Part shown: positions 1 through 58,890 of the stretch, piece after piece
Layout of the letters: each line of letters opens with the position of its first letter
Position numbering within the stretch: the first letter of the stretch is position 1
DNA from: Phaeobacter sp. HF9A
GTDB lineage: Bacteria > Pseudomonadota > Alphaproteobacteria > Rhodobacterales > Rhodobacteraceae
Assembly (NCBI RefSeq): GCF_011806385.1
Contig: NZ_JAATOX010000011.1
Span: 1 to 58,890 of the forward strand
Reading direction: 5' to 3'
DNA length: 58,890 nt
Made by a program: the position numbers and the translations under genes
Notes under the pieces: model-generated
Databases searched by the model: none
Told to the model about the DNA's origin: nothing
What the model saw: only the letters and a program-made list of their open reading frames with translations

Positions 1-417
1 TCCTATGCGGTTGCGGGCTGGGCCTGCGTCTGTCTGTCGGTGGTGCTGGCGGTGGTCGCGGCGCAGCGCATGCGGTTTCGGCTTGGGTCCGGCGGGCCGG
101 GGGTGGTGCAGGTCACCGAAGGGCAGATCAGCTATTTCGGCCCGCTCACCGGTGGCGTCGTGGCGCGATCTGAAATCGAGATGGTGCGGCTGGATCACAC
201 CGCGCGCCCCTCGCATTGGGTGCTCGAACAACCCGGCCAGGCGCCCCTGGCGATCCCGGTGACGGCCAGCGGTGCCGATGCGCTGTTTGATGTGTTTTCC
301 AGCCTGCCGGGATTGAAAACAGAACGTATGTTAAGTGAACTACATCATAAAGGCCCGCATCAGGTCGTGATATGGCAGCGAACACCGGAGCCGCGAGGCC
401 TGCATCGCTTGCATTGA
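1..417 (+). CDS. C-terminal part of a membrane protein of unknown function
   Basis: The reading frame is already open at base 1, so the true start lies outside the window. The visible 138 residues begin with a hydrophobic stretch (about residues 4-20, rich in V, A and L) that should be a membrane segment. It is followed by Arg-rich sequence and a soluble beta-rich region with no motif I recognise. The frame ends with TGA at 415-417. It lies upstream of gshA on the same strand, but the gap of over 100 nt and the lack of any functional hint make co-function only a guess. The last codons and the stop overlap a 15-bp tandem repeat. Confidence 0.6.
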   Translation, partial: SYAVAGWACVCLSVVLAVVAAQRMRFRLGSGGPGVVQVTEGQISYFGPLTGGVVARSEIEMVRLDHTARPSHWVLEQPGQAPLAIPVTASGADALFDVFSSLPGLKTERMLSELHHKGPHQVVIWQRTPEPRGLHRLH

Positions 418-435
418 CACCGCTTGCATTGACAC
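406..435 (+). repeat. 15-bp perfect tandem duplication across a stop codon
   Basis: CGCTTGCATTGACAC occurs twice head to tail (406-420 and 421-435) without mismatch. The first copy contains the stop codon of the upstream gene (415-417) and the second lies just after it. This looks like a recent slippage duplication. Confidence 0.85.
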
Positions 436-534
436 GGGCGGCATTTCGCAGCACCAGTTGAAACCCGGGCCCTGGGCCCTTTGTCAGAAATGCGTCGCCC
501 GCCACCGGCGGCGACCACCAAAGGGGGCCTCCTC

Positions 535-1905
535 ATGTCCATTCCCCAGTCCGGCGGCGGACCGATCGAAAGCCATGCACAGCTGGCGGAATATCTGGCG
601 TCCGGCTGCAAGCCGAGCGCCGATTGGCGCATTGGCACTGAGCACGAGAAATTCGGCTACTGCAAGGACACGCTGAAACCGCTGCCCTATGAGGGCACGC
701 GTTCGATTCTGGCGGTGCTGGAGGGGCTGCGGGATCGTCACGGCTGGGATCCGGTCACGGAGGGTGGCAAGCTCATCGGCCTGACCAAGGGCATGGGCAA
801 TGTCAGCCTGGAGCCCGGCGGCGCGCTGGAGCTTTCGGGCGCACCACTGGAGACCATCCACGAGACCTGCGACGAGGTGAACACCCACCTGCGCGAGGTG
901 AAGGACATCGCCGACGAGATCGGCGTGGGCTTCATCGGTCTTGGTGCCGCGCCGATCTGGCAGCACGAGGAAATGCCGCTGATGCCCAAGGGGCGCTATC
1001 AGCTGATGAACGACTATATGGAGCGCGTCGGCACCATGGGCCGCTCGATGATGCGCCGTACCTGCACCGTGCAGGTGAACCTCGATTTCGCCTCCGAGGT
1101 CGATATGGTGCAAAAGCTGCGCGTCGCGCTGGCCTTGCAGCCGGTGGCCACGGCGCTGTTTGCCAATTCGCCCTTCTTTGAGGGTAAACCCAACGGCATG
1201 AAATCCTGGCGCAGCCATATCTGGCGGCACCTGGATGATGCGCGCACCGGCATGCTGCCGTTTGTGTTTGAAGATGGCATGGGCTTTGAGCGCTACGCGG
1301 AATATGCGCTGGATGTGCCGATGTATTTTGTCTACCGCGACGGAAAATACATCAACGCGCTGGGCCAGTCTTTCCGCGATTTCCTCAAGGGCGAGCTGCC
1401 CGCGCTGCCGGGTGAAATGCCGACCCTCAGCGATTGGGCCGATCACCTGACCACCGCCTTTCCCGAGGCGCGGATCAAGAAATACATGGAGATGCGCGGT
1501 GCTGATGGCGGCCCCTGGCGGCGTCTGTGCGCGCTGCCGGCCTTCTGGGTCGGCTTGATGTATGATCAATCCAGCCTCGATGCGGCCTGGGATCTGGTCA
1601 AGGATTGGGATGCGGAGACCCGCGAAAACCTGCGCGTCGAGGCGGCGGTTGCGGGGCTTCAGGCCGAGGTCGGCGGCATTCGGATGCATGAGCTGGCAAA
1701 AGAGGTGCTGGAGATCGCCGAAAGCGGGCTGAAGGCGCGGGCCCGTCCCGGCGCGGGCGGGTTGATCCCGGATGAGACCCATTTCCTCAATGCGCTGAAG
1801 GAAAGCGTGGAAAGCGGCAAGGTGCCCGCCGACGAGCTTTTGGAGCGCTACCACGGCGACTGGAATGGGGATCTGACCCGGATCTATGGCGATTACAGCT
1901 ACTGA
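535..1905 (+). CDS. gshA: Glutamate--cysteine ligase (GCS2/plant-like class)
   Basis: Catalyses the ATP-dependent joining of L-glutamate and L-cysteine, the first step of glutathione synthesis, in the cytosol. The 456-residue protein has the family signature GTEHEKFGY at residues 34-42 (acidic residues for glutamate/metal binding), followed by ELSGAPLETIH and a RRTCTVQVNLD stretch typical of the proteobacterial/plant GCS2 type. Length fits that class. I chose the ATG at 535 because an AAAGGGGG-like ribosome site lies just upstream; an in-frame ATG at 481 would add 18 low-complexity residues with no ribosome site. The gene appears monocistronic and ends just before a hairpin terminator. Confidence 0.93.
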   Translation: MSIPQSGGGPIESHAQLAEYLASGCKPSADWRIGTEHEKFGYCKDTLKPLPYEGTRSILAVLEGLRDRHGWDPVTEGGKLIGLTKGMGNVSLEPGGALELSGAPLETIHETCDEVNTHLREVKDIADEIGVGFIGLGAAPIWQHEEMPLMPKGRYQLMNDYMERVGTMGRSMMRRTCTVQVNLDFASEVDMVQKLRVALALQPVATALFANSPFFEGKPNGMKSWRSHIWRHLDDARTGMLPFVFEDGMGFERYAEYALDVPMYFVYRDGKYINALGQSFRDFLKGELPALPGEMPTLSDWADHLTTAFPEARIKKYMEMRGADGGPWRRLCALPAFWVGLMYDQSSLDAAWDLVKDWDAETRENLRVEAAVAGLQAEVGGIRMHELAKEVLEIAESGLKARARPGAGGLIPDETHFLNALKESVESGKVPADELLERYHGDWNGDLTRIYGDYSY

Positions 1906-1927
1906 TCAGACGGGATGAGAGAATGTG

Positions 1928-1958
1928 AAAAGGGGGCGCCGCTGGGACGCCCCTTTTT
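1928..1958 (+). terminator. Rho-independent terminator of gshA
   Basis: AAAAGGGG pairs with CCCCTTTT around a GC-rich loop, followed by a run of five T. It lies 22 nt after the gshA stop codon. Confidence 0.85.
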
Positions 1959-2039
1959 CTTGCCACTGTTGGTCTTGGCGGCGTCTGACAGGGGGGCGCC
2001 CCTGGCAGGCCGGGCAGGCGCGGGCCGCGCCGCTGCGGG

Positions 2040-2648
2040 TTACTTCTGGCCGATCCTGAGCTCGGTCCCGGCGCGCAGGCGGGCGATGTTTTCCTTGTGC
2101 CGCCACAGGATCATCAGGGCCAGCACAAGCGCCAGCAGCACCGCGCCGGGATAGCCCAGCAGGAGGCACCAGATGGGCGCGCTCACCGCAGCCCCCAGCG
2201 CCCCCATCGAGGAAATCCGGCTGACCAGCGCCGCAACAAGCCAGCTCAGGCAGCAGGCGATGCCAACCGGCCAGGCCAGCGTCAGCAATAGCCCGAGAAA
2301 GGTCGCGACCCCTTTGCCGCCGCGAAACCCCAGCCAGACCGGGTAGCAATGGCCGGCAAAGGCGCAAAGCGCGGCCAGTTGCGCCGCATCCTCACCCGCC
2401 ATGGACCGCGCCAGCAACACCGCCACCGCGCCCTTGCCCCCGTCCAACAGAAGCGTCGCGGCGGCAGCGCCCTTGCTGCCGGTGCGCAAGACATTGGTGG
2501 TGCCGATATTGCCGGAGCCGATCTCGCGCAGGTTGCCAAGCCCCAGCGCGCGGGTGATCAGCATGCCAAAGGGGATCGAGCCGAGAAGATAGCCGATCCC
2601 GGCCCAGATCAGCAGCAGGGGCATAGATGTTTCAATTGCTGGCCACAT
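2040..2648 (-). CDS. plsY: Glycerol-3-phosphate acyltransferase PlsY
   Basis: Integral membrane enzyme that transfers acyl groups from acyl-phosphate to glycerol 3-phosphate, starting phospholipid synthesis. The 202 residues show the three PlsY signatures: GSGNIGTTNVLR (residues 44-55), GFRGGKGVAT (107-116) and a C-terminal HKEN..RL..G.E block (about 184-196), separated by hydrophobic segments. The ATG shares one base with the stop of the upstream pyrC-like gene (TGATG), implying translational coupling; a second Met nine codons in is a possible alternative start. Last gene of the leftward pyrB operon. Confidence 0.95.
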   Translation of the reverse strand: MWPAIETSMPLLLIWAGIGYLLGSIPFGMLITRALGLGNLREIGSGNIGTTNVLRTGSKGAAAATLLLDGGKGAVAVLLARSMAGEDAAQLAALCAFAGHCYPVWLGFRGGKGVATFLGLLLTLAWPVGIACCLSWLVAALVSRISSMGALGAAVSAPIWCLLLGYPGAVLLALVLALMILWRHKENIARLRAGTELRIGQK

Positions 2649-3961
2649 CAGACATCCCTCCGGTAGATGGCATCGCCCGCCACATAGGTGGCCAGCACCC
2701 GGCCCTGCATGCGCTGGGTGTCAAAGGGGGTGTTCTTGGATTTCGAGCGCAGCGCAAAGCGATCCATCACATAGGGCACATCCGGGTCAAACAGCACCAG
2801 ATCCGCCGGCGCGCCTGCGCTGAGCCGACCCGAGGCCAGCCCCAGCCGCCGCGCGGGATTGAGCGCCATGGCGCGGAACAGGGTGGGCAGGTCCAGAAGC
2901 TCGGCATGATAGAGCCGAAGCGCCGCTGGCAGCAATGTCTCCAGCGCGACGGCTCCGGCGGCGGCTTCCTCAAAGGGCAGGCGCTTGCTTTCCTCGTCCT
3001 GCGGCGTATGCATCGAGGAAATGATGTCGATCAAGCCACTGCCGACGGCTTCGACCACCGCCAGCCGGTCATCCTCGGAGCGCAGCGGCGGCTTGACCTT
3101 GAAGAAGGTGCGATAGTCGGCGACGTCGAGTTCGTTCAGGGTCAGATGGTGGATCGAGGTCCCGGCGGTGATGTCCAGCCCGTTGGCCTTGGCGCGTTCC
3201 AGCGCGGGCAGGGCGCGGGCGGTGGTGATCTGATCGGCGTGATAGGCGGCGCCGGTCATCTCCAGCAGCGCGATATCGCGGTCCAGCCCCATGCGCTCCG
3301 CCATGGGCGAGACCGCAGGCAGGCCGCGCAGGGCGGCGAATTTACCCGAGGTCGCAGCCGCCCCCGCCGAAAGCCCCGGCTCCTGCGGATGGGCGATGAC
3401 CAGCGCGCCGCAGCTGCGCGCATAGGTCAGCGCGCGCGAAAACACCTTGGTGTCGCCAACCACATGATCGCAATCGGTAAAGGCCACGGCGCCGGCATCC
3501 ATCATCAGGCCGATCTCGACCATCTCGCGCCCCTCGCGCCCCTTGGTGAGCGCGGCCATGGGCAACACATTGACCGGCGCATCGACCTGGGCGCGGCGGG
3601 TGACGAATTCCAGCGTTTCGGGGCTGTCGATCGCCGGGCTGGTGTCGGGGCGGGTGACAATGGTGGTGACCCCACCCGCCGCCGCGGCCAGCCCGGCGGA
3701 TTTATAGCTTTCCTTGTGGCGCTCGCCGGGCTCGCAGACCTTGACGCCGATATCGACGATGCCGGGCGCAAGGCATTTGCCTCGGCAATCCAGCACCTCG
3801 ATCTCGTCCGCGCGCAGATCATGCGCCGCCAGAAGGGCGGCGCCGCTGGCATCGCTGGTGTCGCAGGCCAGGATCTCGCCGCCCTGAACCAGCAGCGCGC
3901 CGGGGGCGTCGGTGCCCGCCTCCGGGTCGATCAGGCGGGCGTTTTTGAACAGCGTCGTCAT
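2648..3961 (-). CDS. pyrC: Dihydroorotase-like protein (PyrC homologue, probably non-catalytic)
   Basis: An amidohydrolase-fold protein of 437 residues in the class I dihydroorotase family, which in pyrimidine synthesis cyclises carbamoyl-aspartate. The family frame is clear: PGIVDIGVKVCEPG (66-79), LTKG with a possible carbamylated Lys (140), IAHPQEPG (189-196) and SIHHLTLNE (269-277). But the metal-binding HxH normally after PG-VD is here GVK (72-74), and the catalytic Asp/His motif TDHAPH is SMHTPQ (316-321). This resembles the inactive DHO-like partners known from some ATCase complexes (for example Pseudomonas pyrC'). I start at the ATG at 3961; an upstream in-frame ATG at 4021 would run into orf185. 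The symbol follows the family, not proven activity. Confidence 0.85.
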   Translation of the reverse strand: MTTLFKNARLIDPEAGTDAPGALLVQGGEILACDTSDASGAALLAAHDLRADEIEVLDCRGKCLAPGIVDIGVKVCEPGERHKESYKSAGLAAAAGGVTTIVTRPDTSPAIDSPETLEFVTRRAQVDAPVNVLPMAALTKGREGREMVEIGLMMDAGAVAFTDCDHVVGDTKVFSRALTYARSCGALVIAHPQEPGLSAGAAATSGKFAALRGLPAVSPMAERMGLDRDIALLEMTGAAYHADQITTARALPALERAKANGLDITAGTSIHHLTLNELDVADYRTFFKVKPPLRSEDDRLAVVEAVGSGLIDIISSMHTPQDEESKRLPFEEAAAGAVALETLLPAALRLYHAELLDLPTLFRAMALNPARRLGLASGRLSAGAPADLVLFDPDVPYVMDRFALRSKSKNTPFDTQRMQGRVLATYVAGDAIYRRDV

Positions 3962-4010
3962 CGGGCCGGGTCCTTTGTCTTGGTCAGTTGGGGCAGCGGG
4001 CGGGGGGCGC

Positions 4011-4568
4011 TCATGTGGCAATCACCCAGATCAGCAGGCAGAGCAGCAGCATCACCGCCGCAAACAGGGTCGCGCCAATGCGCCGCGCCCTGTTGCGGGC
4101 GGCGCGGGGGGAGCGGTCAAAACTCGGCTGCGCGGCGGCGCTGGGGATGAGTCCCTGCGCGCTCCAGTCGGTCTTGATCTCGCCCAGTCGCGCGACCAGA
4201 TGCAGGCTCTGCGCCGGGACCAATCGCACGTCCGAATGCTGCAAGGTGGCATCAAAGGCGCGGGCGCGCAGGATCAGCACCCAGCCGGAAATCCCGTCCA
4301 GCGCCATGCCCTGGGCCGAGAGGTCATCCTCGCTGACGCCCAGACCGTCGTGCAGATAGCCCAGAAGCCCCAGCTCTTCGAGGTCGGAGACCGGAAAGAT
4401 CTCCACCTGTTCCATATCGGGCTGAAGGCCCTGCGTCTCCAGCCCCAGAACCTGCGCCAGCGCGCCCGGCTCGTCGCGCAGGAACCTGGCCTGCTCGGGG
4501 GGCATGTCGAGGGCAAAGACCAGCACCTGATCGCGTGCACCCCGGGGAAGCTCGATCACCGCTGTCAT
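4011..4568 (-). CDS. Unknown protein with a C-terminal membrane anchor, in the pyrB-pyrC operon
   Basis: 185 residues that I do not recognise. The N-terminal about 110 residues look soluble and mixed alpha/beta. A basic linker (SPRAARNRARR, about 153-163) precedes one hydrophobic segment (about 165-183) ending the protein, so it should be a tail-anchored or single-pass protein with the bulk in the cytosol (inside-positive charge). It starts 3 nt after the pyrB stop and ends about 50 nt before the pyrC-like start, so it is surely co-transcribed with both. A structural or membrane-tethering role for the pyrimidine enzymes is possible but only an inference from position. Confidence 0.85.
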   Translation of the reverse strand: MTAVIELPRGARDQVLVFALDMPPEQARFLRDEPGALAQVLGLETQGLQPDMEQVEIFPVSDLEELGLLGYLHDGLGVSEDDLSAQGMALDGISGWVLILRARAFDATLQHSDVRLVPAQSLHLVARLGEIKTDWSAQGLIPSAAAQPSFDRSPRAARNRARRIGATLFAAVMLLLCLLIWVIAT

Positions 4569-4571
4569 CGC

Positions 4572-5531
4572 TCAGCCCGCCGCCTCGGCCCGGGCATTGC
4601 GCAGGTTGCGCGCCAGAAGATCCATTGCCGCCATGCGTACCGCAACGCCCATCTCTACCTGCTCCTGGATGACCGAGCGTTTGATATCATCGGCGATCTG
4701 ACCGTCGATCTCCACGCCGCGGTTCATCGGGCCGGGGTGCATCACGATGGCGTCGGGCTTGGCCAGCGCCAGCTTTTCCGCGTCCAGCCCGTAGCGGTAG
4801 AAATATTCCCGCTCGGAGGGGATGAAACCACCGTCCATCCGTTCCTTTTGCAGGCGCAGCATCATCACCACATCGACGTCTTTCAGCCCTTCGCGCATGT
4901 CGTCATAGATTTCGGCGCCGAACTCAGCAAATTGCTGCGGCACCAGGGTCGGCGGGCCGATCAGGCGAATGCGGTTTTCCATCTTGCCAAGCAGGATCAG
5001 GTTCGAGCGCGCCACCCGCGAATGGGCAATGTCGCCGCAGATCGCGATATTCAGCCGATGCAGCCGCCCCTTGGTGCGCCGGATCGTCAGCGCATCCAGC
5101 AGCGCCTGCGTCGGGTGTTCGTGGCGGCCATCGCCGGCGTTCAGCACCGCGCAATTGACCTTCTGCGACAACAGATCCACCGCGCCGGAATGCGGATGGC
5201 GCACCACCAGCAGGTCGGGGTGCATCGCGTTTAGCGTCATCGCGGTGTCGATCAGGGTTTCGCCCTTTTTGATCGAGGAGGCCTGCATCGCCATGTTCAT
5301 CACATCCGCGCCGAGCCGTTTCCCGGCCAGCTCGAAACTGGCCTGGGTGCGGGTGGAGTTTTCAAAGAACATGTTGATCTGGGTGAGCCCGGCCAGCGCT
5401 TCGGAGTGTTTTTCCGTCTGCCGGTTCAACGCCACGTAGTCATCCGCCAGATCCAGGATCGCTGTGATCTCATGCGGGCGAAGCGGCTCGATCCCGAGAA
5501 GGTGGCGCTGGTCGAAAGAGGGGGGCTGCAT
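4572..5531 (-). CDS. pyrB: Aspartate carbamoyltransferase catalytic subunit
   Basis: Condenses carbamoyl phosphate with aspartate, the committed step of UMP synthesis. The 319 residues carry the carbamoyl-phosphate loop FFENSTRT (55-62), later [14 protein letters not shown] and, near the C-terminus, [11 protein letters not shown], all hallmark ATCase sequences. Start chosen at the ATG for [13 protein letters not shown], the standard N-terminus; the frame stays open far upstream but only as antisense of other genes. First gene of a leftward operon pyrB - orf185 - pyrC-like - plsY. No pyrI regulatory chain is seen here. Confidence 0.95.
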
Positions 5532-5630
5532 GGGCGAACTCCGCGCTGTTTCGGCCCTTATAGGAGGGCCGCGCCTATGGGGCAAGCGGTGGGGCGGCCC
5601 GCAGCGGTTGTGTTTGGGGCGGCGGCGGAA

Positions 5631-5656
5631 TTTGGATATTTGGGAAAAGATGAAAG
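5631..5656 (+). repeat. Intergenic element copy A (GGATATTT...AAAAGATGAA)
   Basis: The stretch GGATATTTGGGAAAAGATGA resembles copies at 15462-15506 (minus), 25903-25956 and 55549-55603. This copy lies between the divergent pyrB and uracil-DNA glycosylase genes and, unlike the other three, has no clear hairpin in front. Confidence 0.5.
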
Positions 5657-5705
5657 CGCCGAATGGGGCGTTTTCCTTTGTCCGGGAGAGGGCTAGGTTA
5701 GCCCC

Positions 5706-6485
5706 ATGGAATCGGAACTGGATTATTGGAGCGCCAAGGCGCTGTTGGAGTGGCAGGTGGAGCTTGGCGCCACCGAGGCGCTGCTTGACGCGCCCGTGGA
5801 TCGCTACGCGCTGGAAGACCAAAAGCCTAAGGCGGCCGCGCGCGCCGCGACTGGCACGGAGGCGCCGCCCGCGCCGGTCAAACCCAAAGAGGTGGATCCG
5901 GTGGCCGAGGCGACCAAGGCGGCCAGATCCGCGGATGCGCTGCCGTCGCTGCGCGCCGCGATGGAACAGTTCGAACATTGCGATCTCAAACGTGGCGCCC
6001 GCAATCTGGTGTTCTCGGACGGGCAGGCCGGGGCGCGGGTGATGATCATCGGCGAAGCGCCGGGCCGCGAGGAGGATTTGCAGGGCAAACCCTTTGTGGG
6101 CCGGGCCGGGCAGCTTCTGGACAAGATGCTTGCCGCCATTGACCTGAGCCGCGAGCAGAACGTCTATATCACCAATGTGCTGCCCTGGCGGCCACCGCAG
6201 AACCGCGACCCGCTGCCCGCCGAGATCGCCATGCTGGTGCCTTTCCTTGAGCGCCATGTGGCGCTGGCGCAGCCGGATGTGCTTGTTTTGATGGGTAATA
6301 TCTCCTGTCAGGCGGTGCTGGGCAAACGCGGCATCACCCGGCTGCGGGGCCAGTGGGCAGAGGCCTGGGGCAAGCCGGTGATCCCGATGTTCCACCCGGC
6401 CTATCTCTTGCGGCAGGCACATGCCAAACGGCAGGCCTGGGCGGATCTTCTGGAGCTGAAGGCGCGATTGAGCGCGCTGAACTAG
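5706..6485 (+). CDS. Uracil-DNA glycosylase, family 4-like
   Basis: Base-excision repair enzyme that removes uracil from DNA. 259 residues: an N-terminal extension of about 80 residues rich in Ala, Pro and Lys, then the glycosylase domain with GEAPG (116-120), [13 protein letters not shown] (127-139), [14 protein letters not shown] (154-167) and the C-terminal HPAYLLRQ (230-237). Family 4 enzymes bind a 4Fe-4S cluster through four cysteines; here only Cys92 lies in an expected area, and the usual Cys positions are Trp161 and the VPF around 178-180. Cys201 is elsewhere. Divergent from pyrB; followed 12 nt later by a phosphoesterase. Confidence 0.9.
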
Positions 6486-6497
6486 GGAGAGGCTGAC

Positions 6498-7097
6498 ATG
6501 AAAATCATGGCGTTTTCCGACCTGCATCTGGCCGAGGATCTGGCCGCCGATCTGGTGGCCGCCAGCGGCGCGGCGGATCTGATCATTGGCGCCGGGGATT
6601 TCTGCAATATGCGCAAGGGGCTGGCGCGGGCGATGGAGATGCTGGCGGGGCTCAGCGCCCCCACCGTGGTGGTTCCGGGAAATGCCGAAAGCGCCGAGGA
6701 ACTGCGCAGCTGCGCGCTGCCCTCTATGACCGTGCTGCACGGGCAGGCGGCCGAGGTCGGGGGGCTGCGCCTCTTCGGGCTGGGCGGCGGCATCCCGCAG
6801 ACCCCCTTTGGCGCCTGGTCTTATGATCTCTCGGAAGAAGACGCGGCGCGGGAACTGGCCGGGATGGAGGGGGCCGACATACTGATCACCCATTCCCCGC
6901 CCAGGGGCGCGGGCGATGTGACCTCTGCGGGGCTGTCGATTGGCTCGAAAAGCATTCGCGACGCCATCAGCCAGGTGCAGCCGAAACTCGCGGTCTATGG
7001 TCATGTGCATGACTGCTGGGGCTATCGCGGCCAGATCGGCGCGACCTCTTGCGCCAACCTTGGCCCCCGGCCCAATTGGTTCGAGGTCGCCGCATGA
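6498..7097 (+). CDS. Calcineurin-like metallophosphoesterase
   Basis: Small dinuclear-metal phosphoesterase of 199 residues. Metal-binding motifs appear in the family order: SDLH (7-10), GAGDF (31-35), GNAES (61-65, in the GNH[DE] position but with Ala instead of His), ITHSPP and GHVHD near the C-terminus. The substrate cannot be read from sequence. A GGGAGAGG ribosome site precedes the ATG. The gene ends in an ATGA overlap with the LysE-family gene, so the two are likely co-translated, and it follows the glycosylase closely. Confidence 0.88.
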
Positions 7098-7717
7098 TCA
7101 GCCTGACCACCCTTGCCGCCTTTGTTCCCGCCGCGCTGGCGCTCAATATCACCCCCGGGGCGGATATGATGTTCTGCCTCGGTCAGGGCTTGCGCTCCGG
7201 TCCGCGCCCGGCCGTCGCCGCCAGCCTTGGCGTTGCGCTTGGCGGCATGGTGCATGTGGCGCTGGCGGGGCTTGGGGTGGCGGCCGTGGTGGCGACGCAA
7301 CCGGCGCTGTTTGACGCGATCCGCTGGCTCGGCGTGGGCTATCTGCTCTATCTGGCCTGGGGGGCGATCATGCGCCCCGGTGGCGCGCAGGCGCCGGGCC
7401 AGCTGGTGCCCGCCGCGCGCGCCTTTCGGGCCGGTTTGATGGTCAATCTGACCAACCCCAAGGTGATTCTCTTTGTGCTCGCCTTTGTGCCGCAGTTTGT
7501 CCGCCCCGAGGCGGGATCGGTGCTGGGGCAGTTTCTGGTCTTTGGCGCCATCATCGGGCTTGGCGGCGTGCTGGTGAATGGTGGCGTTGGTATCTTTGCC
7601 GGTCGCGCCCGCCGCCTGTTTGCCGGAGAGGGCCGCGCCGCGCGCTGGATGAGCCGTATCACCGGTGGAATTTTTGCCGGCCTCGCGCTGAGGCTTGCGC
7701 TTATGGAAAGGGCCTGA
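7094..7717 (+). CDS. LysE/RhtB-family amino-acid exporter
   Basis: 207-residue inner-membrane protein with six predicted hydrophobic segments. The N-terminus LNITPGADM (about 17-25) corresponds to the N-P-G-P region of the family, and there is a central NLTNPKV motif (about residues 117-123), both typical of RhtB/LysE exporters of amino acids or derivatives. Start is the ATG inside the ATGA overlap with the phosphoesterase. The cargo is unknown. moaB follows after 5 nt. Confidence 0.88.
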
Positions 7718-7722
7718 CAGCC

Positions 7723-8265
7723 ATGTCCCGCATCGACGACAGCAAAGCGTTTATCCCGGTTCGCATCGCCATCCTCACCGTCTCTGACAGTCGCGACCTG
7801 GCGCAGGACCGCTCCGGTCAGCTGCTGGTGCATCGGCTTCAGGCGGCGGGTCACACGCTCGCTGACCGCATGATCCTGCGCGATGAGCGCGCCGAAATCG
7901 CCGCCCAGCTGCGCGCCTGGATCGCGGATCCCGACATCGACGTGGTGATTTCCACCGGCGGCACCGGGCTGACCGGGCGCGATGTCACGGTGGAGGCGCA
8001 TCGCGATGTCTACGAGAAGGAAATCGACGCCTTTGGCACCGTCTTTACCATCGTGTCGATGCAGAAAATCGGCACCTCGGCAGTGCAGTCGCGGGCCACT
8101 GGCGGGGTGGCCGGGGGCACATATCTCTTTGCGCTGCCCGGCAGCCCGGGGGCCTGCAAGGATGCCTGGGACGAGATTTTGCAAAAACAGCTCGATTATC
8201 GCCATCTGCCCTGCAATTTCGTGGAAATAATGCCCAGACTTGACGAACATTTGCGACGGAAGTGA
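7723..8265 (+). CDS. moaB: Molybdenum cofactor biosynthesis protein B
   Basis: 180-residue MoaB/MogA-fold protein acting in molybdopterin adenylation. Visible motifs: ILTVSDSRD near the N-terminus, the substrate loop STGGTGLTGRD (about 71-81) and the C-terminal ALPGSPGACKDAWD. The context here is not molybdenum-related (LysE before, RND adaptor after), but fdhD, mobA, mobB and moeA are encoded about 14 kb further on. Starts 5 nt after the exporter stop, so probably the last gene of the 5706-8265 operon. Confidence 0.93.
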   Translation: MSRIDDSKAFIPVRIAILTVSDSRDLAQDRSGQLLVHRLQAAGHTLADRMILRDERAEIAAQLRAWIADPDIDVVISTGGTGLTGRDVTVEAHRDVYEKEIDAFGTVFTIVSMQKIGTSAVQSRATGGVAGGTYLFALPGSPGACKDAWDEILQKQLDYRHLPCNFVEIMPRLDEHLRRK

Positions 8266-8359
8266 TCCGACGGCACGTATAAGCGTATAATGGGTATGGG
8301 CGTGGTACACTGCCCGCAGCCAGGGCAGCTTCATGTGGCGCCCGATGAAAGGGATTTGG

Positions 8360-9820
8360 ATGCGATTTCTGCGTCATAGCGTGATTGGGCTGTTCTTGCT
8401 CGGGCTGTCGGCGGCGCTGGTGCTTTATGCGGCGCAGCTGATCAGCTCCGCCATTCAGGCCAGCCTCTCTGAGGAGCACCGGGCGCCGCCCGCGCGAGAG
8501 CGGGTTTTTGCGGTCAATGTGGTGACGGCAGTGCTGGGCGAAGAACACCCCGAACTGGTCGGCTTTGGCCATGTGGAAAGCCGCCGCACGCTGGAGCTCC
8601 GCGCGGCGGTGTCGGGCCGTGTGGTCCGGCTGGCCGAAGGGTTTCAGGATGGTGGGCGGGTGCAGGCGGGCGACACGCTGGTCGAGATCGACACAGCCGA
8701 TGCCCAGGCCACGCGGGACCGCGCCGATGCGGATATGATGGATGCCAAGGCCGAGAGCCGCGATGCGGCGCGGGCGCTGGATCTGGCCCGCGACGAGCTG
8801 AAAACGGCGCAGATGCAGGCCGATCTGCAAGAGCGCGCCTATCAGCGGCAGGTGGATCTGAAAACCCGCGGTGTCGGCACCGATGCGGCGGTCGAAGCCG
8901 CCGAGCTCACCGCCACCCAGGCGCGTCAGGCGGTGCTGACCCGGCGTCAGGCCGTCAGCCAGGCCGAGGCGCGGGTGGATCAGGCGCGCACCTTGGTGGC
9001 ACGGGCGCAGATCGCACTGGACGAGGCGCAGCGCGATCTGAACGACACCAGCATCACCGCGCCCTTTACCGGCACGCTGCAATCGGTCTCGCTGGTGGAG
9101 GGGCGTCTGGTGGCGGGCAATGAAATCCTGGCGGAGCTGGTGGACCCGGATCAGCTGGAGGTCGCCTTTCGCATCTCCACCACCCAATACGCCCGGCTGC
9201 TGGACGACAGCGGGCGGCTGATCCCGGCGCCGGTCACCGTGCGGCTGGATGCGGCGGGGGCGGGGATCAGCGCGCCCGGCACCCTGGCGCGGGCCAGCGG
9301 CGCGGTTGGCGACGGCCAGTCGGGCCGTTTGATCTATGCCCGAATGGAGCGCACCGCCGGCTTCAAGCCCGGCGATTTTGTCACCGTGACCGTGCGCGAA
9401 CCCGCGATTGCCGGTCTGGCCCGCCTGCCGGCCTCGGCCATGGATGCGCGCCAGACGGTGCTGGTTCTGGGCGAGGACAACCGGCTGGAGGAATTGCCGG
9501 TCGAGCTGGTACGCCGACAGGGCGATGATATCCTCGTGCGCGGGGCGGGGCTTGACGGGGCCCGGGTTGTCACCGGGCGCACGCCGCTGCTGGGCGCCGG
9601 GATCAAGGTGCGCCCGCTCACCAATGGCGCTGAGGCCGCCGTCACCGAGGATGCAGAGCTGATCGAGCTCAGCGCGGAGCGACGGCAGCGCCTGGTGGCG
9701 ATGGTCACAGGCAACGACCAGATGCCAAAATCCGCCAAGGCCCGCGTTCTGGCGCAGCTGGAACAGCCCCGGGTTCCGGCCGCGCTGGTCTTGCAGATCG
9801 AAGAGAATAAGGGCGGCTGA
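8360..9820 (+). CDS. RND efflux pump periplasmic adaptor (membrane fusion protein)
   Basis: Adaptor that links an inner-membrane RND pump to an outer-membrane channel. About 486 residues: an N-terminal membrane segment acting as anchor or signal, the biotinyl-lipoyl half motifs (ELRAAVSGRVVRL and TAPFTGTLQSVSLVEG), a long Ala/Gln/Arg-rich coiled-coil hairpin between them, then beta-barrel and membrane-proximal domains. I prefer the ATG at 8360 because AAAGGGA lies 7-8 nt upstream; an in-frame ATG at 8333 adds nine residues. The pump gene follows after 65 nt. TATAAT at 8286-8291 may be a -10 box. Confidence 0.92.
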   Translation: MRFLRHSVIGLFLLGLSAALVLYAAQLISSAIQASLSEEHRAPPARERVFAVNVVTAVLGEEHPELVGFGHVESRRTLELRAAVSGRVVRLAEGFQDGGRVQAGDTLVEIDTADAQATRDRADADMMDAKAESRDAARALDLARDELKTAQMQADLQERAYQRQVDLKTRGVGTDAAVEAAELTATQARQAVLTRRQAVSQAEARVDQARTLVARAQIALDEAQRDLNDTSITAPFTGTLQSVSLVEGRLVAGNEILAELVDPDQLEVAFRISTTQYARLLDDSGRLIPAPVTVRLDAAGAGISAPGTLARASGAVGDGQSGRLIYARMERTAGFKPGDFVTVTVREPAIAGLARLPASAMDARQTVLVLGEDNRLEELPVELVRRQGDDILVRGAGLDGARVVTGRTPLLGAGIKVRPLTNGAEAAVTEDAELIELSAERRQRLVAMVTGNDQMPKSAKARVLAQLEQPRVPAALVLQIEENKGG

Positions 9821-9885
9821 GCCCGCCCATACGCCCCCTTTCCCCCATGCCCCCTCGCCCCAAGCGGCGACAACAGGTGACCCAG

Positions 9886-12800
9886 ATGGCAGAGCACTCG
9901 ACGGAAAAGGCCCATGGCATCCTGAGCTATTTCACCCGTCACCGCACGGCTGCAAATCTCGTGCTGATGCTGCTGTTGATCTGCGGCGCGGCGGCGATTC
10001 CCAATATGCGGGCGCAGTTCTTTCCCGATGTGATCGTCGAGACCGTGCGGGTCTCGGTCACCTGGGAAGGCGCCGGGCCAGAGGATGTGGACAGCGCCAT
10101 CGTGCAGGTGCTGGAACCGGCGCTTCTGGCGGTGGATGGCGTCGAGGATACCGAATCCTCCTCGCGCGAGGGCGGCGCGCAGATCAGCATCGACTTTGAG
10201 CCCGGCACCGATATGGCGCGGGCCACGGATGATGTGCAAAACGCGGTGGACACGGTCACCACCCTGCCCGAAGAGGCCGAGGAGCCGGAGGTGGAGCGTG
10301 CGGTCTGGCGGGACCGGGTCACCGATATCGTCATCACCGGCCCGGTCGGGGCGCAGCAGCTGGGCCTTCTGGCGGACGAGCTGATCCTGCGGCTGTTTCA
10401 GGCCGGGGTGACCCGCACCACGATCCGCGGCCTTGCCGCGCCGCGCACCATCATCGAGGTCCCCTCAAGCCAGCTCATCGCCCATGACATCACCATGGCC
10501 GAGATCGCCAGCGTCATCGCCGCCGAGGTAGACATCAACCCGGCGGGCGAGGTCGAGGGCGCCAATGCCCGGGTGCGCACCGGCACCCAGAAACGCAGCC
10601 CCGACGAGCTGCAAGCGGTGGTGCTGCGCTCCGAGGCGGATGGCTCGACGCTGACCATCGGCGATGTGGCGAAGATTCGCGTCGAGGGCGTGGACCGCCA
10701 GCGCAGCTATTTCGTCGGCGACAACCGCGCCATGTCGGTGCGGGTGGACCGCTCGGATCAGGGCGATGCGATTCGGATCCAGCATCAGGTGCAGGAGGTG
10801 GTGGACGAGATGAACCTCTCGCTGCCGCAGGGGGTGAAGATCTCGCTCATCCGCACCCGCGCCGAGGCGATCACCGGGCGGCTCGATATCCTTGTGGACA
10901 ACGGGCTGATGGGGCTGGCGCTGGTGGTGGTGCTTCTGTTCCTCTTCCTCAATGCGCGCATCGCCTTCTGGGTGGCGGCGGGCATTCCGGCCTCGATGTT
11001 TGCCGCCATTGCGCTGATGTATATGGGCGGGCTGACGATCAATATGATCTCGCTCTTTGGCCTGATCATCACCCTCGGGATTGTGGTGGATGACGCCATC
11101 GTGGTGGGCGAGCACGCGGATTTTCGCGCCCGCCGCCTGGGCGAGGACCCGGTCACCGCCTCGGAACGGGCCGCCCGGCGCATGGCGATGCCGGTCTTTG
11201 CCGCGACGCTGACGACCATCATCGCCTTCTTTGGCCTCACCATCATCGGCGGGCGCTTTGGCGAGCTGATCGCGGATATCCCCTATACGGTGATCGCGGT
11301 TCTGGGGGCGAGCCTGGTGGAATGTTTCCTGATCCTGCCCAACCACATGGCGCATGCGCTGACCCACAGCAAGGAAGAGCATTGGTATGACGCGCCCAGC
11401 CGTGTGGTGAACCGGGGCTTTCGCTGGGGCCGCGATCACCTGTTCCGGCCGCTGATGGCGGGGGTGGTGCGGGCGCGCTATGTGGTGGTCGCCGGGGCCT
11501 TTGTGATCCTGGCGAGCCAGATGGCGCTGTTCATCCGGGGCGATGTCACCTGGCGGTTCTTCAACGCGCCGGAGCGGGCGTCGATCTCGGGCAATTTCGC
11601 CATGGTGGAGGGCGCCAGCCGCGCCGATACCTTGCAGCAGATGCGCGAATTCCAGCGCGCGGTGGAGGAACTCGGCGCCGAGTATGAGGCGCGCTATGGC
11701 CGCAACCCGGTTGATTTCGTCATGGCCGAGGTCGGCGGCAACACCGGCCGCGGTCTGGCCGGAACCGACACCAAGGACAGCGATCTTCTGGGCGGCCTCG
11801 CGATCGAGCTGATCGACGCCGACCTGCGCCCCTATTCCAGCTTTGCCTTTGTCGGAGAGCTGCAAAAGCGGCTGGTGCAATTGCCCCTGACCGAGGTGGT
11901 CTCCTTCCGCAGCTGGCGTTCCGGCCCCGGCGGTGACGCGCTGGACGTGCAGTTTTATGGCGCCGATGTCTCCACGCTCAAAGCCGCCGCCGAGGATCTG
12001 AAGACCGCCGTGGCGCGCTACCCGGAGGTCTCGGCGGTGGAGGATACCCTCGCCTATGACAAGGAAGAGCTGGTGCTCGATCTGACCCCGCAGGGCCAGG
12101 CGCTGAACTTTACCATCGACGGGCTGGGCCGCGCCCTGCGCCAGCGCCTGAACGGGATCGAGGCCGCCACCTACCCGGACGGGCCGCGCTCGGCGCAGAT
12201 CCGGGTGGAGCTGCCCAAGGGCGAGCTGACGGCGGATTTCCTGGAACGCACCCGGATGCGCGCACCCTCCGGCATTTACGTGCCGCTGGCCGATATCGTC
12301 ACCGTCAGCCAGCGCACCGGCTTTTCCACCGTGCGGCGGGAAAACGGCGTCCGGCTGATCTCCGTCACCGGCGATATCTCCGAGGACGACCCGGTTCAGG
12401 CCGAGGCCATCATGGAAGCGCTGCAAACAGAGATCCTGCCCAAGATCGCCGAGGAACGGCAGGTGGAATTCCGCCTCGCCGGGCTGAGCGAGCAGGAGGA
12501 TGAATTCCTCAGCGATGCGGGCAACGGGCTGGTGCTCTGTCTGGCCGGAATCTATCTGGTGCTCTGCTGGATCTTCTCCAGCTGGACGCGGCCTCTGGTG
12601 GTGATGGCGATCATTCCCTTTGGTCTGGTGGGCACCATCTGGGGCCACCACCTGTGGGATCTGCCGATGAGCATGTTCACGGTTGTGGGGCTTCTGGGCA
12701 TGACCGGGATCATCATCAATGACAGCATCGTTCTGGTCTCAACCATCGACGATTACGCAAAGGAGCGCGGGCTGATCCCCTCGATCATCGACGGCGCGGC

Positions 12801-13299
12801 GGACCGCTTGCGGCCGGTGATGCTGACGACGCTGACCACGGTGCTGGGCCTCGCGCCCCTGATGTACGAGACCTCGCAGCAGGCGCAATTCCTGAAACCG
12901 ACGGTGATCACGCTGGTCTACGGGCTGGGCTTTGGCATGTTCCTCGTGCTTCTGGTGGTTCCCGCCCTGCTGGCGATTCAGGCGGATATCGCGCGCCCGA
13001 TCCAATCGGTGAAACGCGCGTTGCAGACCGGGCAACACCGGGGCGCGCGCGGCTTGCGGGCCTTGATGGGGCTGAGCGTGCTGGCACAGCTGGGCTGGCT
13101 GGCGGTGACCTTGGGCCAGACCATGATCACCGGCGCGTTGAACGGACTGTTTCTGCGGGCGCTGCCCGGGCTGGCCGATATGGCCCCGATGAAAGCAGCG
13201 CTGCTGCTCTGCCTCTCTGGCCTGGCGGTGCTGGCGCTTGTGACCTATGTGATCGGCGCGCTGGGCGGCATACGCGGGCTGTCGCGCCAGCGGGTCTGA
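9886..13299 (+). CDS. RND efflux transporter permease
   Basis: Large proton-driven pump of the AcrB/MdtB-like (HAE1) superfamily, 1137 residues. It shows the usual twofold layout: an N-terminal membrane helix, a large periplasmic loop, a first helix bundle with GIVVDDAIVVGEH and a second with GMTGIIINDSIVL, each bundle preceded by periplasmic porter sequence. The intramembrane DD pair in GIVVDDAIVV is the expected proton-relay signature. The C-terminus has extra hydrophobic segments (about residues 1065-1130) beyond the typical core. Start at ATG 9886 with AGGTGA just upstream; the frame is open a further 13 codons. Substrate unknown. Confidence 0.93.
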   Translation: MAEHSTEKAHGILSYFTRHRTAANLVLMLLLICGAAAIPNMRAQFFPDVIVETVRVSVTWEGAGPEDVDSAIVQVLEPALLAVDGVEDTESSSREGGAQISIDFEPGTDMARATDDVQNAVDTVTTLPEEAEEPEVERAVWRDRVTDIVITGPVGAQQLGLLADELILRLFQAGVTRTTIRGLAAPRTIIEVPSSQLIAHDITMAEIASVIAAEVDINPAGEVEGANARVRTGTQKRSPDELQAVVLRSEADGSTLTIGDVAKIRVEGVDRQRSYFVGDNRAMSVRVDRSDQGDAIRIQHQVQEVVDEMNLSLPQGVKISLIRTRAEAITGRLDILVDNGLMGLALVVVLLFLFLNARIAFWVAAGIPASMFAAIALMYMGGLTINMISLFGLIITLGIVVDDAIVVGEHADFRARRLGEDPVTASERAARRMAMPVFAATLTTIIAFFGLTIIGGRFGELIADIPYTVIAVLGASLVECFLILPNHMAHALTHSKEEHWYDAPSRVVNRGFRWGRDHLFRPLMAGVVRARYVVVAGAFVILASQMALFIRGDVTWRFFNAPERASISGNFAMVEGASRADTLQQMREFQRAVEELGAEYEARYGRNPVDFVMAEVGGNTGRGLAGTDTKDSDLLGGLAIELIDADLRPYSSFAFVGELQKRLVQLPLTEVVSFRSWRSGPGGDALDVQFYGADVSTLKAAAEDLKTAVARYPEVSAVEDTLAYDKEELVLDLTPQGQALNFTIDGLGRALRQRLNGIEAATYPDGPRSAQIRVELPKGELTADFLERTRMRAPSGIYVPLADIVTVSQRTGFSTVRRENGVRLISVTGDISEDDPVQAEAIMEALQTEILPKIAEERQVEFRLAGLSEQEDEFLSDAGNGLVLCLAGIYLVLCWIFSSWTRPLVVMAIIPFGLVGTIWGHHLWDLPMSMFTVVGLLGMTGIIINDSIVLVSTIDDYAKERGLIPSIIDGAADRLRPVMLTTLTTVLGLAPLMYETSQQAQFLKPTVITLVYGLGFGMFLVLLVVPALLAIQADIARPIQSVKRALQTGQHRGARGLRALMGLSVLAQLGWLAVTLGQTMITGALNGLFLRALPGLADMAPMKAALLLCLSGLAVLALVTYVIGALGGIRGLSRQRV

Positions 13300-13736
13300 G
13301 CCACCCGCGCCAGCTCTGCCACCCGGTCCAGCAGCTCAAGCCCGAGATGCTCCATCTCCGCCACCGACACCCAGCGGGCCTCCAGCGCATCATCATCGGG
13401 CACCGGCTGGCCAGAGACATGATGGCAGAGCGTCGCGACCAGGAAATACTGCGCCCCGACACTGCCATCCGCATTGCGCGGGATCACATCCAGCGTCATC
13501 AGCTGGGCACCCGGTTCCGCCACCACGCCGGTTTCCTCCTGCAATTCCCGCGCGGCGGCCTCGGCGGCGGTTTCGCCCAGCTCCACATGACCGCCGGGAA
13601 AGCCCCAGGTGCCGGCATTGGGCGGGTTCTTCCGCTTGACCAGGATGACGCTGTCAGCGCCGTCGATCTCGGCGCAGACAACCGCCAAAGCCCCCAGAAC
13701 GGGGCGGCGGGGCAATAGGGGGGTGTCAGTGCTCAT
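13245..13736 (-). CDS. NUDIX hydrolase
   Basis: Hydrolyses a nucleoside diphosphate linked to another moiety. 163 residues with a complete Nudix box at about 48-70 (G-x5-E-x7-R-E-x2-E-E-x-G: from GGHVELGE to EETG), preceded by the FPGG turn. The type with KRKNPPNAGTWGFPGG resembles the NTP/ADP-ribose pyrophosphatase group, but the substrate cannot be fixed. The last 55 bases overlap the 3' end of the convergent RND pump gene, so one or both C-termini may be evolving under constraint. Confidence 0.9.
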   Translation of the reverse strand: MSTDTPLLPRRPVLGALAVVCAEIDGADSVILVKRKNPPNAGTWGFPGGHVELGETAAEAAARELQEETGVVAEPGAQLMTLDVIPRNADGSVGAQYFLVATLCHHVSGQPVPDDDALEARWVSVAEMEHLGLELLDRVAELARVAQTRWRDSPRMPPSAPIT

Positions 13737-13801
13737 AAGCGCGGCGGGCCTTTGGGTCAGGGCAGTCGGCAGCGGTGCGGGCAGCGCGCATGTTGCAGGT
13801 C

Positions 13802-14626
13802 TCAGCCCGCCGTGCAGCCCCGGATATCCACCGCATGCGATGTGCCCAGCACCGTAAAGCGCAGCGCCGAGCGGTCAACCGTCAATGGCCCCTCGCCGGT
13901 GGGCAGCAGCTCCGCTTCGGCAATCAGATCCCGCCCCTCGCGCCAGGATTTGGTCTCCCCCGCCATCATCCGCAGCCCGTCGCCCTCGATCACCGCGACT
14001 TCCGTCGCCCCGGCAGAGGGCATGGCGATGCGGGCCGAAACCTTCATGCCATAGGCGGTGGGCGAGAGCCGACAGGTGACGCCGCGCACCTTGGCCTCCG
14101 CCGCCGAATAGGGCCGCGACGCCAGCGCGGCGCTGATCAGCGGATTGCGGGCAGCGTCCAGATCGGCCCGATGATCAAACCGCAGCGCCGAAGGGATGCA
14201 GATATCCTTGCACAGGCCCAGCTCCATCTCGCCCTTCAGGCGGATTGGCGCGCCTCGGGTGCGGGGGGTGATTTCGATCGGCAGGATCAATTCGTCATGA
14301 TAGCCAATGGTGCGAAACCCCGAGGTCTGGAACACTTCGGGCGTTGGCCAGATGATGCGCAGATCCGCCACATTGCGCGATCCGCGCCAGTCAAACCGTG
14401 GCGGAATACCGGCATCCCCCGGCGCGCGCCAATAGGTCTTCCAGCCCGGCTCCAGCCGCAGATGCAAGGCACCAAGATAGCGCCCGTCACTGCTGGGCCC
14501 GCCGTCCAGCACCTCGATGCGGGCGACATGATCCAGACCCCCGGCCTGAACCGGGGCGGCAGCAGCCACAAGGGCCGCGATCAACAGCGTGAGAGAGCTC
14601 AGCAAAGGGCGCAACAAGGATGTCAT
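13802..14626 (-). CDS. DsbD N-terminal-domain-like periplasmic protein
   Basis: 274 residues beginning with a clear signal peptide (hydrophobic core about 12-25, APVQA-G cleavage region). The mature part matches the alpha domain of DsbD/ScsB-type thiol:disulfide interchange proteins: [13 protein letters not shown] (61-73), W-P-P/E strand IIWPTPEVF, and the redox pair GLCKDICIP with Cys139 and Cys143. The transmembrane and thioredoxin domains of full DsbD are absent, so it must receive electrons from another protein or act alone. Start at ATG 14626 with AGGAG five bases upstream. Divergent from yqgE. Confidence 0.85.
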
Positions 14627-14672
14627 GGCTCCTGCTATCGCCAGATCGGGCGATAAAGCCAAGTCACATCCC

Positions 14673-14722
14673 GGAGAGACGCCGCGATTGTCACCCAAAC
14701 GTGACAATCGCGGTGTCTCTCC
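14673..14722. repeat. 50-bp inverted repeat between divergent genes
   Basis: Two 22-base arms (14673-14694 and 14701-14722) are complementary apart from one position that still allows a G-U pair; the loop is CCAAAC. The arms contain GATTGTCAC / GTGACAATC. No T run follows in either direction. It lies 46 nt upstream of the DsbD-like gene and 82 nt upstream of yqgE. Confidence 0.9.
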
Positions 14723-14804
14723 CTCTTGCGTGGCGGGGTTGCAACCGCGCGCCTGCCGCGTCATGCTGATCCCAAGGGCCACGCGCCGCAACAGAGGCAG
14801 CTAT

Positions 14805-15359
14805 ATGGAACTGACAGGCAAGTTGCTGATCGCAATGCCGGGAATCGGGGACCCCCGCTTCGACAATTCGGTGGTTTTTCTGTGTTCGCACGGCGACGAA
14901 GGGGCGATGGGCTTGATCATCAACAAGCTCGCCCCCGGGGTGCTGCTCCGGACATTGTTCGACCAGCTCGACATCAAGACCAAACCCAAGGCAGGCCGGG
15001 TGCCGGTCCATTTCGGCGGGCCGGTGGAAACCCAGCGCGGCTTTGTGCTGCATTCCGATGACTATGTCTCCAGCGTGAATTCCCTGGCGGTGAAGCCGGG
15101 ATTTTCCATGACGGCGACGCTGGATGTCCTCGAAGACATCGCCGAAGGGCGCGGCCCCGAGCAATTCCTGGTGATGCTGGGCTATGCCGGCTGGGGCGCC
15201 GGGCAGCTGGAAGAGGAAATCGCCCAGAACGGCTGGCTGACCGCCGACGCCGAGCCAGAGACGATCTTTTCCAACCCGGCAGAGGAGCAATGGGAGGCGG
15301 CGCTGGCCAGCCTTGGCGTGACGCCGCTGAACCTCTCCATGGATGCCGGTCGCGCCTGA
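14805..15359 (+). CDS. yqgE: YqgE/AlgH family protein
   Basis: Conserved cytosolic protein of 184 residues, function not established. Family features: [13 protein letters not shown] near the N-terminus, [15 protein letters not shown] (about 29-43), FGGPV and [11 protein letters not shown] in the C-terminal half. Start at ATG 14805 with GAGG eight bases upstream; the frame is open further upstream through the inverted repeat, but that part lacks conservation. Divergent from the DsbD-like gene. Confidence 0.93.
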
Positions 15360-15394
15360 GGCCGCCGGGGCGGGGGCTCTCCCGCCCGTCGCAA

Positions 15395-15434
15395 CCTGCA
15401 TCAAGATGCAGGCGCTCCCGTTGGGCCCGGCGCC
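15395..15434. repeat. Small hairpin and GCCGGGCCCAACG repeat
   Basis: CCTGCATC and GATGCAGG (15395-15412) form a perfect dyad. Directly after, on the minus strand, GCCGGGCCCAACG (within 15417-15434) is shared with 20083-20095, suggesting a common intergenic repeat. Located downstream of yqgE. Confidence 0.6.
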
Positions 15435-15461
15435 GCTGGCGCGGCGCAGAGTGGCTCCGAT

Positions 15462-15506
15462 ATTCATCTTTTTCCAAATATCCCGGAGCGCGAGGCAGAG
15501 CCTCGC
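15462..15506 (-). repeat. Intergenic element copy B (hairpin + CCGGGATATTT)
   Basis: Read on the minus strand: a perfect 7-bp stem GCGAGGC-TCT-GCCTCGC (15506-15490), then GCTCCGGGATATTTGG and AAAAAGATGAA. Same order of hairpin and motif as copies C and D. It follows the Sua5-like gene on the same strand. Confidence 0.7.
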
Positions 15507-15532
15507 ATCCTCCCCGTGCCGCAATCGGGCGT

Positions 15533-16486
15533 CTAGCGGGGAGCCGCCGCGCGCCGCAGCCGGTCGTTGATGGCAACCCCAAGACCCCGCTCCGGCACCG
15601 GCGCCACGGCGATAGGCTGGCCCTGCGCGTCCAGCCGGTGCAGGTGACCAAAGAGATTGGCGGCGGCCTCTGCCAGATCGCCGGTTTCCGACAGGTTCAG
15701 ATCATAGCTGCCAGGGCCGAACCCCAGCGAAAGCTCGCCCGGCGCGAAACTCCCTGCGTTCAGCCGAACGCTGGCGCGGGGCGCGTAATGAGACAGCAGC
15801 TGCCCGGGCGCGGAGAGCGGATCGGCAGCGTCGCGCAGCGCCAGCGGCTGGCCCAGCACCGCCTCGATCTCCTCCGCCGCCAGGCCGCCGGGGCGCAGCA
15901 GCATCGGCGCCTCGCCGGCCAGACCGAGGATGGTGGACTCCACCCCGACACCGCAGGGACCATCGTCCAGAATGGCCGCGATCCTGCCGCCAAGGCCTGC
16001 CTCCACATGCGCGGCGGTGGTGGGGCTGATCCGGCCCGAGGGGTTGGCCGAGGGCGCCGCGACCGGGCCGCCAAACGCGGCCAGCAGATCCCGGGCGCAG
16101 GCCTTGGCCGGAACCCGGACCGCCAGCGTGCTCAGCCCCGCCGTCACCAGCGGCGACACGCCATGACCCGCGCGCAGGGGCAGCACCAGCGTCAGCGGCC
16201 CGGGCCAGAAGGCGGCTGCCAGTGTCTCGGCCCAGGCGTTCCACTCCACCAGCGCCTGCGCCGCGCTCACATCGGCCACATGGGCGATCAGCGGGTTGAA
16301 ACTGGGCCGCCCCTTGCTGGCATAAATCGCCGCCACCGCCGTGCCATTGCGGGCATCGGCGCCAAGCCCATAGACCGTCTCGGTCGGAAAGGCGACGAGC
16401 GCGCCCGCGCGCAGCAGCGCAGCCGCGCGGGCCAAACCCTCGGGCGAAGGCGTCAGCAATTCCGTTTCATGATGGGTCTCTGTCAT
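15533..16486 (-). CDS. L-threonylcarbamoyladenylate synthase (Sua5 type)
   Basis: Makes threonylcarbamoyl-AMP from threonine, bicarbonate and ATP for the t6A37 modification of ANN-decoding tRNAs. 317 residues: the YrdC domain with FPTETVYGLGADA (about 33-45), SKGRPSFNPL (57-66) and APSANPSGRISPT (about 144-156), then a linker and a C-terminal Sua5 domain (about 220-317), so this is the long Sua5 form and not the short TsaC. Divergent from the acyl-CoA dehydrogenase gene with a 219-nt gap. Confidence 0.92.
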   Translation of the reverse strand: MTETHHETELLTPSPEGLARAAALLRAGALVAFPTETVYGLGADARNGTAVAAIYASKGRPSFNPLIAHVADVSAAQALVEWNAWAETLAAAFWPGPLTLVLPLRAGHGVSPLVTAGLSTLAVRVPAKACARDLLAAFGGPVAAPSANPSGRISPTTAAHVEAGLGGRIAAILDDGPCGVGVESTILGLAGEAPMLLRPGGLAAEEIEAVLGQPLALRDAADPLSAPGQLLSHYAPRASVRLNAGSFAPGELSLGFGPGSYDLNLSETGDLAEAAANLFGHLHRLDAQGQPIAVAPVPERGLGVAINDRLRRAAAPR

Positions 16487-16705
16487 AGCGCGGCCTTGGG
16501 GCGTCTGAACGGGGTGGCCGTACCGTCACTTGCCCCGGTGACGCGGCGTTTTGATTGCACGGATACGGCAGCTGTTTACGAAAATAGCCAAAGCACAGTA
16601 AATACCCGAGTGTGGTGGCAATGCCAAGCGACCGCGTTGCCGCCTCCGGTGCCCCGCCGCCCCTGTCTTGATCAGACGCCCGCAGACCAGAAAGAGGCCC
16701 CGCCC

Positions 16706-18418
16706 ATGAGCTTTCGTGCGCCCGCATCCGACCACCAGTTCCTGTTGGAACAGATCCTCAACTTTGACCAGATCAGCGCCACCGAAAAATTCGCAGAGGC
16801 TGACGCCGATGTGATGGCGGCGATCCTGTCGGAGGCCGGCAAGATGTGCGACGAGGTGCTGGCGCCCCTGCAACGCAATGGCGATCTGCACCCGGCGCAT
16901 CTGGAAAACGGCGTGCTGCGGACCTCGCCCGGGTTTGGCGAGGGCTACAAGGCGATCGCGACCGGTGGCTGGATCGGCATGAGCGCCGCGCCCGAGTTTG
17001 GTGGCATGGGGCTGCCGATGGCGCTGACCACCGCAGTGAACGAGATGATGGCGGGGGCCTGCCTTGCCCTGCAACTGGCACCGCTGATGAGCCAGGGCCA
17101 GATCGAGGCGCTGGAGCATCACGCCTCTGACGCGCTGAAACAGCTCTACCTGCCCAAGCTGATTTCCGGCGAATGGGCCGGCACCATGAACCTGACCGAA
17201 CCGCAGGCGGGATCGGACGTCGGCGCGCTCAGCTCCCGGGCCGAGCCCAATGGCGATGGCACTTATGCGGTCTCCGGGCAGAAGATCTACATCTCCTGGG
17301 GCGATAATGATTTCACCGAGAACGTCTGCCATCTGGTGCTGGCGCGGCTGCCCGACGGGGTGGCGGGCACCAAGGGGATCTCGCTGTTTCTGGTGCCGAA
17401 ATACCTGCCGGATGAAAACGGCAACCCGGGCAAGGCCAATGATCTGAGCGTGGTCAGCCTGGAGCACAAGATGGGGCTGCATGGTTCGCCCACCTGCGTG
17501 ATGCAATATGACGGGGCCACCGGCTGGCTGGTGGGAAAGGAACACGGCGGCATGGCGGCCATGTTCACCATGATGAACAACGCCCGGCTTGGCGTCGGCG
17601 GTCAGGGCATCGGCGCGGCCGAGGGGGCCTATCAACATGCGCTGGCCTATGCGCTGGAGCGCAAGCAGGGCCGCACCCCGGTGGCGGATGGCAGTGGCAC
17701 CATCGTCGACCACGCCGATGTGCGCCGCATGCTGATGGAGATGAAGGCCGATGTCTTTGCCGCCCGGGCGATCATGCTGGCCTGTGCCAGCGCCATCGAC
17801 ATGGGCAGCGCCACGGGCGAGGCGGAGTGGAAGAGCCGCGCCGCGTTCCTGACCCCGATCTCCAAGGCCTTCGGCACCGAGACCGGCATCCGCGTCGCCG
17901 AACAGGGCGTGCAGGTGCATGGCGGCATGGGCTTCATCGAGGAAACCGGTGCGGCGCAATTCTACCGTGATGTGCGGGTCACCGCGATCTATGAGGGCAC
18001 CAATGGCATTCAGGCCATGGACCTGGTGGGGCGCAAGATGATGGATGGCGGCGAAATGGCCAACCGCCTGATCGACGAGATCGAGGAACAGGCCGAGCGC
18101 GCCCGCCCGACTCATCCTAATATGGCCGAAGCGGTCTGGCAGGCCTGCGAGACCCTGCGCGAGACCACCGACTGGCTGGTCGAGGCAGAGATGCAGGACC
18201 GTTTTGCTGGCGCTGTGCCCTATCTGATGGCCTTTGCCCGGGTTCTGGGCGGGCACTACCACCTCGCCGCGGCGCTGGCCGACCGGGGGGGCGCGCGCGA
18301 GAAACTGGCGCGGTTCTATATCAAGCGGATGCTGCCCCAGCACGCGGGTTATCTGACCCATGCGCGCGAAGGCGCTGCCGGGGCCTTTGCGCTGACGGTT
18401 GAAGAGTTGGCAAGCTGA
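16706..18418 (+). CDS. Acyl-CoA dehydrogenase, large DmdC-like form
   Basis: FAD enzyme that introduces a trans-2,3 double bond into an acyl-CoA and passes electrons to ETF. 570 residues, longer than the 380-residue classical type because of a C-terminal extension (about 460-570). Motifs: MNLTEPQAGSDVGAL (FAD/substrate region, about 161-175), KIYISWGDNDFTEN, VHGGMGFIEE and YEGTNGIQAMDL (the Glu of YEGT is the expected catalytic base). This length and architecture match the group that includes 3-methylmercaptopropionyl-CoA dehydrogenase (DmdC) of roseobacters, but the exact substrate cannot be read. The MBL-fold gene overlaps its stop by one base (TGATG). Confidence 0.92.
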   Translation: MSFRAPASDHQFLLEQILNFDQISATEKFAEADADVMAAILSEAGKMCDEVLAPLQRNGDLHPAHLENGVLRTSPGFGEGYKAIATGGWIGMSAAPEFGGMGLPMALTTAVNEMMAGACLALQLAPLMSQGQIEALEHHASDALKQLYLPKLISGEWAGTMNLTEPQAGSDVGALSSRAEPNGDGTYAVSGQKIYISWGDNDFTENVCHLVLARLPDGVAGTKGISLFLVPKYLPDENGNPGKANDLSVVSLEHKMGLHGSPTCVMQYDGATGWLVGKEHGGMAAMFTMMNNARLGVGGQGIGAAEGAYQHALAYALERKQGRTPVADGSGTIVDHADVRRMLMEMKADVFAARAIMLACASAIDMGSATGEAEWKSRAAFLTPISKAFGTETGIRVAEQGVQVHGGMGFIEETGAAQFYRDVRVTAIYEGTNGIQAMDLVGRKMMDGGEMANRLIDEIEEQAERARPTHPNMAEAVWQACETLRETTDWLVEAEMQDRFAGAVPYLMAFARVLGGHYHLAAALADRGGAREKLARFYIKRMLPQHAGYLTHAREGAAGAFALTVEELAS

Positions 18419-19461
18419 TGGTCTCTGTCGCTGACGTCGCACCGCGCACCCCCTGGGAAGAGCCGCCCGCCATGGGCGAGGCCATCGAGGTGGCCGAGGG
18501 CGTCCTCTGGATGCGCCTGCCGCTGCCGATGAAGCTCGACCACGTCAATGTCTATGCGCTGGACGAGGGCGACAGCTGGACGGTGATCGACACGGGGATG
18601 TCGTCGAACAAGACCCGCCGGATCTGGGCCGAGCTGATGGCGGGCCCCCTGGCGGGCAAACCCGTGGGCCGTGTGGTGGTGACCCATCACCACCCGGACC
18701 ATATCGGCAATGCGGGCTGGTTTCAGTCCGAACATGGCGCCGAGCTTGTGACCACCCGCACCGCCTGGCTGTTTGCCCGCATGCTGACGCTGGATGTGCA
18801 GGAGGAATGGCCCGAGGAAACCCTGGCCTATTATCGCAGCGCGGGCATGGATCCCGCGATCTATGCCGCGCGCAAGGCCGACCGGCCGTTCAATTTTGCA
18901 GATACCGTCTATCCGATGCCGCTGGGCTTCACCCGGATCCAGCAGGGCGATGTGCTGCGCATGGGCGGGCGCGAATGGGATGTGCATATGGGCAACGGCC
19001 ACGCGCCGGAACATGCAACCTTCTGGAGCCGCGACGATCATCTGGTGCTGACCGGCGATCAGGTGCTCTCCTCGATCAGCCCCAACATCGGTGTCTACGC
19101 GACCGAACCGGAGGCGGATCCGCTGGCGGAATGGCTGGAGGCCTGCGAGCGTCTGGCGGCGCTGGCGCGTCCCGACCATCTGGCGCTGGGCGGCCACAAG
19201 CTGCCCTTTACCCGGCTGCCCCTGCGCATGCGCCAGCTCATCGACAATCATCACGGCGCGCTGGAGCGGCTGCTCGATCACCTGGAGACCCCCAAAAGCG
19301 CGGCGGAGTGTTTCGGGCTGCTGTTCAAGCGCCAGATCGGAGCCGGGGAATACGGGCTGGCGCTGGTGGAAGCGGTGGCCCATGTCAATCACCTCTACCG
19401 CACCGGCCAGGTCACGCGCGAGCGCCGCGCGGATGAGGCCTGGGTTTACCGCCGCGCCTGA
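18418..19461 (+). CDS. MBL-fold metallo-hydrolase
   Basis: Metallo-beta-lactamase-fold protein of 347 residues with the zinc motif THHHPDHIG (89-97), a later GNGHAPEHATF (third metal His) and LTGDQVL (Asp bridge). A C-terminal helical region (about 265-347) matches the winged-helix-like tail of hydrolases of this type that sit beside acyl-CoA metabolism genes. Translationally coupled to the acyl-CoA dehydrogenase, so thioester or acyl-CoA-related hydrolysis is a reasonable guess; substrate unknown. Confidence 0.88.
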   Translation: MVSVADVAPRTPWEEPPAMGEAIEVAEGVLWMRLPLPMKLDHVNVYALDEGDSWTVIDTGMSSNKTRRIWAELMAGPLAGKPVGRVVVTHHHPDHIGNAGWFQSEHGAELVTTRTAWLFARMLTLDVQEEWPEETLAYYRSAGMDPAIYAARKADRPFNFADTVYPMPLGFTRIQQGDVLRMGGREWDVHMGNGHAPEHATFWSRDDHLVLTGDQVLSSISPNIGVYATEPEADPLAEWLEACERLAALARPDHLALGGHKLPFTRLPLRMRQLIDNHHGALERLLDHLETPKSAAECFGLLFKRQIGAGEYGLALVEAVAHVNHLYRTGQVTRERRADEAWVYRRA

Positions 19462-19503
19462 GGCTGCCACTCTGTCCGCAGAGCTCAGCCCGAGGATTTG
19501 CCC

Positions 19504-19965
19504 ATGGACAACAAGATCGCAACCAGCGCCGAGGTGGCAGAGGCCGCCGCGCTGCCCTGTCATCGCGAGGTACACAGCGACCCCAATGCGCCCGAAGCGC
19601 TGCGGGACGTGCCGGAACCGATGCAAAAGGTGCCCACCGCAGAACAGAAAAGCCCGGCGCGCTGGGCCTATGAGCGGCTGATCCTCTATATCCAGAACTT
19701 TGAAAAGACGCTGGACGGCGAGCACGAGGTTGCGATGGGCTTTGCCGGGGGCGATGCCGGTGTGCTGCGGATCGAGGGCATGGGCTATTTCGACCCCGAT
19801 ATCGTGACCTTCTACGGAAGCGATTCGGCGGGCGCGCGGACGCAACTGGTGCAGCACGTGAGCCAGCTCAATGTGATTCTGCGCGCGATGACAAAGCCCA
19901 AACCGGAGGAGCCGGCCAAGCGGATCGGTTTTCGCCTTGTTGCGGAGCTGGAAGATCAGGCGTGA
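19504..19965 (+). CDS. DUF6173 family protein
   Basis: 153-residue protein of unknown function. The conserved block includes AALPCHREVHSDPNAPEALR near the N-terminus, WAYERLILYIQNFEK and MGFFD-like GMGYFDPDIVTFYG in the centre, as I recall for the DUF6173 family of Rhodobacteraceae. No signal peptide or membrane segment. Start at ATG 19504 with GAGGA about 8 nt upstream; a TTG two codons earlier is the only nearby alternative. It follows the MBL gene by 42 nt on the same strand. Confidence 0.8.
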   Translation: MDNKIATSAEVAEAAALPCHREVHSDPNAPEALRDVPEPMQKVPTAEQKSPARWAYERLILYIQNFEKTLDGEHEVAMGFAGGDAGVLRIEGMGYFDPDIVTFYGSDSAGARTQLVQHVSQLNVILRAMTKPKPEEPAKRIGFRLVAELEDQA

Positions 19966-20052
19966 CCCTGTTCTGCGCGCCGCTTCCAACTAGCGGCGCG
20001 ACACAAGAGAGCCCGGCTGGAGGGATTGCGCTTTGCTTTGCAAATCGCCGGG

Positions 20053-20085
20053 GGCAGGGGCGGCGCCTTCGGCGCCGCCCCTGCC
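20053..20085. repeat. 15-bp perfect stem-loop, GC-rich intergenic repeat
   Basis: Arms 20053-20067 and 20071-20085 are exactly complementary with the loop TTC. GCCGGGCCCAACG follows, a motif also present near 15417-15434. No T run, so it is more likely a repeat or RNA-stabilising structure than a classical terminator. Confidence 0.85.
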
Positions 20086-20224
20086 GGGCCCAACGCTTTT
20101 GCGGGAGGCTTTGCCTCATGCACAAAGGGTCGGGAGCGCCCCGGTTTCTGTTTCACCCCGCCGGTGAGGCATGTGTTGAACGGGGTGAATTCCGGGGTCA
20201 GGCAGGCAATCGGGTCGCCGATAT

Positions 20225-20263
20225 AGGTCAGTGATGCTGACCTGATGTTTCGCGTACGAAACA
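20225..20263. promoter_or_regulatory. Two adjacent palindromes, putative repressor sites
   Basis: AGGTCAG-TGATG-CTGACCT (20225-20243) has perfect 7-base arms; TGTTTCG-CGTA-CGAAACA (20246-20263) also has perfect 7-base arms and a TetR-operator-like look. They are 2 nt apart and about 180 nt upstream of coxIV. No regulator gene is adjacent. Confidence 0.55.
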
Positions 20264-20443
20264 ATGGGTCAGGCCTGTTGATACAATTTATGCGCGTTGC
20301 CAGGGGGGCGGGCGCTGATATCCTGGGGTCGCTGCAACAGTGCCCTTCGGGATGGCAGAACTGAGGCGATAGAGGTGGTGACAGCGGTTTAGAAATCCAG
20401 TATCACCGCCTGCAAGTGAAAAGACGCGAACAGGACCATTCAA

Positions 20444-20578
20444 ATGGCTGAACACAAGCACGGCACCATGGATACCTCCGTTCAGGAGCAAACCTTCAAC
20501 AGCTTCATGACTTTTGTCTCCCGCTTCTGCATCTTCCTGGTGTGTTTCGGGATCTTCCTGGCGGTATTTGCCAGCTAA
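20444..20578 (+). CDS. aa3-type cytochrome c oxidase subunit IV, small form
   Basis: A 44-residue protein (MAEHKHGTMDTSVQEQ at the N-terminus) with a short polar head and one membrane helix (about residues 20-43, FMTFVSRFCIFLVCFGIFLAV region). Length, the MDTS..QE head and the single helix match the bacterial aa3-type cytochrome oxidase subunit IV family, an accessory subunit packed against subunits I and III in Rhodobacter and Paracoccus oxidases. The main oxidase genes are not in the window, as is common. Preceded by an AGGA-containing leader and a long regulatory-looking gap. Confidence 0.85.
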   Translation: MAEHKHGTMDTSVQEQTFNSFMTFVSRFCIFLVCFGIFLAVFAS

Positions 20579-20629
20579 GCCGAGACCTATTGCAGTTCTG
20601 ACAGACGAAATTGCGCGGAGCGTTTACTG

Positions 20630-21262
20630 ATGCGGACCCCGATCCTTATTCTTGCGCTCTGCGCGGCACTTGCGGGCTGTGCACAAAAGCCTGACCGGCC
20701 GGATGCCTCGCCCGAGGCGGCAGCGCAGGCGGCCTATCGGGACCCGGCGCATCCCTCGATGACGCTGATCACCGTGGTCAACAACCGCAGCGGCGCGGGC
20801 GCCCATACGGCGCTGATGGTCAATGCCTCCGAGCAGGTGATCTTTGACCCGGCGGGGTCCTTCTATGCCGATATCGTGCCGGAGCGCGAGGATGTGCTCT
20901 ATGGCATCACCCCGCGGCTCTATCAGGCCTATCGCGGCGCCCATGCGCGGGAAACCTTCCATGTGGTATCGCAAAAGGTCGACCTGACGCCGGAGCAGGC
21001 GCAGGCGGCCTATCAGCTGGTCACCACCAACGGCCGCGTGCCGGGGGCGTTTTGCGCCAATGCCACCTCGAATATCCTGAGCCGGATCCCGGGGTTTGAG
21101 CAGATCAAGGTGACCTACTACCCGGTGAAGCTGCAAGAGCAGTTCGCGCAGATCCCGGGGGTGGAAACCGACACCTATTATGAAAATGACAGCGACGATC
21201 TGAAGGCCGGACTGGCCCAGACCAACGCCAAGCTGAACGCCGCCGCCGGAACCGGTAACTGA
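20630..21262 (+). CDS. Lipoprotein of unknown function, possible permuted NlpC/P60-like fold
   Basis: 210 residues with a lipoprotein signal (LAGC, lipidated Cys17). The mature domain has GAGAHTALMV (His59), VIFDPAGSF and, 80 residues later, PGAFCANATS (Cys142) near the start of a helix. A His strand preceding a Cys helix is the order seen in circularly permuted papain-like NlpC/P60 families; this is an inference from a few residues. GGAG lies upstream of the ATG. Situated 51 nt after coxIV and convergent with azlD. Confidence 0.8.
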   Translation: MRTPILILALCAALAGCAQKPDRPDASPEAAAQAAYRDPAHPSMTLITVVNNRSGAGAHTALMVNASEQVIFDPAGSFYADIVPEREDVLYGITPRLYQAYRGAHARETFHVVSQKVDLTPEQAQAAYQLVTTNGRVPGAFCANATSNILSRIPGFEQIKVTYYPVKLQEQFAQIPGVETDTYYENDSDDLKAGLAQTNAKLNAAAGTGN

Positions 21263-21285
21263 CGCAGGATGAACGGGTCCTGAGC

Positions 21286-21655
21286 CTAGGTGAGGCGGGC
21301 GGCGTAAGCGCCATCCCAGAAAATACATCAGCGCCCAAAGGCTTGTGGCGCCGCTGACCATGGCGATCAGCACGTTTCTGGTCAGCACTGCCACGGCCAG
21401 GGTCAGGGCGGCGGCAGAAAAATGGATCAGGCTCGGCGCGCCGTCAGTGGGCGCGGGCCAGACCACCAGCGGCGCGACCAGCGCCGGGATGATCGCCACC
21501 GCCGTATAGCGCAGATGCCGCATCAGCCAGTCGGGCATGGCGCGGTTGCCGACCAGCCCGATAAAGGCAAAGCGCAGCGCAAAGCTCCCGATCGCCAGCC
21601 CGGCAATCACGATCCACAGGGTTGTGCGGTCAAAGGCCATGGCGGTCTCGCTCAT
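21286..21655 (-). CDS. azlD: AzlD-type branched-chain amino acid exporter subunit, probable 3' frameshift
   Basis: Small membrane partner of AzlC. The recognisable AzlD sequence starts at ATG 21655 (MSETAMAFDRTTLWIVIAGL) and includes RHLRYTAVAIIPALVAPLV and LTRNVLIAMVSG, the usual family landmarks. After residue 111 (LMYFLG) the zero frame does not stop but runs on for some 240 codons antisense to the lipoprotein gene. Skipping one base in the TTTT run at 21320-21323 leads to a TAG at 21288-21286 and a normal-sized protein of about 122 residues. I therefore give this end, but it is either a mutation, a sequencing error or a read-through tail. The start overlaps the azlC stop (ATGA). Confidence 0.65.
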
Positions 21656-22386
21656 TCCGGCGCCTCCGGTGAGATTTCTTGCTGGCGCTGTGCAAACCAA
21701 AGCTCCGCCTGTGCGCCGGCCATCATGCCCGCCAGTCCGGCCACGATCAGCCCCAGATTATAGGGCAGGAAGGCGGCAGGCAGTGCCACTGCGCAGGCGG
21801 TGAAACAGGCGACCACATGGGCCGGGGTGCGCAGCATCGGGCCGATCATCGCCAGAAAGGCAATCGGCAGCACGAAGTCGAGCCCGAGATTATCCGGCAC
21901 TGCCGCCCCCACCCAGGCGCCGGTCAGCGTCGCGGCCATCCAGGCCGGGGCGACCAGCCCGTTGGTGCCAAAGAAATAGGCCATCCGCTCGCGGGTGCCC
22001 CAGTCGCGGCGACGCTCAAATTCGATCATCGAGAGCGCATAGGCCTGATCCACCGTCAGATAGGCGGCGCAGGCGCGCTGCCACAGGGGCGCATCGCCGA
22101 GGTAAGGCGTCAGCGAGGCGGAATACATCGCCACCCGCAGGTTCACGGCCAGGGCGGAAATCAGCACGATCAGTGTCGGCGTGTGTTCCTGCATCAGCTG
22201 CAAGGCGGTGAACTGCGCCGATCCGGCAAAGACCGCCAGCGAGAAGGACATCGCCTCTCCGACGCGCAGGCCGGCCTCTGCCGCGAGCACCCCGAAGAGC
22301 AACCCAAAGGGGCCCGAGACCAAAACAAAGGGGGCGCTGTCGCGCAGGCCTTTCCAAAAGGCGGATTTCGTGGTGGAGATTGCCAT
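21652..22386 (-). CDS. azlC: AzlC family branched-chain amino acid exporter subunit
   Basis: 244-residue inner-membrane protein, large subunit of an AzlCD-type exporter for branched-chain amino acids or analogues. Family features: an N-terminal SAPFVLVSGPFGLLFG, EAMSFSLAVFAGSAQF (about 44-59), NLRVAMYSASLTPYL and DQAYALS, with several hydrophobic segments. Translationally coupled to azlD. Divergent from fdhD with a 55-nt gap. Confidence 0.92.
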   Translation of the reverse strand: MAISTTKSAFWKGLRDSAPFVLVSGPFGLLFGVLAAEAGLRVGEAMSFSLAVFAGSAQFTALQLMQEHTPTLIVLISALAVNLRVAMYSASLTPYLGDAPLWQRACAAYLTVDQAYALSMIEFERRRDWGTRERMAYFFGTNGLVAPAWMAATLTGAWVGAAVPDNLGLDFVLPIAFLAMIGPMLRTPAHVVACFTACAVALPAAFLPYNLGLIVAGLAGMMAGAQAELWFAQRQQEISPEAPE

Positions 22387-22441
22387 GCCCGGCCCTTAAG
22401 TTAACAGGTGTATGGCTACGCGTCTTGGAGGAGCTTGGCAA

Positions 22442-23326
22442 TTGGCGAAATTGGATCCAATGTCGGAAAACTACGTAATTGCTCCTGATCCGGGCAATTC
22501 CCGGCTGACCCGTGTGGTGCGCGGCACCGACCACCTGGGGCAAGCCACCGAGATTTCGGTGGTCGAGGAACGCCCGCTGACCATCTACCTCAATCGTCAG
22601 GAGATCGTCACGGCGATGACCATTGGCGATTACCCGGAATATCTGGCGCTGGGGTTTCTGAAAAATCAGGGCATGCTGTCGGAAACTGATGTGGTGACCC
22701 GCGTTGATTACGACGAGGAGGTGGAGACCGTGGTGGTGCGCACCGAGGTCGAGACCTCGCATGAGGAAAAGCTGCAAAAGAAGACCCGCACCTCGGGCTG
22801 CGCGGTGGGCACGGTGTTTGGCGATATGATGGCCGGGCTGGAGGGGGTTACGCTGCCGCCGGTCGAGGTAAAGACCTCCTGGCTCTATGCGCTGTCCGCT
22901 ACGATAAACCGCACACCCTCGCTCTATCTGGAGGCCGGAGCGATCCATGGCACGGTGCTGTGTCATCAGGATCGCCCGCTGGTCTATATGGAGGATGTGG
23001 GCCGCCACAACGCGGTGGACAAGATCGCGGGCTGGATGCTGTCGGAGGGCGTCGAGGCGGCAGATAAGATCCTTTATACCACCGGGCGGCTGACCTCGGA
23101 GATGGTGATCAAGACTGCGATAATGGGCATTCCGGTGCTGGTCTCGCGCTCGGGCTTTACCGCCTGGGGGGTGGAGATCGCACAGGAGATCGGCCTCACC
23201 CTGATTGGCCGGATGCGCGGGCAGCGGTTTGTCTGCCTTGCGGGCGAAGAACGCCTGCTGCGTGACATGGACCCCGGCGCGGTGCCAATGGAAGAGAAGA
23301 AACATCGCCGAAAGAGCGCAGAATGA
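22442..23326 (+). CDS. fdhD: Formate dehydrogenase accessory sulfurtransferase FdhD
   Basis: Transfers sulfur from a cysteine desulfurase to the molybdenum cofactor of formate dehydrogenase. Landmarks: EERPLTIYLNRQ, LALGFLKNQG, YMEDVGRHNAVDK, LYTTGRLTSEMV and SRSGFTAW. The Cys motif is SGCAVG (Cys120), a single Cys instead of the CxxC of E. coli. I place the start at TTG 22442 because GGAGGAG (22427-22433) is optimally spaced 8 nt upstream; ATG 22412 and ATG 22460 are alternatives. First gene of fdhD-mobA-mobB-moeA. Confidence 0.9.
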   Translation: MAKLDPMSENYVIAPDPGNSRLTRVVRGTDHLGQATEISVVEERPLTIYLNRQEIVTAMTIGDYPEYLALGFLKNQGMLSETDVVTRVDYDEEVETVVVRTEVETSHEEKLQKKTRTSGCAVGTVFGDMMAGLEGVTLPPVEVKTSWLYALSATINRTPSLYLEAGAIHGTVLCHQDRPLVYMEDVGRHNAVDKIAGWMLSEGVEAADKILYTTGRLTSEMVIKTAIMGIPVLVSRSGFTAWGVEIAQEIGLTLIGRMRGQRFVCLAGEERLLRDMDPGAVPMEEKKHRRKSAE

Positions 23327-23420
23327 GCCGCCCGGGGCAGGGGCGCGCCTCGGGGCCATCGAGGCCCGCTCGGCGCGCGGCGCGGCGATGCCGCTTGGGC
23401 GCAAGTGGAAAGGATGCAGC

Positions 23421-24059
23421 ATGACACAGGTTCTTGGAGTGATCCTGGCAGGTGGGCTGGCCACCCGGATGGGCGGCGGCGACAAGGGGCTGCTGCGTCT
23501 TGGCGGACGGAGCCTGCTGACGCGGGTGGTTGATCGGCTGGCGCCGCAGGTTGCGGGGCTGGCGCTGAACGCCAATGGCGATGCGGCGCGGTTTGCGGAT
23601 CTGGGCCTGCCGGTGATTGCCGACAGTATCGAGGGCTTTGCCGGGCCGCTGGCCGGGGTGCTGGCGGGGCTTGACTGGGCGGCGGAGCAGGGGGCGGAGG
23701 CGATTGTCACCGCCGCCGCCGACACGCCGTTCTTTCCCACCGATCTGGTGGCACGGCTGGTCGCGGCCTCGGCGGGGCAGGCGCATCCCTTGGTGCTGGC
23801 CACCACGCCCAAGAGCGGCGATGAGATGCTGAAATCCGGCGGCCGTGGCCGCGTCAATCGCCACCCGACCTTTGGTCTCTGGCCGGTGGCGCTGCGAGAT
23901 GATTTGCGGGCGGCGCTGAACGACGGGCTGCGCAAGGTGGTGCTGTGGACCGACCGGCATGGCGGGCGCGAGGCGCTGTTTGACGCCACGCCCTTTGATC
24001 CCTTCTTTAACGTCAACACGCCCGACGATCTGGCGCGGGCAGAGGGGCTATTGCGATGA
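23421..24059 (+). CDS. mobA: Molybdenum cofactor guanylyltransferase
   Basis: Couples GTP to molybdopterin to give the guanine-dinucleotide cofactor used by DMSO reductase-family enzymes, including formate dehydrogenases. 212 residues with the nucleotide-binding signature ILAGGLATRMGGGDKGLL near the N-terminus, the AADTPF metal site and a NVNTPDDLARAE C-terminus. ATG 23421 has AAAGGA about 6 nt upstream. Overlaps mobB by ATGA and follows fdhD by 94 nt. Confidence 0.95.
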   Translation: MTQVLGVILAGGLATRMGGGDKGLLRLGGRSLLTRVVDRLAPQVAGLALNANGDAARFADLGLPVIADSIEGFAGPLAGVLAGLDWAAEQGAEAIVTAAADTPFFPTDLVARLVAASAGQAHPLVLATTPKSGDEMLKSGGRGRVNRHPTFGLWPVALRDDLRAALNDGLRKVVLWTDRHGGREALFDATPFDPFFNVNTPDDLARAEGLLR

Positions 24060-24565
24060 AACTCTATGGTGTGACCGGCTGGAAGAACAACGGCAAGACT
24101 GGCCTGATGGAGCGGCTGGTGGCGGAGTTCACCGCGCGGGGGCTGCGTGTTTCCACCCTGAAACACGCCCATCACAGCACCGATGTGGACCAGCCCGGCA
24201 CCGACAGCCATCGCCACCGCGTTGCGGGGGCAGAGGAGGTGGTGCTGGCCTCGCCCAACCGCGTCGCCATCATGCAGGAGCTGCGCGGCGCGCCGGAGCC
24301 GTCGCTGACCGCGCTGCTGGCCCGGATGCGCCCGGTGGATCTGATCCTGATCGAGGGGTTCAAGCGGGAGCCGCATCCCAAGATCGAAGTCTATCGCACC
24401 GCCGCTGGCAGCGCGCTGATCGCGCCGCAGGATGCCAGCATCCGCGCCGTGGCCGCCGACATCCCGCTGGATCTGGATCGCCCGGTCTTTGATCTGGATG
24501 ACACGAGGGCGATTGCCGATTTCATCGCGGCGGAGCTGAGCCTGAACGCGGAGGCTGCGCAATGA
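24056..24565 (+). CDS. mobB: Molybdopterin-guanine dinucleotide biosynthesis adaptor MobB
   Basis: GTP-binding partner of MobA. 169 residues with the P-loop GWKNNGKT (8-15), LKHAHHS and the DLILIEGFKREPHPKIEVYR block typical of the family. Both ends are coupled by ATGA overlaps (to mobA and moeA), so the three proteins are translated as a unit. Confidence 0.95.
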   Translation: MKLYGVTGWKNNGKTGLMERLVAEFTARGLRVSTLKHAHHSTDVDQPGTDSHRHRVAGAEEVVLASPNRVAIMQELRGAPEPSLTALLARMRPVDLILIEGFKREPHPKIEVYRTAAGSALIAPQDASIRAVAADIPLDLDRPVFDLDDTRAIADFIAAELSLNAEAAQ

Positions 24566-25830
24566 CCGTGACGCCGCCGCCCCTGCGCAACGATTGTTTT
24601 GCCCTGCCGCAGGGGGTGAGCTGGACGCCCGTGGAGGAGGCGCTGGCGCTGCTGCGAGACAGGCTGGCGCCGGTCACGGGCGTTGAGACGCTGCCGCTGG
24701 CGGAGGCATTGGGCCGGGTGTTGGCGCAGGAGGCGGTGGCGCGGCGCTCCAACCCGCCGCAGCCCAATTCCGCGGTCGATGGCTATGGCTTCGCCGGGGC
24801 GCGGGACGCGGGGCCGCATGTGCTGCCGCTGGTGGCGGGGCGCGCGGCGGCGGGGGTGCCCTATGCGGATGTCGTGCCCGAGGGCCATGCGATCCGTATC
24901 CTGACCGGCGCGGCGCTGCCCGAAGGGGCCGATACGGTGATCCTGGAAGAGGACGTGCGCATCGATGGGCGGCAGGTCGCCTTTCACGGGCCACTAAAGC
25001 GCGGCGCCAATGCGCGGGCGGCGGGCGAGGATGTGATGGCGGGCGAGGTGATCCTGCCGGCGGGGCGGGTGTTGACGCCTGCCGATCTGGCGCTGGCCTC
25101 GGCCACCGGTCTGGCGAAGCTTGCGGTACGCAAACCCCTGCGGGTGGCGGTGATTTCCACCGGCGACGAGCTGGTGGAGCCGGGGGCTGTGGCCGGGTTG
25201 GGGCAGATCTATGACGCCAATCGCCCGATGCTTTTGGCGCTGATGCAGCAGTTTGGCTTTCAGGTGCTGGATATGGGTCGCATTGCGGATCATCGCGAGA
25301 GCCTGCGGCAGGCGCTGGATGAGGCGGCGGCGCGGGCGGATGTGATCCTGACCAGCGGCGGTGCCTCGGCGGGGGACGAGGACCATGTCTCGGCGCTCTT
25401 GCGCGCGGCGGGTGCGATGCAGGAATGGCGGATCGCGCTGAAACCGGGCCGCCCGCTGGCGCTGGGCATGTGGAGCGGCACGCCGGTCTTTGGCCTGCCG
25501 GGCAACCCGGTGGCGGCGCTGGTCTGCACGCTGATCTTTGCCCGCCCAGCGATGGGGCTGATGGCGGGGGCGGGCTGGTCGGAGCCCTTGGGGTTTGAGG
25601 TGCCAGCGGCGTTTTCCAAAAACAAGAAACCGGGGCGGCGGGAGTATCTGCGCGCCCGGCTGCGCGCGGGGCAGGCCGAAGTGTTCAAATCCGAGGGGTC
25701 GGGGCGGATCTCCGGGCTGAGCTGGGCCGAGGGGCTGGTGGAACTGCCCGATCAGGCCGCCGAGATCCGCCCGGGTGATGTGGTTTATCCCCTATGCCAG
25801 CTTTGGCATGGGGTGAATGAGCCTGAGTGA
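24562..25830 (+). CDS. moeA: Molybdopterin molybdotransferase
   Basis: Inserts molybdate into adenylated molybdopterin. 422 residues in the gephyrin/MoeA arrangement: N-terminal PNSAVDGYGF-like segment (QPNSAVDGYGFAG), ILTGAALPEGADTVI, then domain 3 with ISTGDELVEPG, DANRPML, TSGGASAGDEDH and VFGLPGNPVAA. Starts in an ATGA overlap with mobB. Followed by a hairpin repeat (25903 onwards), not by a typical T-tailed terminator. Confidence 0.95.
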   Translation: MTVTPPPLRNDCFALPQGVSWTPVEEALALLRDRLAPVTGVETLPLAEALGRVLAQEAVARRSNPPQPNSAVDGYGFAGARDAGPHVLPLVAGRAAAGVPYADVVPEGHAIRILTGAALPEGADTVILEEDVRIDGRQVAFHGPLKRGANARAAGEDVMAGEVILPAGRVLTPADLALASATGLAKLAVRKPLRVAVISTGDELVEPGAVAGLGQIYDANRPMLLALMQQFGFQVLDMGRIADHRESLRQALDEAAARADVILTSGGASAGDEDHVSALLRAAGAMQEWRIALKPGRPLALGMWSGTPVFGLPGNPVAALVCTLIFARPAMGLMAGAGWSEPLGFEVPAAFSKNKKPGRREYLRARLRAGQAEVFKSEGSGRISGLSWAEGLVELPDQAAEIRPGDVVYPLCQLWHGVNEPE

Positions 25831-25902
25831 TTGGGCCTTGGGGGAGTGAGCCTGGGGGATCTGTCGCCGGGGGCGGGGTGACTGTGTGGCTGTTGCAAAG
25901 AA

Positions 25903-25956
25903 GGGGGCGCTGCCCCCTCGCGCCATGGGCGCTCACCCCCGGGATATTTGCGGTTA
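25903..25956 (+). repeat. Intergenic element copy C (double hairpin + CCCCCGGGATATTT)
   Basis: GGGGGC-GCT-GCCCCC (25903-25917), then GCGCC-ATG-GGCGC (25920-25932), then CCCCCGGGATATTT and GCGGTTAGAAGAA. Almost the same layout and ends as copy D at 55549-55603. It lies between the convergent moeA and GNAT genes. Confidence 0.8.
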
Positions 25957-25978
25957 GAAGAAAAAGTGGCGGGCGCGA

Positions 25979-26494
25979 TCAGGGGGCGAGCTGATAGTTG
26001 AAGACATCGTTTGGGTAGGCGTCATTGCCGAGCATAAATGCAGTGGTGCCGATGCGTTCAAATCCCTGCGCCAGGTAAAAGCCGATGGCGGCGGTGTTTT
26101 CCGAATTGGTCGTCAGCCAGGCGGTTTCTTGCTCCCAGCGCCGGGCCTGGGCCAGCCCGGCGTCTAACAGCGCGCGGCCGATGCCGGTACCTTGGTGGCG
26201 CGGTTGCACGTAGAGGGTTGAAATCTCGCATCCCGCTGCCGCGGTCACCGGGTTTCCTTGGTTGCGCGTCAGGCGGATGTAGCCGTCGATGCCGCTACGG
26301 TTTTGCGAGACGATCAGCTGTTCGTCCGGGGCGTGCAGGAGGTCCAGAAAGCGCTGTCTGGTGAAGGTCGAGAGCACATAGTCGGCAAATTGGCCGCTGA
26401 TGCCCTGGCGCAGGTAGGTGCCGATCCAGACCTCGATGGAGAGCGCCGCCAGGCTGGAGGCGTCCGAGGGCGTGGCGGTCCTGAGCCTAGTCAA
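25979..26494 (-). CDS. GNAT family N-acetyltransferase
   Basis: 171 residues of the GNAT fold: N-terminal helix with LAALSIEVWIGTYL, CEISTLYVQPRHQGTGIGRALL (acetyl-CoA loop Q-x-x-G-T-G-I-G, about residues 108-116 in R/Q-x-x-G-x-G/A form) and NTAAIGFYLAQGFERIG near the end. The best start is TTG at 26494, giving MTRLRTATPSD; no ATG fits without running deep into the upstream gene. It overlaps the stop of the 343-residue membrane protein, implying coupled translation. Substrate unknown. Confidence 0.85.
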   Translation of the reverse strand: MTRLRTATPSDASSLAALSIEVWIGTYLRQGISGQFADYVLSTFTRQRFLDLLHAPDEQLIVSQNRSGIDGYIRLTRNQGNPVTAAAGCEISTLYVQPRHQGTGIGRALLDAGLAQARRWEQETAWLTTNSENTAAIGFYLAQGFERIGTTAFMLGNDAYPNDVFNYQLAP

Positions 26495-27518
26495 AGGTGC
26501 CCGCCACCCGGCCCAGCAGCATGAAGGCGCGGGCGGTGCGGGTGTCGCTGAGGGCGGAGATCTGCTCGTCCGTGGCCTCGGCCTCGAAGCGGGTGAACAT
26601 CTGATCAAAGCGGCGCAGGAAGTGATGGGCGGAATCGCGAAACAGCGGGTCCTGTTTCATCCGCGCAGAGGAAAGCGCCAGGGAGGAGCGATCCCGCACG
26701 CCGCCAAGTGCGGCCACCGCGCGGCCCCGCGCGCCATGGGCAAACTGGCGCCAGACATCCGGGCGGGCGCGGTCGGGGCGCAGGTCATCCATATAGATGC
26801 CTTCCTGGCTCAGCAGGGTCAGCACATCCTGGGCGGCGCGGATCACCTGGGCGGCGTGGCGGTCCTTGAGCGCCAGCCGCAGCGAGATGAAGCCTTCCTC
26901 GTCCTCGGAGGTTTCGGGGAAGTTCAGGGCGCGGATGAAATGCTCGTTGGAGAGCGGCGGCGCCATGTCTTCGGCGGGGGTGCCAAGCTCCAGCGAGCCC
27001 TGTTCGGTCACCGCCTCCATCGCCTTGGAGGGAATTGCCAGCCGTTCGGGCGTGCGGCGGCTGGTTTGGAAGGTCGCCAAAACCGTTTCCGTCTTTCGGG
27101 CGGTGGCGGCGATCTCTTCGAGTTTCTTGGTCACCGAGGGTTCGCTGACCACGGCGGCGGCCTGGGAATGGGCCAGATACATATGCCGCAGGCTGGAGAT
27201 TGCCGCGTGCAGGCGCTCTGTCTCTTCCTGCATGATGCGGGTGGCGCGCAGGGCGATGGCCGCGACAAACAGCAGCAGCACCGGCATCATTACCGCGAGC
27301 AGGCGCACCAGGGGCGCGTTCCATTCGATCGAGAGCGCCATGTCGGGGGCCAGCACATAGACGGCGACCACCACCAAGAGCCAGAGCACCCCGAGCGCCA
27401 GCGCCAGAACTTCCGGCAAGCCAAGCGGGGTGCGGCTGTTGCTGTCCAGATCCGGGAGCGCCAGATCCGGCTGACCAGAGGCTTTGGGCGTATGTGTATC
27501 GCTGGGGGTACTGGTCAT
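26487..27518 (-). CDS. Two-helix membrane protein of unknown function
   Basis: 343 residues that I cannot assign to a named family. A polar N-terminus (about 1-33) precedes two hydrophobic segments (about 36-57 and 70-90). Then come a helical, probably coiled-coil part (about 92-145) and a C-terminal cytosolic domain (LRLALKDRHAAQVIRAAQDVL to LLGRVAGTFD). It sits between greA and the GNAT gene on the same strand, 38 nt after greA, so the three may be co-transcribed. A structural or signalling role is conceivable; nothing in the sequence decides it. Confidence 0.85.
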   Translation of the reverse strand: MTSTPSDTHTPKASGQPDLALPDLDSNSRTPLGLPEVLALALGVLWLLVVVAVYVLAPDMALSIEWNAPLVRLLAVMMPVLLLFVAAIALRATRIMQEETERLHAAISSLRHMYLAHSQAAAVVSEPSVTKKLEEIAATARKTETVLATFQTSRRTPERLAIPSKAMEAVTEQGSLELGTPAEDMAPPLSNEHFIRALNFPETSEDEEGFISLRLALKDRHAAQVIRAAQDVLTLLSQEGIYMDDLRPDRARPDVWRQFAHGARGRAVAALGGVRDRSSLALSSARMKQDPLFRDSAHHFLRRFDQMFTRFEAEATDEQISALSDTRTARAFMLLGRVAGTFD

Positions 27519-27556
27519 GTCCGGCCCGCTCTGTCCCTTGGAGTCCTTGGCGTTGC

Positions 27557-28027
27557 TCAGGCGTAGACGATCTTGAGAATCTCGTAGGATCGGTCGCCGC
27601 CGGGCGTGCGTACCTCTACACTGTCGCCTTCTTCCTTGCCGATCAAGGCACGCGCGATGGGAGAGCGCACATTCAAGAGGCCTGCCTCGATATTGGCCTC
27701 ATGCTCGCCCACGATCTGCCAGGTTTTTTCCTCGTCGGTGTCTTCGTCCACCACGGTGACCTTGGCGCCGAATTTGATCGCGCCGGAGAGCTTGGTGGGG
27801 TCAATCACATCCGCCAGCGACAGCACCCCTTCGAGTTCCTTGATGCGGCCCTCGATGAAAGACTGTTTTTCGCGTGCCGAGTGGTATTCGGCGTTTTCCG
27901 ACAAATCGCCGAGCTCGCGCGCTTCGGCGATGGCGCGGATGATGGCCGGGCGCTCAACGCTCTTGAGGGTTTTCAGCTCGACTTCGAGGGCCTGAAAGCC
28001 CGCCGGCGTCATCGGGATCTTTTCCAT
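27557..28027 (-). CDS. greA: Transcription elongation factor GreA
   Basis: Rescues backtracked RNA polymerase by stimulating transcript cleavage. 156 residues: an N-terminal coiled coil with the acidic tip [10 protein letters not shown] (about 40-49), then the C-terminal FKBP-like domain ending in [17 protein letters not shown]. Length matches the family. Start ATG 28027 fits the usual N-terminus MEKIPMTP. Confidence 0.96.
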
Positions 28028-28328
28028 GGTCGTGTCCGCTTCCGTGGTTCGTTCTTTGTTGTTGCGTACCTTATGAACGCCACCGCCCCGCCGCGATGTG
28101 CAGCGGGGCGAGCCGTCGTGTTGGCAAATACCTGACCCAATCGGGGATGCAATTGCAAGGGGGGCTAGGGGTCTTGTGCGGGGTTTTGCTGCTGACCGGG
28201 GGTGTTTAACGACGCCAGCCGCCGCAGAAGGTGGGTTGCGGTGGGGTCATCCCGGCCCGCGTACTGTCGCGCGGGGGGGGGCAAACCTGCTCAGGCGGGC
28301 GGGCCGGGAGGTGGCGAGAAACAACAGC
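28028..28328. other. 301-nt intergenic region upstream of greA
   Basis: No gene seen. It should hold the greA promoter on the minus strand. Features: a dyad CGCCCCGC/GCGGGGCG (28084-28091 with 28103-28110) in the greA leader or promoter and a run of nine G at 28273-28281. Nothing else recognisable. Confidence 0.5.
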
Positions 28329-28709
28329 TCAATCATATTGCACGAGCTCATATTCCACCCCCTCGCCGTCCAGAAAGTAAAACCGCCGGCCGGGTTCGTA
28401 GTCGCCATGGTTCATTGGCTCAAACCCGGCCTCGCGCACGGCGGCCTCGGCCTTGTCGAGATCATCGACCACCACCGCCAGATGGTTGAGCCCGCCCTTG
28501 TGGGCATAGCGCTCCGCGGGCTCAATCAGGTCCTTATCCGGGGCATAAAGCGCCAGATACTGGTCCTTGGTGCCCACATGCACCGAATAGCCGCCGTTGA
28601 TTGCCGGACCCTGCCAGCGGATGTGCCAGCCAAAGATCTTTTGCATCCAGGCGGCGGTTTGCTCCGGGTTGCTGACGCAAATATTGGCGTGTTCAAGCGT
28701 TGCAGTCAT
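28329..28709 (-). CDS. VOC (glyoxalase-type) family protein, probable SoxR target
   Basis: 126-residue vicinal-oxygen-chelate fold protein: two beta-alpha-beta-beta-beta halves, with metal-ligand candidates in LEHANICVSN (His7), NHLAVVVDDLD (His in the second half) and the C-terminal VEYELVQY. Members are glyoxalases, dioxygenases or resistance proteins; the exact reaction is unknown. AGGAG lies 7 nt before the ATG. It is transcribed divergently from soxR and has a promoter with a 19-bp spacer containing a SoxR-like box, so induction by redox-cycling compounds is likely. Confidence 0.88.
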   Translation of the reverse strand: MTATLEHANICVSNPEQTAAWMQKIFGWHIRWQGPAINGGYSVHVGTKDQYLALYAPDKDLIEPAERYAHKGGLNHLAVVVDDLDKAEAAVREAGFEPMNHGDYEPGRRFYFLDGEGVEYELVQYD

Positions 28710-28744
28710 GGCGATGCTCCTTTTGATTTTGCTTGCCTAGATCC

Positions 28745-28775
28745 TTGGTAATTTCTAAACCTAACTTTAGCTCAA
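28745..28775 (-). promoter_or_regulatory. MerR-type promoter with SoxR box, driving the VOC gene
   Basis: On the minus strand: -35 TTGAGC (28775-28770), 19-nt spacer, -10 TACCAA (28750-28745). The spacer contains CTAAAGTTAGGTTTAG (28770-28755), closely similar to the SoxR operator CTCAAGTTAACTTGAG. A 19-bp spacer is the hallmark of MerR-family activated promoters. A second dyad CTCAAG-N6-CTTGAG (28771-28788) abuts it on the soxR side. Confidence 0.7.
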
Positions 28776-28849
28776 GCATTTTCTTGAGGGTCGCCGCAGT
28801 TTTTTTCGCCCCGCGTCTGATCGCGGATCGGGGCCGCACGGAGGGTGAG

Positions 28850-29305
28850 ATGTCTGCTTCGCATGGGTTGTCGATCGGGTTTCTGGCAGAGCGCACCGGG
28901 CTCGCGGTGTCGGCCATTCGCTATTACGAGGCGCAGGGCTTGCTGGAGCCCTGGCGCAATGCGGGCGGGCAGCGCCGGTTTCATCGCGCCGATATCCGGC
29001 GGCTGAGCTTTGTGATGATCGCGCAGAAATTCGGTTTCACCTTGCCGGAGATTCGCGACCAGTTGCAGCGCCTGCCGAACGGGCGCACCCCCACCAAGGA
29101 GGACTGGACGCGCCTGTCACAGCAGTTCCGCGCCCATCTGGATGCACGAATCAAAATGCTGGAAAAACTGCGCGACGATCTGGATGGCTGTATCGGCTGC
29201 GGCTGCCTGTCGCTGCCGAGCTGCGCGCTTTATAATCCGGCCGATAAAGCGGCGAAAAAAGGGGCGGGGCCGCGCTATTTGATGGGCGACAGCCCCGAGA
29301 CTTGA
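28850..29305 (+). CDS. soxR: Redox-sensitive transcriptional activator SoxR
   Basis: MerR-family regulator, activated when its 2Fe-2S cluster is oxidised. 151 residues: an N-terminal helix-turn-helix (FLAERTGLAVSAIRYYEAQG, 11-30, written here in full at 20 residues), dimer helix, then the cluster ligands Cys114, Cys117, Cys119 and Cys125 in exact C-x2-C-x-C-x5-C spacing. Start at ATG 28850 with GGAGGGTGA upstream. Divergent from the VOC gene across a 140-nt region with two SoxR-box-like dyads, so it probably controls that gene and itself. No soxS is expected outside enterics. Confidence 0.95.
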   Translation: MSASHGLSIGFLAERTGLAVSAIRYYEAQGLLEPWRNAGGQRRFHRADIRRLSFVMIAQKFGFTLPEIRDQLQRLPNGRTPTKEDWTRLSQQFRAHLDARIKMLEKLRDDLDGCIGCGCLSLPSCALYNPADKAAKKGAGPRYLMGDSPET

Positions 29306-29391
29306 CACAACTGTCTGTTCGCGCCGCTATTGGTGCATCTGGTGCCGATATCCGGCGCGATTTTGACGGTTTTTCCGGGTCTGTGCCTATT

Positions 29392-29401
29392 CCTACGTAG
29401 G
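29392..29401. promoter_or_regulatory. Palindrome CCTACGTAGG upstream of ETF-QO
   Basis: A perfect 10-bp palindrome about 140 nt before the ETF-QO start. TTGACC at 29411-29416 just downstream could be a -35 element, but the -10 is weak. Possible operator; no regulator nearby. Confidence 0.35.
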
Positions 29402-29540
29402 GTATGGATTGACCTCTCCATGCTGCAACAGCTAAGCAACCGCGCAAGAATGTTGCGCCCTTCCGCCCGCGCACTGCAAAGGCGCGAAACAGCCAAGGAC
29501 CAGACGCGCAGGTCCATACGATAGCCAAGGAGCACCCCGA

Positions 29541-31190
29541 ATGGCCGAGATTGAACGCGAAGCAATGGAATACGACGTTGTGATCGTCGGGGCCGGTCCC
29601 GCCGGTCTGTCGGCCGCGATCCGCCTCAAGCAGCTGGACGCCGATCTGGACGTTGTGGTGCTGGAGAAGGGCTCCGAGGTTGGCGCGCATATCCTGTCGG
29701 GCGCGGTGCTGGATCCCTGCGGCCTGAACGCGCTGATTCCCGACTGGAAGGAAAAAGGCGCGCCGCTCAATGTGCCGGTGAAGGATGATAACTTCTTCAT
29801 GCTGGGCGAGGCGGGCGAAGTCCGTATCCCCAATGCGCCGATGCCGCCCCTGATGAACAACCACGGCAACTACATCGTTTCCATGGGCAATGTCTGCCGC
29901 TGGATGGCCGAGCAGGCTGAGGAGCTGGGCGTCGAGATCTTCCCCGGCATGTCCTGTTCGGAGCTGATCTACGGCGACAATGGCGAAGTCAAAGGCGTGG
30001 TTGCGGGCGTGTTTGGGCTGGAGGCCGATGGCTCTTATGGTCCCAACACCGAGCCGGGCATGGAGCTGCACGGCAAATATGTCTTCCTCTCCGAGGGCGT
30101 GCGCGGCTCGCTGTCAAAAGAGGTGATCGCCAAGTATGACCTCGGCGCCGGCAAAGAGGTGCAGAAATACGGCGTCGGCATGAAAGAGATCTGGGAGATC
30201 GACCCGGCCAAGCACAAGGAAGGCTCCGTCACCCATACCATGGGCTGGCCGCTGAATTCCAACGCGGGCGGTGGGTCCTTCATCTATCACCTTGATAACA
30301 ATCAGGTCTATGTCGGCTTTGTGGTCCACCTGAACTACAAGAACCCGCATCTTTACCCCTATATGGAGTTTCAGCGCTTCAAGCATCACCCGATGGTCGC
30401 TGAACTGCTGAAGGGCGGCAAACGCGTGGCTTATGGCGCGCGGGCGATCACCGAGGGCGGCTATCAGTCGATGCCGAAGCTGACCTTCCCCGGGGGCGCG
30501 CTGCTGGGCTGTTCCGCCGGTATGGTCAACGTGCCGCGCATCAAGGGCAACCACAATGCGATGCTCTCGGGCAAGGCTGCGGCCGAAGCGGCCTATGACG
30601 CGATCAAGGCGGGCCGCGCCTCTGACGAGCTGACCGCCTATGAGGCCGAGGTGCGCGACGGTGCCATCGGCAAGGACCTCAAGATGGTGCGCAACGTCAA
30701 GCCGATGTGGTCGAAATGGGGTCTTACCGCCTCGCTGGTGTTTGGTGGCCTCGACATGTGGACCAACAACCTCTTTGGCTTTTCCTTCTTTGGCACGCTG
30801 GGCCACGGCAAGAACGACGCGCAATCCACCGAACCGGCGGATCAGCATAAACCCATAGACTATCCGAAACCCGATGGCATCTTGTCCTTTGACCGGCTGA
30901 CCAACGTGTCCTTTGCGATGACCAACCACGAGGAAAGCCAGCCCTGCCACCTGCGTCTGGCCAATCCCGACACGCCGATCCAGGTCAACCTGCCGAAGTT
31001 CAACGAACCGGCGCAGCGCTACTGCCCGGCGGGGGTCTATGAGGTGGTCGAAAAAGACGGCAAGCCGGAATTCGTGGTGAACTTCCAGAACTGCGTTCAC
31101 TGCAAGACCTGCGATATCAAGGATCCGAGCCAGAACATCACCTGGACCACGCCGCAGGGCGGCGACGGGCCCAACTACCCGAACATGTGA
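29541..31190 (+). CDS. Electron transfer flavoprotein-ubiquinone oxidoreductase
   Basis: Membrane-associated flavo-iron-sulfur protein that passes electrons from ETF (and hence acyl-CoA dehydrogenases such as the one at 16706) to ubiquinone. 549 residues: FAD-binding VVIVGAGPAGLSAAIRL near the N-terminus, central GGYQSMPKLTFPGGALLGC, and the C-terminal cluster domain with YCPAGVYEV and NCVHCKTCDIKDP supplying the four Cys of the 4Fe-4S site. Length matches bacterial ETF-QO. ATG 29541 has AAGGAG a few bases upstream. Followed by a hairpin. Confidence 0.95.
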   Translation: MAEIEREAMEYDVVIVGAGPAGLSAAIRLKQLDADLDVVVLEKGSEVGAHILSGAVLDPCGLNALIPDWKEKGAPLNVPVKDDNFFMLGEAGEVRIPNAPMPPLMNNHGNYIVSMGNVCRWMAEQAEELGVEIFPGMSCSELIYGDNGEVKGVVAGVFGLEADGSYGPNTEPGMELHGKYVFLSEGVRGSLSKEVIAKYDLGAGKEVQKYGVGMKEIWEIDPAKHKEGSVTHTMGWPLNSNAGGGSFIYHLDNNQVYVGFVVHLNYKNPHLYPYMEFQRFKHHPMVAELLKGGKRVAYGARAITEGGYQSMPKLTFPGGALLGCSAGMVNVPRIKGNHNAMLSGKAAAEAAYDAIKAGRASDELTAYEAEVRDGAIGKDLKMVRNVKPMWSKWGLTASLVFGGLDMWTNNLFGFSFFGTLGHGKNDAQSTEPADQHKPIDYPKPDGILSFDRLTNVSFAMTNHEESQPCHLRLANPDTPIQVNLPKFNEPAQRYCPAGVYEVVEKDGKPEFVVNFQNCVHCKTCDIKDPSQNITWTTPQGGDGPNYPNM

Positions 31191-31218
31191 TCGGCGATAT
31201 CGCATCACATGCGATTTC

Positions 31219-31245
31219 ATGGGGCGTCCCGAGGGGGCGCCCCAT
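31219..31245 (+). terminator. Hairpin after ETF-QO, likely terminator
   Basis: ATGGGGCG (31219-31226) pairs with CGCCCCAT (31238-31245). Only a short T run follows (TTGCGGTTT), so termination may be partial. Confidence 0.5.
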
Positions 31246-31312
31246 TGCGGTTTCAGGGCTTCGGCTCTACGCTCTGTTTCAGATTTTTCAGACCTTGCTG
31301 GGGAGACCCCTC

Positions 31313-33034
31313 GTGCCCGTTGCTTTTTTCCGCACCCTGAGCTGTGCCGCCGCGCTGTTGTTGACCACCGGGCCGATGGTCGCCGCCGAGGGGCTGGCGG
31401 GGGCCTATCTGGCCGGACGCGCCGCGACCTATGACAGCGATTTCGCCGCCTCCGCGCAATATTACACGCGCGCCCTGGTGCGGGACCCTCAGAATGTCGT
31501 GCTGATGGAGAACCTGGTTTATGCGCGGCTGGCGATGGGCGATATCAAATCCGCCCTGCCGGTGGCGCAGCGGATGTGGGAGCAGGGCGTGCAAAGCCAG
31601 GTCGCCAATCTGGTGGTGGTCGGCAACCTTGCCCTGAGCGAGGATTATGACGCGCTTCTGGGGCGCGATGAGGCGCAATTCCCGATCAGCCCGCTGGTGG
31701 ATGGCCTGCTGGACGCCTGGGCCTATATGGGGCGCGGTGCCGTCTCTGATGCGCTGGCGCAGTTTGACAGCGTGGCCGAAAACGACGAGGGGCTGCGGTT
31801 CTTTGCGCTCTATCACAAGGCGCTGGCGCTGGCCTCGGTCGGCGATTACGAGGGCGCCGAGGAACTCTTTGCCGCCAATGGGGGCCAGCTTGGCCGCTCC
31901 TCGCGCCGCGCGGTGATCGCCCGGGTGCAGAGCCTGTCGCAGCTGGGTCGCAATGATGAAGCGCTGGAGGTGCTGGTGGACAGCTTCGGCAGCGGCTTTG
32001 ACCCGGCGCTGAGCGTGCTGGCCGATCAGCTCGCCGCAGGGGAGACGCTGGACTTTGCCATTGCGCCCACCGCGCGCGACGGCATGGCCGAGGTGTTTTA
32101 CAGCCTGGCGCAGGCGATGTCGGGCGGCGCGGCGGATGACTATGTGCTGATGTACACCCGCATGGCCGCGATGCTGAACCCGAAACATGTGGATGCTATC
32201 CTGCTGAGCGCCGGGCTGCTGGACCAGCTGGGCCGCTACGAGCTGTCGATCGAGACCTATAAGCAGGTGCCCCGCGACCACCCGGATTTCCACGCCGCCG
32301 AGCTGGGCCGCGCCGAGGCCCTGCGCCGTGCGGCCAACCCGCAGGCCGCGCAGGAGGTGCTGGAACAGCTGGTGCGCGATTTCCCCGAGCATATGGCCGT
32401 CTATGTTGATCTGGGCGATCTGAAGCGGCAGGAAGAAGACTACGCCGGGGCCGCCGCCGCCTATACGCAGGCGCTGGAGCTGGGCGACGAGACGGCCTCC
32501 AACCGCTGGTTCCTGTTCTATGCCCGGGGCATCTGCAACGAGCGGCTGAAGAACTGGCAGGCCGCCGAGGATGATTTCCGCGCCGCGCTGGCCATCGATC
32601 CGGATCAGCCGCAGGTGCTCAACTATCTGGGCTATTCGCTGGTGGAACGGCAGGTGAAACTGGACGAGGCGCTCTCGATGATCGAACGCGCCGTCGCCGC
32701 CCGCCCGGACAGCGGCTATATCGTCGATTCGCTGGGCTGGGTGCTCTATCGGCTGGGCAATTATGAGGCCGCCGTGGGCCATATGGAACGCGCGGTGGAG
32801 CTGATGCCGGTGGATGCGGTGGTGAATGATCACCTCGGCGATGTCTATTGGGCGGTCGGGCGTCACCTGGAGGCGGAATTCCAGTGGAAGCGCGCGCTGT
32901 CCTTTCCTGACGCCGCCGATGCCAATGACGAAGCCGACCCGGAGCGCATCCGCCGCAAGCTCGACATCGGTCTGGACGCGGTGCTGGCCGAGGAAGGCGC
33001 GGCCCCGCTTCAGGTGGCCAATGACGACAGCTGA
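31313..33034 (+). CDS. Exported tetratricopeptide-repeat protein
   Basis: 573 residues with a signal peptide (hydrophobic core CAAALLLTTGPMVAA) and then TPR-like helical repeats over nearly the whole length; canonical repeats are clear in the C-terminal half (for example DLGDLKRQEEDYAGAAAAY, LGYSLVERQVKLDEALSMI, LGWVLYRLGNYEAAVGHME). Such proteins scaffold periplasmic or envelope complexes. Start chosen at GTG 31313 (GGGGAGA about 7 nt upstream); upstream ATG 31187 would place 42 unconserved residues before the signal peptide. Its 3' end overlaps ispE by 14 bases. Confidence 0.88.
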   Translation: MPVAFFRTLSCAAALLLTTGPMVAAEGLAGAYLAGRAATYDSDFAASAQYYTRALVRDPQNVVLMENLVYARLAMGDIKSALPVAQRMWEQGVQSQVANLVVVGNLALSEDYDALLGRDEAQFPISPLVDGLLDAWAYMGRGAVSDALAQFDSVAENDEGLRFFALYHKALALASVGDYEGAEELFAANGGQLGRSSRRAVIARVQSLSQLGRNDEALEVLVDSFGSGFDPALSVLADQLAAGETLDFAIAPTARDGMAEVFYSLAQAMSGGAADDYVLMYTRMAAMLNPKHVDAILLSAGLLDQLGRYELSIETYKQVPRDHPDFHAAELGRAEALRRAANPQAAQEVLEQLVRDFPEHMAVYVDLGDLKRQEEDYAGAAAAYTQALELGDETASNRWFLFYARGICNERLKNWQAAEDDFRAALAIDPDQPQVLNYLGYSLVERQVKLDEALSMIERAVAARPDSGYIVDSLGWVLYRLGNYEAAVGHMERAVELMPVDAVVNDHLGDVYWAVGRHLEAEFQWKRALSFPDAADANDEADPERIRRKLDIGLDAVLAEEGAAPLQVANDDS

Positions 33035-33848
33035 GATCTTTGCCCCGGCGAAGATCAACCTGACCCTGCATGTGACGGGCCGCCGCGATGACGGCTATCA
33101 TCTGCTCGACAGTCTGGTGGTCTTTGCCGCGCAGGCCGGGGATCGGCTGCGATTGACGGCGGGAGAGTCCCTGTCGCTGGCGGTGAGTGGCCCCTTTGCG
33201 GCGGGGGTGCCGCAGGATCCGCGCAATCTGGTCTGGCGCGCCGCCGAGGGCGCGGGCTGGGCCGGGGCGATGGAGCTGGAGAAATTTCTGCCCCATGGCG
33301 CGGGCATCGGCGGCGGCTCTTCGGATGCGGCAGCGGTGCTCAGGGCGCTGGCGGAACAGGGGCACGACCTGCCATTGGGGTTGCCACTGTCGCTGGGCGC
33401 GGATGTGCCGGTCTGCGTGGCGGGCGCGGCCGCGCGGATGCAGGGCATCGGCGAAGACATCACCCCGATCACCTTGCCCAGACTGCCCGCCTTGCTGGTC
33501 AATCCGGGTGTCGAGGTGCCGACAGGGGCGGTGTTCTCGGCGCTGGCCTCGCGCGACAATGCGCCAATGCCGCAGGGTCTGCCGACCTTTGCGGGCGTTG
33601 AGGACTGCGCCGCCTGGCTCAGCGAACAACGCAACGATCTGGAGGCCCCGGCAATCGCTGTTGCGCCCGAAATCATGCGCGCGCTGGGGGATTTGCGCAG
33701 CTCGCGCAATGCGCTGATGGCGCGGATGTCGGGGTCGGGCTCCAGCTGTTTTGCGCTTTATCCGACCCTCAAGGCCGCGCATTTCGCCGCCTATGAAATC
33801 GGCGCCGAACACCCGGAGTGGTGGTGCGTGGCAACCGAACTGGGCTGA
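33021..33848 (+). CDS. ispE: 4-(cytidine 5'-diphospho)-2-C-methyl-D-erythritol kinase
   Basis: GHMP kinase of the MEP isoprenoid pathway. 275 residues: APAKINLTLHVTGRR (8-22, Lys11 conserved), the glycine-rich ATP loop PHGAGIGGGSSDAA (about 91-104) and the C-terminal MSGSGSSCFALY. ATG 33021 lies inside the last codons of the TPR gene with AGGTGG just upstream, so translation is coupled. Convergent with the polyprenyl synthase gene, which uses the pathway's product. Confidence 0.95.
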   Translation: MTTAEIFAPAKINLTLHVTGRRDDGYHLLDSLVVFAAQAGDRLRLTAGESLSLAVSGPFAAGVPQDPRNLVWRAAEGAGWAGAMELEKFLPHGAGIGGGSSDAAAVLRALAEQGHDLPLGLPLSLGADVPVCVAGAAARMQGIGEDITPITLPRLPALLVNPGVEVPTGAVFSALASRDNAPMPQGLPTFAGVEDCAAWLSEQRNDLEAPAIAVAPEIMRALGDLRSSRNALMARMSGSGSSCFALYPTLKAAHFAAYEIGAEHPEWWCVATELG

Positions 33849-33851
33849 GGC

Positions 33852-33870
33852 CGGGCCGTAGACCGGCCCG
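33852..33870. terminator. Hairpin between convergent ispE and polyprenyl synthase genes
   Basis: CGGGCCG (33852-33858) pairs with CGGCCCG (33864-33870) over a 5-nt loop in the 34-nt gap between two stop codons. No T run; may act as a weak bidirectional terminator. Confidence 0.4.
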
Positions 33871-33882
33871 CCCGCCCGGGCG

Positions 33883-34881
33883 TCAGTTCAGCCTTGATAC
33901 GACGTAACCGGCCAGATCAATCAGCATGCTGCGAATGGGGTGTTCCGGCAGTTCCGCCAGGGCGGTCTTGGCCTTGGCGGCCCAGCCAAAGGCATCCGCG
34001 CGAGTGGCCTCCAGCGTGCCGTATTTCGCCATCAGGGACAGGGCGTGCTCCAGGTCGCCCTCTTGCTGGCGGCCCTTGGCGATGGTGCGCTCCCAGAAGG
34101 CGCGCTCCTCTTCGGTGGCCTGGGCTATGGCCTTGATCACCGGCAGCGTCAGCTTGCGCTCGCGGAAATCATCGCCGACGTTCTTGCCGGTCTTGGCCGC
34201 ATCGCCTTGATAATCCAGAAGATCATCGGCGATCTGAAAGGCGATCCCCAGCGCATCGCCATAGTCAAACAGCGCCTTTACCTGGGGCTCGGGCGCTGCG
34301 GCGATCACGCCGCCCACCTCAGTCGCGGCGGAAAACAGCGCTGCCGTCTTGCCGCGTACCACTTGCAGATAGATCGCCTCGGTGGTGCGCAGATCGGTGG
34401 CGGCGGTCATTTGCAGCACCTCGCCCTCGGCAATGGTGGCGGAGGCATTGGCGAGGATATCCAGCACCCGCAGGCTGCCGGTATCGACCATCAACTGAAA
34501 GCTGCGCGCAAAGAGGTAATCGCCCACCAGAACCGAGCTTTTGTTGTCCCACAGCAGGTTCGCCGTAGGGCGGCCCCGGCGCTGGGCGCTCTCATCGACC
34601 ACATCGTCATGCAGCAATGTGGCGGTGTGGATGAACTCCACCGTGGCGGCCAGTTTCAGGTGGTGGTCGCCCTCATAGCCGCACATCCGCGCCGCTGCCA
34701 GCGTCAGCATCGGGCGCAGGCGCTTGCCGCCGGCCTCGACCAGATGCGCGGTCACCTCGGGGATGCGCGGCGCGTGTTCCGATGCCATCCGTTCCCGGAT
34801 CAGCGCATTCACCGCGTCCAGTTCCCCAGCCAGCGTTGCGGCCAGCAATTCATGAGGTTTCTGCGTCATCACCTGGTTCAT
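33883..34881 (-). CDS. All-trans polyprenyl diphosphate synthase (quinone side chain)
   Basis: Elongates farnesyl or geranylgeranyl diphosphate with isopentenyl diphosphate to make the ubiquinone tail (decaprenyl in this group, though chain length cannot be read here). 332 residues: EAGGKRLRPML (about 50-60), first Asp-rich motif LLHDDVVDES, second QIADDLLDYQGD, both intact. Start taken at ATG 34881 (MNQVMTQ), with GGGAA upstream; ATG 34869 is possible. Divergent from the DUF2007 gene over 57 nt. Confidence 0.93.
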   Translation of the reverse strand: MNQVMTQKPHELLAATLAGELDAVNALIRERMASEHAPRIPEVTAHLVEAGGKRLRPMLTLAAARMCGYEGDHHLKLAATVEFIHTATLLHDDVVDESAQRRGRPTANLLWDNKSSVLVGDYLFARSFQLMVDTGSLRVLDILANASATIAEGEVLQMTAATDLRTTEAIYLQVVRGKTAALFSAATEVGGVIAAAPEPQVKALFDYGDALGIAFQIADDLLDYQGDAAKTGKNVGDDFRERKLTLPVIKAIAQATEEERAFWERTIAKGRQQEGDLEHALSLMAKYGTLEATRADAFGWAAKAKTALAELPEHPIRSMLIDLAGYVVSRLN

Positions 34882-34938
34882 CACATTCCCGCTTGCAAGG
34901 CTCGACAAGACCCCGGTCTTGCCCTTAGATCCATCGAC

Positions 34939-35160
34939 ATGAAGGAAGTATTGCGCAGCACAGATCCGACGATCCTGGCCTTTGCCACAGCCCTCCTTAA
35001 GGGCGAGGGTATAGACTGCTTTGAAATGGACGTAAATATGAGCGTGCTGGAAGGCGGCATCGGGATTTTTCCGCGTCGCCTGCTGGTGCGCAGCGATGAT
35101 CTGGCGGCGGCGCAAACTGCGCTGCGCGACAATGATCTGCCGGTCTCTGATCGTGGCTGA
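34939..35160 (+). CDS. DUF2007 domain protein
   Basis: 73-residue protein beginning MKEVLRSTDPTILAFATALL with the VLRS.DP...A..LL.GEGI pattern of DUF2007 (putative signal-transducing, GlnB-like small fold). Function not established. Starts divergently from the polyprenyl synthase and overlaps the methyltransferase start by 8 bases. Confidence 0.85.
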   Translation: MKEVLRSTDPTILAFATALLKGEGIDCFEMDVNMSVLEGGIGIFPRRLLVRSDDLAAAQTALRDNDLPVSDRG

Positions 35161-35932
35161 GCCTGCGGTATTTGCGGCAGAGGAGCTGAGCAGCGACGGG
35201 TTTCTGGGCGGCAAGCTCACCCTGATGCAGCCGAAATCGGGCTATCGGGCCGGGGTCGATCCGGTGCTGCTGGCGGCTTCGGTCAATGCGCGCCCGGGGC
35301 AGCGGGTGCTGGAACTTGGCTGCGGCGCGGGGCAGGCGATGCTCTGCCTGGCGGCGCGGGTTGCGGATCTGGCGCTGACCGGGGTGGAGCTCCAGCCCGC
35401 CTATGCCGATCTGGCGCGGCGCAATGCCGCTGCCAATGGCCGCGAGGCCAGGGTCTGGACCGCGGATCTGGCGGATCTGCCCGCCGAGCTGCGCCAGCAG
35501 AGCTTTGACCATGTGATCGCCAACCCGCCCTATTACCGCCCCGGGGCCCATAGCCCGGCGCAGGATGCGGGCCGCGCCACCGCATTGGGCGAGGGCACGC
35601 CGCTGGACCTGTGGTTCGATGCCGCCGCCCGGCGTCTGGCGCCGAAGGGCTATCTGCATATGATCCAGCGCGCCGACCGGCTGCCGGATATGATCGCCGC
35701 CGTGCAGGCACGGCTCGGCTCCCTGGAGGTGTTGCCACTGGCACCGCGCGCGGGTCGCGCGGCGGAGCTGGTGTTGCTGCGGGCGCGCAAAGGCGGGCGG
35801 GCGGCGTTTCGTCTGCATGCGCCGCTGGTACTGCATGACGGGGCCGCGCATCTCTGCGATGGCGAGGATTACAGCCCCGCCATCCGGCAGGTCCTGCGGG
35901 CGGGCGCCGCCTTGCCCTGGCCCGCGGCCTGA
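35153..35932 (+). CDS. tRNA1(Val) adenine-N6-methyltransferase-like protein
   Basis: SAM-dependent methyltransferase of 259 residues: DGFLGGKL start typical of the YfiC/TrmN6 group, motif I VLELGCGAGQA, motif IV NPPYYRP (the N-P-P-Y signature of N6-adenine transfer to nucleic acid). The target by family is A37 of tRNA1(Val). The start is uncertain: GTG 35153 overlaps the DUF2007 stop and gives MAEPAVFAAEE; ATG 35132 adds seven residues. Confidence 0.85.
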   Translation: MAEPAVFAAEELSSDGFLGGKLTLMQPKSGYRAGVDPVLLAASVNARPGQRVLELGCGAGQAMLCLAARVADLALTGVELQPAYADLARRNAAANGREARVWTADLADLPAELRQQSFDHVIANPPYYRPGAHSPAQDAGRATALGEGTPLDLWFDAAARRLAPKGYLHMIQRADRLPDMIAAVQARLGSLEVLPLAPRAGRAAELVLLRARKGGRAAFRLHAPLVLHDGAAHLCDGEDYSPAIRQVLRAGAALPWPAA

Positions 35933-36164
35933 GCGCGTCGGGCCAGGCGGGCTGTGGTCTTTTGCGCTGGCTTCGCGATTTCCCGGTCTTTGGCAGTCTT
36001 TGGTCTGCCCGCATTTGCGCCCGTATAGGCGGGAAACAGCCAAAAGATGCAATTTGCACCAAAGAACTCAGGAAATTTACGCGTCTGCGGCGTGACAGGT
36101 TGAAGAAACCGTGCTCCAATCCCCATGTAACAGTTTCATCAAGCTTTGAAGAAGGAGGAATGAC

Positions 36165-36332
36165 ATGAGCCTCAGCTCGCATCTGACCGAACTGAAGAAG
36201 AAGCACGAGCATCTAAGCTTTGAAGTTGAACAGGCGGAACGATCTCCCGCGACCGACCGTCTGGAAATCAAATCCCTGAAAAAAGAAAAACTGCGTCTGA
36301 AGGATCAGATCGAACGTCTTACCGACGCCTGA
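36165..36332 (+). CDS. YdcH-like small coiled-coil protein (DUF465)
   Basis: A 55-residue protein, highly charged and helical, starting MSLSSHLTELKKKHEHLS and containing the SPATDRLEIKSLKKEKLRLK block. This matches the YdcH/DUF465 family, of unknown function and common in alphaproteobacteria. A near-perfect AAGGAGGA ribosome site lies upstream, suggesting high expression. Confidence 0.9.
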   Translation: MSLSSHLTELKKKHEHLSFEVEQAERSPATDRLEIKSLKKEKLRLKDQIERLTDA

Positions 36333-36446
36333 CACCCGGCCCTGCTGGCGCCACGCAGACCGCGTCAGCCGCCTGTGGTGACCCGGCAGCTCCGCGTATG
36401 AAGGCGGAGGCGGGTCATCCAAACACAACAGTCGAAGACAGAGGCC

Positions 36447-37346
36447 TCACACCTGTGGGGCCTCGCTTGATTTCAGATCCTGTTTCGAGGCGCCAGAGGC
36501 CCGTGCCGCCAGCAATGCTCCGCCGGTGATCAGCAGCGCCGCCAGCGCCAGCCCCCAGGAGGGGGCCGCGATCCCGGCCAGCACAAGGATCAAGGTGGAC
36601 AGCAAGGGCGCGGCATAGGAGCTGGTGCCCAGCATCTGGATATCGCCCTGTTTGACGCCGATGTCCCAGACATAGAACGCCAGCCCCACCGGCCCGAGAC
36701 CCAGAAGCAGCGTCGCGCTCCAGCCCAATGCGCCGATGGGCCAGATCGTCTCCTCCAGCAGCAGATGCAAGACAGCGGAGGCCAGCGCGCTCAGCAGGCA
36801 AAACACCGCGACCGAGGCGGTCGGCGCATCGCCCAGCAGCCGCGAGCCGACGGAATAGCAGGACCAGAACAGCGCGCAGAGCAGCGCCAGCCCGTAGCCC
36901 GCGAGATATTCCGCCTGAAAACCGACGCCGCCACCGCTGATGATGCAGGCGGCCCCGGCGAATCCCAAAAGCGCGCCGAGGAAATGCCCGGCACGCAAGC
37001 GCTCGCCGGGCAAGAGGCCCGACAGCAGCACGATCAGCAGCGGCCAGAGATAGGCGATCAGCCCGGCCTCGGCTGCGGGGGCGGCGCGCAGGGCGGAGAA
37101 ATACAGCGCGTGATAGCCAAACACCCCGATGGAGCCAAAGGCATAGACAGGCCAGCGCACCCGCCGCAGCTGCGCCCAGCTGCCCGTCACCTGAACCCAG
37201 ATCAACCCGATGATGCCGCCGATGCTGAAACAGATGGCGTTGAGCATCAGCGGTGGCGTCGGGCTGGACCCCACCGTCAAAAGCGCCAGCAGCGCCCAAA
37301 GAAGAACAGCGACAAAACCGATTGCGGTGGCTTGGGAGCGAGGCAT
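36447..37346 (-). CDS. EamA/DMT family transporter
   Basis: 299-residue inner-membrane protein with ten predicted hydrophobic segments in two EamA halves; family landmarks include GYHALYFSALRAAPAAEAGLIAYLWP (given as a region, about 76-101) and the second-half GTSSYAAPLLSTLILVL. It resembles aromatic-amino-acid/YddG-type exporters, but cargo is unknown. It lies 6 nt after the LysR gene on the same strand and is therefore probably its co-transcribed partner. Confidence 0.9.
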   Translation of the reverse strand: MPRSQATAIGFVAVLLWALLALLTVGSSPTPPLMLNAICFSIGGIIGLIWVQVTGSWAQLRRVRWPVYAFGSIGVFGYHALYFSALRAAPAAEAGLIAYLWPLLIVLLSGLLPGERLRAGHFLGALLGFAGAACIISGGGVGFQAEYLAGYGLALLCALFWSCYSVGSRLLGDAPTASVAVFCLLSALASAVLHLLLEETIWPIGALGWSATLLLGLGPVGLAFYVWDIGVKQGDIQMLGTSSYAAPLLSTLILVLAGIAAPSWGLALAALLITGGALLAARASGASKQDLKSSEAPQV

Positions 37347-37352
37347 GGGCGG

Positions 37353-38291
37353 TCAGAGATCCGTTGCGGGAATAATTTCAAAATCGTCCCACATATGCGC
37401 GGTTTTCTCGATTTCTGCAAAGAACCATTCGCGGAACGCTTTGATCTGCGGGCGATCTTCCGCTTCTGGCAGGCAGAGGAAGCGAAACCGGGCCTCCGTT
37501 TCGATGGCGATCTTGAAGGGGGTGACCAGGCGGCCTTCCTGCACGTCCTTGATGATCATCGGCCGCCGCCCAAGCGCGACGCCAAGCCCGGCGCAGGCCG
37601 CATTCACCGCGTGATCGGCGTTGGAGAAAGAGGTGCCATGGCCGGGGGTGAAATCCAGCCCCACGGCGCGAAACCACATCTGCCAGTCGCAGGGCGGCAA
37701 CAGGAAATTGGTGCTCTCATCATAGATCAGCGGCGCGTGGCGCAGGCTTTCGGGGGTGGGGTATTGCGCGGCGAGCTCGGGGGTCATCACCGGGGTGAAC
37801 CACTCCTGGCGCGCGGGCAGCGACACCAGGTCCGGCTCCACCCCATAGCCGAATCGGATCGCCACATCGACGGAGTCGCGGCGCAGATCCACCATCCGCA
37901 GCCCCGCCGACAGTCGCAGATCAATATCCGGGTGGCTGCGGGCAAAATCATAGAGCCGCGGCGCCAGCCATTTCGAGGTCAGCGCGGGGCCCGCCGTCAC
38001 CGTGAGCGAGGTGGTATCCAGCACCCGCCGGGCCTGCTGCCAGGCGGCGGCGAGGGCGCGAAACCCCTCGTCTGCGCCGGGTGCAAGCGCCTCTCCCGCC
38101 TCGGTCAGCTGCACCGCCCGGTTCAGGCGGCGAAACAGCGGCGCGCCGAGATGCTCCTCCAGCGATTTGATCTGAAAGGACAGGGCGGCGGGCGTCACGT
38201 TCAATTCCTCCGCCGCCTTGGCAAAGGACATGTGCCGCGCCGCAGCGTCAAAGGCGCGCAAGGCGGTGAGAGGGGGCAGTGCTGTTGCCAT
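37353..38291 (-). CDS. LysR-family regulator, GcvA-like
   Basis: 312 residues: an N-terminal winged helix-turn-helix (LRAFDAAARHMSFAKAAEEL, 11-30) and a C-terminal effector-binding domain with VDVAIRFGYG and HAVNAACAGLGVALG, the latter a mark of the GcvA-like LysR subgroup. Transcribed with the EamA exporter; an autoregulatory role and control of the divergent small gene at 38404 are reasonable guesses. Confidence 0.92.
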   Translation of the reverse strand: MATALPPLTALRAFDAAARHMSFAKAAEELNVTPAALSFQIKSLEEHLGAPLFRRLNRAVQLTEAGEALAPGADEGFRALAAAWQQARRVLDTTSLTVTAGPALTSKWLAPRLYDFARSHPDIDLRLSAGLRMVDLRRDSVDVAIRFGYGVEPDLVSLPARQEWFTPVMTPELAAQYPTPESLRHAPLIYDESTNFLLPPCDWQMWFRAVGLDFTPGHGTSFSNADHAVNAACAGLGVALGRRPMIIKDVQEGRLVTPFKIAIETEARFRFLCLPEAEDRPQIKAFREWFFAEIEKTAHMWDDFEIIPATDL

Positions 38292-38403
38292 GTGATACCC
38301 AAGAATAACTTAACTGAAGCTCGCAAAACTCTCGTTTGTCGTCAATCCTGCAAAGGCGCATATTGCTGTCACAACAGAGGCGCTGAACCGAAAGGGGGCC
38401 AGG

Positions 38404-38553
38404 ATGATCGAATATGCCGCAACAGCCGAGGTGAAGCAGGGCCTGACCCGTGCCCATGAGGCCCGCGCGCAGGTCCTGCGCGATGCGCTGTCCTGGATTT
38501 TTGCCCGCCGCCGCAGATCGGCGCTGGGCACAAGGGCTTCCCGCTGGGCCTGA
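38404..38553 (+). CDS. Small conserved-looking protein divergent from LysR
   Basis: A 49-residue frame, MIEYAATAEVKQGLTRAHEA at the start, ending SALGTRASRWA. The N-terminal 35 residues look like a single amphipathic helix ending in SWIFARRR. AAGGGGG lies about 6 nt upstream of the ATG. It sits 112 nt from the LysR start, the typical place for a LysR target. No known function; the case rests on ribosome site and position. Confidence 0.6.
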   Translation: MIEYAATAEVKQGLTRAHEARAQVLRDALSWIFARRRRSALGTRASRWA

Positions 38554-38591
38554 GCAGGCGCGCGCTGTTCTGAGTGGCACTTACGGGATGA

Positions 38592-38627
38592 CAAAAAGGG
38601 CCGGTCTTTTGCAGACCGGCCCTTGGT
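38592..38627 (-). terminator. Rho-independent terminator of phaB
   Basis: On the minus strand, AAGGGCCGGTCT pairs with AGACCGGCCCTT around GCAAA-type loop, followed by TTTTTG. A strong classical terminator 19 nt after the phaB stop. Confidence 0.9.
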
Positions 38628-38645
38628 TCTTACACACGGCGGGGC

Positions 38646-39368
38646 TCAGACGAAGAACTGCGCACCATTGGCCGAGATGGTCGAACCGTTGATAAAGCCC
38701 GCGTCGTCCGAGGCCAGGAAGGCCACGCAGCGGGCGATTTCTTCGGGTTCGCCCAGACGGCCCGCAGGGATCTGGCCGATGATCGATTCGCGCACCTTTT
38801 CCGGCACCGCCATCACCATCTCGGTGGCGATATAGCCCGGGCAGACCGCATTTGCAGTGATGCCCGCGCGCGCCCCTTCCTGGGCCAGGGATTTGACGAT
38901 CCCCAGATCGCCGGCCTTTGTGGCGGCATAGTTGACCTGGGCAAACTGCCCTTTTTGGCCGTTGATGGAGGAGATCACGATGACGCGGCCAAATTTGCGC
39001 TCGCGCATGCCGGGCCAGACCGGGTGCACGGTGTTGAACACGCCGGTGAGGTTGGTGTCGATCACCTGCGACCATTGTTCGGGTGTCATCTTGTGAAACG
39101 GCGCATCGCGAGTGATGCCGGCATTGGCGACCACGATATCAATCGGGCCCAGATCGGCCTCGACCTGCGCAATGCCGGCTTTGCTTTCCTCATAGCTCGC
39201 CACGTTCCACTTGTAGGTCTTGATGCCGGTCTCTTCGGTAAATTGCGCGGCCGCCGCGTCATTGCCAGCATAGGTCGCTGCAACGTCGCAGCCCTGCGCC
39301 TTCAGCGCCTTGGAAATTGCGGCGCCGATACCGCGCGAGCCGCCGGTAACAAGGGCAATACGAGCCAT
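38646..39368 (-). CDS. phaB: Acetoacetyl-CoA reductase
   Basis: NADPH-dependent reductase that makes (R)-3-hydroxybutyryl-CoA for polyhydroxybutyrate. 240 residues, SDR fold: VTGGSRGIGAA (about 6-16), NAG motif NAGITRDAPFHKM, active-site Ser in ISSINGQKGQFAQ and Tyr/Lys in VNYAATKAGD. The NGQ.GQ.GQ..Y pattern and length are typical of PhaB. Start ATG 39368 with GGAGGA about 7 nt before. A PhaR-type palindrome lies upstream at 39452. Confidence 0.95.
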   Translation of the reverse strand: MARIALVTGGSRGIGAAISKALKAQGCDVAATYAGNDAAAAQFTEETGIKTYKWNVASYEESKAGIAQVEADLGPIDIVVANAGITRDAPFHKMTPEQWSQVIDTNLTGVFNTVHPVWPGMRERKFGRVIVISSINGQKGQFAQVNYAATKAGDLGIVKSLAQEGARAGITANAVCPGYIATEMVMAVPEKVRESIIGQIPAGRLGEPEEIARCVAFLASDDAGFINGSTISANGAQFFV

Positions 39369-39451
39369 GTGAGGATCCTCCAACTATTCTAGTTCACGTC
39401 GTAATCTTATTGCATATGAGATTGCATTAACGCAATAAAATTTCACCACCA

Positions 39452-39467
39452 TGCTGCACGTGCAGCA
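39452..39467. promoter_or_regulatory. PhaR-type operator upstream of phaB
   Basis: TGCTGCACGTGCAGCA is a perfect 16-bp palindrome containing CTGC-N4-GCAG, the type of site bound by the polyhydroxybutyrate regulator PhaR in Paracoccus. It lies about 85 nt before phaB. A matching 13-mer occurs at 40876-40888. Confidence 0.65.
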
Positions 39468-39528
39468 ATGCATGCGCCTCCGGGGTGTGGGTCACACTAA
39501 ACCGGAGATTGTAACGAGCGAAAGACCA

Positions 39529-39557
39529 AAGAAAAGGGCGCCCGAGAGCGCCCTTCG
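39529..39557 (-). terminator. Rho-independent terminator of phaA
   Basis: Minus strand: AAGGGCGC-TCTCG-GGCGCCCTT followed by TTCTTT. It lies about 35 nt after the phaA stop, so phaA and phaB are separate transcripts, at least partly. Confidence 0.85.
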
Positions 39558-39589
39558 ATTTGCTGATATTTGATGCAGATATGACGATC

Positions 39590-40765
39590 TTACGGGCGTT
39601 CCACGCAGAGGGCGACGCCCATGCCGCCACCGATGCAGAGGGTCGCGAGACCTTTCTTGGCGCCGCGGCGCTTCATCTCAAACAGCAGCGTGTTCAGAAC
39701 CCGGCAGCCGGAGGCACCGATCGGGTGGCCGATGGCGATGGCGCCGCCGTTCACGTTTACGATGGCAGGATCCCAACCCATCTCCTTGTTCACGGCGCAG
39801 GCCTGGGCGGCGAAGGCTTCGTTGGCTTCGACCAGATCCAGGTCGTTGACGCTCCAGCCTGCTTTTTCCAGCGCCTTTTTCGATGCATAGATCGGGCCAA
39901 CGCCCATGATCGACGGGTCCAGACCGGCGGTCGCATAAGAGGCAATACGCGCCAGCGGCTCGATGCCGCGTTTCTCGGCCTCGTCGGCGCTCATCAACAG
40001 GGTGGCGGCGGCACCGTCGTTCAGACCGGAGGCATTGGCGGCCGTGACCGAACCATCCTTGGCAAAGGCCGGGCGCAGCTTCTGCATCGCCTCAATAGTG
40101 GCGCCATGGCGGATGTATTCGTCCTGATCCACCACGGTCTCGCCCTTGCGGTGCTTGACGGTGAAGGCGGCGATCTCATCGGCGAATTTACCGGCTTTTT
40201 GCGCCGCCTCGGCCTTGTTTTGCGAGGCAACGGCGAATTCGTCCTGCATCTCGCGGGTGATGCCCCATTTGTTGGCGACGTTTTCGGCGGTCTGGCCCAT
40301 GTGGTAGCCGTTGAACGCATCCCAGAGACCATCGCGGATCATGGTGTCGATATAGGACATATCGCCCATCTTATGACCCGCCCGCAGGTTGGCGGCATGG
40401 GGGCTGAGGGTCATGTTTTCCTGGCCACCGGCGGCGACGATGGAGGCATCGCCCAGCATGATGTGCTGCGCACCAAGCGCCACGGCGCGCAGGCCCGAGC
40501 CGCAGACCTGGTTGATCCCCCAGGCGGCGCTTTCCTGCGGCAGGCCCGCGTTGATATGTGCCTGACGGGCGGGGTTCTGGCCCTGAGCAGCGGTCAGCAC
40601 CTGGCCGAGGATGGTTTCCGAGACCTCGGATTTGTCGATGCCGGCGCGGGCCACCACGGCCTCCAGCACGGCGGCGCCCAGGTCGTGGGCGGGCGTGGTG
40701 GCGAATGCGCCGCCAAAGCTGCCGACGGCGGTGCGCGCGGCGGATGCGATTACTACGTTGGTCAT
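39590..40765 (-). CDS. phaA: Acetyl-CoA acetyltransferase (beta-ketothiolase)
   Basis: Condenses two acetyl-CoA to acetoacetyl-CoA, the first step towards polyhydroxybutyrate. 391 residues with all thiolase signatures: active Cys in [11 protein letters not shown] (about 88), [17 protein letters not shown] (His of GHP) and the C-terminal CIGGGMGVA (second Cys). Start ATG 40765 with AGAGGA upstream. A PhaR-like site lies about 115 nt before the start. Confidence 0.96.
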
Positions 40766-40874
40766 ACGGTCAGTCCTCTGCACTAAATGCGGAAATGCCG
40801 ACGTCCGGGCTGCGCAAGCGTCACCCAGGCCGTGCGACGTCTCCTCCCTATTCTCACATAGGCATAGCTCAACC

Positions 40875-40888
40875 ATGCACGTGCAGCA
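40875..40888. promoter_or_regulatory. PhaR-like operator upstream of phaA
   Basis: TGCACGTGCAGCA (40876-40888) is identical to the right part of the palindrome before phaB; the other half site is imperfect (CATGCA on the left). Same position relative to the gene as the phaB site. Confidence 0.6.
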
Positions 40889-40971
40889 ACAGTTGCGAAT
40901 GCCGCGGCGCGCGCCGGGCTTGCGGGCAAGGGTATTTCATGATGCGGGCCGGTGCCTTGCCGCAGTGCAGC

Positions 40972-40997
40972 AAAAGGCCCCGTTTGAACGGGGCCTG
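40972..40997 (-). terminator. Rho-independent terminator of the EAL gene
   Basis: Minus strand: AGGCCCCG-TTCAAA-CGGGGCCT followed by TTTTG. Located about 80 nt after the EAL gene stop. Confidence 0.85.
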
Positions 40998-41076
40998 AGG
41001 CGCAGGATCGGGGCGGGCGGCAAATCAGACCTCAAATGCCCTTGCGGCATTGAGGGCCAAGCGGCCCGGATGGCGA

Positions 41077-41922
41077 TCAGGCGCGCGCGCGCGCATCCGC
41101 TTCTGATTGCCAGGGCGGCGTGACCGTGGGCGCGCCATAGAGGAAGCCTTGCAGGCAGTCCACACCGGCATCGACCAGGAAATCGGCATCCTCCTGCCGT
41201 TCGACAGATTCGGCGACGATGAACATATCGAACTGCTTGGCGATGGCCACCAAGGCACGAATCACCGCCTGGTTGTCGTGATTGCCATGCACGCCGCGCA
41301 CAAACTGGCCGTCGATCTTGACCGCGTCAAAAAAGAACTCGCGGAAATGACCGATGGCGGTGGTGCCGGCCCCGAAATTATCCAGTGCAAAGGCGATGCC
41401 GTGTTGCTGCATCTGGTCCATGAAGTCGATCACCAGCTCTGGCGCGGCCATGGCCGAGGCTTCGGAGATTTCCAGCACAAGCCGTTCGCCGAGGAACTCG
41501 TCGCGTTCCAGGAAACGCTCCAGCACCTTGTTCCATTGGCTGTAGCCGATCGAGCGGGCCGACATGTTGATCGAGAGGCGCACATTCGGATTGCGCAGCA
41601 GCACCCGCAGCCCCTGTTCCAGCGCCAGACAGTCCAGCTTGCGGCCCAGTTCGCGTTCTTCGATGACAGACATGAATTCCCGCGCGGGAATGATGCGCCC
41701 GGTGGAATCCATCACCCGGATGTAGCCCTCATAGAAGGCAACCATATCCGGCGCGTGGCTTTGGACAATGGGCTGATAGGCCAGCAGCGTCTGGTCGTGC
41801 TTGACCGCATCCGCCACCATATCGACCACATTGCGGTCGCGGGCCACAATGGCCGCAGAAAGTGGGTTTTCCGCCCCTTCCGGGATGTCTGCTTTCCAGA
41901 AATGCCGTTTCTTCACCTTCAA
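41077..41922 (-). CDS. EAL-domain protein with degenerate catalytic motifs
   Basis: 281-residue protein with a single EAL fold (about 35-270) and no visible sensor domain. Active EAL phosphodiesterases hydrolyse c-di-GMP. Conserved here are Asn119 (INMSAR), Glu151 (LEISE), Lys202 (VKIDG) and the late ESVE. But the signature E-A-L is EGY (65-67) and the metal-binding DD is Asp181-Asn182 (LDNFGAG). A binding or signalling role without catalysis is therefore possible. The C-terminus ends in a run of Arg-Ala coded by alternating GC. Confidence 0.88.
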   Translation of the reverse strand: MKVKKRHFWKADIPEGAENPLSAAIVARDRNVVDMVADAVKHDQTLLAYQPIVQSHAPDMVAFYEGYIRVMDSTGRIIPAREFMSVIEERELGRKLDCLALEQGLRVLLRNPNVRLSINMSARSIGYSQWNKVLERFLERDEFLGERLVLEISEASAMAAPELVIDFMDQMQQHGIAFALDNFGAGTTAIGHFREFFFDAVKIDGQFVRGVHGNHDNQAVIRALVAIAKQFDMFIVAESVERQEDADFLVDAGVDCLQGFLYGAPTVTPPWQSEADARARA

Positions 41923-42084
41923 AACCCCATCGGTTTGCGACCGCCACCAAAAGGCGTTGCCGTCCGAGTTATCAATTCATCCTACAATCTCTCAAAAGAG
42001 TTGCGTGGGGATTAAGGATAAGAATTTAGCAAATTTGGATATGAGGCTGCGCGCCGTGCCGCGCGCCGCGCACGGGGCCGGCGG

Positions 42085-42648
42085 TCAGGACCCGGCCAGC
42101 AAGGCGCCGATCACCGCATGGGCGCTGTCCGAACTCCAGTCCGCCTCGCCACGTAACCGTGCAATTTCATGGCCTTCCGGGTCCAGCAGCACCGTGATCG
42201 GCAGGCCGAGCACCGCCATGTCGCGGGCGACCGCGCCGCGGGGGTCCTGATGGCGCGGCAGATTCGTCACCCCGATCTCGTCAAAGAATTTCTGGATCGC
42301 GGCGGGGTTGTTGCGGCCGGTGGCCAGCGTCAAAACTTCGAAATTATCGCCGCCGAATTCCTCTTGCAGGGCCGAGAGCATCGGCATTTCCTTGCGGCAG
42401 GGCGGGCACCAGGTGGCCCAGAAATTCACCAGCACATATTTGCCGCGATAATCCGAAAGCTGCGCCTGACCGGCGCCATCGGCCAGCTCAAAGCTATTGT
42501 CCGAGACGGGCTGGGCCTCGCTGTGAAACACCAGCTTCTTCATATCGCCCTCGCGCAGCGCCTCGACGGCGCTCAGATCCGCGCCAAAGGCAGCGTTTGC
42601 ACCCAGAGCAAGGGCCATATAAAGGGAAAGATGACGAAACAGACGCAT
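42085..42648 (-). CDS. tlpA: TlpA-like thiol:disulfide reductase
   Basis: Periplasmic thioredoxin-fold reductase, as used for cytochrome c or cytochrome oxidase copper-site maturation. 187 residues: signal peptide (hydrophobic about 8-20, ending ANAAFGA), redox site WATWCPPCRKEMP with Cys81 and Cys84, and the cis-Pro loop GLPITVLLDPEG. GGAG lies before the ATG. Its start codon is only 20 nt from the divergent argH start. Confidence 0.92.
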   Translation of the reverse strand: MRLFRHLSLYMALALGANAAFGADLSAVEALREGDMKKLVFHSEAQPVSDNSFELADGAGQAQLSDYRGKYVLVNFWATWCPPCRKEMPMLSALQEEFGGDNFEVLTLATGRNNPAAIQKFFDEIGVTNLPRHQDPRGAVARDMAVLGLPITVLLDPEGHEIARLRGEADWSSDSAHAVIGALLAGS

Positions 42649-42668
42649 AGTATCTCCAGGGTTGGGCC

Positions 42669-44060
42669 ATGACAGACAAGACCTCGAACCAGATGTGGGG
42701 CGGCCGCTTTGCCGCCGGACCGGACGCGATCATGGAGGCGATCAATGCCTCGATCGGGTTCGACCAGCGCATGGCCGCGCAGGATATTGCAGGCTCGCGG
42801 GCGCATGCTGCGATGCTGGCCGCCACCGGCGTCATTACCGATACCGATGCCGAGGCCATTCGGGAAGGGCTGCTCACGGTCTTGTCAGAAATCGAGGGCG
42901 GAAATTTCAACTTCTCCACCGCGCTGGAAGACATCCACATGAATGTGGAGGCCCGCCTGAAAGAGATCATCGGCGAGCCCGCAGGCCGTCTGCACACCGG
43001 CCGGTCGCGCAACGATCAGGTGGCGACCGATTTCAAACTCTGGGTGCGCGATCAGTTCGACGCCGCCGAAAAGGGGATCGAAGCCCTGATTCGTGCTCTG
43101 GTTGAGCAAGCCGAGGCGGGCGCCGATTGGGTGATGCCGGGCTTTACCCATTTGCAGGTCGCGCAGCCGGTGACCTGGGGTCACCATATGATGGCCTATG
43201 TCGAGATGTTCGGCCGCGATCTCAGCCGTGTACGCGATGCCCGCGCGCGGATGAACGAATCTCCGCTGGGTGCGGCAGCGCTGGCCGGGACATCCTTCCC
43301 GATTGATCGCGAAATGACCGCAAAGGCCTTGGGCTTTGATCGCCCCGCCGCCAACTCGCTTGATGCGGTGTCAGATCGCGATTTCGCGCTGGAGTTCCTG
43401 TCGGTGGCCTCCATCTGCGCCATGCACCTGTCGCGCTTTGCCGAGGAGCTGGTGATCTGGTCGTCGGCGCAGTTCCGTTTCGTGACCCTCTCGGATCGCT
43501 TCTCGACCGGCTCGTCGATCATGCCGCAGAAGAAGAACCCCGACGCCGCCGAGCTGATCCGCGCCAAGGTGGGCCGGATCTTTGGGGCCAATACCGGCCT
43601 GATGATGGTGATGAAGGGGCTGCCGCTGGCCTATTCCAAGGACATGCAGGAAGACAAGGAACAGGTCTTTGACGCCGCCGACAACTGGATGCTGGCGCTG
43701 GCCGCGATGGAAGGCATGGTCAAGGACATGAGCGCCAACCGCGAGAGCCTTGCCGCCGCTGCCGGGTCTGGCTTCTCCACCGCCACCGATCTCGCCGATT
43801 GGATGGTGCGGGTGCTCAAGGTGCCGTTCCGCGACGCGCACCATGTGACCGGCGCGCTGGTGGCGATGGCCGAATCGCGCGGCGTGGACCTGCCGGATCT
43901 GAGCCTTGCGGACATGCAGGGGGTGCATGCGGGCATCACCGAGGATATCTTTAGCGTGCTGGGGGTGGAGAATTCGGTGAACTCCCGCCTGTCCTACGGC
44001 GGCACCGCCCCGGCGCAGGTGCGCGCGCAGGTGGCCCGCTGGAAAGAAATCCTGAGCTGA
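42669..44060 (+). CDS. argH: Argininosuccinate lyase
   Basis: Last step of arginine synthesis: cleaves argininosuccinate to arginine and fumarate. 463 residues, with [11 protein letters not shown] at the N-terminus, [13 protein letters not shown] (about 113-125), [14 protein letters not shown] and the fumarase-superfamily signature [12 protein letters not shown] (about 278-289). Divergent from tlpA; followed by two tiny lipoprotein genes and lysA. Confidence 0.97.
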
Positions 44061-44082
44061 GGCCCAAAGAGGAGTGAAGCCC

Positions 44083-44259
44083 ATGACCCGTGTCTTGTTT
44101 GCTCTGGCGGTTGCCCTGTCGCTTGCCGCCTGCGGTGTGGACGGCGAGCCGGTCCGCCCCAGCCTGAACGCGGGTCTTGGGATCTCCAACAGCGGTGTCC
44201 ATCTGGGCGGCGCGCTGGGGGTCAGCAAGGGGCCGGTCAGCGTGAGCGTCGGCCTGTGA
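44083..44259 (+). CDS. Small lipoprotein, LptM-like position and motif
   Basis: 58 residues: MTRVLFALAVALSLAAC signal with lipidated Cys17, then CGVDGEPVRP, which fits the C-G-x-x-G-x-x-x-x-P start of LptM/YifL lipoproteins (usual form CGxKGPLxxP), then a Gly/Ser-rich tail. LptM helps mature the LptDE lipopolysaccharide translocon, and its gene often sits just before lysA, as here. GAGGAG lies 7 nt before the ATG; GTG 44074 is a weaker alternative. Overlaps the next lipoprotein gene by GTGA. Confidence 0.75.
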   Translation: MTRVLFALAVALSLAACGVDGEPVRPSLNAGLGISNSGVHLGGALGVSKGPVSVSVGL

Positions 44260-44405
44260 TCCGCGCCGCCGCATTGCTGGTTCTGGCGCTTGTTGTTGCA
44301 GGCTGCGACAGCGCCGCCCCACGCCGCAGCGATCCGACAGAGCCGACCGAGCCGGGCATCCATGTCACCGGTGAGGCCCGCATCGGCGTGGTCTGGGGCG
44401 ACTGA
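44256..44405 (+). CDS. Second small lipoprotein
   Basis: 49 residues starting at GTG in a GTGA overlap with the preceding gene: MIRAAALLVLALVVAGC gives a clean lipobox with Cys17, then a short polar tail (DSAAPRRSDPTEPTEP). No known family. Together with the first lipoprotein it forms a coupled pair between argH and lysA. Confidence 0.7.
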   Translation: MIRAAALLVLALVVAGCDSAAPRRSDPTEPTEPGIHVTGEARIGVVWGD

Positions 44406-44429
44406 GCCTAGGGTCAACGGGGGCCGGGC

Positions 44430-44442
44430 CACCAAATTGGTG
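44430..44442. promoter_or_regulatory. Palindrome CACCAAATTGGTG upstream of lysA
   Basis: Perfect 6-base arms around a central A, 80 nt before the lysA start. Possible operator for a lysine or LysR-type regulator; unproven. Confidence 0.35.
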
Positions 44443-44521
44443 TCAGGATCGCGCAATGTCTTGTGCGGTTGCATGATCTGGCCAGTTGATCCCGCCGCCG
44501 CTTTTGCCCTAAAGGCTGATC

Positions 44522-45787
44522 ATGGATCATTTTCTCTATCGCGATGGCGCATTGCACGCCGAGGACGTCCCAGTGGCCGAGATTGCTGCGGCTGTGGGCA
44601 CGCCGTTTTATGTCTATTCCACCGCCACTTTGCTGCGCCACTTTCGCCTGTTTGACGAGGCACTCGCGGGCACCGAGCATCTGGTCTGCTATGCGATGAA
44701 GGCGGCCTCCAACCAGGCGATCCTGAAGACGCTGGCGCAGGCGGGCGCGGGCATGGATGTGGTCAGCCAGGGCGAATATCTGCGCGCCAAGGCCGCCGAT
44801 GTGCCGGGTGACAAGATCGTGTTCTCCGGCGTTGGCAAGACCGCCGCGGAGATCCGCTGCGCGCTGAGCGGCGGCATTCGCCAGTTCAACGTCGAATCCG
44901 AGCCGGAGATGGAGGTCATCAACGCCGTCGCGCTGGAGCTGGGTGTGACCGCGCCGATCACCGTGCGGGTGAACCCGGATGTGGACGCCAAGACCCACGC
45001 CAAGATCGCCACCGGCAAATCCGAGAATAAATTCGGCATCCCGATTGCCCGCGCGCGTGAAGTTTATGCCCATGCCGCCAGCCTGCCCGGGCTGGAGGTG
45101 ATCGGCATCGACGTGCATATCGGCTCGCAGCTTACCGAGCTGGAGCCCTTCCGTCTGGCCTATCAAAAGGTTGCCGAGCTCACGCAGACCCTGCGCTCCG
45201 ATGGTCATGACATCCGCCGCCTCGATCTGGGGGGCGGCTTGGGTATCCCCTATACCCGCTCCAACGAAGCGCCGCCGCTGCCGGTGGAATACGGCCAGCT
45301 GATCAAGGATGAGCTGGGTCATCTGAACTGCGAGATCGAGATTGAACCGGGTCGGTTGATCGCGGGCAACGCGGGGCTGATGGTCTCCAAGGTGATCTAT
45401 CTGAAACAGGGCGAGGGACGGGATTTCCTGATCCTGGATGGCGCGATGAATGACCTCATCCGCCCGGCGATGTATGATGCGCATCACGATATCGTACCGG
45501 TGCAGGAACCGGCGCCGGGGGTGGAGCCGCAGCCCTATGACATCGTCGGCCCGGTCTGCGAGAGCGGCGACACCTTTGCCAAGCAGCGCCTGATGCCACC
45601 GCTGAGCGCGGGCGATCTGGTCGCCTTCCGCAGCGCCGGGGCTTACGGCGCGGTGATGTCGAGCGAATATAACTCCCGCCCGCTGATCCCCGAGGTTCTG
45701 GTGCAAGGCGATCAATTTGCGGTCATTCGCGAACGTCCGAGCTTTGACGAAATGATAAACCGCGATACCATCCCGGAATGGCTGTAA
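44522..45787 (+). CDS. lysA: Diaminopimelate decarboxylase
   Basis: PLP enzyme that makes L-lysine from meso-diaminopimelate. 421 residues: PLP-Lys in CYAMKAASNQ (Lys60), HIGSQL (about 199-204), LDLGGGLGIPY phosphate-binding loop, and the C-terminal CESGDTFAK with the active-site Cys of the partner subunit, then AGAYGAVM. Complete and typical. Confidence 0.97.
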   Translation: MDHFLYRDGALHAEDVPVAEIAAAVGTPFYVYSTATLLRHFRLFDEALAGTEHLVCYAMKAASNQAILKTLAQAGAGMDVVSQGEYLRAKAADVPGDKIVFSGVGKTAAEIRCALSGGIRQFNVESEPEMEVINAVALELGVTAPITVRVNPDVDAKTHAKIATGKSENKFGIPIARAREVYAHAASLPGLEVIGIDVHIGSQLTELEPFRLAYQKVAELTQTLRSDGHDIRRLDLGGGLGIPYTRSNEAPPLPVEYGQLIKDELGHLNCEIEIEPGRLIAGNAGLMVSKVIYLKQGEGRDFLILDGAMNDLIRPAMYDAHHDIVPVQEPAPGVEPQPYDIVGPVCESGDTFAKQRLMPPLSAGDLVAFRSAGAYGAVMSSEYNSRPLIPEVLVQGDQFAVIRERPSFDEMINRDTIPEWL

Positions 45788-45883
45788 CGCCCCGGCAGGT
45801 CCTGACCTGAGTATTTGCCGCGGCGGGCAGGCTGATGGCCGGGGTGCGCACTCCGGCCAGAACGCGCGCGGAGGCAGAGCGGA

Positions 45884-48550
45884 ATGACCGATCACATCCC
45901 CCCCGAGAGCCCTGTTGAGGCCCGTCCCGACGACAGCGCCATGGCGCTCGCCGCGTTGCGGCCCGCGCTGGCGCTGACCTGGGCGGGCATGGCGGCGGAG
46001 CGGCTCTGGCGGGCCTTCTGGCCGCTGGCCACGGTTGTGTTGCTGACCTTCGGCCTGCTGCTGCTCGGGGTGCAGGACTGGATGCCGGTCGAGGCCGCCT
46101 GGACGCTGGCGGTGCTCCTGCTGCTGGGGGCCGTGGCGGCGCTGGCCTGGGGGATCTGGCGCATGCGCTGGCCACGCCGGTCCGAGGCGCTGATGCGTCT
46201 CGATGAAACCCTGCCGGGACGTCCCATCACCGCCTTGCTCGACAGTCAGGCCTCCGGCGCGCAGGATCCCGCCTCCGTCGCGCTCTGGCAGGCGCATCAG
46301 GCCCGTATGGCCGCCCGCGCCGCCAAAGCCGAAGCGCCCGCGCCCAACCTGCGCATCGCCGCCCGCGATCCCTTTGCCCTGCGCTATGTGGCGCTTCTGG
46401 TGCTGGTCACCGGCGCGCTCTTTGGCAGTGCCTGGCGGGCGGGCTCGGTCGTGGATCTGTTGCCGGGGCGGGCCAATGCCGGGCTCACCGGCCCCACCTG
46501 GGAGGGCTGGGTGCAGCCGCCGCGCTACACCGGCCTGCCGACGCTCTACCTTGGCGACATGGCAGACGACGTGCTGCGGGTGCCCGAAGGCAGCCATATG
46601 ACCCTGCGCTTTTATGGCGAAATCGGCGATCTGACCCTTGCGGAAACCGTCTCTGGCCGCACCGGCGAGCTGCCCTCTGCCTCCGACCCGGAACAGAGCT
46701 TTGACATCACCCGCGCGGGCGAGTTGAGCATCAACGGTGCCGGCGGGCAGCACTGGCGGGTGGAAACGATCCCCGATGCGCCGCCGGGCCTGACCATTGC
46801 GGGCGCGCCGGAGCTCGCCTCCGATGGCAGCATGGCGCTGCCCTTTGAGGTGGTCGATGATTACGGCGTGGTCGGCGGCAGCGTGACCATCACCCTGGAC
46901 GCCGCCGCGCTGGATCGCCGCTACGGGCTGGCAACCCCGCCGGATGCGCGCGAGCCGCTCACGCTGCCCTTGCCGCTGGCCCTGACCGGTGATCGCCGCC
47001 AGTTCACCGAGGCGCTGGTGGAGGATTTCTCCGACCATCCCTGGGCCAATATGCCGGTGACCTATACGCTGCGGGCCGAGGATGCCTCCGGGCAGCTCAG
47101 CGCCCCCGCAACGCTCTCGGCGCCGCTGACCGCGCGACGGTTCTTTGACCCGATGGCGGCGGCACTGATCGAACAGCGCCGGGATCTTCTCTGGGCGCGC
47201 GCCAATGGGCCGCGGGTGGCGCAGATCCTGCGCACGCTCAGCCACCGGCCCGAGGAGGTCTTTGCCGATATGGGCATCTACCTGCAACTGCGCACCATTC
47301 TGAAACGGCTGGAAGCCTACGACCGGGCGCCAGAGGGCTTACAACCCTCCGGGCAGGAGGAAATCGCCGCCGCGCTCTGGGCGCTGGCCAATCAGATTGA
47401 AGAGGGCGACGTGGGCGATGCGCTTGAACGCATGCGGCAGGCGCAGGAGCGGCTCAGTCAGGCGATGCGCGATGGCGCCAGCGATCAGGAAATCGCCCGG
47501 CTGATGCAGGAGCTGCGCGAGGCAACGCAGGACTACCTGCGCCAGATCTCGCGTCAGGCGCAGCAGCAGAATGACGACTCCCAGCAGGGCGAGGCCGGAC
47601 AGGAGAGCCTGCAACTCAGCCAGCAGGATCTGCAAGCGATGATGGACCGCATTCAGGAGCTGATGGAGCAGGGCCGCATGGCCGAGGCCGAGCAGGCGCT
47701 GCGCGAGTTCCAGCAGATGATGGAGAATATGCAGGTCACCCAGGGCCAGGGCGGCGAGGGCGGCAGCCCCGGCGAACAGGCGATGGAGGGGCTCGCCGAG
47801 ACCCTGCGCGAACAGCAGGGCCTGTCGGATCAGGCCTTCCGCGACCTTCAGGAACAGTTCAATCCCAACGCCGGACGGGGCCAGTCACAGGGCAACGAGG
47901 GCCGCAACGGCGGGCTTGGCCGGGGCCAGAGCCACGAGGGCGGGCAAGGGGGTCAGGGCGCGGGCGAGGGCCAAAATCCGGGCGAGCAGGGCAGCGGTCA
48001 GGACCGCGCCGAGGGCGGTCAGGGGCAGGGCGGTGGCTCGGAGCCGGGCAGCCCCGGCGATCTGGCCCAGCGACAGCAGGCCCTGCGCGATCAGCTTCAA
48101 CAGCAACGTGACGGGCTGCCACTGGGCGGCGCCGAGGGCGAGGCCGCCCGCGACTCGCTGGATCAGGCCGGACGCGCCATGGAGGGCGCGCAGCAGGCCC
48201 TGCGCGAGGGCGACTATGCCGAGGCCATCGACCGCCAGTCCCAGGCGATGGAGGCGCTGCGCGACGGCATGCGAGCGCTGGGCGATGCGATGGCGGAGCA
48301 ACAGCAGCCCGGCCAGCAACCCGGCGGCACGCAGCGCGGCCAATCCAGCCGTCAGGGCAATGCGCTCGACCCGCTTGGCCGGGACCGGGGCGGGCAGGGC
48401 AGCGACATGTTCAGCCGCGACACGCTGGGCGACGGGCAAGCCTATCGCCGCGCCTGGGACCTTCTGGAAGAAATCCGCCGCCGCGCCGGAGATCGCGGCC
48501 GCAGCGACACCGAACGCAGCTACCTGCAACGGCTGCTGGACCAGTTCTGA
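45884..48550 (+). CDS. TIGR02302/DUF4175 membrane protein
   Basis: 888-residue protein of the alphaproteobacterial TIGR02302/DUF4175 family, function unknown. Three hydrophobic segments lie near the N-terminus (about 48-65, 70-90 and 167-185), then a beta-rich periplasmic-looking region (about 200-430), then a long Gln/Met/Arg-rich coiled coil (about 495-650). A low-complexity Gly/Gln/Glu linker follows (about 665-735), and a conserved helical C-terminus (LLEEIRRRAGDRGRSDTERSY). The Gln-rich segment and Gly-Gln repeats are unusual but typical of this family. Encoded 96 nt after lysA. Confidence 0.9.
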   Translation: MTDHIPPESPVEARPDDSAMALAALRPALALTWAGMAAERLWRAFWPLATVVLLTFGLLLLGVQDWMPVEAAWTLAVLLLLGAVAALAWGIWRMRWPRRSEALMRLDETLPGRPITALLDSQASGAQDPASVALWQAHQARMAARAAKAEAPAPNLRIAARDPFALRYVALLVLVTGALFGSAWRAGSVVDLLPGRANAGLTGPTWEGWVQPPRYTGLPTLYLGDMADDVLRVPEGSHMTLRFYGEIGDLTLAETVSGRTGELPSASDPEQSFDITRAGELSINGAGGQHWRVETIPDAPPGLTIAGAPELASDGSMALPFEVVDDYGVVGGSVTITLDAAALDRRYGLATPPDAREPLTLPLPLALTGDRRQFTEALVEDFSDHPWANMPVTYTLRAEDASGQLSAPATLSAPLTARRFFDPMAAALIEQRRDLLWARANGPRVAQILRTLSHRPEEVFADMGIYLQLRTILKRLEAYDRAPEGLQPSGQEEIAAALWALANQIEEGDVGDALERMRQAQERLSQAMRDGASDQEIARLMQELREATQDYLRQISRQAQQQNDDSQQGEAGQESLQLSQQDLQAMMDRIQELMEQGRMAEAEQALREFQQMMENMQVTQGQGGEGGSPGEQAMEGLAETLREQQGLSDQAFRDLQEQFNPNAGRGQSQGNEGRNGGLGRGQSHEGGQGGQGAGEGQNPGEQGSGQDRAEGGQGQGGGSEPGSPGDLAQRQQALRDQLQQQRDGLPLGGAEGEAARDSLDQAGRAMEGAQQALREGDYAEAIDRQSQAMEALRDGMRALGDAMAEQQQPGQQPGGTQRGQSSRQGNALDPLGRDRGGQGSDMFSRDTLGDGQAYRRAWDLLEEIRRRAGDRGRSDTERSYLQRLLDQF

Positions 48551-48639
48551 CACGGCGCCATCCCTTTGGCATTCACACAGGTGTGATACCGCAGGGCGAA
48601 TTTGATGTGTGTGACCAACGGGCGGCGCCCCGCAAAACT

Positions 48640-48665
48640 GGCCCGAATAATTGGCCCGAATAATT
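48640..48665 (+). repeat. 13-bp tandem duplication
   Basis: GGCCCGAATAATT occurs twice (48640-48652 and 48653-48665) followed by a partial third copy GGCCGGAAT. Located in the AT-richer gap downstream of the TIGR02302 gene. Confidence 0.8.
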
Positions 48666-48821
48666 GGCCGGAATGTTGCGCCGTTTCACGCAAAGCCGGA
48701 CCCATGTCGCGCAGCGTGAAGCGGCGTGAACATATATACCGCTTCGTTTGCAGACCGTCGTATTGGGGGATCAGAACGACCGGGTCGTTTGGGTCTCTGT
48801 GCGTTCAGGCGGGTGTGTCCT

Positions 48822-49253
48822 TCAAGTGGGTAATCCATCTTGCGAAAAGTCTTCGAAAAGAGCGACCCGCCCCCAAATCAGCTGCATACCCGATAAAACC
48901 CCGCCGTTCCGTTCGAAATAGTCACGATGTCCCACGCGCCAGTCTTCCAAGCTGTCATCCTCGCCTTCGGCAAGAGCCATATCCTCGGTCACTTCATCGA
49001 ACCTGCACCGGATCAACTCAAGAGTCTCGATCACGAGAGCGGGAGTGCCGTCCCAATTGAGACAGATATCGCGCCGGCCTACCTTTGGAAAAGGCTCGCC
49101 ATCTTGGAACTCATGCAACGCGCTACAGGTTGCGACCTTCCTTCCACTGCGTACCAATGACAACAATGCGCGGCTTAGAGCTGGGCTATCTCCAAATCTG
49201 AATGTTTCAGCCGATGGGTAGCGCGATTTCAGATCGCTTAGGGTCGTGGCCAT
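48822..49253 (-). CDS. ASCH-domain protein
   Basis: 143 residues. The core KVATCSALHEF, F.VGRRDICLNWDG and CRFDEVTEDMALAEGEDD fits the ASCH (ASC-1 homology, RNA-binding-like beta-barrel) fold, found in RNA-related and toxin-associated proteins. The gene and its flanks are clearly less GC-rich than neighbours (around 52-55% against over 65% by counting single lines), suggesting horizontal acquisition. Isolated on the minus strand between two plus-strand or divergent units. Confidence 0.8.
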   Translation of the reverse strand: MATTLSDLKSRYPSAETFRFGDSPALSRALLSLVRSGRKVATCSALHEFQDGEPFPKVGRRDICLNWDGTPALVIETLELIRCRFDEVTEDMALAEGEDDSLEDWRVGHRDYFERNGGVLSGMQLIWGRVALFEDFSQDGLPT

Positions 49254-49459
49254 GTCAGTTTTGCTCCTCTAAGCGTGCGAACCCCACATCATCTCGCGGG
49301 AAACGGCTCCTTGTCGAAAGGCAGAATGAGAGGTGGCGGATTTGTCCCGCAAGTGACAGTCGACGGGATCTGTGGAACCGTGAACGCCACCATGCCACCG
49401 CCAGCGCATCCGTCGTGCCGGAGCCCAAGGGCTGGCGGGATCTGCCCGCGGCTCGCCGC
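49254..49459. other. Gap between ASCH gene and zinc-ribbon gene, no gene seen
   Basis: 206 nt without a convincing frame or ribosome site. It continues the lower-GC patch and could be the remains of an acquired segment. Nothing recognisable on either strand. Confidence 0.4.
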
Positions 49460-50395
49460 TTATTCTGCGGCGAGGGCGTTGGCCTTGGTGCTCAGCCACA
49501 GGCGCAGTTGGTCGACCCAGGCCACATAGGCGTTCAGATAGGGATCGGCCTGGGGCACATGCGCGGCGATGCTGCTGGCATTGCTGTAGGTCAGAATGGC
49601 CAGGCACATCAGCACGATCACCAGCACAAAGCCGCGCGAAAACCCGCTGGTGCGGGCCGGCGCCGCTGCCACATCTTCGCTGCTGTCCACATGGCCGTCC
49701 GCTCTTGGGCTGAGGCTGGAGCTGAACTCCTCGATATCCGGCAACAAGCCCCGGCGCGAGCCGGCGGGGATGGTCCCTGCGGTGGCCTCGGGGCCGCGCA
49801 TCCGGGTGAGACGCTCCTGTGCTTCCTGCGCCCGCACATCACCATCATCCAGTCTGGAGCGCCGGGGCGGGGCCGATGGCTCCGCGTCGGCGGGGCCGGG
49901 CTGTGGGTGGCGGTCGGGATCATGCAAGCCCAGCTCGGTCTGGGTTTCGATCTGTTCGCGACGGGATCGCAGGCTGGCCTCGCGCTCGGCCTCTTCGCGC
50001 AACACGCGGGAGATATCCGGGTCGAGTTGCCGCTTGACCGGCGGCTCTGCACCAAAGGCGGCTGGGGCGGGGGTGTCTTCCTCCTCCTCGTCCTCTTCCG
50101 GGGCGTCGGGGTCTTCTTGCCAATGGGCGTCGTCATCCTGGGCCACAACATCCGCCTCGGGCGCGGTGGGCCAGGTGGTCTCGGCCTCGGGCGCCTCTTC
50201 CGGGGCGGTCTCGTGCGCCGGATCTGCCGCCGGATCTGGGGCGGGGGCCGCGGTGGCCTCCTGCGCCAGCATGCGGGCCGAGGGCTGGAACCAGGTTTCG
50301 CCGCAATTGGAGCATTGCACGTCGCGGCCCTCGTCCGGGACCACATCCTCGGGCACCTCATACTGTGCGCCGCAATTGGGGCAAATCAGTCTCAT
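49460..50395 (-). CDS. Zinc-ribbon membrane protein (MJ0042-type finger)
   Basis: 311 residues: an N-terminal zinc finger with Cys5, Cys8, Cys28 and Cys31 (MRLICPNCGAQYEV ... CSNCGETWF), a long acidic Pro/Ala/Glu-rich linker (about 45-210), basic helical stretches, and a single membrane helix near the C-terminus (about 252-275). Function unknown; such proteins are often found beside ftsE in alphaproteobacteria. AAGGAG lies before the ATG. Divergent from ftsE. Confidence 0.85.
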   Translation of the reverse strand: MRLICPNCGAQYEVPEDVVPDEGRDVQCSNCGETWFQPSARMLAQEATAAPAPDPAADPAHETAPEEAPEAETTWPTAPEADVVAQDDDAHWQEDPDAPEEDEEEEDTPAPAAFGAEPPVKRQLDPDISRVLREEAEREASLRSRREQIETQTELGLHDPDRHPQPGPADAEPSAPPRRSRLDDGDVRAQEAQERLTRMRGPEATAGTIPAGSRRGLLPDIEEFSSSLSPRADGHVDSSEDVAAAPARTSGFSRGFVLVIVLMCLAILTYSNASSIAAHVPQADPYLNAYVAWVDQLRLWLSTKANALAAE

Positions 50396-50620
50396 CCGGT
50401 CTCCTTGGTGCGCGGCGTCACCGTGAAATGGGTGAATTTCCCCGCAATCATAGTAACTTCCTGAAAGGCAAGAAAGAGCCAATCCCCGGCCACCGTGCAG
50501 AATGCGTCCGCCGTGGCCCTGCGGGGCCATTGAAACTGCGGCTGAGCTCGTGCAAAACACCGCGACGGCGGCAAGACCACCGCAGGACAAACCGGCCAGC
50601 AGGCCGACTGGGGACCAGAC

Positions 50621-51298
50621 GTGATCGAACTCGAAGATGTGGGTTACAACTATGGCGGGGGAGAGCTGTTCAGCAATCTTTCGGTGCAGCTGGCGCCCGG
50701 CTCCTTTCATTTTCTGACCGGCCCGTCCGGCGCGGGCAAGACCACGCTGCTAAAGCTCTGCTACGGCGCGCTGACGCCGACCACCGGCCATGTGCGCGCC
50801 TTCAATATGGATGTGAAGGGGCTGGACCGCGATCAGATGGCATTCCTGCGCCGGCGCGTCGGGGTGGTGCATCAGGATTGCCGCTTTCTGGATCACCTGC
50901 CGGTGGTGGAAAACATCGCCTTGCCGCTGACCGTATCGGGGCGCGGCTTGCAGGATGAGCAGGCCAACCTCGCCGAGCTGATGAACTGGGTCGGGCTCTC
51001 TGACCGTATGAACGCCCTGCCGCCAGAGCTTTCGGGCGGCGAGCGCCAGCGGGCGGCCCTGGCCCGCGCGGTGATCCTCAGCCCCGAGGTGATCATCGCC
51101 GACGAGCCCACCGGCAACGTTGATTGGGAAATGTCGCAGCGGCTGCTGCGCCTCCTCGTCGAACTCAACCACATGGGCAAGACCATTCTGGTGGCCACCC
51201 ATGATCTGCCGCTTATTCGCGCTGCCAAGAACCAGGTGCAGGCGCGGGTGCTGCGGCTGTCAAACCGGCGGATCATCTCGGCGGGGGCGGATCTATGA
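50621..51298 (+). CDS. ftsE: Cell division ATP-binding protein FtsE
   Basis: ABC ATPase that with FtsX activates peptidoglycan hydrolases at the septum. 225 residues with Walker A GPSGAGKTTL, Q-loop VVHQDCRF, signature LSGGERQR, Walker B VIIADEPTG and switch ATHDL, all intact. GTG start at 50621, as the frame has no better start with VIELEDVGYNYG. Overlaps ftsX by ATGA. Confidence 0.95.
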   Translation: MIELEDVGYNYGGGELFSNLSVQLAPGSFHFLTGPSGAGKTTLLKLCYGALTPTTGHVRAFNMDVKGLDRDQMAFLRRRVGVVHQDCRFLDHLPVVENIALPLTVSGRGLQDEQANLAELMNWVGLSDRMNALPPELSGGERQRAALARAVILSPEVIIADEPTGNVDWEMSQRLLRLLVELNHMGKTILVATHDLPLIRAAKNQVQARVLRLSNRRIISAGADL

Positions 51299-52188
51299 AC
51301 GCGCTCAAGCAGCTGATCCTCGGGGATGCGCAGGCCGACCGGGTGGTGCCGCCCTCGGGATTTACCGCGCATCTGACCCTGTTTGTTTCCGGCGCCATGG
51401 CTTTTCTCTGCGTTTTTGCGCTGGCGCTGTCGATGGCCTCCGGGCGGGTGGCGCATCGCTGGTCCGAAGAGCTCGCCCGCGCCGCGACCCTGCGCATCAA
51501 CGCGCCGGCGGAACAACGCGCGGCCCAGACCGAGGCGGCGCTGGCGATCCTGCGCCAGACCCCCGGCGTTGCCAATGCCCGCGCGCTCAGCGACGATGAA
51601 CAAGCCGCGCTGCTGGCACCCTGGTTCGGTGCCGATATCCCGCTCGACACGCTGCCAGTGCCGCAGTTGATCGAGGTCACCGAGGGCGATCCCGGCTATG
51701 ACGCGCAGGGGCTGCGGCTGCGGCTTCAGGCCGAGGTGCCGGGCGCGGTGCTGGACGATCACACCCGCTGGCGGCGCCCCCTGGTGGAGGCGGCGATTGC
51801 GCTGCGCCGCCTTGGCGTGGTGTCGATCCTGCTGATTGGCGGCGCCATGGCGGCGATGATTACCCTGGCGGCCAATGCGGCGCTGGCCGCGAATGCGCAG
51901 GTGATCGAGGTGCTGCGGCTGGTCGGCGCGCAGGATCACTATATCGCGCAGGCCTTTGTGCGCCGGTTTACCCTGCGGGCGCTTTCTGGCGCGGCCGTGG
52001 GTGTCGTGCTGGGCCTGATCGGTGTCTGGCTGATGCCCGAAGCCTCCGCCGAAGGGGGCTTTCTCACCGGGCTGAGCTTCCAGAGCTGGGGCTGGCTGCT
52101 GCCGCTGGTGATCCCGCCCCTTGCCGCATTGGTGGCCTTTGCCGCCACCACCCGCGCCGCCCGCAAACGATTGGGAGAGCTGGCATGA
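51295..52188 (+). CDS. ftsX: Cell division protein FtsX
   Basis: Inner-membrane partner of FtsE. 297 residues: a cytosolic N-terminus, a first membrane helix (about 24-44), an extracytoplasmic domain (about 45-155) that would contact the hydrolase activator, then three more helices (about 175-200, 218-245, 262-285), the standard FtsX topology. Coupled to ftsE and, by ATGA, to the acyltransferase that follows. Confidence 0.92.
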   Translation: MNALKQLILGDAQADRVVPPSGFTAHLTLFVSGAMAFLCVFALALSMASGRVAHRWSEELARAATLRINAPAEQRAAQTEAALAILRQTPGVANARALSDDEQAALLAPWFGADIPLDTLPVPQLIEVTEGDPGYDAQGLRLRLQAEVPGAVLDDHTRWRRPLVEAAIALRRLGVVSILLIGGAMAAMITLAANAALAANAQVIEVLRLVGAQDHYIAQAFVRRFTLRALSGAAVGVVLGLIGVWLMPEASAEGGFLTGLSFQSWGWLLPLVIPPLAALVAFAATTRAARKRLGELA

Positions 52189-52934
52189 CAACCGCCCTGC
52201 AATATCTGCGATCCATCCTCTATGTGGTGCAGATCTATGCGATGATGCTGATCATCGGCATCCTCTTTGCCCCCTATGCGCTGCTCTCGAAAAACGGCGC
52301 GCGGCAGGCCTGCAAGACCTATGCCCGCTGGGCCATCTGGTCGGCGCGCTGGATGGTGGGGCTGCGCTGCGAGGTGCGCGGTCCGGTGCCCCGGGGCGAG
52401 GTGATCGTGGCCGCCAAACACCAGAGCTTTCTGGATATCATGGTCATCTTCAACGCGCTGCCGCAGGCCAAGTTCATCATGAAACGCGAGCTGATGTGGA
52501 CGCCGATCATCGGCGTCTACGCCAAACGCCTCGGCTGCATCCCGGTCAATCGCGGCAAGCGCGGCGCGGCGATCGCCAAGATGGTGCAGGATGTCGCCCG
52601 CGAGTTCACCGAGCCGGGCCAGTTGGTGATCTACCCGCAGGGCACCCGCGTCGCCCCCGGCGCGCAGAAACCCTATAAGGCGGGCAGCGGCGTGCTCTAT
52701 ACCGAACTCAAACAGCCCTGCGTGCCGGTGGCGACCAACGTGGGCCTCTTGTGGCCCCGCACCGGCATCCTGCGCAAACCGGGGCTGGGGGTGGTAGAGT
52801 TCCTCGACCCGATCCCGCCGGGCATGGAGCGCCATAGTTTCATGGCCGAGCTGGAAAAACGGATCGAGGCCAAATCCAATACATTGATGGCTGAACTGGG
52901 ATTTGAACAGGATGGACTTCCTCAAGACGGTTGA
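52185..52934 (+). CDS. plsC: 1-acyl-sn-glycerol-3-phosphate acyltransferase (PlsC family)
   Basis: Makes phosphatidate from lysophosphatidate and an acyl donor at the inner membrane. 249 residues: an N-terminal hydrophobic helix (about 12-32), the catalytic motif KHQSFLD (H-x4-D, about 85-91), and YPQGTR (substrate motif) in the second half. Coupled to ftsX by ATGA. The symbol follows the family; several PlsC-like paralogues are usual in this group. Confidence 0.9.
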   Translation: MTTALQYLRSILYVVQIYAMMLIIGILFAPYALLSKNGARQACKTYARWAIWSARWMVGLRCEVRGPVPRGEVIVAAKHQSFLDIMVIFNALPQAKFIMKRELMWTPIIGVYAKRLGCIPVNRGKRGAAIAKMVQDVAREFTEPGQLVIYPQGTRVAPGAQKPYKAGSGVLYTELKQPCVPVATNVGLLWPRTGILRKPGLGVVEFLDPIPPGMERHSFMAELEKRIEAKSNTLMAELGFEQDGLPQDG

Positions 52935-53517
52935 AGATCTGGAGGCGCTCTACGGGACACCGGGGGCGCCTTCGTTACGTAAGGTGGCGCGGCAGATGAC
53001 GCCGCTCTATCGCAAATGGATCATGGCCTCGCGGCTCTGCATGCTGGCCACCGTCGGTCCCGAGGGCACCGACGACAGCCCGCGCGGCGATGATGGCCCG
53101 GTGGTGCTGGAGCTCGATCCCGGCACGCTGGCGCTGCCGGACTGGCGCGGCAACAACCGGATCGACTCCTTGCGCAATATCGTGCGCGACGACCGGGTAT
53201 CGCTGATGTTCCTGGTGCCCGGCTCCAACAATGTGGTGCGGGTCAATGGCCGCGCGCAGGTGACGGCGGACGCCGAGCTGCGGGCGCGCTTTGACAAGAA
53301 TGGCAAACAGCCCGCGACGGTGATCGTGATCAGGATCGGCGAAATCTACAGCCAATGCGCCCGCGCCCTGATGCGCGCCCGCACCTGGAGCAGCGGCGAC
53401 GAGAGCGCAGAGCTGCCCTCCGTGGGCGAAATCCTCGCCGAGCAGACCGCAGGCGAAGAGGGCGGCCGCGCCTATGACGAAGCCTGGGCCCCGCGCGCCG
53501 CCAAGACGATGTGGTGA
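52912..53517 (+). CDS. Pyridoxamine 5'-phosphate oxidase-fold flavoprotein
   Basis: 201 residues with the split-barrel FMN-binding fold: LCMLATVGPEGTDDSPRGD at the start of the barrel, RGNNRIDSLRNIV and VVRVNGRAQV. The form is that of the MSMEG_1061-like FMN oxidase family, not the PdxH enzyme, so the substrate is unknown. It starts inside the end of the acyltransferase gene (ATG 52912, 23-nt overlap) and closes the ftsE operon. Confidence 0.85.
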   Translation: MDFLKTVEDLEALYGTPGAPSLRKVARQMTPLYRKWIMASRLCMLATVGPEGTDDSPRGDDGPVVLELDPGTLALPDWRGNNRIDSLRNIVRDDRVSLMFLVPGSNNVVRVNGRAQVTADAELRARFDKNGKQPATVIVIRIGEIYSQCARALMRARTWSSGDESAELPSVGEILAEQTAGEEGGRAYDEAWAPRAAKTMW

Positions 53518-53656
53518 GCGAGGCTGCCGCTCTGGCGCCAAAAAATGTCAAACCATGCGACGGATCTCCGCCGCGCGCCCGTTTGATCTCTTAACAAGCG
53601 CCTTGCCTGTCGCTTGTTGCCCCACTCACGGGGGCCCCGGTTTTCTGAGAGCCGGG

Positions 53657-53699
53657 TATCTGGGCCGGTGGCAGGTACACATGCCGCCGGCCCTTTTTT
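53657..53699 (+). terminator. Rho-independent terminator after the ftsE operon
   Basis: GGGCCGG-T-GGCA pairs with TGCC-G-CCGGCCC around GGTACACA, followed by six T. It sits about 140 nt after the oxidase gene and just before the convergent EthD gene. Confidence 0.85.
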
Positions 53700-53701
53700 G
53701 C

Positions 53702-54016
53702 TCAGCTCATCAGCACATCGCCGACCAGGATCTGCGGGCGCACATTGGTGAAATTCGCCACGTCATCGGCGACAATGCCCCCGGCCTTGCCCATGGCCTG
53801 ATCCAGCGCCTCCATGTCGGGGAAGGTGATGGTGGCGATCAGCAGATAGGGGGGTGGCACATCCGGCCCGCCGGCAAGGCCCCGGCTGGCCTCCACCGTT
53901 TCCATCAGATCGCCCATATGTTCCTCGACCAAGGGCAGATGGGTTTTCTCGTAATACTCATAGTCAAATTCGGCGTCCGGCGATGCGGGGTAGAGCACAT
54001 GCAGGCTGACACTCAT
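53702..54016 (-). CDS. EthD-family protein
   Basis: 104-residue dimeric ferredoxin-like-fold protein of the EthD family, starting MSVSLHVLYPAS with the H-L-P residues of the fold in YYEKTHLPLVEEHMG. Exact function unknown. Encoded immediately downstream of lpdA on the same strand. Confidence 0.85.
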   Translation of the reverse strand: MSVSLHVLYPASPDAEFDYEYYEKTHLPLVEEHMGDLMETVEASRGLAGGPDVPPPYLLIATITFPDMEALDQAMGKAGGIVADDVANFTNVRPQILVGDVLMS

Positions 54017-54120
54017 GACGGGGTTCCTTTGTTATCAGACGGAAACGGCCCGCCAATGCGGCGGGCCGTGAGACTTTGGGCAGAGAGGGGCTGCCGGGGC
54101 CACAGGGGCTAGCCAAAGGC

Positions 54121-55515
54121 TTAACTGTGGATCGCGCCATCGCCGCAGGCAAGCGCGGCCTCGCGCACTGCCTCGGAAAAGGTCGGATGCGCGTGGCAGG
54201 TCAGGGCGATATCCTCGGCGGAGGCGCCAAATTCCATCGCCACGCAGATCTCGTGGATGAGATCACCCGCCGAGGGGCCGATGATTGCGGCGCCCAGCAC
54301 CCGGTCGGTTTCGGCATCGGTGATCAGCTTCACAAAGCCTTCGCCCTGATGCACCGCCTTGGCGCGGCCATTGCCCATGAAGTTGAACTTGCCAACCTTG
54401 ACCTTGCGGCCTTCGGCCTTGAGCGCGTCTTCGGTCTGGCCGACGGTGGCGACTTCGGGCGTGGTATAGACCACCCCCGGGATGATGCCGTAGTTCACAT
54501 GGCCATGTTTGCCCGCGATTACCTCGGCCACCGCCATGCCCTCGTCCTCGGCCTTATGGGCCAGCATCGGCCCTTCGATCACGTCGCCGATGGCATAGAT
54601 GCCCTTGACGGATGTGGCCCAATGGGCGTCGGTGGCGATCTGGCCGCGTTCGGTCAGCTTTACCCCGAGTGCGTCCAGCCCCAGCCCTTCGGCATAGGGT
54701 TTGCGCCCGGTGGCGACCAGCACCACATCGGCGTCGATGACCTCTTCGTCGCCGCCTTTCTTGAGCGCATATTTGACCTTTGCCTTGGTCTTGGTGGTCT
54801 CGACGCCCTGCACGGCGGCGCCCATGATGAAGCTGAGCCCCTGCTTTTCCAGAATCCGCTTGAAGCTCCGCTGCACGTCCTTGTCCATGCCCGGGCAGAC
54901 CGCATCCATATATTCGACCACGGTCACCTCGGCGCCGAGGCGGGCATAGACGGAGCCAAGCTCCAGCCCGATGACGCCCGCGCCGATGACGACCATTTTC
55001 TTGGGCACCTTGGGCAGGTCGAGCGCGCCGGTGCTGTCCACCACGAGGCCCTTATCGTTGTCCACCTCAACCCCCGGCAGCGCCGACGGCACGGAGCCGG
55101 AAGCGATGACGATATTCTTGGCCTCATGGACCTCGTCGCCGACCTTGACCTGACCGGCGGCGGGGATCGAGGCCCAGCCCTTGAGCCAGTCGATCTTGTT
55201 CTTCTTCATGAGGAATTCGACACCGCCGGTGTTCTGGCCGATGACGTCATCCTTGTAGGATTTCATCTGTTCCCAATCGACCGAAGGGCTTTTGCCCTTG
55301 AGCCCCATGGAGGTAAAGTTGTGCTCCGCCTCATGCAGCATATGGGTGGCGTGCAGAAGCGCCTTGGAGGGGATGCAGCCCACGTTGAGGCAGGTGCCGC
55401 CCAGGGTCTCGCGGCCTTCGACGATGGCGGTTTTGAGGCCCAGCTGGGCGCAGCGGATGGCGCTGACATAGCCGCCGGGGCCTGCGCCGATGATGATCAC
55501 GTCATAGGATGCCAT
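54121..55515 (-). CDS. lpdA: Dihydrolipoyl dehydrogenase
   Basis: FAD disulfide oxidoreductase, E3 of the 2-oxoacid dehydrogenase and glycine-cleavage complexes. 464 residues: [17 protein letters not shown] (10-26), redox disulfide [13 protein letters not shown] (39-51, Cys42 and Cys47), NAD domain [13 protein letters not shown], and the C-terminal [13 protein letters not shown] with the catalytic His-Glu pair. The E1 and E2 genes are not in the window on its upstream side. Confidence 0.96.
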
Positions 55516-55548
55516 ATGTCATGTGCTCCGTTTTGAGGGTGGCGGGGA

Positions 55549-55603
55549 GGGGGCGCTGCCCCCGGCCCTTGCGGGCCTCCCCCGGGATATTTACCGTTAG
55601 AAG
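55549..55603 (+). repeat. Intergenic element copy D (double hairpin + CCCCCGGGATATTT)
   Basis: GGGGGC-GCT-GCCCCC (55549-55563), GGCCC-TTGC-GGGCC (55564-55577), then CCCCCGGGATATTT and ACCGTTAGAAGAA. Near-duplicate of copy C in layout and in the sequence of the first hairpin and the tail. Lies between divergent lpdA and radA. Confidence 0.8.
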
Positions 55604-55653
55604 AAGGCAAGGCCGCCCTTGAACAAACCAGAAACATCTGCCACTGATCGCGC

Positions 55654-57018
55654 ATGGCAAAGACAACATTCTCCTGCTCCGCCTGCGGGGCCTCCTATTC
55701 CAAATGGTCGGGCCGCTGCGAAGGCTGCGGCGACTGGAACACGATTTCCGAGGACAAGGGGCTGTCCAGCGGCGGGCCTGCCAAGAAGTCCTTGGGCGCG
55801 ATGCGTGGCAAGCGGCTGGAACTGACGGATCTGGCGACGCAAGAGGTGCCGCCGCCGCGCACGCTCTCGGGTGTTGGAGAATTGGACCGGGTGCTGGGCG
55901 GTGGCCTTGTGGCGGCCTCGGCGCTTCTGGTGGGGGGCGATCCGGGCATCGGCAAATCCACCCTGCTGTTGCAGGCGGCGGCGCGATTTGCGCGGGCCGG
56001 GTTGAAGACGATCTATGTCTCCGGCGAGGAAGCCTCGGCGCAGGTGCGGATGCGGGCGCAGCGGCTGGGGCTGGAGGATGCGCCGGTGAAGCTGGCAGCC
56101 GAGACCAACCTGCGCGATATCCTGACCACACTGGAAGCCGAAAAGCCGCAGCTTGCGATCATTGATTCGATCCAGACCATGTGGGCCGATAATGTCGACA
56201 GCGCGCCCGGTTCGGTCAGCCAGGTGCGCGCGGCGGCGCATGAGCTGACCACATTCGCCAAGAGCAACGGCGTCTCTATCATCATGGTCGGCCATGTCAC
56301 CAAGGATGGCCAGATCGCCGGCCCCCGGGTCGTGGAACATATGGTCGACACGGTGCTTTATTTCGAAGGCGAGCGCGGCCATCAGTTCCGCATCCTGCGC
56401 GCGGTCAAGAACCGCTTTGGCCCGGCCGACGAGATCGGCGTGTTTGAAATGACCGGCGGCGGGCTGGCGCAGGTCACCAACCCCTCGGCGCTGTTTCTGT
56501 CGGAACGCGGCAAGCCCTCGCCCGGATCTGTGGTTTTTGCCGGCATCGAAGGCACACGGCCGGTCTTGGTGGAGATGCAGGCGCTGGTCGCCCCCTCGCC
56601 GCATTCGCAGCCGCGTCGGGCGGTGGTTGGCCGGGACAGCGCCCGCCTTGCGATGATCCTCGGGGTGCTGGAGGCGCGCTGCGGCATCCCCTTCGCCGGG
56701 CTGGACGTCTATCTGAACGTCGCGGGTGGCATGAAGATTTCCGAACCCGCCGCAGATCTTGCGGTGGCCGCCGCGCTGCTGAGCGCGCGGGAAGACACGG
56801 CTCTTCCCTCCGATACGGCGATTTTTGGTGAAATTTCACTGTCCGGTGCGCTCAGACCCGCTCCTCAGACCGAAAACCGGTTGAAAGAAGCGCAAAAACT
56901 TGGTTTCACGGCAGCGATCGCTCCGAGTGGCGGCAAGTCCGTGTCCGTTCCCGGGCTGACGTTGAAATCAGCCCCCGACCTGACAAGTTTTGTCGGCGAC
57001 TATTTTGGAGCAGGCTAA
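55654..57018 (+). CDS. radA: DNA repair protein RadA
   Basis: Branch-migration helicase of recombinational repair. 454 residues: N-terminal zinc finger with Cys8, Cys11, Cys22 and Cys25, Walker A GDPGIGKST (about 101-109), the RadA signature KNRFG (about 250-254) and the C-terminal Lon-protease-like domain. Complete. Followed by cvpA. Confidence 0.96.
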   Translation: MAKTTFSCSACGASYSKWSGRCEGCGDWNTISEDKGLSSGGPAKKSLGAMRGKRLELTDLATQEVPPPRTLSGVGELDRVLGGGLVAASALLVGGDPGIGKSTLLLQAAARFARAGLKTIYVSGEEASAQVRMRAQRLGLEDAPVKLAAETNLRDILTTLEAEKPQLAIIDSIQTMWADNVDSAPGSVSQVRAAAHELTTFAKSNGVSIIMVGHVTKDGQIAGPRVVEHMVDTVLYFEGERGHQFRILRAVKNRFGPADEIGVFEMTGGGLAQVTNPSALFLSERGKPSPGSVVFAGIEGTRPVLVEMQALVAPSPHSQPRRAVVGRDSARLAMILGVLEARCGIPFAGLDVYLNVAGGMKISEPAADLAVAAALLSAREDTALPSDTAIFGEISLSGALRPAPQTENRLKEAQKLGFTAAIAPSGGKSVSVPGLTLKSAPDLTSFVGDYFGAG

Positions 57019-57060
57019 CAAGCCACCCAATTGATTTATTGCGGGCAATAGGCGAGGGAC

Positions 57061-57615
57061 ATGGAAGGTTTTACAATAATCGACGGCGCGGTGGCGCTGG
57101 TCATCGTCATATCGGCGCTGTTGGCCTATGCGCGCGGCTTCGTGCGCGAGGTGATGGCGATCATCGGCTGGATCGCTGCCGGTGTGCTGGCGTTCATCTT
57201 TGCCCCTCAGGCGGAACCGCTGATGGCGGAGATCCCGGTGGTGGGCGATTTCATTTCGGACAGCTGCGAGCTGTCGATGATCGCGGCCTTCTTTGCGGTC
57301 TTTGCGGTGGCGCTGATCGTGGTGTCCTTCTTCACGCCGCTGCTGGCGGGGCTGGTGCAGCGTTCCGCGCTCGGCGGGCTTGACCAGGGCGCCGGGTTCT
57401 TCTTTGGCGTGCTCCGCGGCATCCTCCTCGTGGTGATCGGCTTCTTTGTCTATAATGTCGTCATGACCGGGCAAAGCTTCACCATGGTGGACGAGAGCCG
57501 CTCGGCGGCGGTGTTCAACCGGGTGATCGGCAAGGTCGAGGAACAGAACCCCGAGCAGGCGCTTGGTTGGGTGACACAGAAATACGAGGATCTGATTTCC
57601 AGCTGCGCTGGCTGA
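57061..57615 (+). CDS. cvpA: CvpA family membrane protein
   Basis: 184 residues with four predicted membrane helices (about 5-25, 32-50, 68-88, 104-125) and a C-terminal soluble helix. The start MEGFTIIDGAVALVIVISAL and the GGLDQGAGFFFGVLRG loop are CvpA-family marks. The family is linked to colicin V production and envelope stress resistance; the exact role is unknown. In relatives purF usually follows; here a terminator does. Confidence 0.92.
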   Translation: MEGFTIIDGAVALVIVISALLAYARGFVREVMAIIGWIAAGVLAFIFAPQAEPLMAEIPVVGDFISDSCELSMIAAFFAVFAVALIVVSFFTPLLAGLVQRSALGGLDQGAGFFFGVLRGILLVVIGFFVYNVVMTGQSFTMVDESRSAAVFNRVIGKVEEQNPEQALGWVTQKYEDLISSCAG

Positions 57616-57637
57616 TCCCATCCAACCACGAACACGC

Positions 57638-57671
57638 AGGGGGCGCCTTATTGGGCGCCCTTTTCTGTTTT
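57638..57671 (+). terminator. Rho-independent terminator of radA-cvpA
   Basis: GGGCGCC-TTATT-GGCGCCC stem followed by TTTTCTGTTTT. Starts about 22 nt after the cvpA stop. Confidence 0.9.
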
Positions 57672-57721
57672 GGCGATGCCGCGCCGCCCTGTTCCGGGAC
57701 ACTGCTGACTCATGCACAGAG

Positions 57722-57730
57722 TTATCCACA
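57722..57730 (+). promoter_or_regulatory. DnaA box
   Basis: Exact match to the consensus TTATCCACA. A second site with one mismatch (TTACCCACA, 57854-57862) directly abuts the second CtrA box. Confidence 0.55.
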
Positions 57731-57765
57731 TGCAGGCAGCAAGGATTAATGCGCAGCCTCACAGA

Positions 57766-57780
57766 TTAACCTTTTGTTAA
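57766..57780. promoter_or_regulatory. CtrA box 1
   Basis: TTAA-CCTTTTG-TTAA, exact TTAA-N7-TTAA. TTAA is rare in this GC-rich DNA. Confidence 0.65.
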
Positions 57781-57838
57781 CCAACAAGAATCACCGGTTA
57801 ACAAAGCGCGCCTCAGAGCAAAAAACCGCCTGATTTCC

Positions 57839-57853
57839 TTAACAAAACCTTAA
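57839..57853. promoter_or_regulatory. CtrA box 2
   Basis: TTAA-CAAAACC-TTAA, exact TTAA-N7-TTAA, about 170 nt before the Hint gene start. Confidence 0.65.
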
Positions 57854-58021
57854 TTACCCACAGCTACGTCATTAACCTTTTAATAAAATCCTTGTTTTTT
57901 GCCGAGAACCCCGAAGTCGTACCGACTCTGTCCCAAGCCTGCCCCATTCTTGTCCCAATTCAGGGGCCAATTGGGATCAACGAAGGCAAAAAGCCTCGCG
58001 CTCTCAGAAGGGACATTGGAC

Positions 58022-58738
58022 ATGCTGCTGGATCACACCACCGCGTTTACAGACTATCAGCCGGTTGACCTGCTTTTGAACCTGTGTGGACAGGATGAAG
58101 TGGTCAAAGACAGCGCGCGTCTGCGTCCCCAACAGGGCGGCGTTCTGCCCGGCACCTTGATCGAGACGGCAGAGGGTTTTACCCAGGCCCGCGCCCTGCG
58201 TCCCGGCGACATGGTGCAGAGCTTTGACGGCGGGCTGCGCGAGGTTGTCGCGATCCGCCAATCGGTGCCGCGTCTGACCGCGATGGTGCATATCCCCGCT
58301 GGCGCGCTTGGCAATGATGCGCCGCTGGAGCTGCCCTCGGATGCCGTGGTTGCCCTGGACGGTGATCTGGCGCTCGACCTTTTTGACCTGCATGTGGTCA
58401 CCGTCAAGCTGGTGGCGCTGATCGGCTACAAGGGCATTCGTACCGCCCTGCCCCAGCGTCTGCCCCGCGTCCATATCGACTGTGGTGAAGAAGAGCTGCT
58501 CTGGGCCGAAGGCGGTCTGCTGATCAATGCCGGCAGCCCCGAAGAGGACGGTTTTTACAGCCTGCTGTCGCTGAGCGAGAGCCGCGTGATTGTTGCCGCT
58601 GATCGTGCAGACCTGGACGCCGAGACCGCAACCGAGACGGAAGAGGCCGAGGCGGATGAGGATTTCTTTGGCCTGAACGCCATGCCCGCGCCGGCCTTTG
58701 ATCCCATTGACCTGCTGTTTGGTCGCTACGCCGCCTGA
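58022..58738 (+). CDS. Hint-domain protein lacking the splicing nucleophile
   Basis: 238 residues. The centre reads LPGTLIETAEGFTQARALRPGDMV (about 42-65, given as a region), matching the block A/B start of the Hedgehog/intein (Hint) fold common in Rhodobacteraceae; in active Hint domains a Cys or Ser stands before the PGT. Here GGVLPGT has no Cys or Ser, and the end of the domain lacks a clear HN-C/S, so autoprocessing is unlikely. An acidic C-terminal tail (ETEEAEADED) follows. Start at ATG 58022 with AAGGGA about 8 nt before; 41 upstream codons are open but not conserved. Controlled by the AT-rich CtrA/DnaA region. Confidence 0.75.
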   Translation: MLLDHTTAFTDYQPVDLLLNLCGQDEVVKDSARLRPQQGGVLPGTLIETAEGFTQARALRPGDMVQSFDGGLREVVAIRQSVPRLTAMVHIPAGALGNDAPLELPSDAVVALDGDLALDLFDLHVVTVKLVALIGYKGIRTALPQRLPRVHIDCGEEELLWAEGGLLINAGSPEEDGFYSLLSLSESRVIVAADRADLDAETATETEEAEADEDFFGLNAMPAPAFDPIDLLFGRYAA

Positions 58739-58789
58739 GCCGCCCCGAACGCGCGCGTCCTCGCCTCGCCAAGGACAGGCGGCGCCCGG

Positions 58790-58890
58790 TCAGATTTGGC
58801 CGAGGTAGTAGCCGATGGCCTCGGCCAATTCCGTTTCCTCATAGCCGAAATGAGAGCGCACGACCTCTTCCAACTTGCGGAACACGGCGG
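58790..58890 (-). CDS. C-terminal end of a probable hemerythrin-like (HHE) protein
   Basis: The last 33 codons of a leftward gene that continues beyond the window: FRKLEEVVRSHF and GYEETELAEAIGYYLGQI before TGA at 58792-58790. The H-x-G-Y-E-E spacing with a preceding Leu-Glu helix fits the final metal-ligand helix of HHE/hemerythrin domains, but the piece is too short for certainty. Confidence 0.5.
   Translation of the reverse strand, partial: AVFRKLEEVVRSHFGYEETELAEAIGYYLGQI

What the first reader, a model, noticed from the sequence alone, without database searches (positions are those of the whole stretch)
57672..58021. AT-rich region combining DnaA boxes, two perfect CtrA boxes and GANTC sites
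Within about 230 bases of markedly AT-rich DNA there is a perfect DnaA box, a one-mismatch DnaA box touching a CtrA box, two exact TTAA-N7-TTAA CtrA sites and three GANTC (CcrM) sites. TTAA is rare in the rest of the window. This combination is the hallmark of cell-cycle-controlled DNA in alphaproteobacteria (as at Caulobacter Cori). The seat between cvpA and a Hint gene is not a known chromosomal origin, so either the Hint gene is under DnaA/CtrA/CcrM control or this is an unrecognised origin-like or DnaA-titrating site.
Basis: partly seen in the sequence, partly recalled or inferred. Interest (0 to 1): 0.72.

Follow-up and report, generated by a model that had tools for sequence, protein, structure and literature searches.

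The report
Conserved cell-cycle promoter of Hint gene
A short AT-rich stretch in a marine bacterium looks like a conserved promoter that would let the cell-cycle regulator CtrA and DNA methylation control an orphan gene of unknown function; it does not look like a replication origin.

Summary
The DnaA box (57722), two exact TTAA-N7-TTAA boxes (57766, 57839) and three GANTC lie between the cvpA terminator and a Hint_2 gene. Box 1 is the full roseobacter CtrA consensus TTAAC-N5-GTTAAC.

In 18 genomes of the genus, box 1 is exact in 14. A GANTC starts exactly 22 bp after it in 13 of those 14, and also in an ortholog from another genus. Box 2 is exact in 9 of 18, all one clade. The first DnaA box is exact in 6 of 18 and within one mismatch in 11. 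The second DnaA box and the outer two GANTC are not conserved.

It is not the chromosomal origin: in a complete relative it lies about 1.15 Mb from the GC-skew minimum, which falls at the maf-hemJ gap.

Best reading: the Hint gene's own promoter, bound by CtrA, probably tuned by CcrM/GcrA, possibly by DnaA. A tandem 11-bp repeat near the gene recurs in degenerate form at many family Hint genes and resembles a ChvI-type box. Nothing was measured. The protein models as a Hint fold without the usual catalytic cysteine; its function is unknown.

The parts
57061..57615 (+). cvpA (Colicin_V family), upstream gene
   Evidence: Pfam PF02674 E=1.4e-28
57638..57663 (+). terminator-like hairpin after cvpA (11 pairs, T-rich tail)
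   Evidence: pattern scan, 1 found, shuffles mean 0.7; a GGCGCC...GGCGCC-type dyad recurs in most rows of the genus alignment (read)
57715..57730 (+). DnaA-box element CACAGAGTTATCCACA, perfect TTATCCACA at 57722-57730
   Evidence: exact 9-mer at this position in 6 of 18 genomes, within 1 mismatch in 11 of 18; 17-mer start 51-53 bp before box 1 start in the 10 of those 11 that have box 1
57766..57781 (.). CtrA box 1, TTAACCTTTTGTTAAC, full TTAAC-N5-GTTAAC consensus
   Evidence: TTAA-N7-TTAA exact in 14 of 18 genomes; stricter TTAAC-N5-GTTAAY at this promoter in 12 of 18, 3 loci in G000; consensus quoted in PMC7232146
57788..57792 (.). conserved GANTC (GAATC), starts 22 bp after box 1 start
   Evidence: 13 of 14 genomes with box 1 plus the G075 ortholog; 0 of 18 other CtrA boxes of G000 have it there
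57839..57853 (.). CtrA box 2, TTAACAAAACCTTAA
   Evidence: exact in 9 of 18 genomes, 9 of 9 of the nearer clade; best-conserved 4-7-4 word of 239 in the spacer
57854..57862 (+). second DnaA-like 9-mer TTACCCACA; probably not a DnaA box
   Evidence: present at this position in 1 of 18; eight sisters read TTACCCCCA or similar
57872..57880 (+). CtrA half-site-like TTAACCTTT about 150 bp before the ATG
   Evidence: a TTAA lies at -140 to -164 in 18 of 18 genomes
57929..57961 (+). three tandem 11-mers TGTCCCAAGCC TGCCCCATTCT TGTCCCAATTC, response-regulator-type direct repeat
   Evidence: TGCCCCATTNNNGNCCCAATTC within 1 mismatch in 18 of 18 genomes, single in 17; phased .G[CTG]C triple in 16 of 18
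58006..58013 (+). Shine-Dalgarno-like AGAAGGGA
   Evidence: sequence; near-invariant in the alignment
58022..58738 (+). Hint_2 gene, 238 aa, the likely controlled gene
   Evidence: PF13403 E=4.8e-11; Hint-superfamily folds as best PDB matches; within 0.6 kb of cvpA in 17 of 18 genus genomes, 3.2 kb away in G149

Best explanation
The stretch is the promoter and control region of the Hint gene, separated from cvpA by a terminator. CtrA~P is predicted to bind box 1 and box 2 (and the TTAA half-site near -150) and so tie the gene to the CckA-ChpT-CtrA relay. The GAATC beside box 1 would be methylated by CcrM and, since it fits the GcrA extended motif YGAKTCK, could make output depend on methylation state, hence on passage of the replication fork. 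DnaA may bind TTATCC[A/C/T]CA upstream as a further, lineage-variable input. A second OmpR-family response regulator, perhaps ChvI, would bind the tandem 11-bp repeats just upstream of the gene. Shown: the sites, their conserved spacing, the presence of ctrA, gcrA, dnaA and a CcrM-like RAMA protein in the genome, and that the locus is not at the skew-defined origin of a relative. Inferred: all binding, the sign of regulation, the start site and the output.
For: Box 1 exact in 14 of 18, box 2 in 9 of 18. In the 9-genome clade box 2 is the single best-conserved 4-7-4 word of 239 and box 1 is in the top 3. Information is 2 bits at every TTAA position across 15 aligned promoters, while most flanks are near 0-1 bit. 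GANTC at +22 in 13 of 14; the next most frequent offset has 5. Box 1 plus GAATC at +22 also occurs upstream of the 46%-identical ortholog in another genus, which precedes purF. The conserved site reads AGAATC[A/G] in 13 of 13 plus G075 (rows), i.e. YGAKTCK on the other strand (motif from PMC7987155). CtrA over cut-off, GcrA, RAMA, DnaA. Of the 18 other exact boxes in G000, one precedes a MotB gene followed by a flagellar rod/hook gene, one precedes a PAS protein that I take for DivL, one a protoglobin-STAS/STAS pair; flagellar genes and divL are reported CtrA-site genes in D. shibae (passages).
Against: No binding, methylation or expression data. 4 of 18 genomes lack exact box 1 (G153, G154, G157, G164) and G157 and G164 lack both boxes. 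The DnaA 9-mer is exact in only 2 of the 8 clade sisters, and 21 of 245 9-mers do as well or better. Most of the 18 other boxes were not matched to known CtrA targets: I scanned 10 proteins at 8 of 18 boxes, and the box at a flagellin gene lies inside its reading frame. No sigma-70-type promoter was found. A 2021 survey suggests methylation is not a major regulator in Rhodobacterales (PMC8116508, passages). The boxes sit 170-260 bp before the ATG, far for direct activation unless the start site is far upstream. The extended GAATC fits YGAKTCK but not the stricter YGAKTCG said to be activated.
Confidence: 0.72

Rival explanations
1. CtrA-only promoter: the GANTC and DnaA elements are incidental or serve another protein, and only the CtrA boxes matter.
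For: CtrA boxes are the best-conserved words; the DnaA box is exact in 6 of 18; methylation was suggested to matter little in this order (PMC8116508).
Against: GANTC at exactly +22 in 13 of 14 and outside the genus, with a diverged 7-bp spacer.
Confidence: 0.3
2. Chromosomal or secondary replication origin.
For: AT-rich, DnaA box, CtrA boxes and GANTC together.
Against: In G155 (complete; dnaA at base 66) skew falls from + to - at about 1.34-1.38 Mb and is minimal near 3.03 Mb; the locus is at 1.879 Mb. At 3.03 Mb lies the only cluster of 3 or more DnaA-like boxes within 400 bp and the most AT-rich 200 bp of the 320 kb scanned, between maf and the UPF0093/hemJ gene. The locus has one semi-conserved DnaA box. 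Limit: measured in a relative, not in the window's fragmented genome.
Confidence: 0.02
3. DnaA-titrating or DnaA-reactivating site (datA/DARS-like).
For: A perfect DnaA box, one of only 17 in the assembly.
Against: A single box, exact in 6 of 18; the neighbour 9-mer is not conserved. datA and DARS carry several boxes (recalled).
Confidence: 0.04
4. The Hint gene is controlled mainly by the OmpR-family repeat near it (ChvI-like, envelope stress); the upstream CtrA module is a minor or lineage-specific add-on.
For: The repeat is conserved in 18 of 18 and degenerate versions occur at other family Hint genes: Gibbs score 360 against 226-236 in 10 shuffled sets, 18 of 29 best sites at -120 to -65; TG[CT]C-N7-[TCG]G[CTG]C in 17 of 29 at -140..-40 against 0 of 29 at -340..-240.
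Against: The last pattern was written after seeing the sequences. A region further upstream also scores above shuffles (273). Exact GCC-N8-GCC is in 11 of 29 (5 of 29 further upstream) and 8 of 18. ChvI identity rests on a quoted consensus and recall.
Confidence: 0.35
5. Chance site cluster in AT-rich spacer DNA.
For: TTAA and GANTC are AT-leaning words; two GANTC and the second DnaA box are indeed not conserved.
Against: Shuffles and conservation with fixed spacing.
Confidence: 0.04

Closest known systems
CtrA-dependent promoters of Rhodobacterales (Dinoroseobacter shibae luxR2, flgE; Rhodobacter sphaeroides fla2)
   Same: TTAA-N7-TTAA / TTAAC-N5-GTTAAC boxes upstream of a gene; D. shibae luxR2 is reported with two perfect sites (passages of PMC4046655; PMC7232146; PMC6180460).
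   Different: Controls an orphan Hint_2 gene; carries a GANTC at fixed spacing to box 1 and a semi-conserved DnaA box.
Caulobacter ctrA P1 (GANTC + CtrA + GcrA control)
   Same: A GANTC is used together with CtrA in one promoter (passages of PMC8116508).
   Different: Different gene, order and geometry; methylation and timing untested here.
Caulobacter Cori
   Same: DnaA boxes, CtrA boxes and GANTC in AT-rich DNA (Cori anatomy recalled).
   Different: Mid-replichore in a relative, one semi-conserved DnaA box, no origin neighbourhood.
ChvI direct-repeat sites
   Same: Tandem repeats one helical turn apart; S. meliloti consensus quoted as N-GCC-N8-GCC (passage of PMC9731502).
   Different: In G000 the three units begin GTC, GCC, GTC rather than GCC; regulator untested. 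R. sphaeroides CenR TGA-N8-TGA (PMC9275681) fits less well.

Membership tests
CtrA-regulated promoter | full CtrA box TTAA-N7-TTAA | tested here: met
   two exact boxes; box 1 exact in 14 of 18
CtrA-regulated promoter | CtrA encoded in the genome | tested here: met
   NF045991 431 bits, cut-off 350, G000:C245
CtrA-regulated promoter | box conserved across species | tested here: met
   absent or altered in 4 of 18
CtrA-regulated promoter | CtrA binding and CtrA-dependent transcription | not testable with these tools
   needs ChIP-seq and mutants
CtrA-regulated promoter | box placed near the -35 region for activation | tested here: inconclusive
   start site unknown; no sigma-70-type hit
CcrM/GcrA-controlled promoter | conserved GANTC in the promoter | tested here: met
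   13 of 14 with box 1, same offset
CcrM/GcrA-controlled promoter | extended GcrA motif YGAKTCK | tested here: met
   AGAATC[AG] in 13 of 13 plus G075 (rows); the stricter YGAKTCG is not matched
CcrM/GcrA-controlled promoter | CcrM and GcrA encoded | tested here: met
   GcrA PF07750; RAMA domain in a 399-residue open frame, methylase domain itself not scanned
CcrM/GcrA-controlled promoter | site methylated and output methylation-dependent | not testable with these tools
   needs long-read methylation data and reporters
chromosomal oriC | lies at the GC-skew minimum | tested here: not met
   about 1.15 Mb away in G155
chromosomal oriC | cluster of conserved DnaA boxes | tested here: not met
   one semi-conserved box
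datA/DARS-like DnaA site | several DnaA boxes | tested here: not met
ChvI-type site | GCC-N8-GCC direct repeat | tested here: inconclusive
   8 of 18 genus and 11 of 29 family promoters exact
active Hint (intein/hedgehog) domain | Hint fold | tested here: met
   PF13403; pLDDT 77.8 model, best PDB matches inteins, BIL and hedgehog
active Hint (intein/hedgehog) domain | N-terminal catalytic Cys/Ser | tested here: not met
   Gly at the expected position; no Cys there in the 34 aligned proteins; position assigned from recall of the intein block-A motif

The most novel reading that the evidence does not exclude
A four-input cell-cycle promoter (CtrA, CcrM/GcrA through a GAATC at fixed 22-bp spacing, DnaA, and an envelope-stress-type OmpR regulator such as ChvI) drives a catalytically dead Hint protein. 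That would be a case of replication-coupled, methylation-sensitive transcription in Rhodobacterales, where such control has been thought minor, and would make these orphan Hint proteins outputs of the cell-cycle/envelope network.
Probability: 0.22. Interest if true: 0.65.

Novelty: new member of a known kind. Interest (0 to 1): 0.42.

Why it matters
A published survey suggests that methylation-state changes play no major role in gene regulation in Rhodobacterales (PMC8116508, passages). A CtrA box with a GANTC held at one exact distance across a genus and beyond it gives a small, clean promoter on which that can be tested directly. It also gives the first regulatory lead that I found for the orphan Hint_2 genes, whose function is unknown, and a candidate DNA box for the regulator they share.

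Tried and rejected
Origin: sampled and then contiguous GC skew in G155 placed the minimum elsewhere. RNA element in the leader: Rfam gave only one sub-threshold match (20.1 bits, gathering 61) and RNAalifold on 13 of the 18 leaders gave -5.07 kcal/mol with 3 of 15 pairs doubly changed; not convincing, and the 11-bp repeats explain the block better. Leader as coding sequence: one-base indels between sisters and a Shine-Dalgarno-like sequence argue against it. MraZ box: both mraZ loci found, no matching TGGG array upstream. CenR box: TGA-N8-TGA does not fit. Box 1 + GANTC at other family Hint genes: exact CtrA boxes in 3 of 29 upstream regions, the +22 GANTC only in L002; those 29 are the best-scoring of 46 other genomes with a hit, since loci were capped at 30. 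Hint genes next to cvpA in G031 and G044 have no CtrA box. Literature on these Hint proteins: no paper held both 'hint domain' and 'Rhodobacterales'; none of the 10 listed of 45 for Hint/CtrA/Roseobacter had 'hint domain'; the PF13403 search was swamped by HINT2 papers (10 of 326 listed), so nothing can be said from it; one search found one paper with Tritonibacter mobilis and CtrA, seen as a listing only. A position weight or phylogenetic model of the footprint was not built.

Full report
What is there. The window is part of a Rhodobacteraceae assembly (G000, contig C11, 4.27 Mb in 262 contigs). The gene order is radA, cvpA, terminator, spacer, Hint_2 gene. In T. mobilis an ORF that I read as purF follows the Hint gene. 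The Hint gene lies within 0.6 kb of cvpA in 17 of 18 genus genomes and 3.2 kb from it in G149.

Observation. Exact TTAA-N7-TTAA occurs 20 times in the assembly and perfect TTATCCACA 17 times, against 7 for the reversed control. C11 is the only contig in both lists. Shuffle tests of the chosen region give p=5e-5 for two CtrA boxes, 0.0015 for the DnaA box, 1e-4 for eight TTAA, and 0.014 (dinucleotide) or 0.07 (mononucleotide) for three GANTC. The region was chosen for its sites, so I rest the case on conservation.

Conservation. In the 18 genomes box 1 is exact in 14: all but G153, G154, G157 and G164. Box 2 is exact in 9, the clade nearest to the window. The DnaA 9-mer at its aligned place is exact in 6 and within one mismatch in 11. 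In the 9-genome clade, box 2 is identical in 8 of 8 sisters, the best of 239 words of that shape; box 1 in 7 of 8, with 3 of 239 words as good; the DnaA 9-mer in 2 of 8, with 21 of 245 9-mers as good or better; the second DnaA-like 9-mer in 0 of 8. A GANTC starts exactly 22 bp after the start of box 1 in 13 of the 14 genomes with box 1; the next most frequent offset has 5. In the exception, G161, a GATTC lies at +28. The DnaA element starts 51-53 bp before box 1 in the 10 of 11 that have both. The GANTC at 57707 and 57924 are not shared. A TTAA about 150 bp before the ATG is found in 18 of 18.

Outside the genus. In 149 family genomes searched (148 besides the window's own) the Hint protein has relatives in 47, the window's own included. 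The only other close one is G075 (46% identity). Its gene lies upstream of an ORF that I read as purF, with no cvpA in the 1.5 kb before it. Its upstream region has TTAACGCTTTATTAA with GAATC at +22 and the leader block, but no DnaA box. Of the 29 fetched family upstream regions, 3 have an exact CtrA box and only G075 has the +22 GANTC. Of the 18 other exact boxes in G000, 3 have any GANTC within 100 bp and none at +22 or its mirror place.

The GANTC. Its context is AGAATC followed by A or G in 13 of 13 genus genomes and in G075 (rows), which on the other strand is YGAKTCK, the extended GcrA motif used in PMC7987155 (section 11 read in full; passages). It does not match YGAKTCG, the form said there to be activated. 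GcrA, a RAMA-domain protein as expected of CcrM (among 14 control genomes only Caulobacter rings), DnaA and CtrA are encoded. The ctrA gene of G000 has four TTAAC half-sites within 110 bp of its ATG.

CtrA motif in this organism. TTAAC-N5-GTTAAC is the motif quoted for D. shibae and R. capsulatus (passage of PMC7232146). TTAAC-N5-GTTAAY occurs at 3 loci in G000, and at the Hint promoter in 12 of 18 genomes. I looked at ORFs round the 18 other exact boxes and scanned 10 proteins at 8 of them: a MotB gene followed by a flagellar rod/hook gene, a PAS protein I take for DivL, and a protoglobin-STAS/STAS pair lie just downstream of boxes; a box near a flagellin gene is inside the frame as called. 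D. shibae flgE, a motor gene and divL are reported with CtrA sites (passages of PMC4046655).

Not an origin. G155 has a 3,200,938-base chromosome with dnaA at base 66; from memory this is the size of the strain TM1040 chromosome, not checked. Twenty 20-kb samples show skew positive to about 1.30 Mb and negative from 1.44 to 2.88 Mb; denser data put the terminus switch near 1.34-1.38 Mb and the minimum near 3.03 Mb. There, between maf and a UPF0093 (hemJ-like) gene (Pfam), lie the only cluster of three DnaA-like boxes within 400 bp in the 320 kb scanned and its most AT-rich 200 bp. Flanking ORFs read as dnaQ, coaE, aroE and rho, mnmE, gidA (names by eye). The Hint promoter is at 1.879 Mb. This is shown for the relative and inferred for G000.

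Second element. Between the CtrA region and the gene lies TGTCCCAAGCC TGCCCCATTCT TGTCCCAATTC. Its core TGCCCCATTNNNGNCCCAATTC is found within one mismatch in 18 of 18 genomes, once in 17 and twice in G155. Other family Hint genes carry degenerate tandem repeats: Gibbs sampling on 29 upstream regions scored 360 against 226-236 for ten shuffled sets; a region further upstream scored 273; 18 of 29 best sites lie at -120 to -65. A pattern written after inspection is in 17 of 29 at -140..-40 and 0 of 29 at -340..-240; exact GCC-N8-GCC is in 11 of 29 against 5 of 29. The shape is that of an OmpR-family site, and S. meliloti ChvI is quoted as N-GCC-N8-GCC (passage of PMC9731502). A response regulator beside a Sensor_TM1 histidine kinase on G000:C46 looks to me like ChvI/ChvG; NCBIfam did not name it.

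The protein. PF13403. An AlphaFold model on 22 aligned relatives (nine of the genus rows cut at the match end) has mean pLDDT 77.8. All 21 PDB matches with E at or below 0.001 are inteins, intein-like or hedgehog domains, best E 3.8e-6. In 34 aligned proteins none has a Cys where the catalytic residue is expected (position recalled), so self-cleavage is unlikely. The function is unknown.

Verdict. A conserved, probably CtrA-bound promoter of an orphan Hint gene with a methylation site locked to the main CtrA box. The parts are known kinds; the combination and the gene are new to me. It bears on the suggestion that methylation matters little for regulation in Rhodobacterales (passages of PMC8116508).

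Noticed in passing
57929-57961; upstream of family Hint genes such as L018, L023, L029: Tandem 11-bp direct repeats, conserved in the genus and degenerate at many family Hint genes, resembling a ChvI-type response-regulator site.
   Followed up: partly
57980-57999 and the same place in sister loci: A short hairpin (AGGC-loop-GCCT) whose stem seems, by eye, to change on both sides in G153/G157 and G163; the consensus fold did not support it clearly.
   Followed up: partly
L117:10533-10815 (G155:C3 about 3.0305-3.0308 Mb): Likely oriC of the genus, between maf and a hemJ-like gene, with TTATCCCCA and TTATCCACT boxes and no exact CtrA box.
   Followed up: partly
L167 (G000:C15:8796): An exact CtrA box lies a few bases before an ORF with nine RTX calcium-binding repeat matches.
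   Followed up: no
58786-58890, minus strand: End of a reading frame (read by eye) with HFGYEE, perhaps hemerythrin-like, cut by the contig end; sister T. mobilis instead has a purF-like ORF after the Hint gene.
   Followed up: no
L002 and the other G075 hits: G075 carries 15 identical-scoring DnaA/IstB-like ATPase hits, suggesting a multi-copy insertion element.
   Followed up: no
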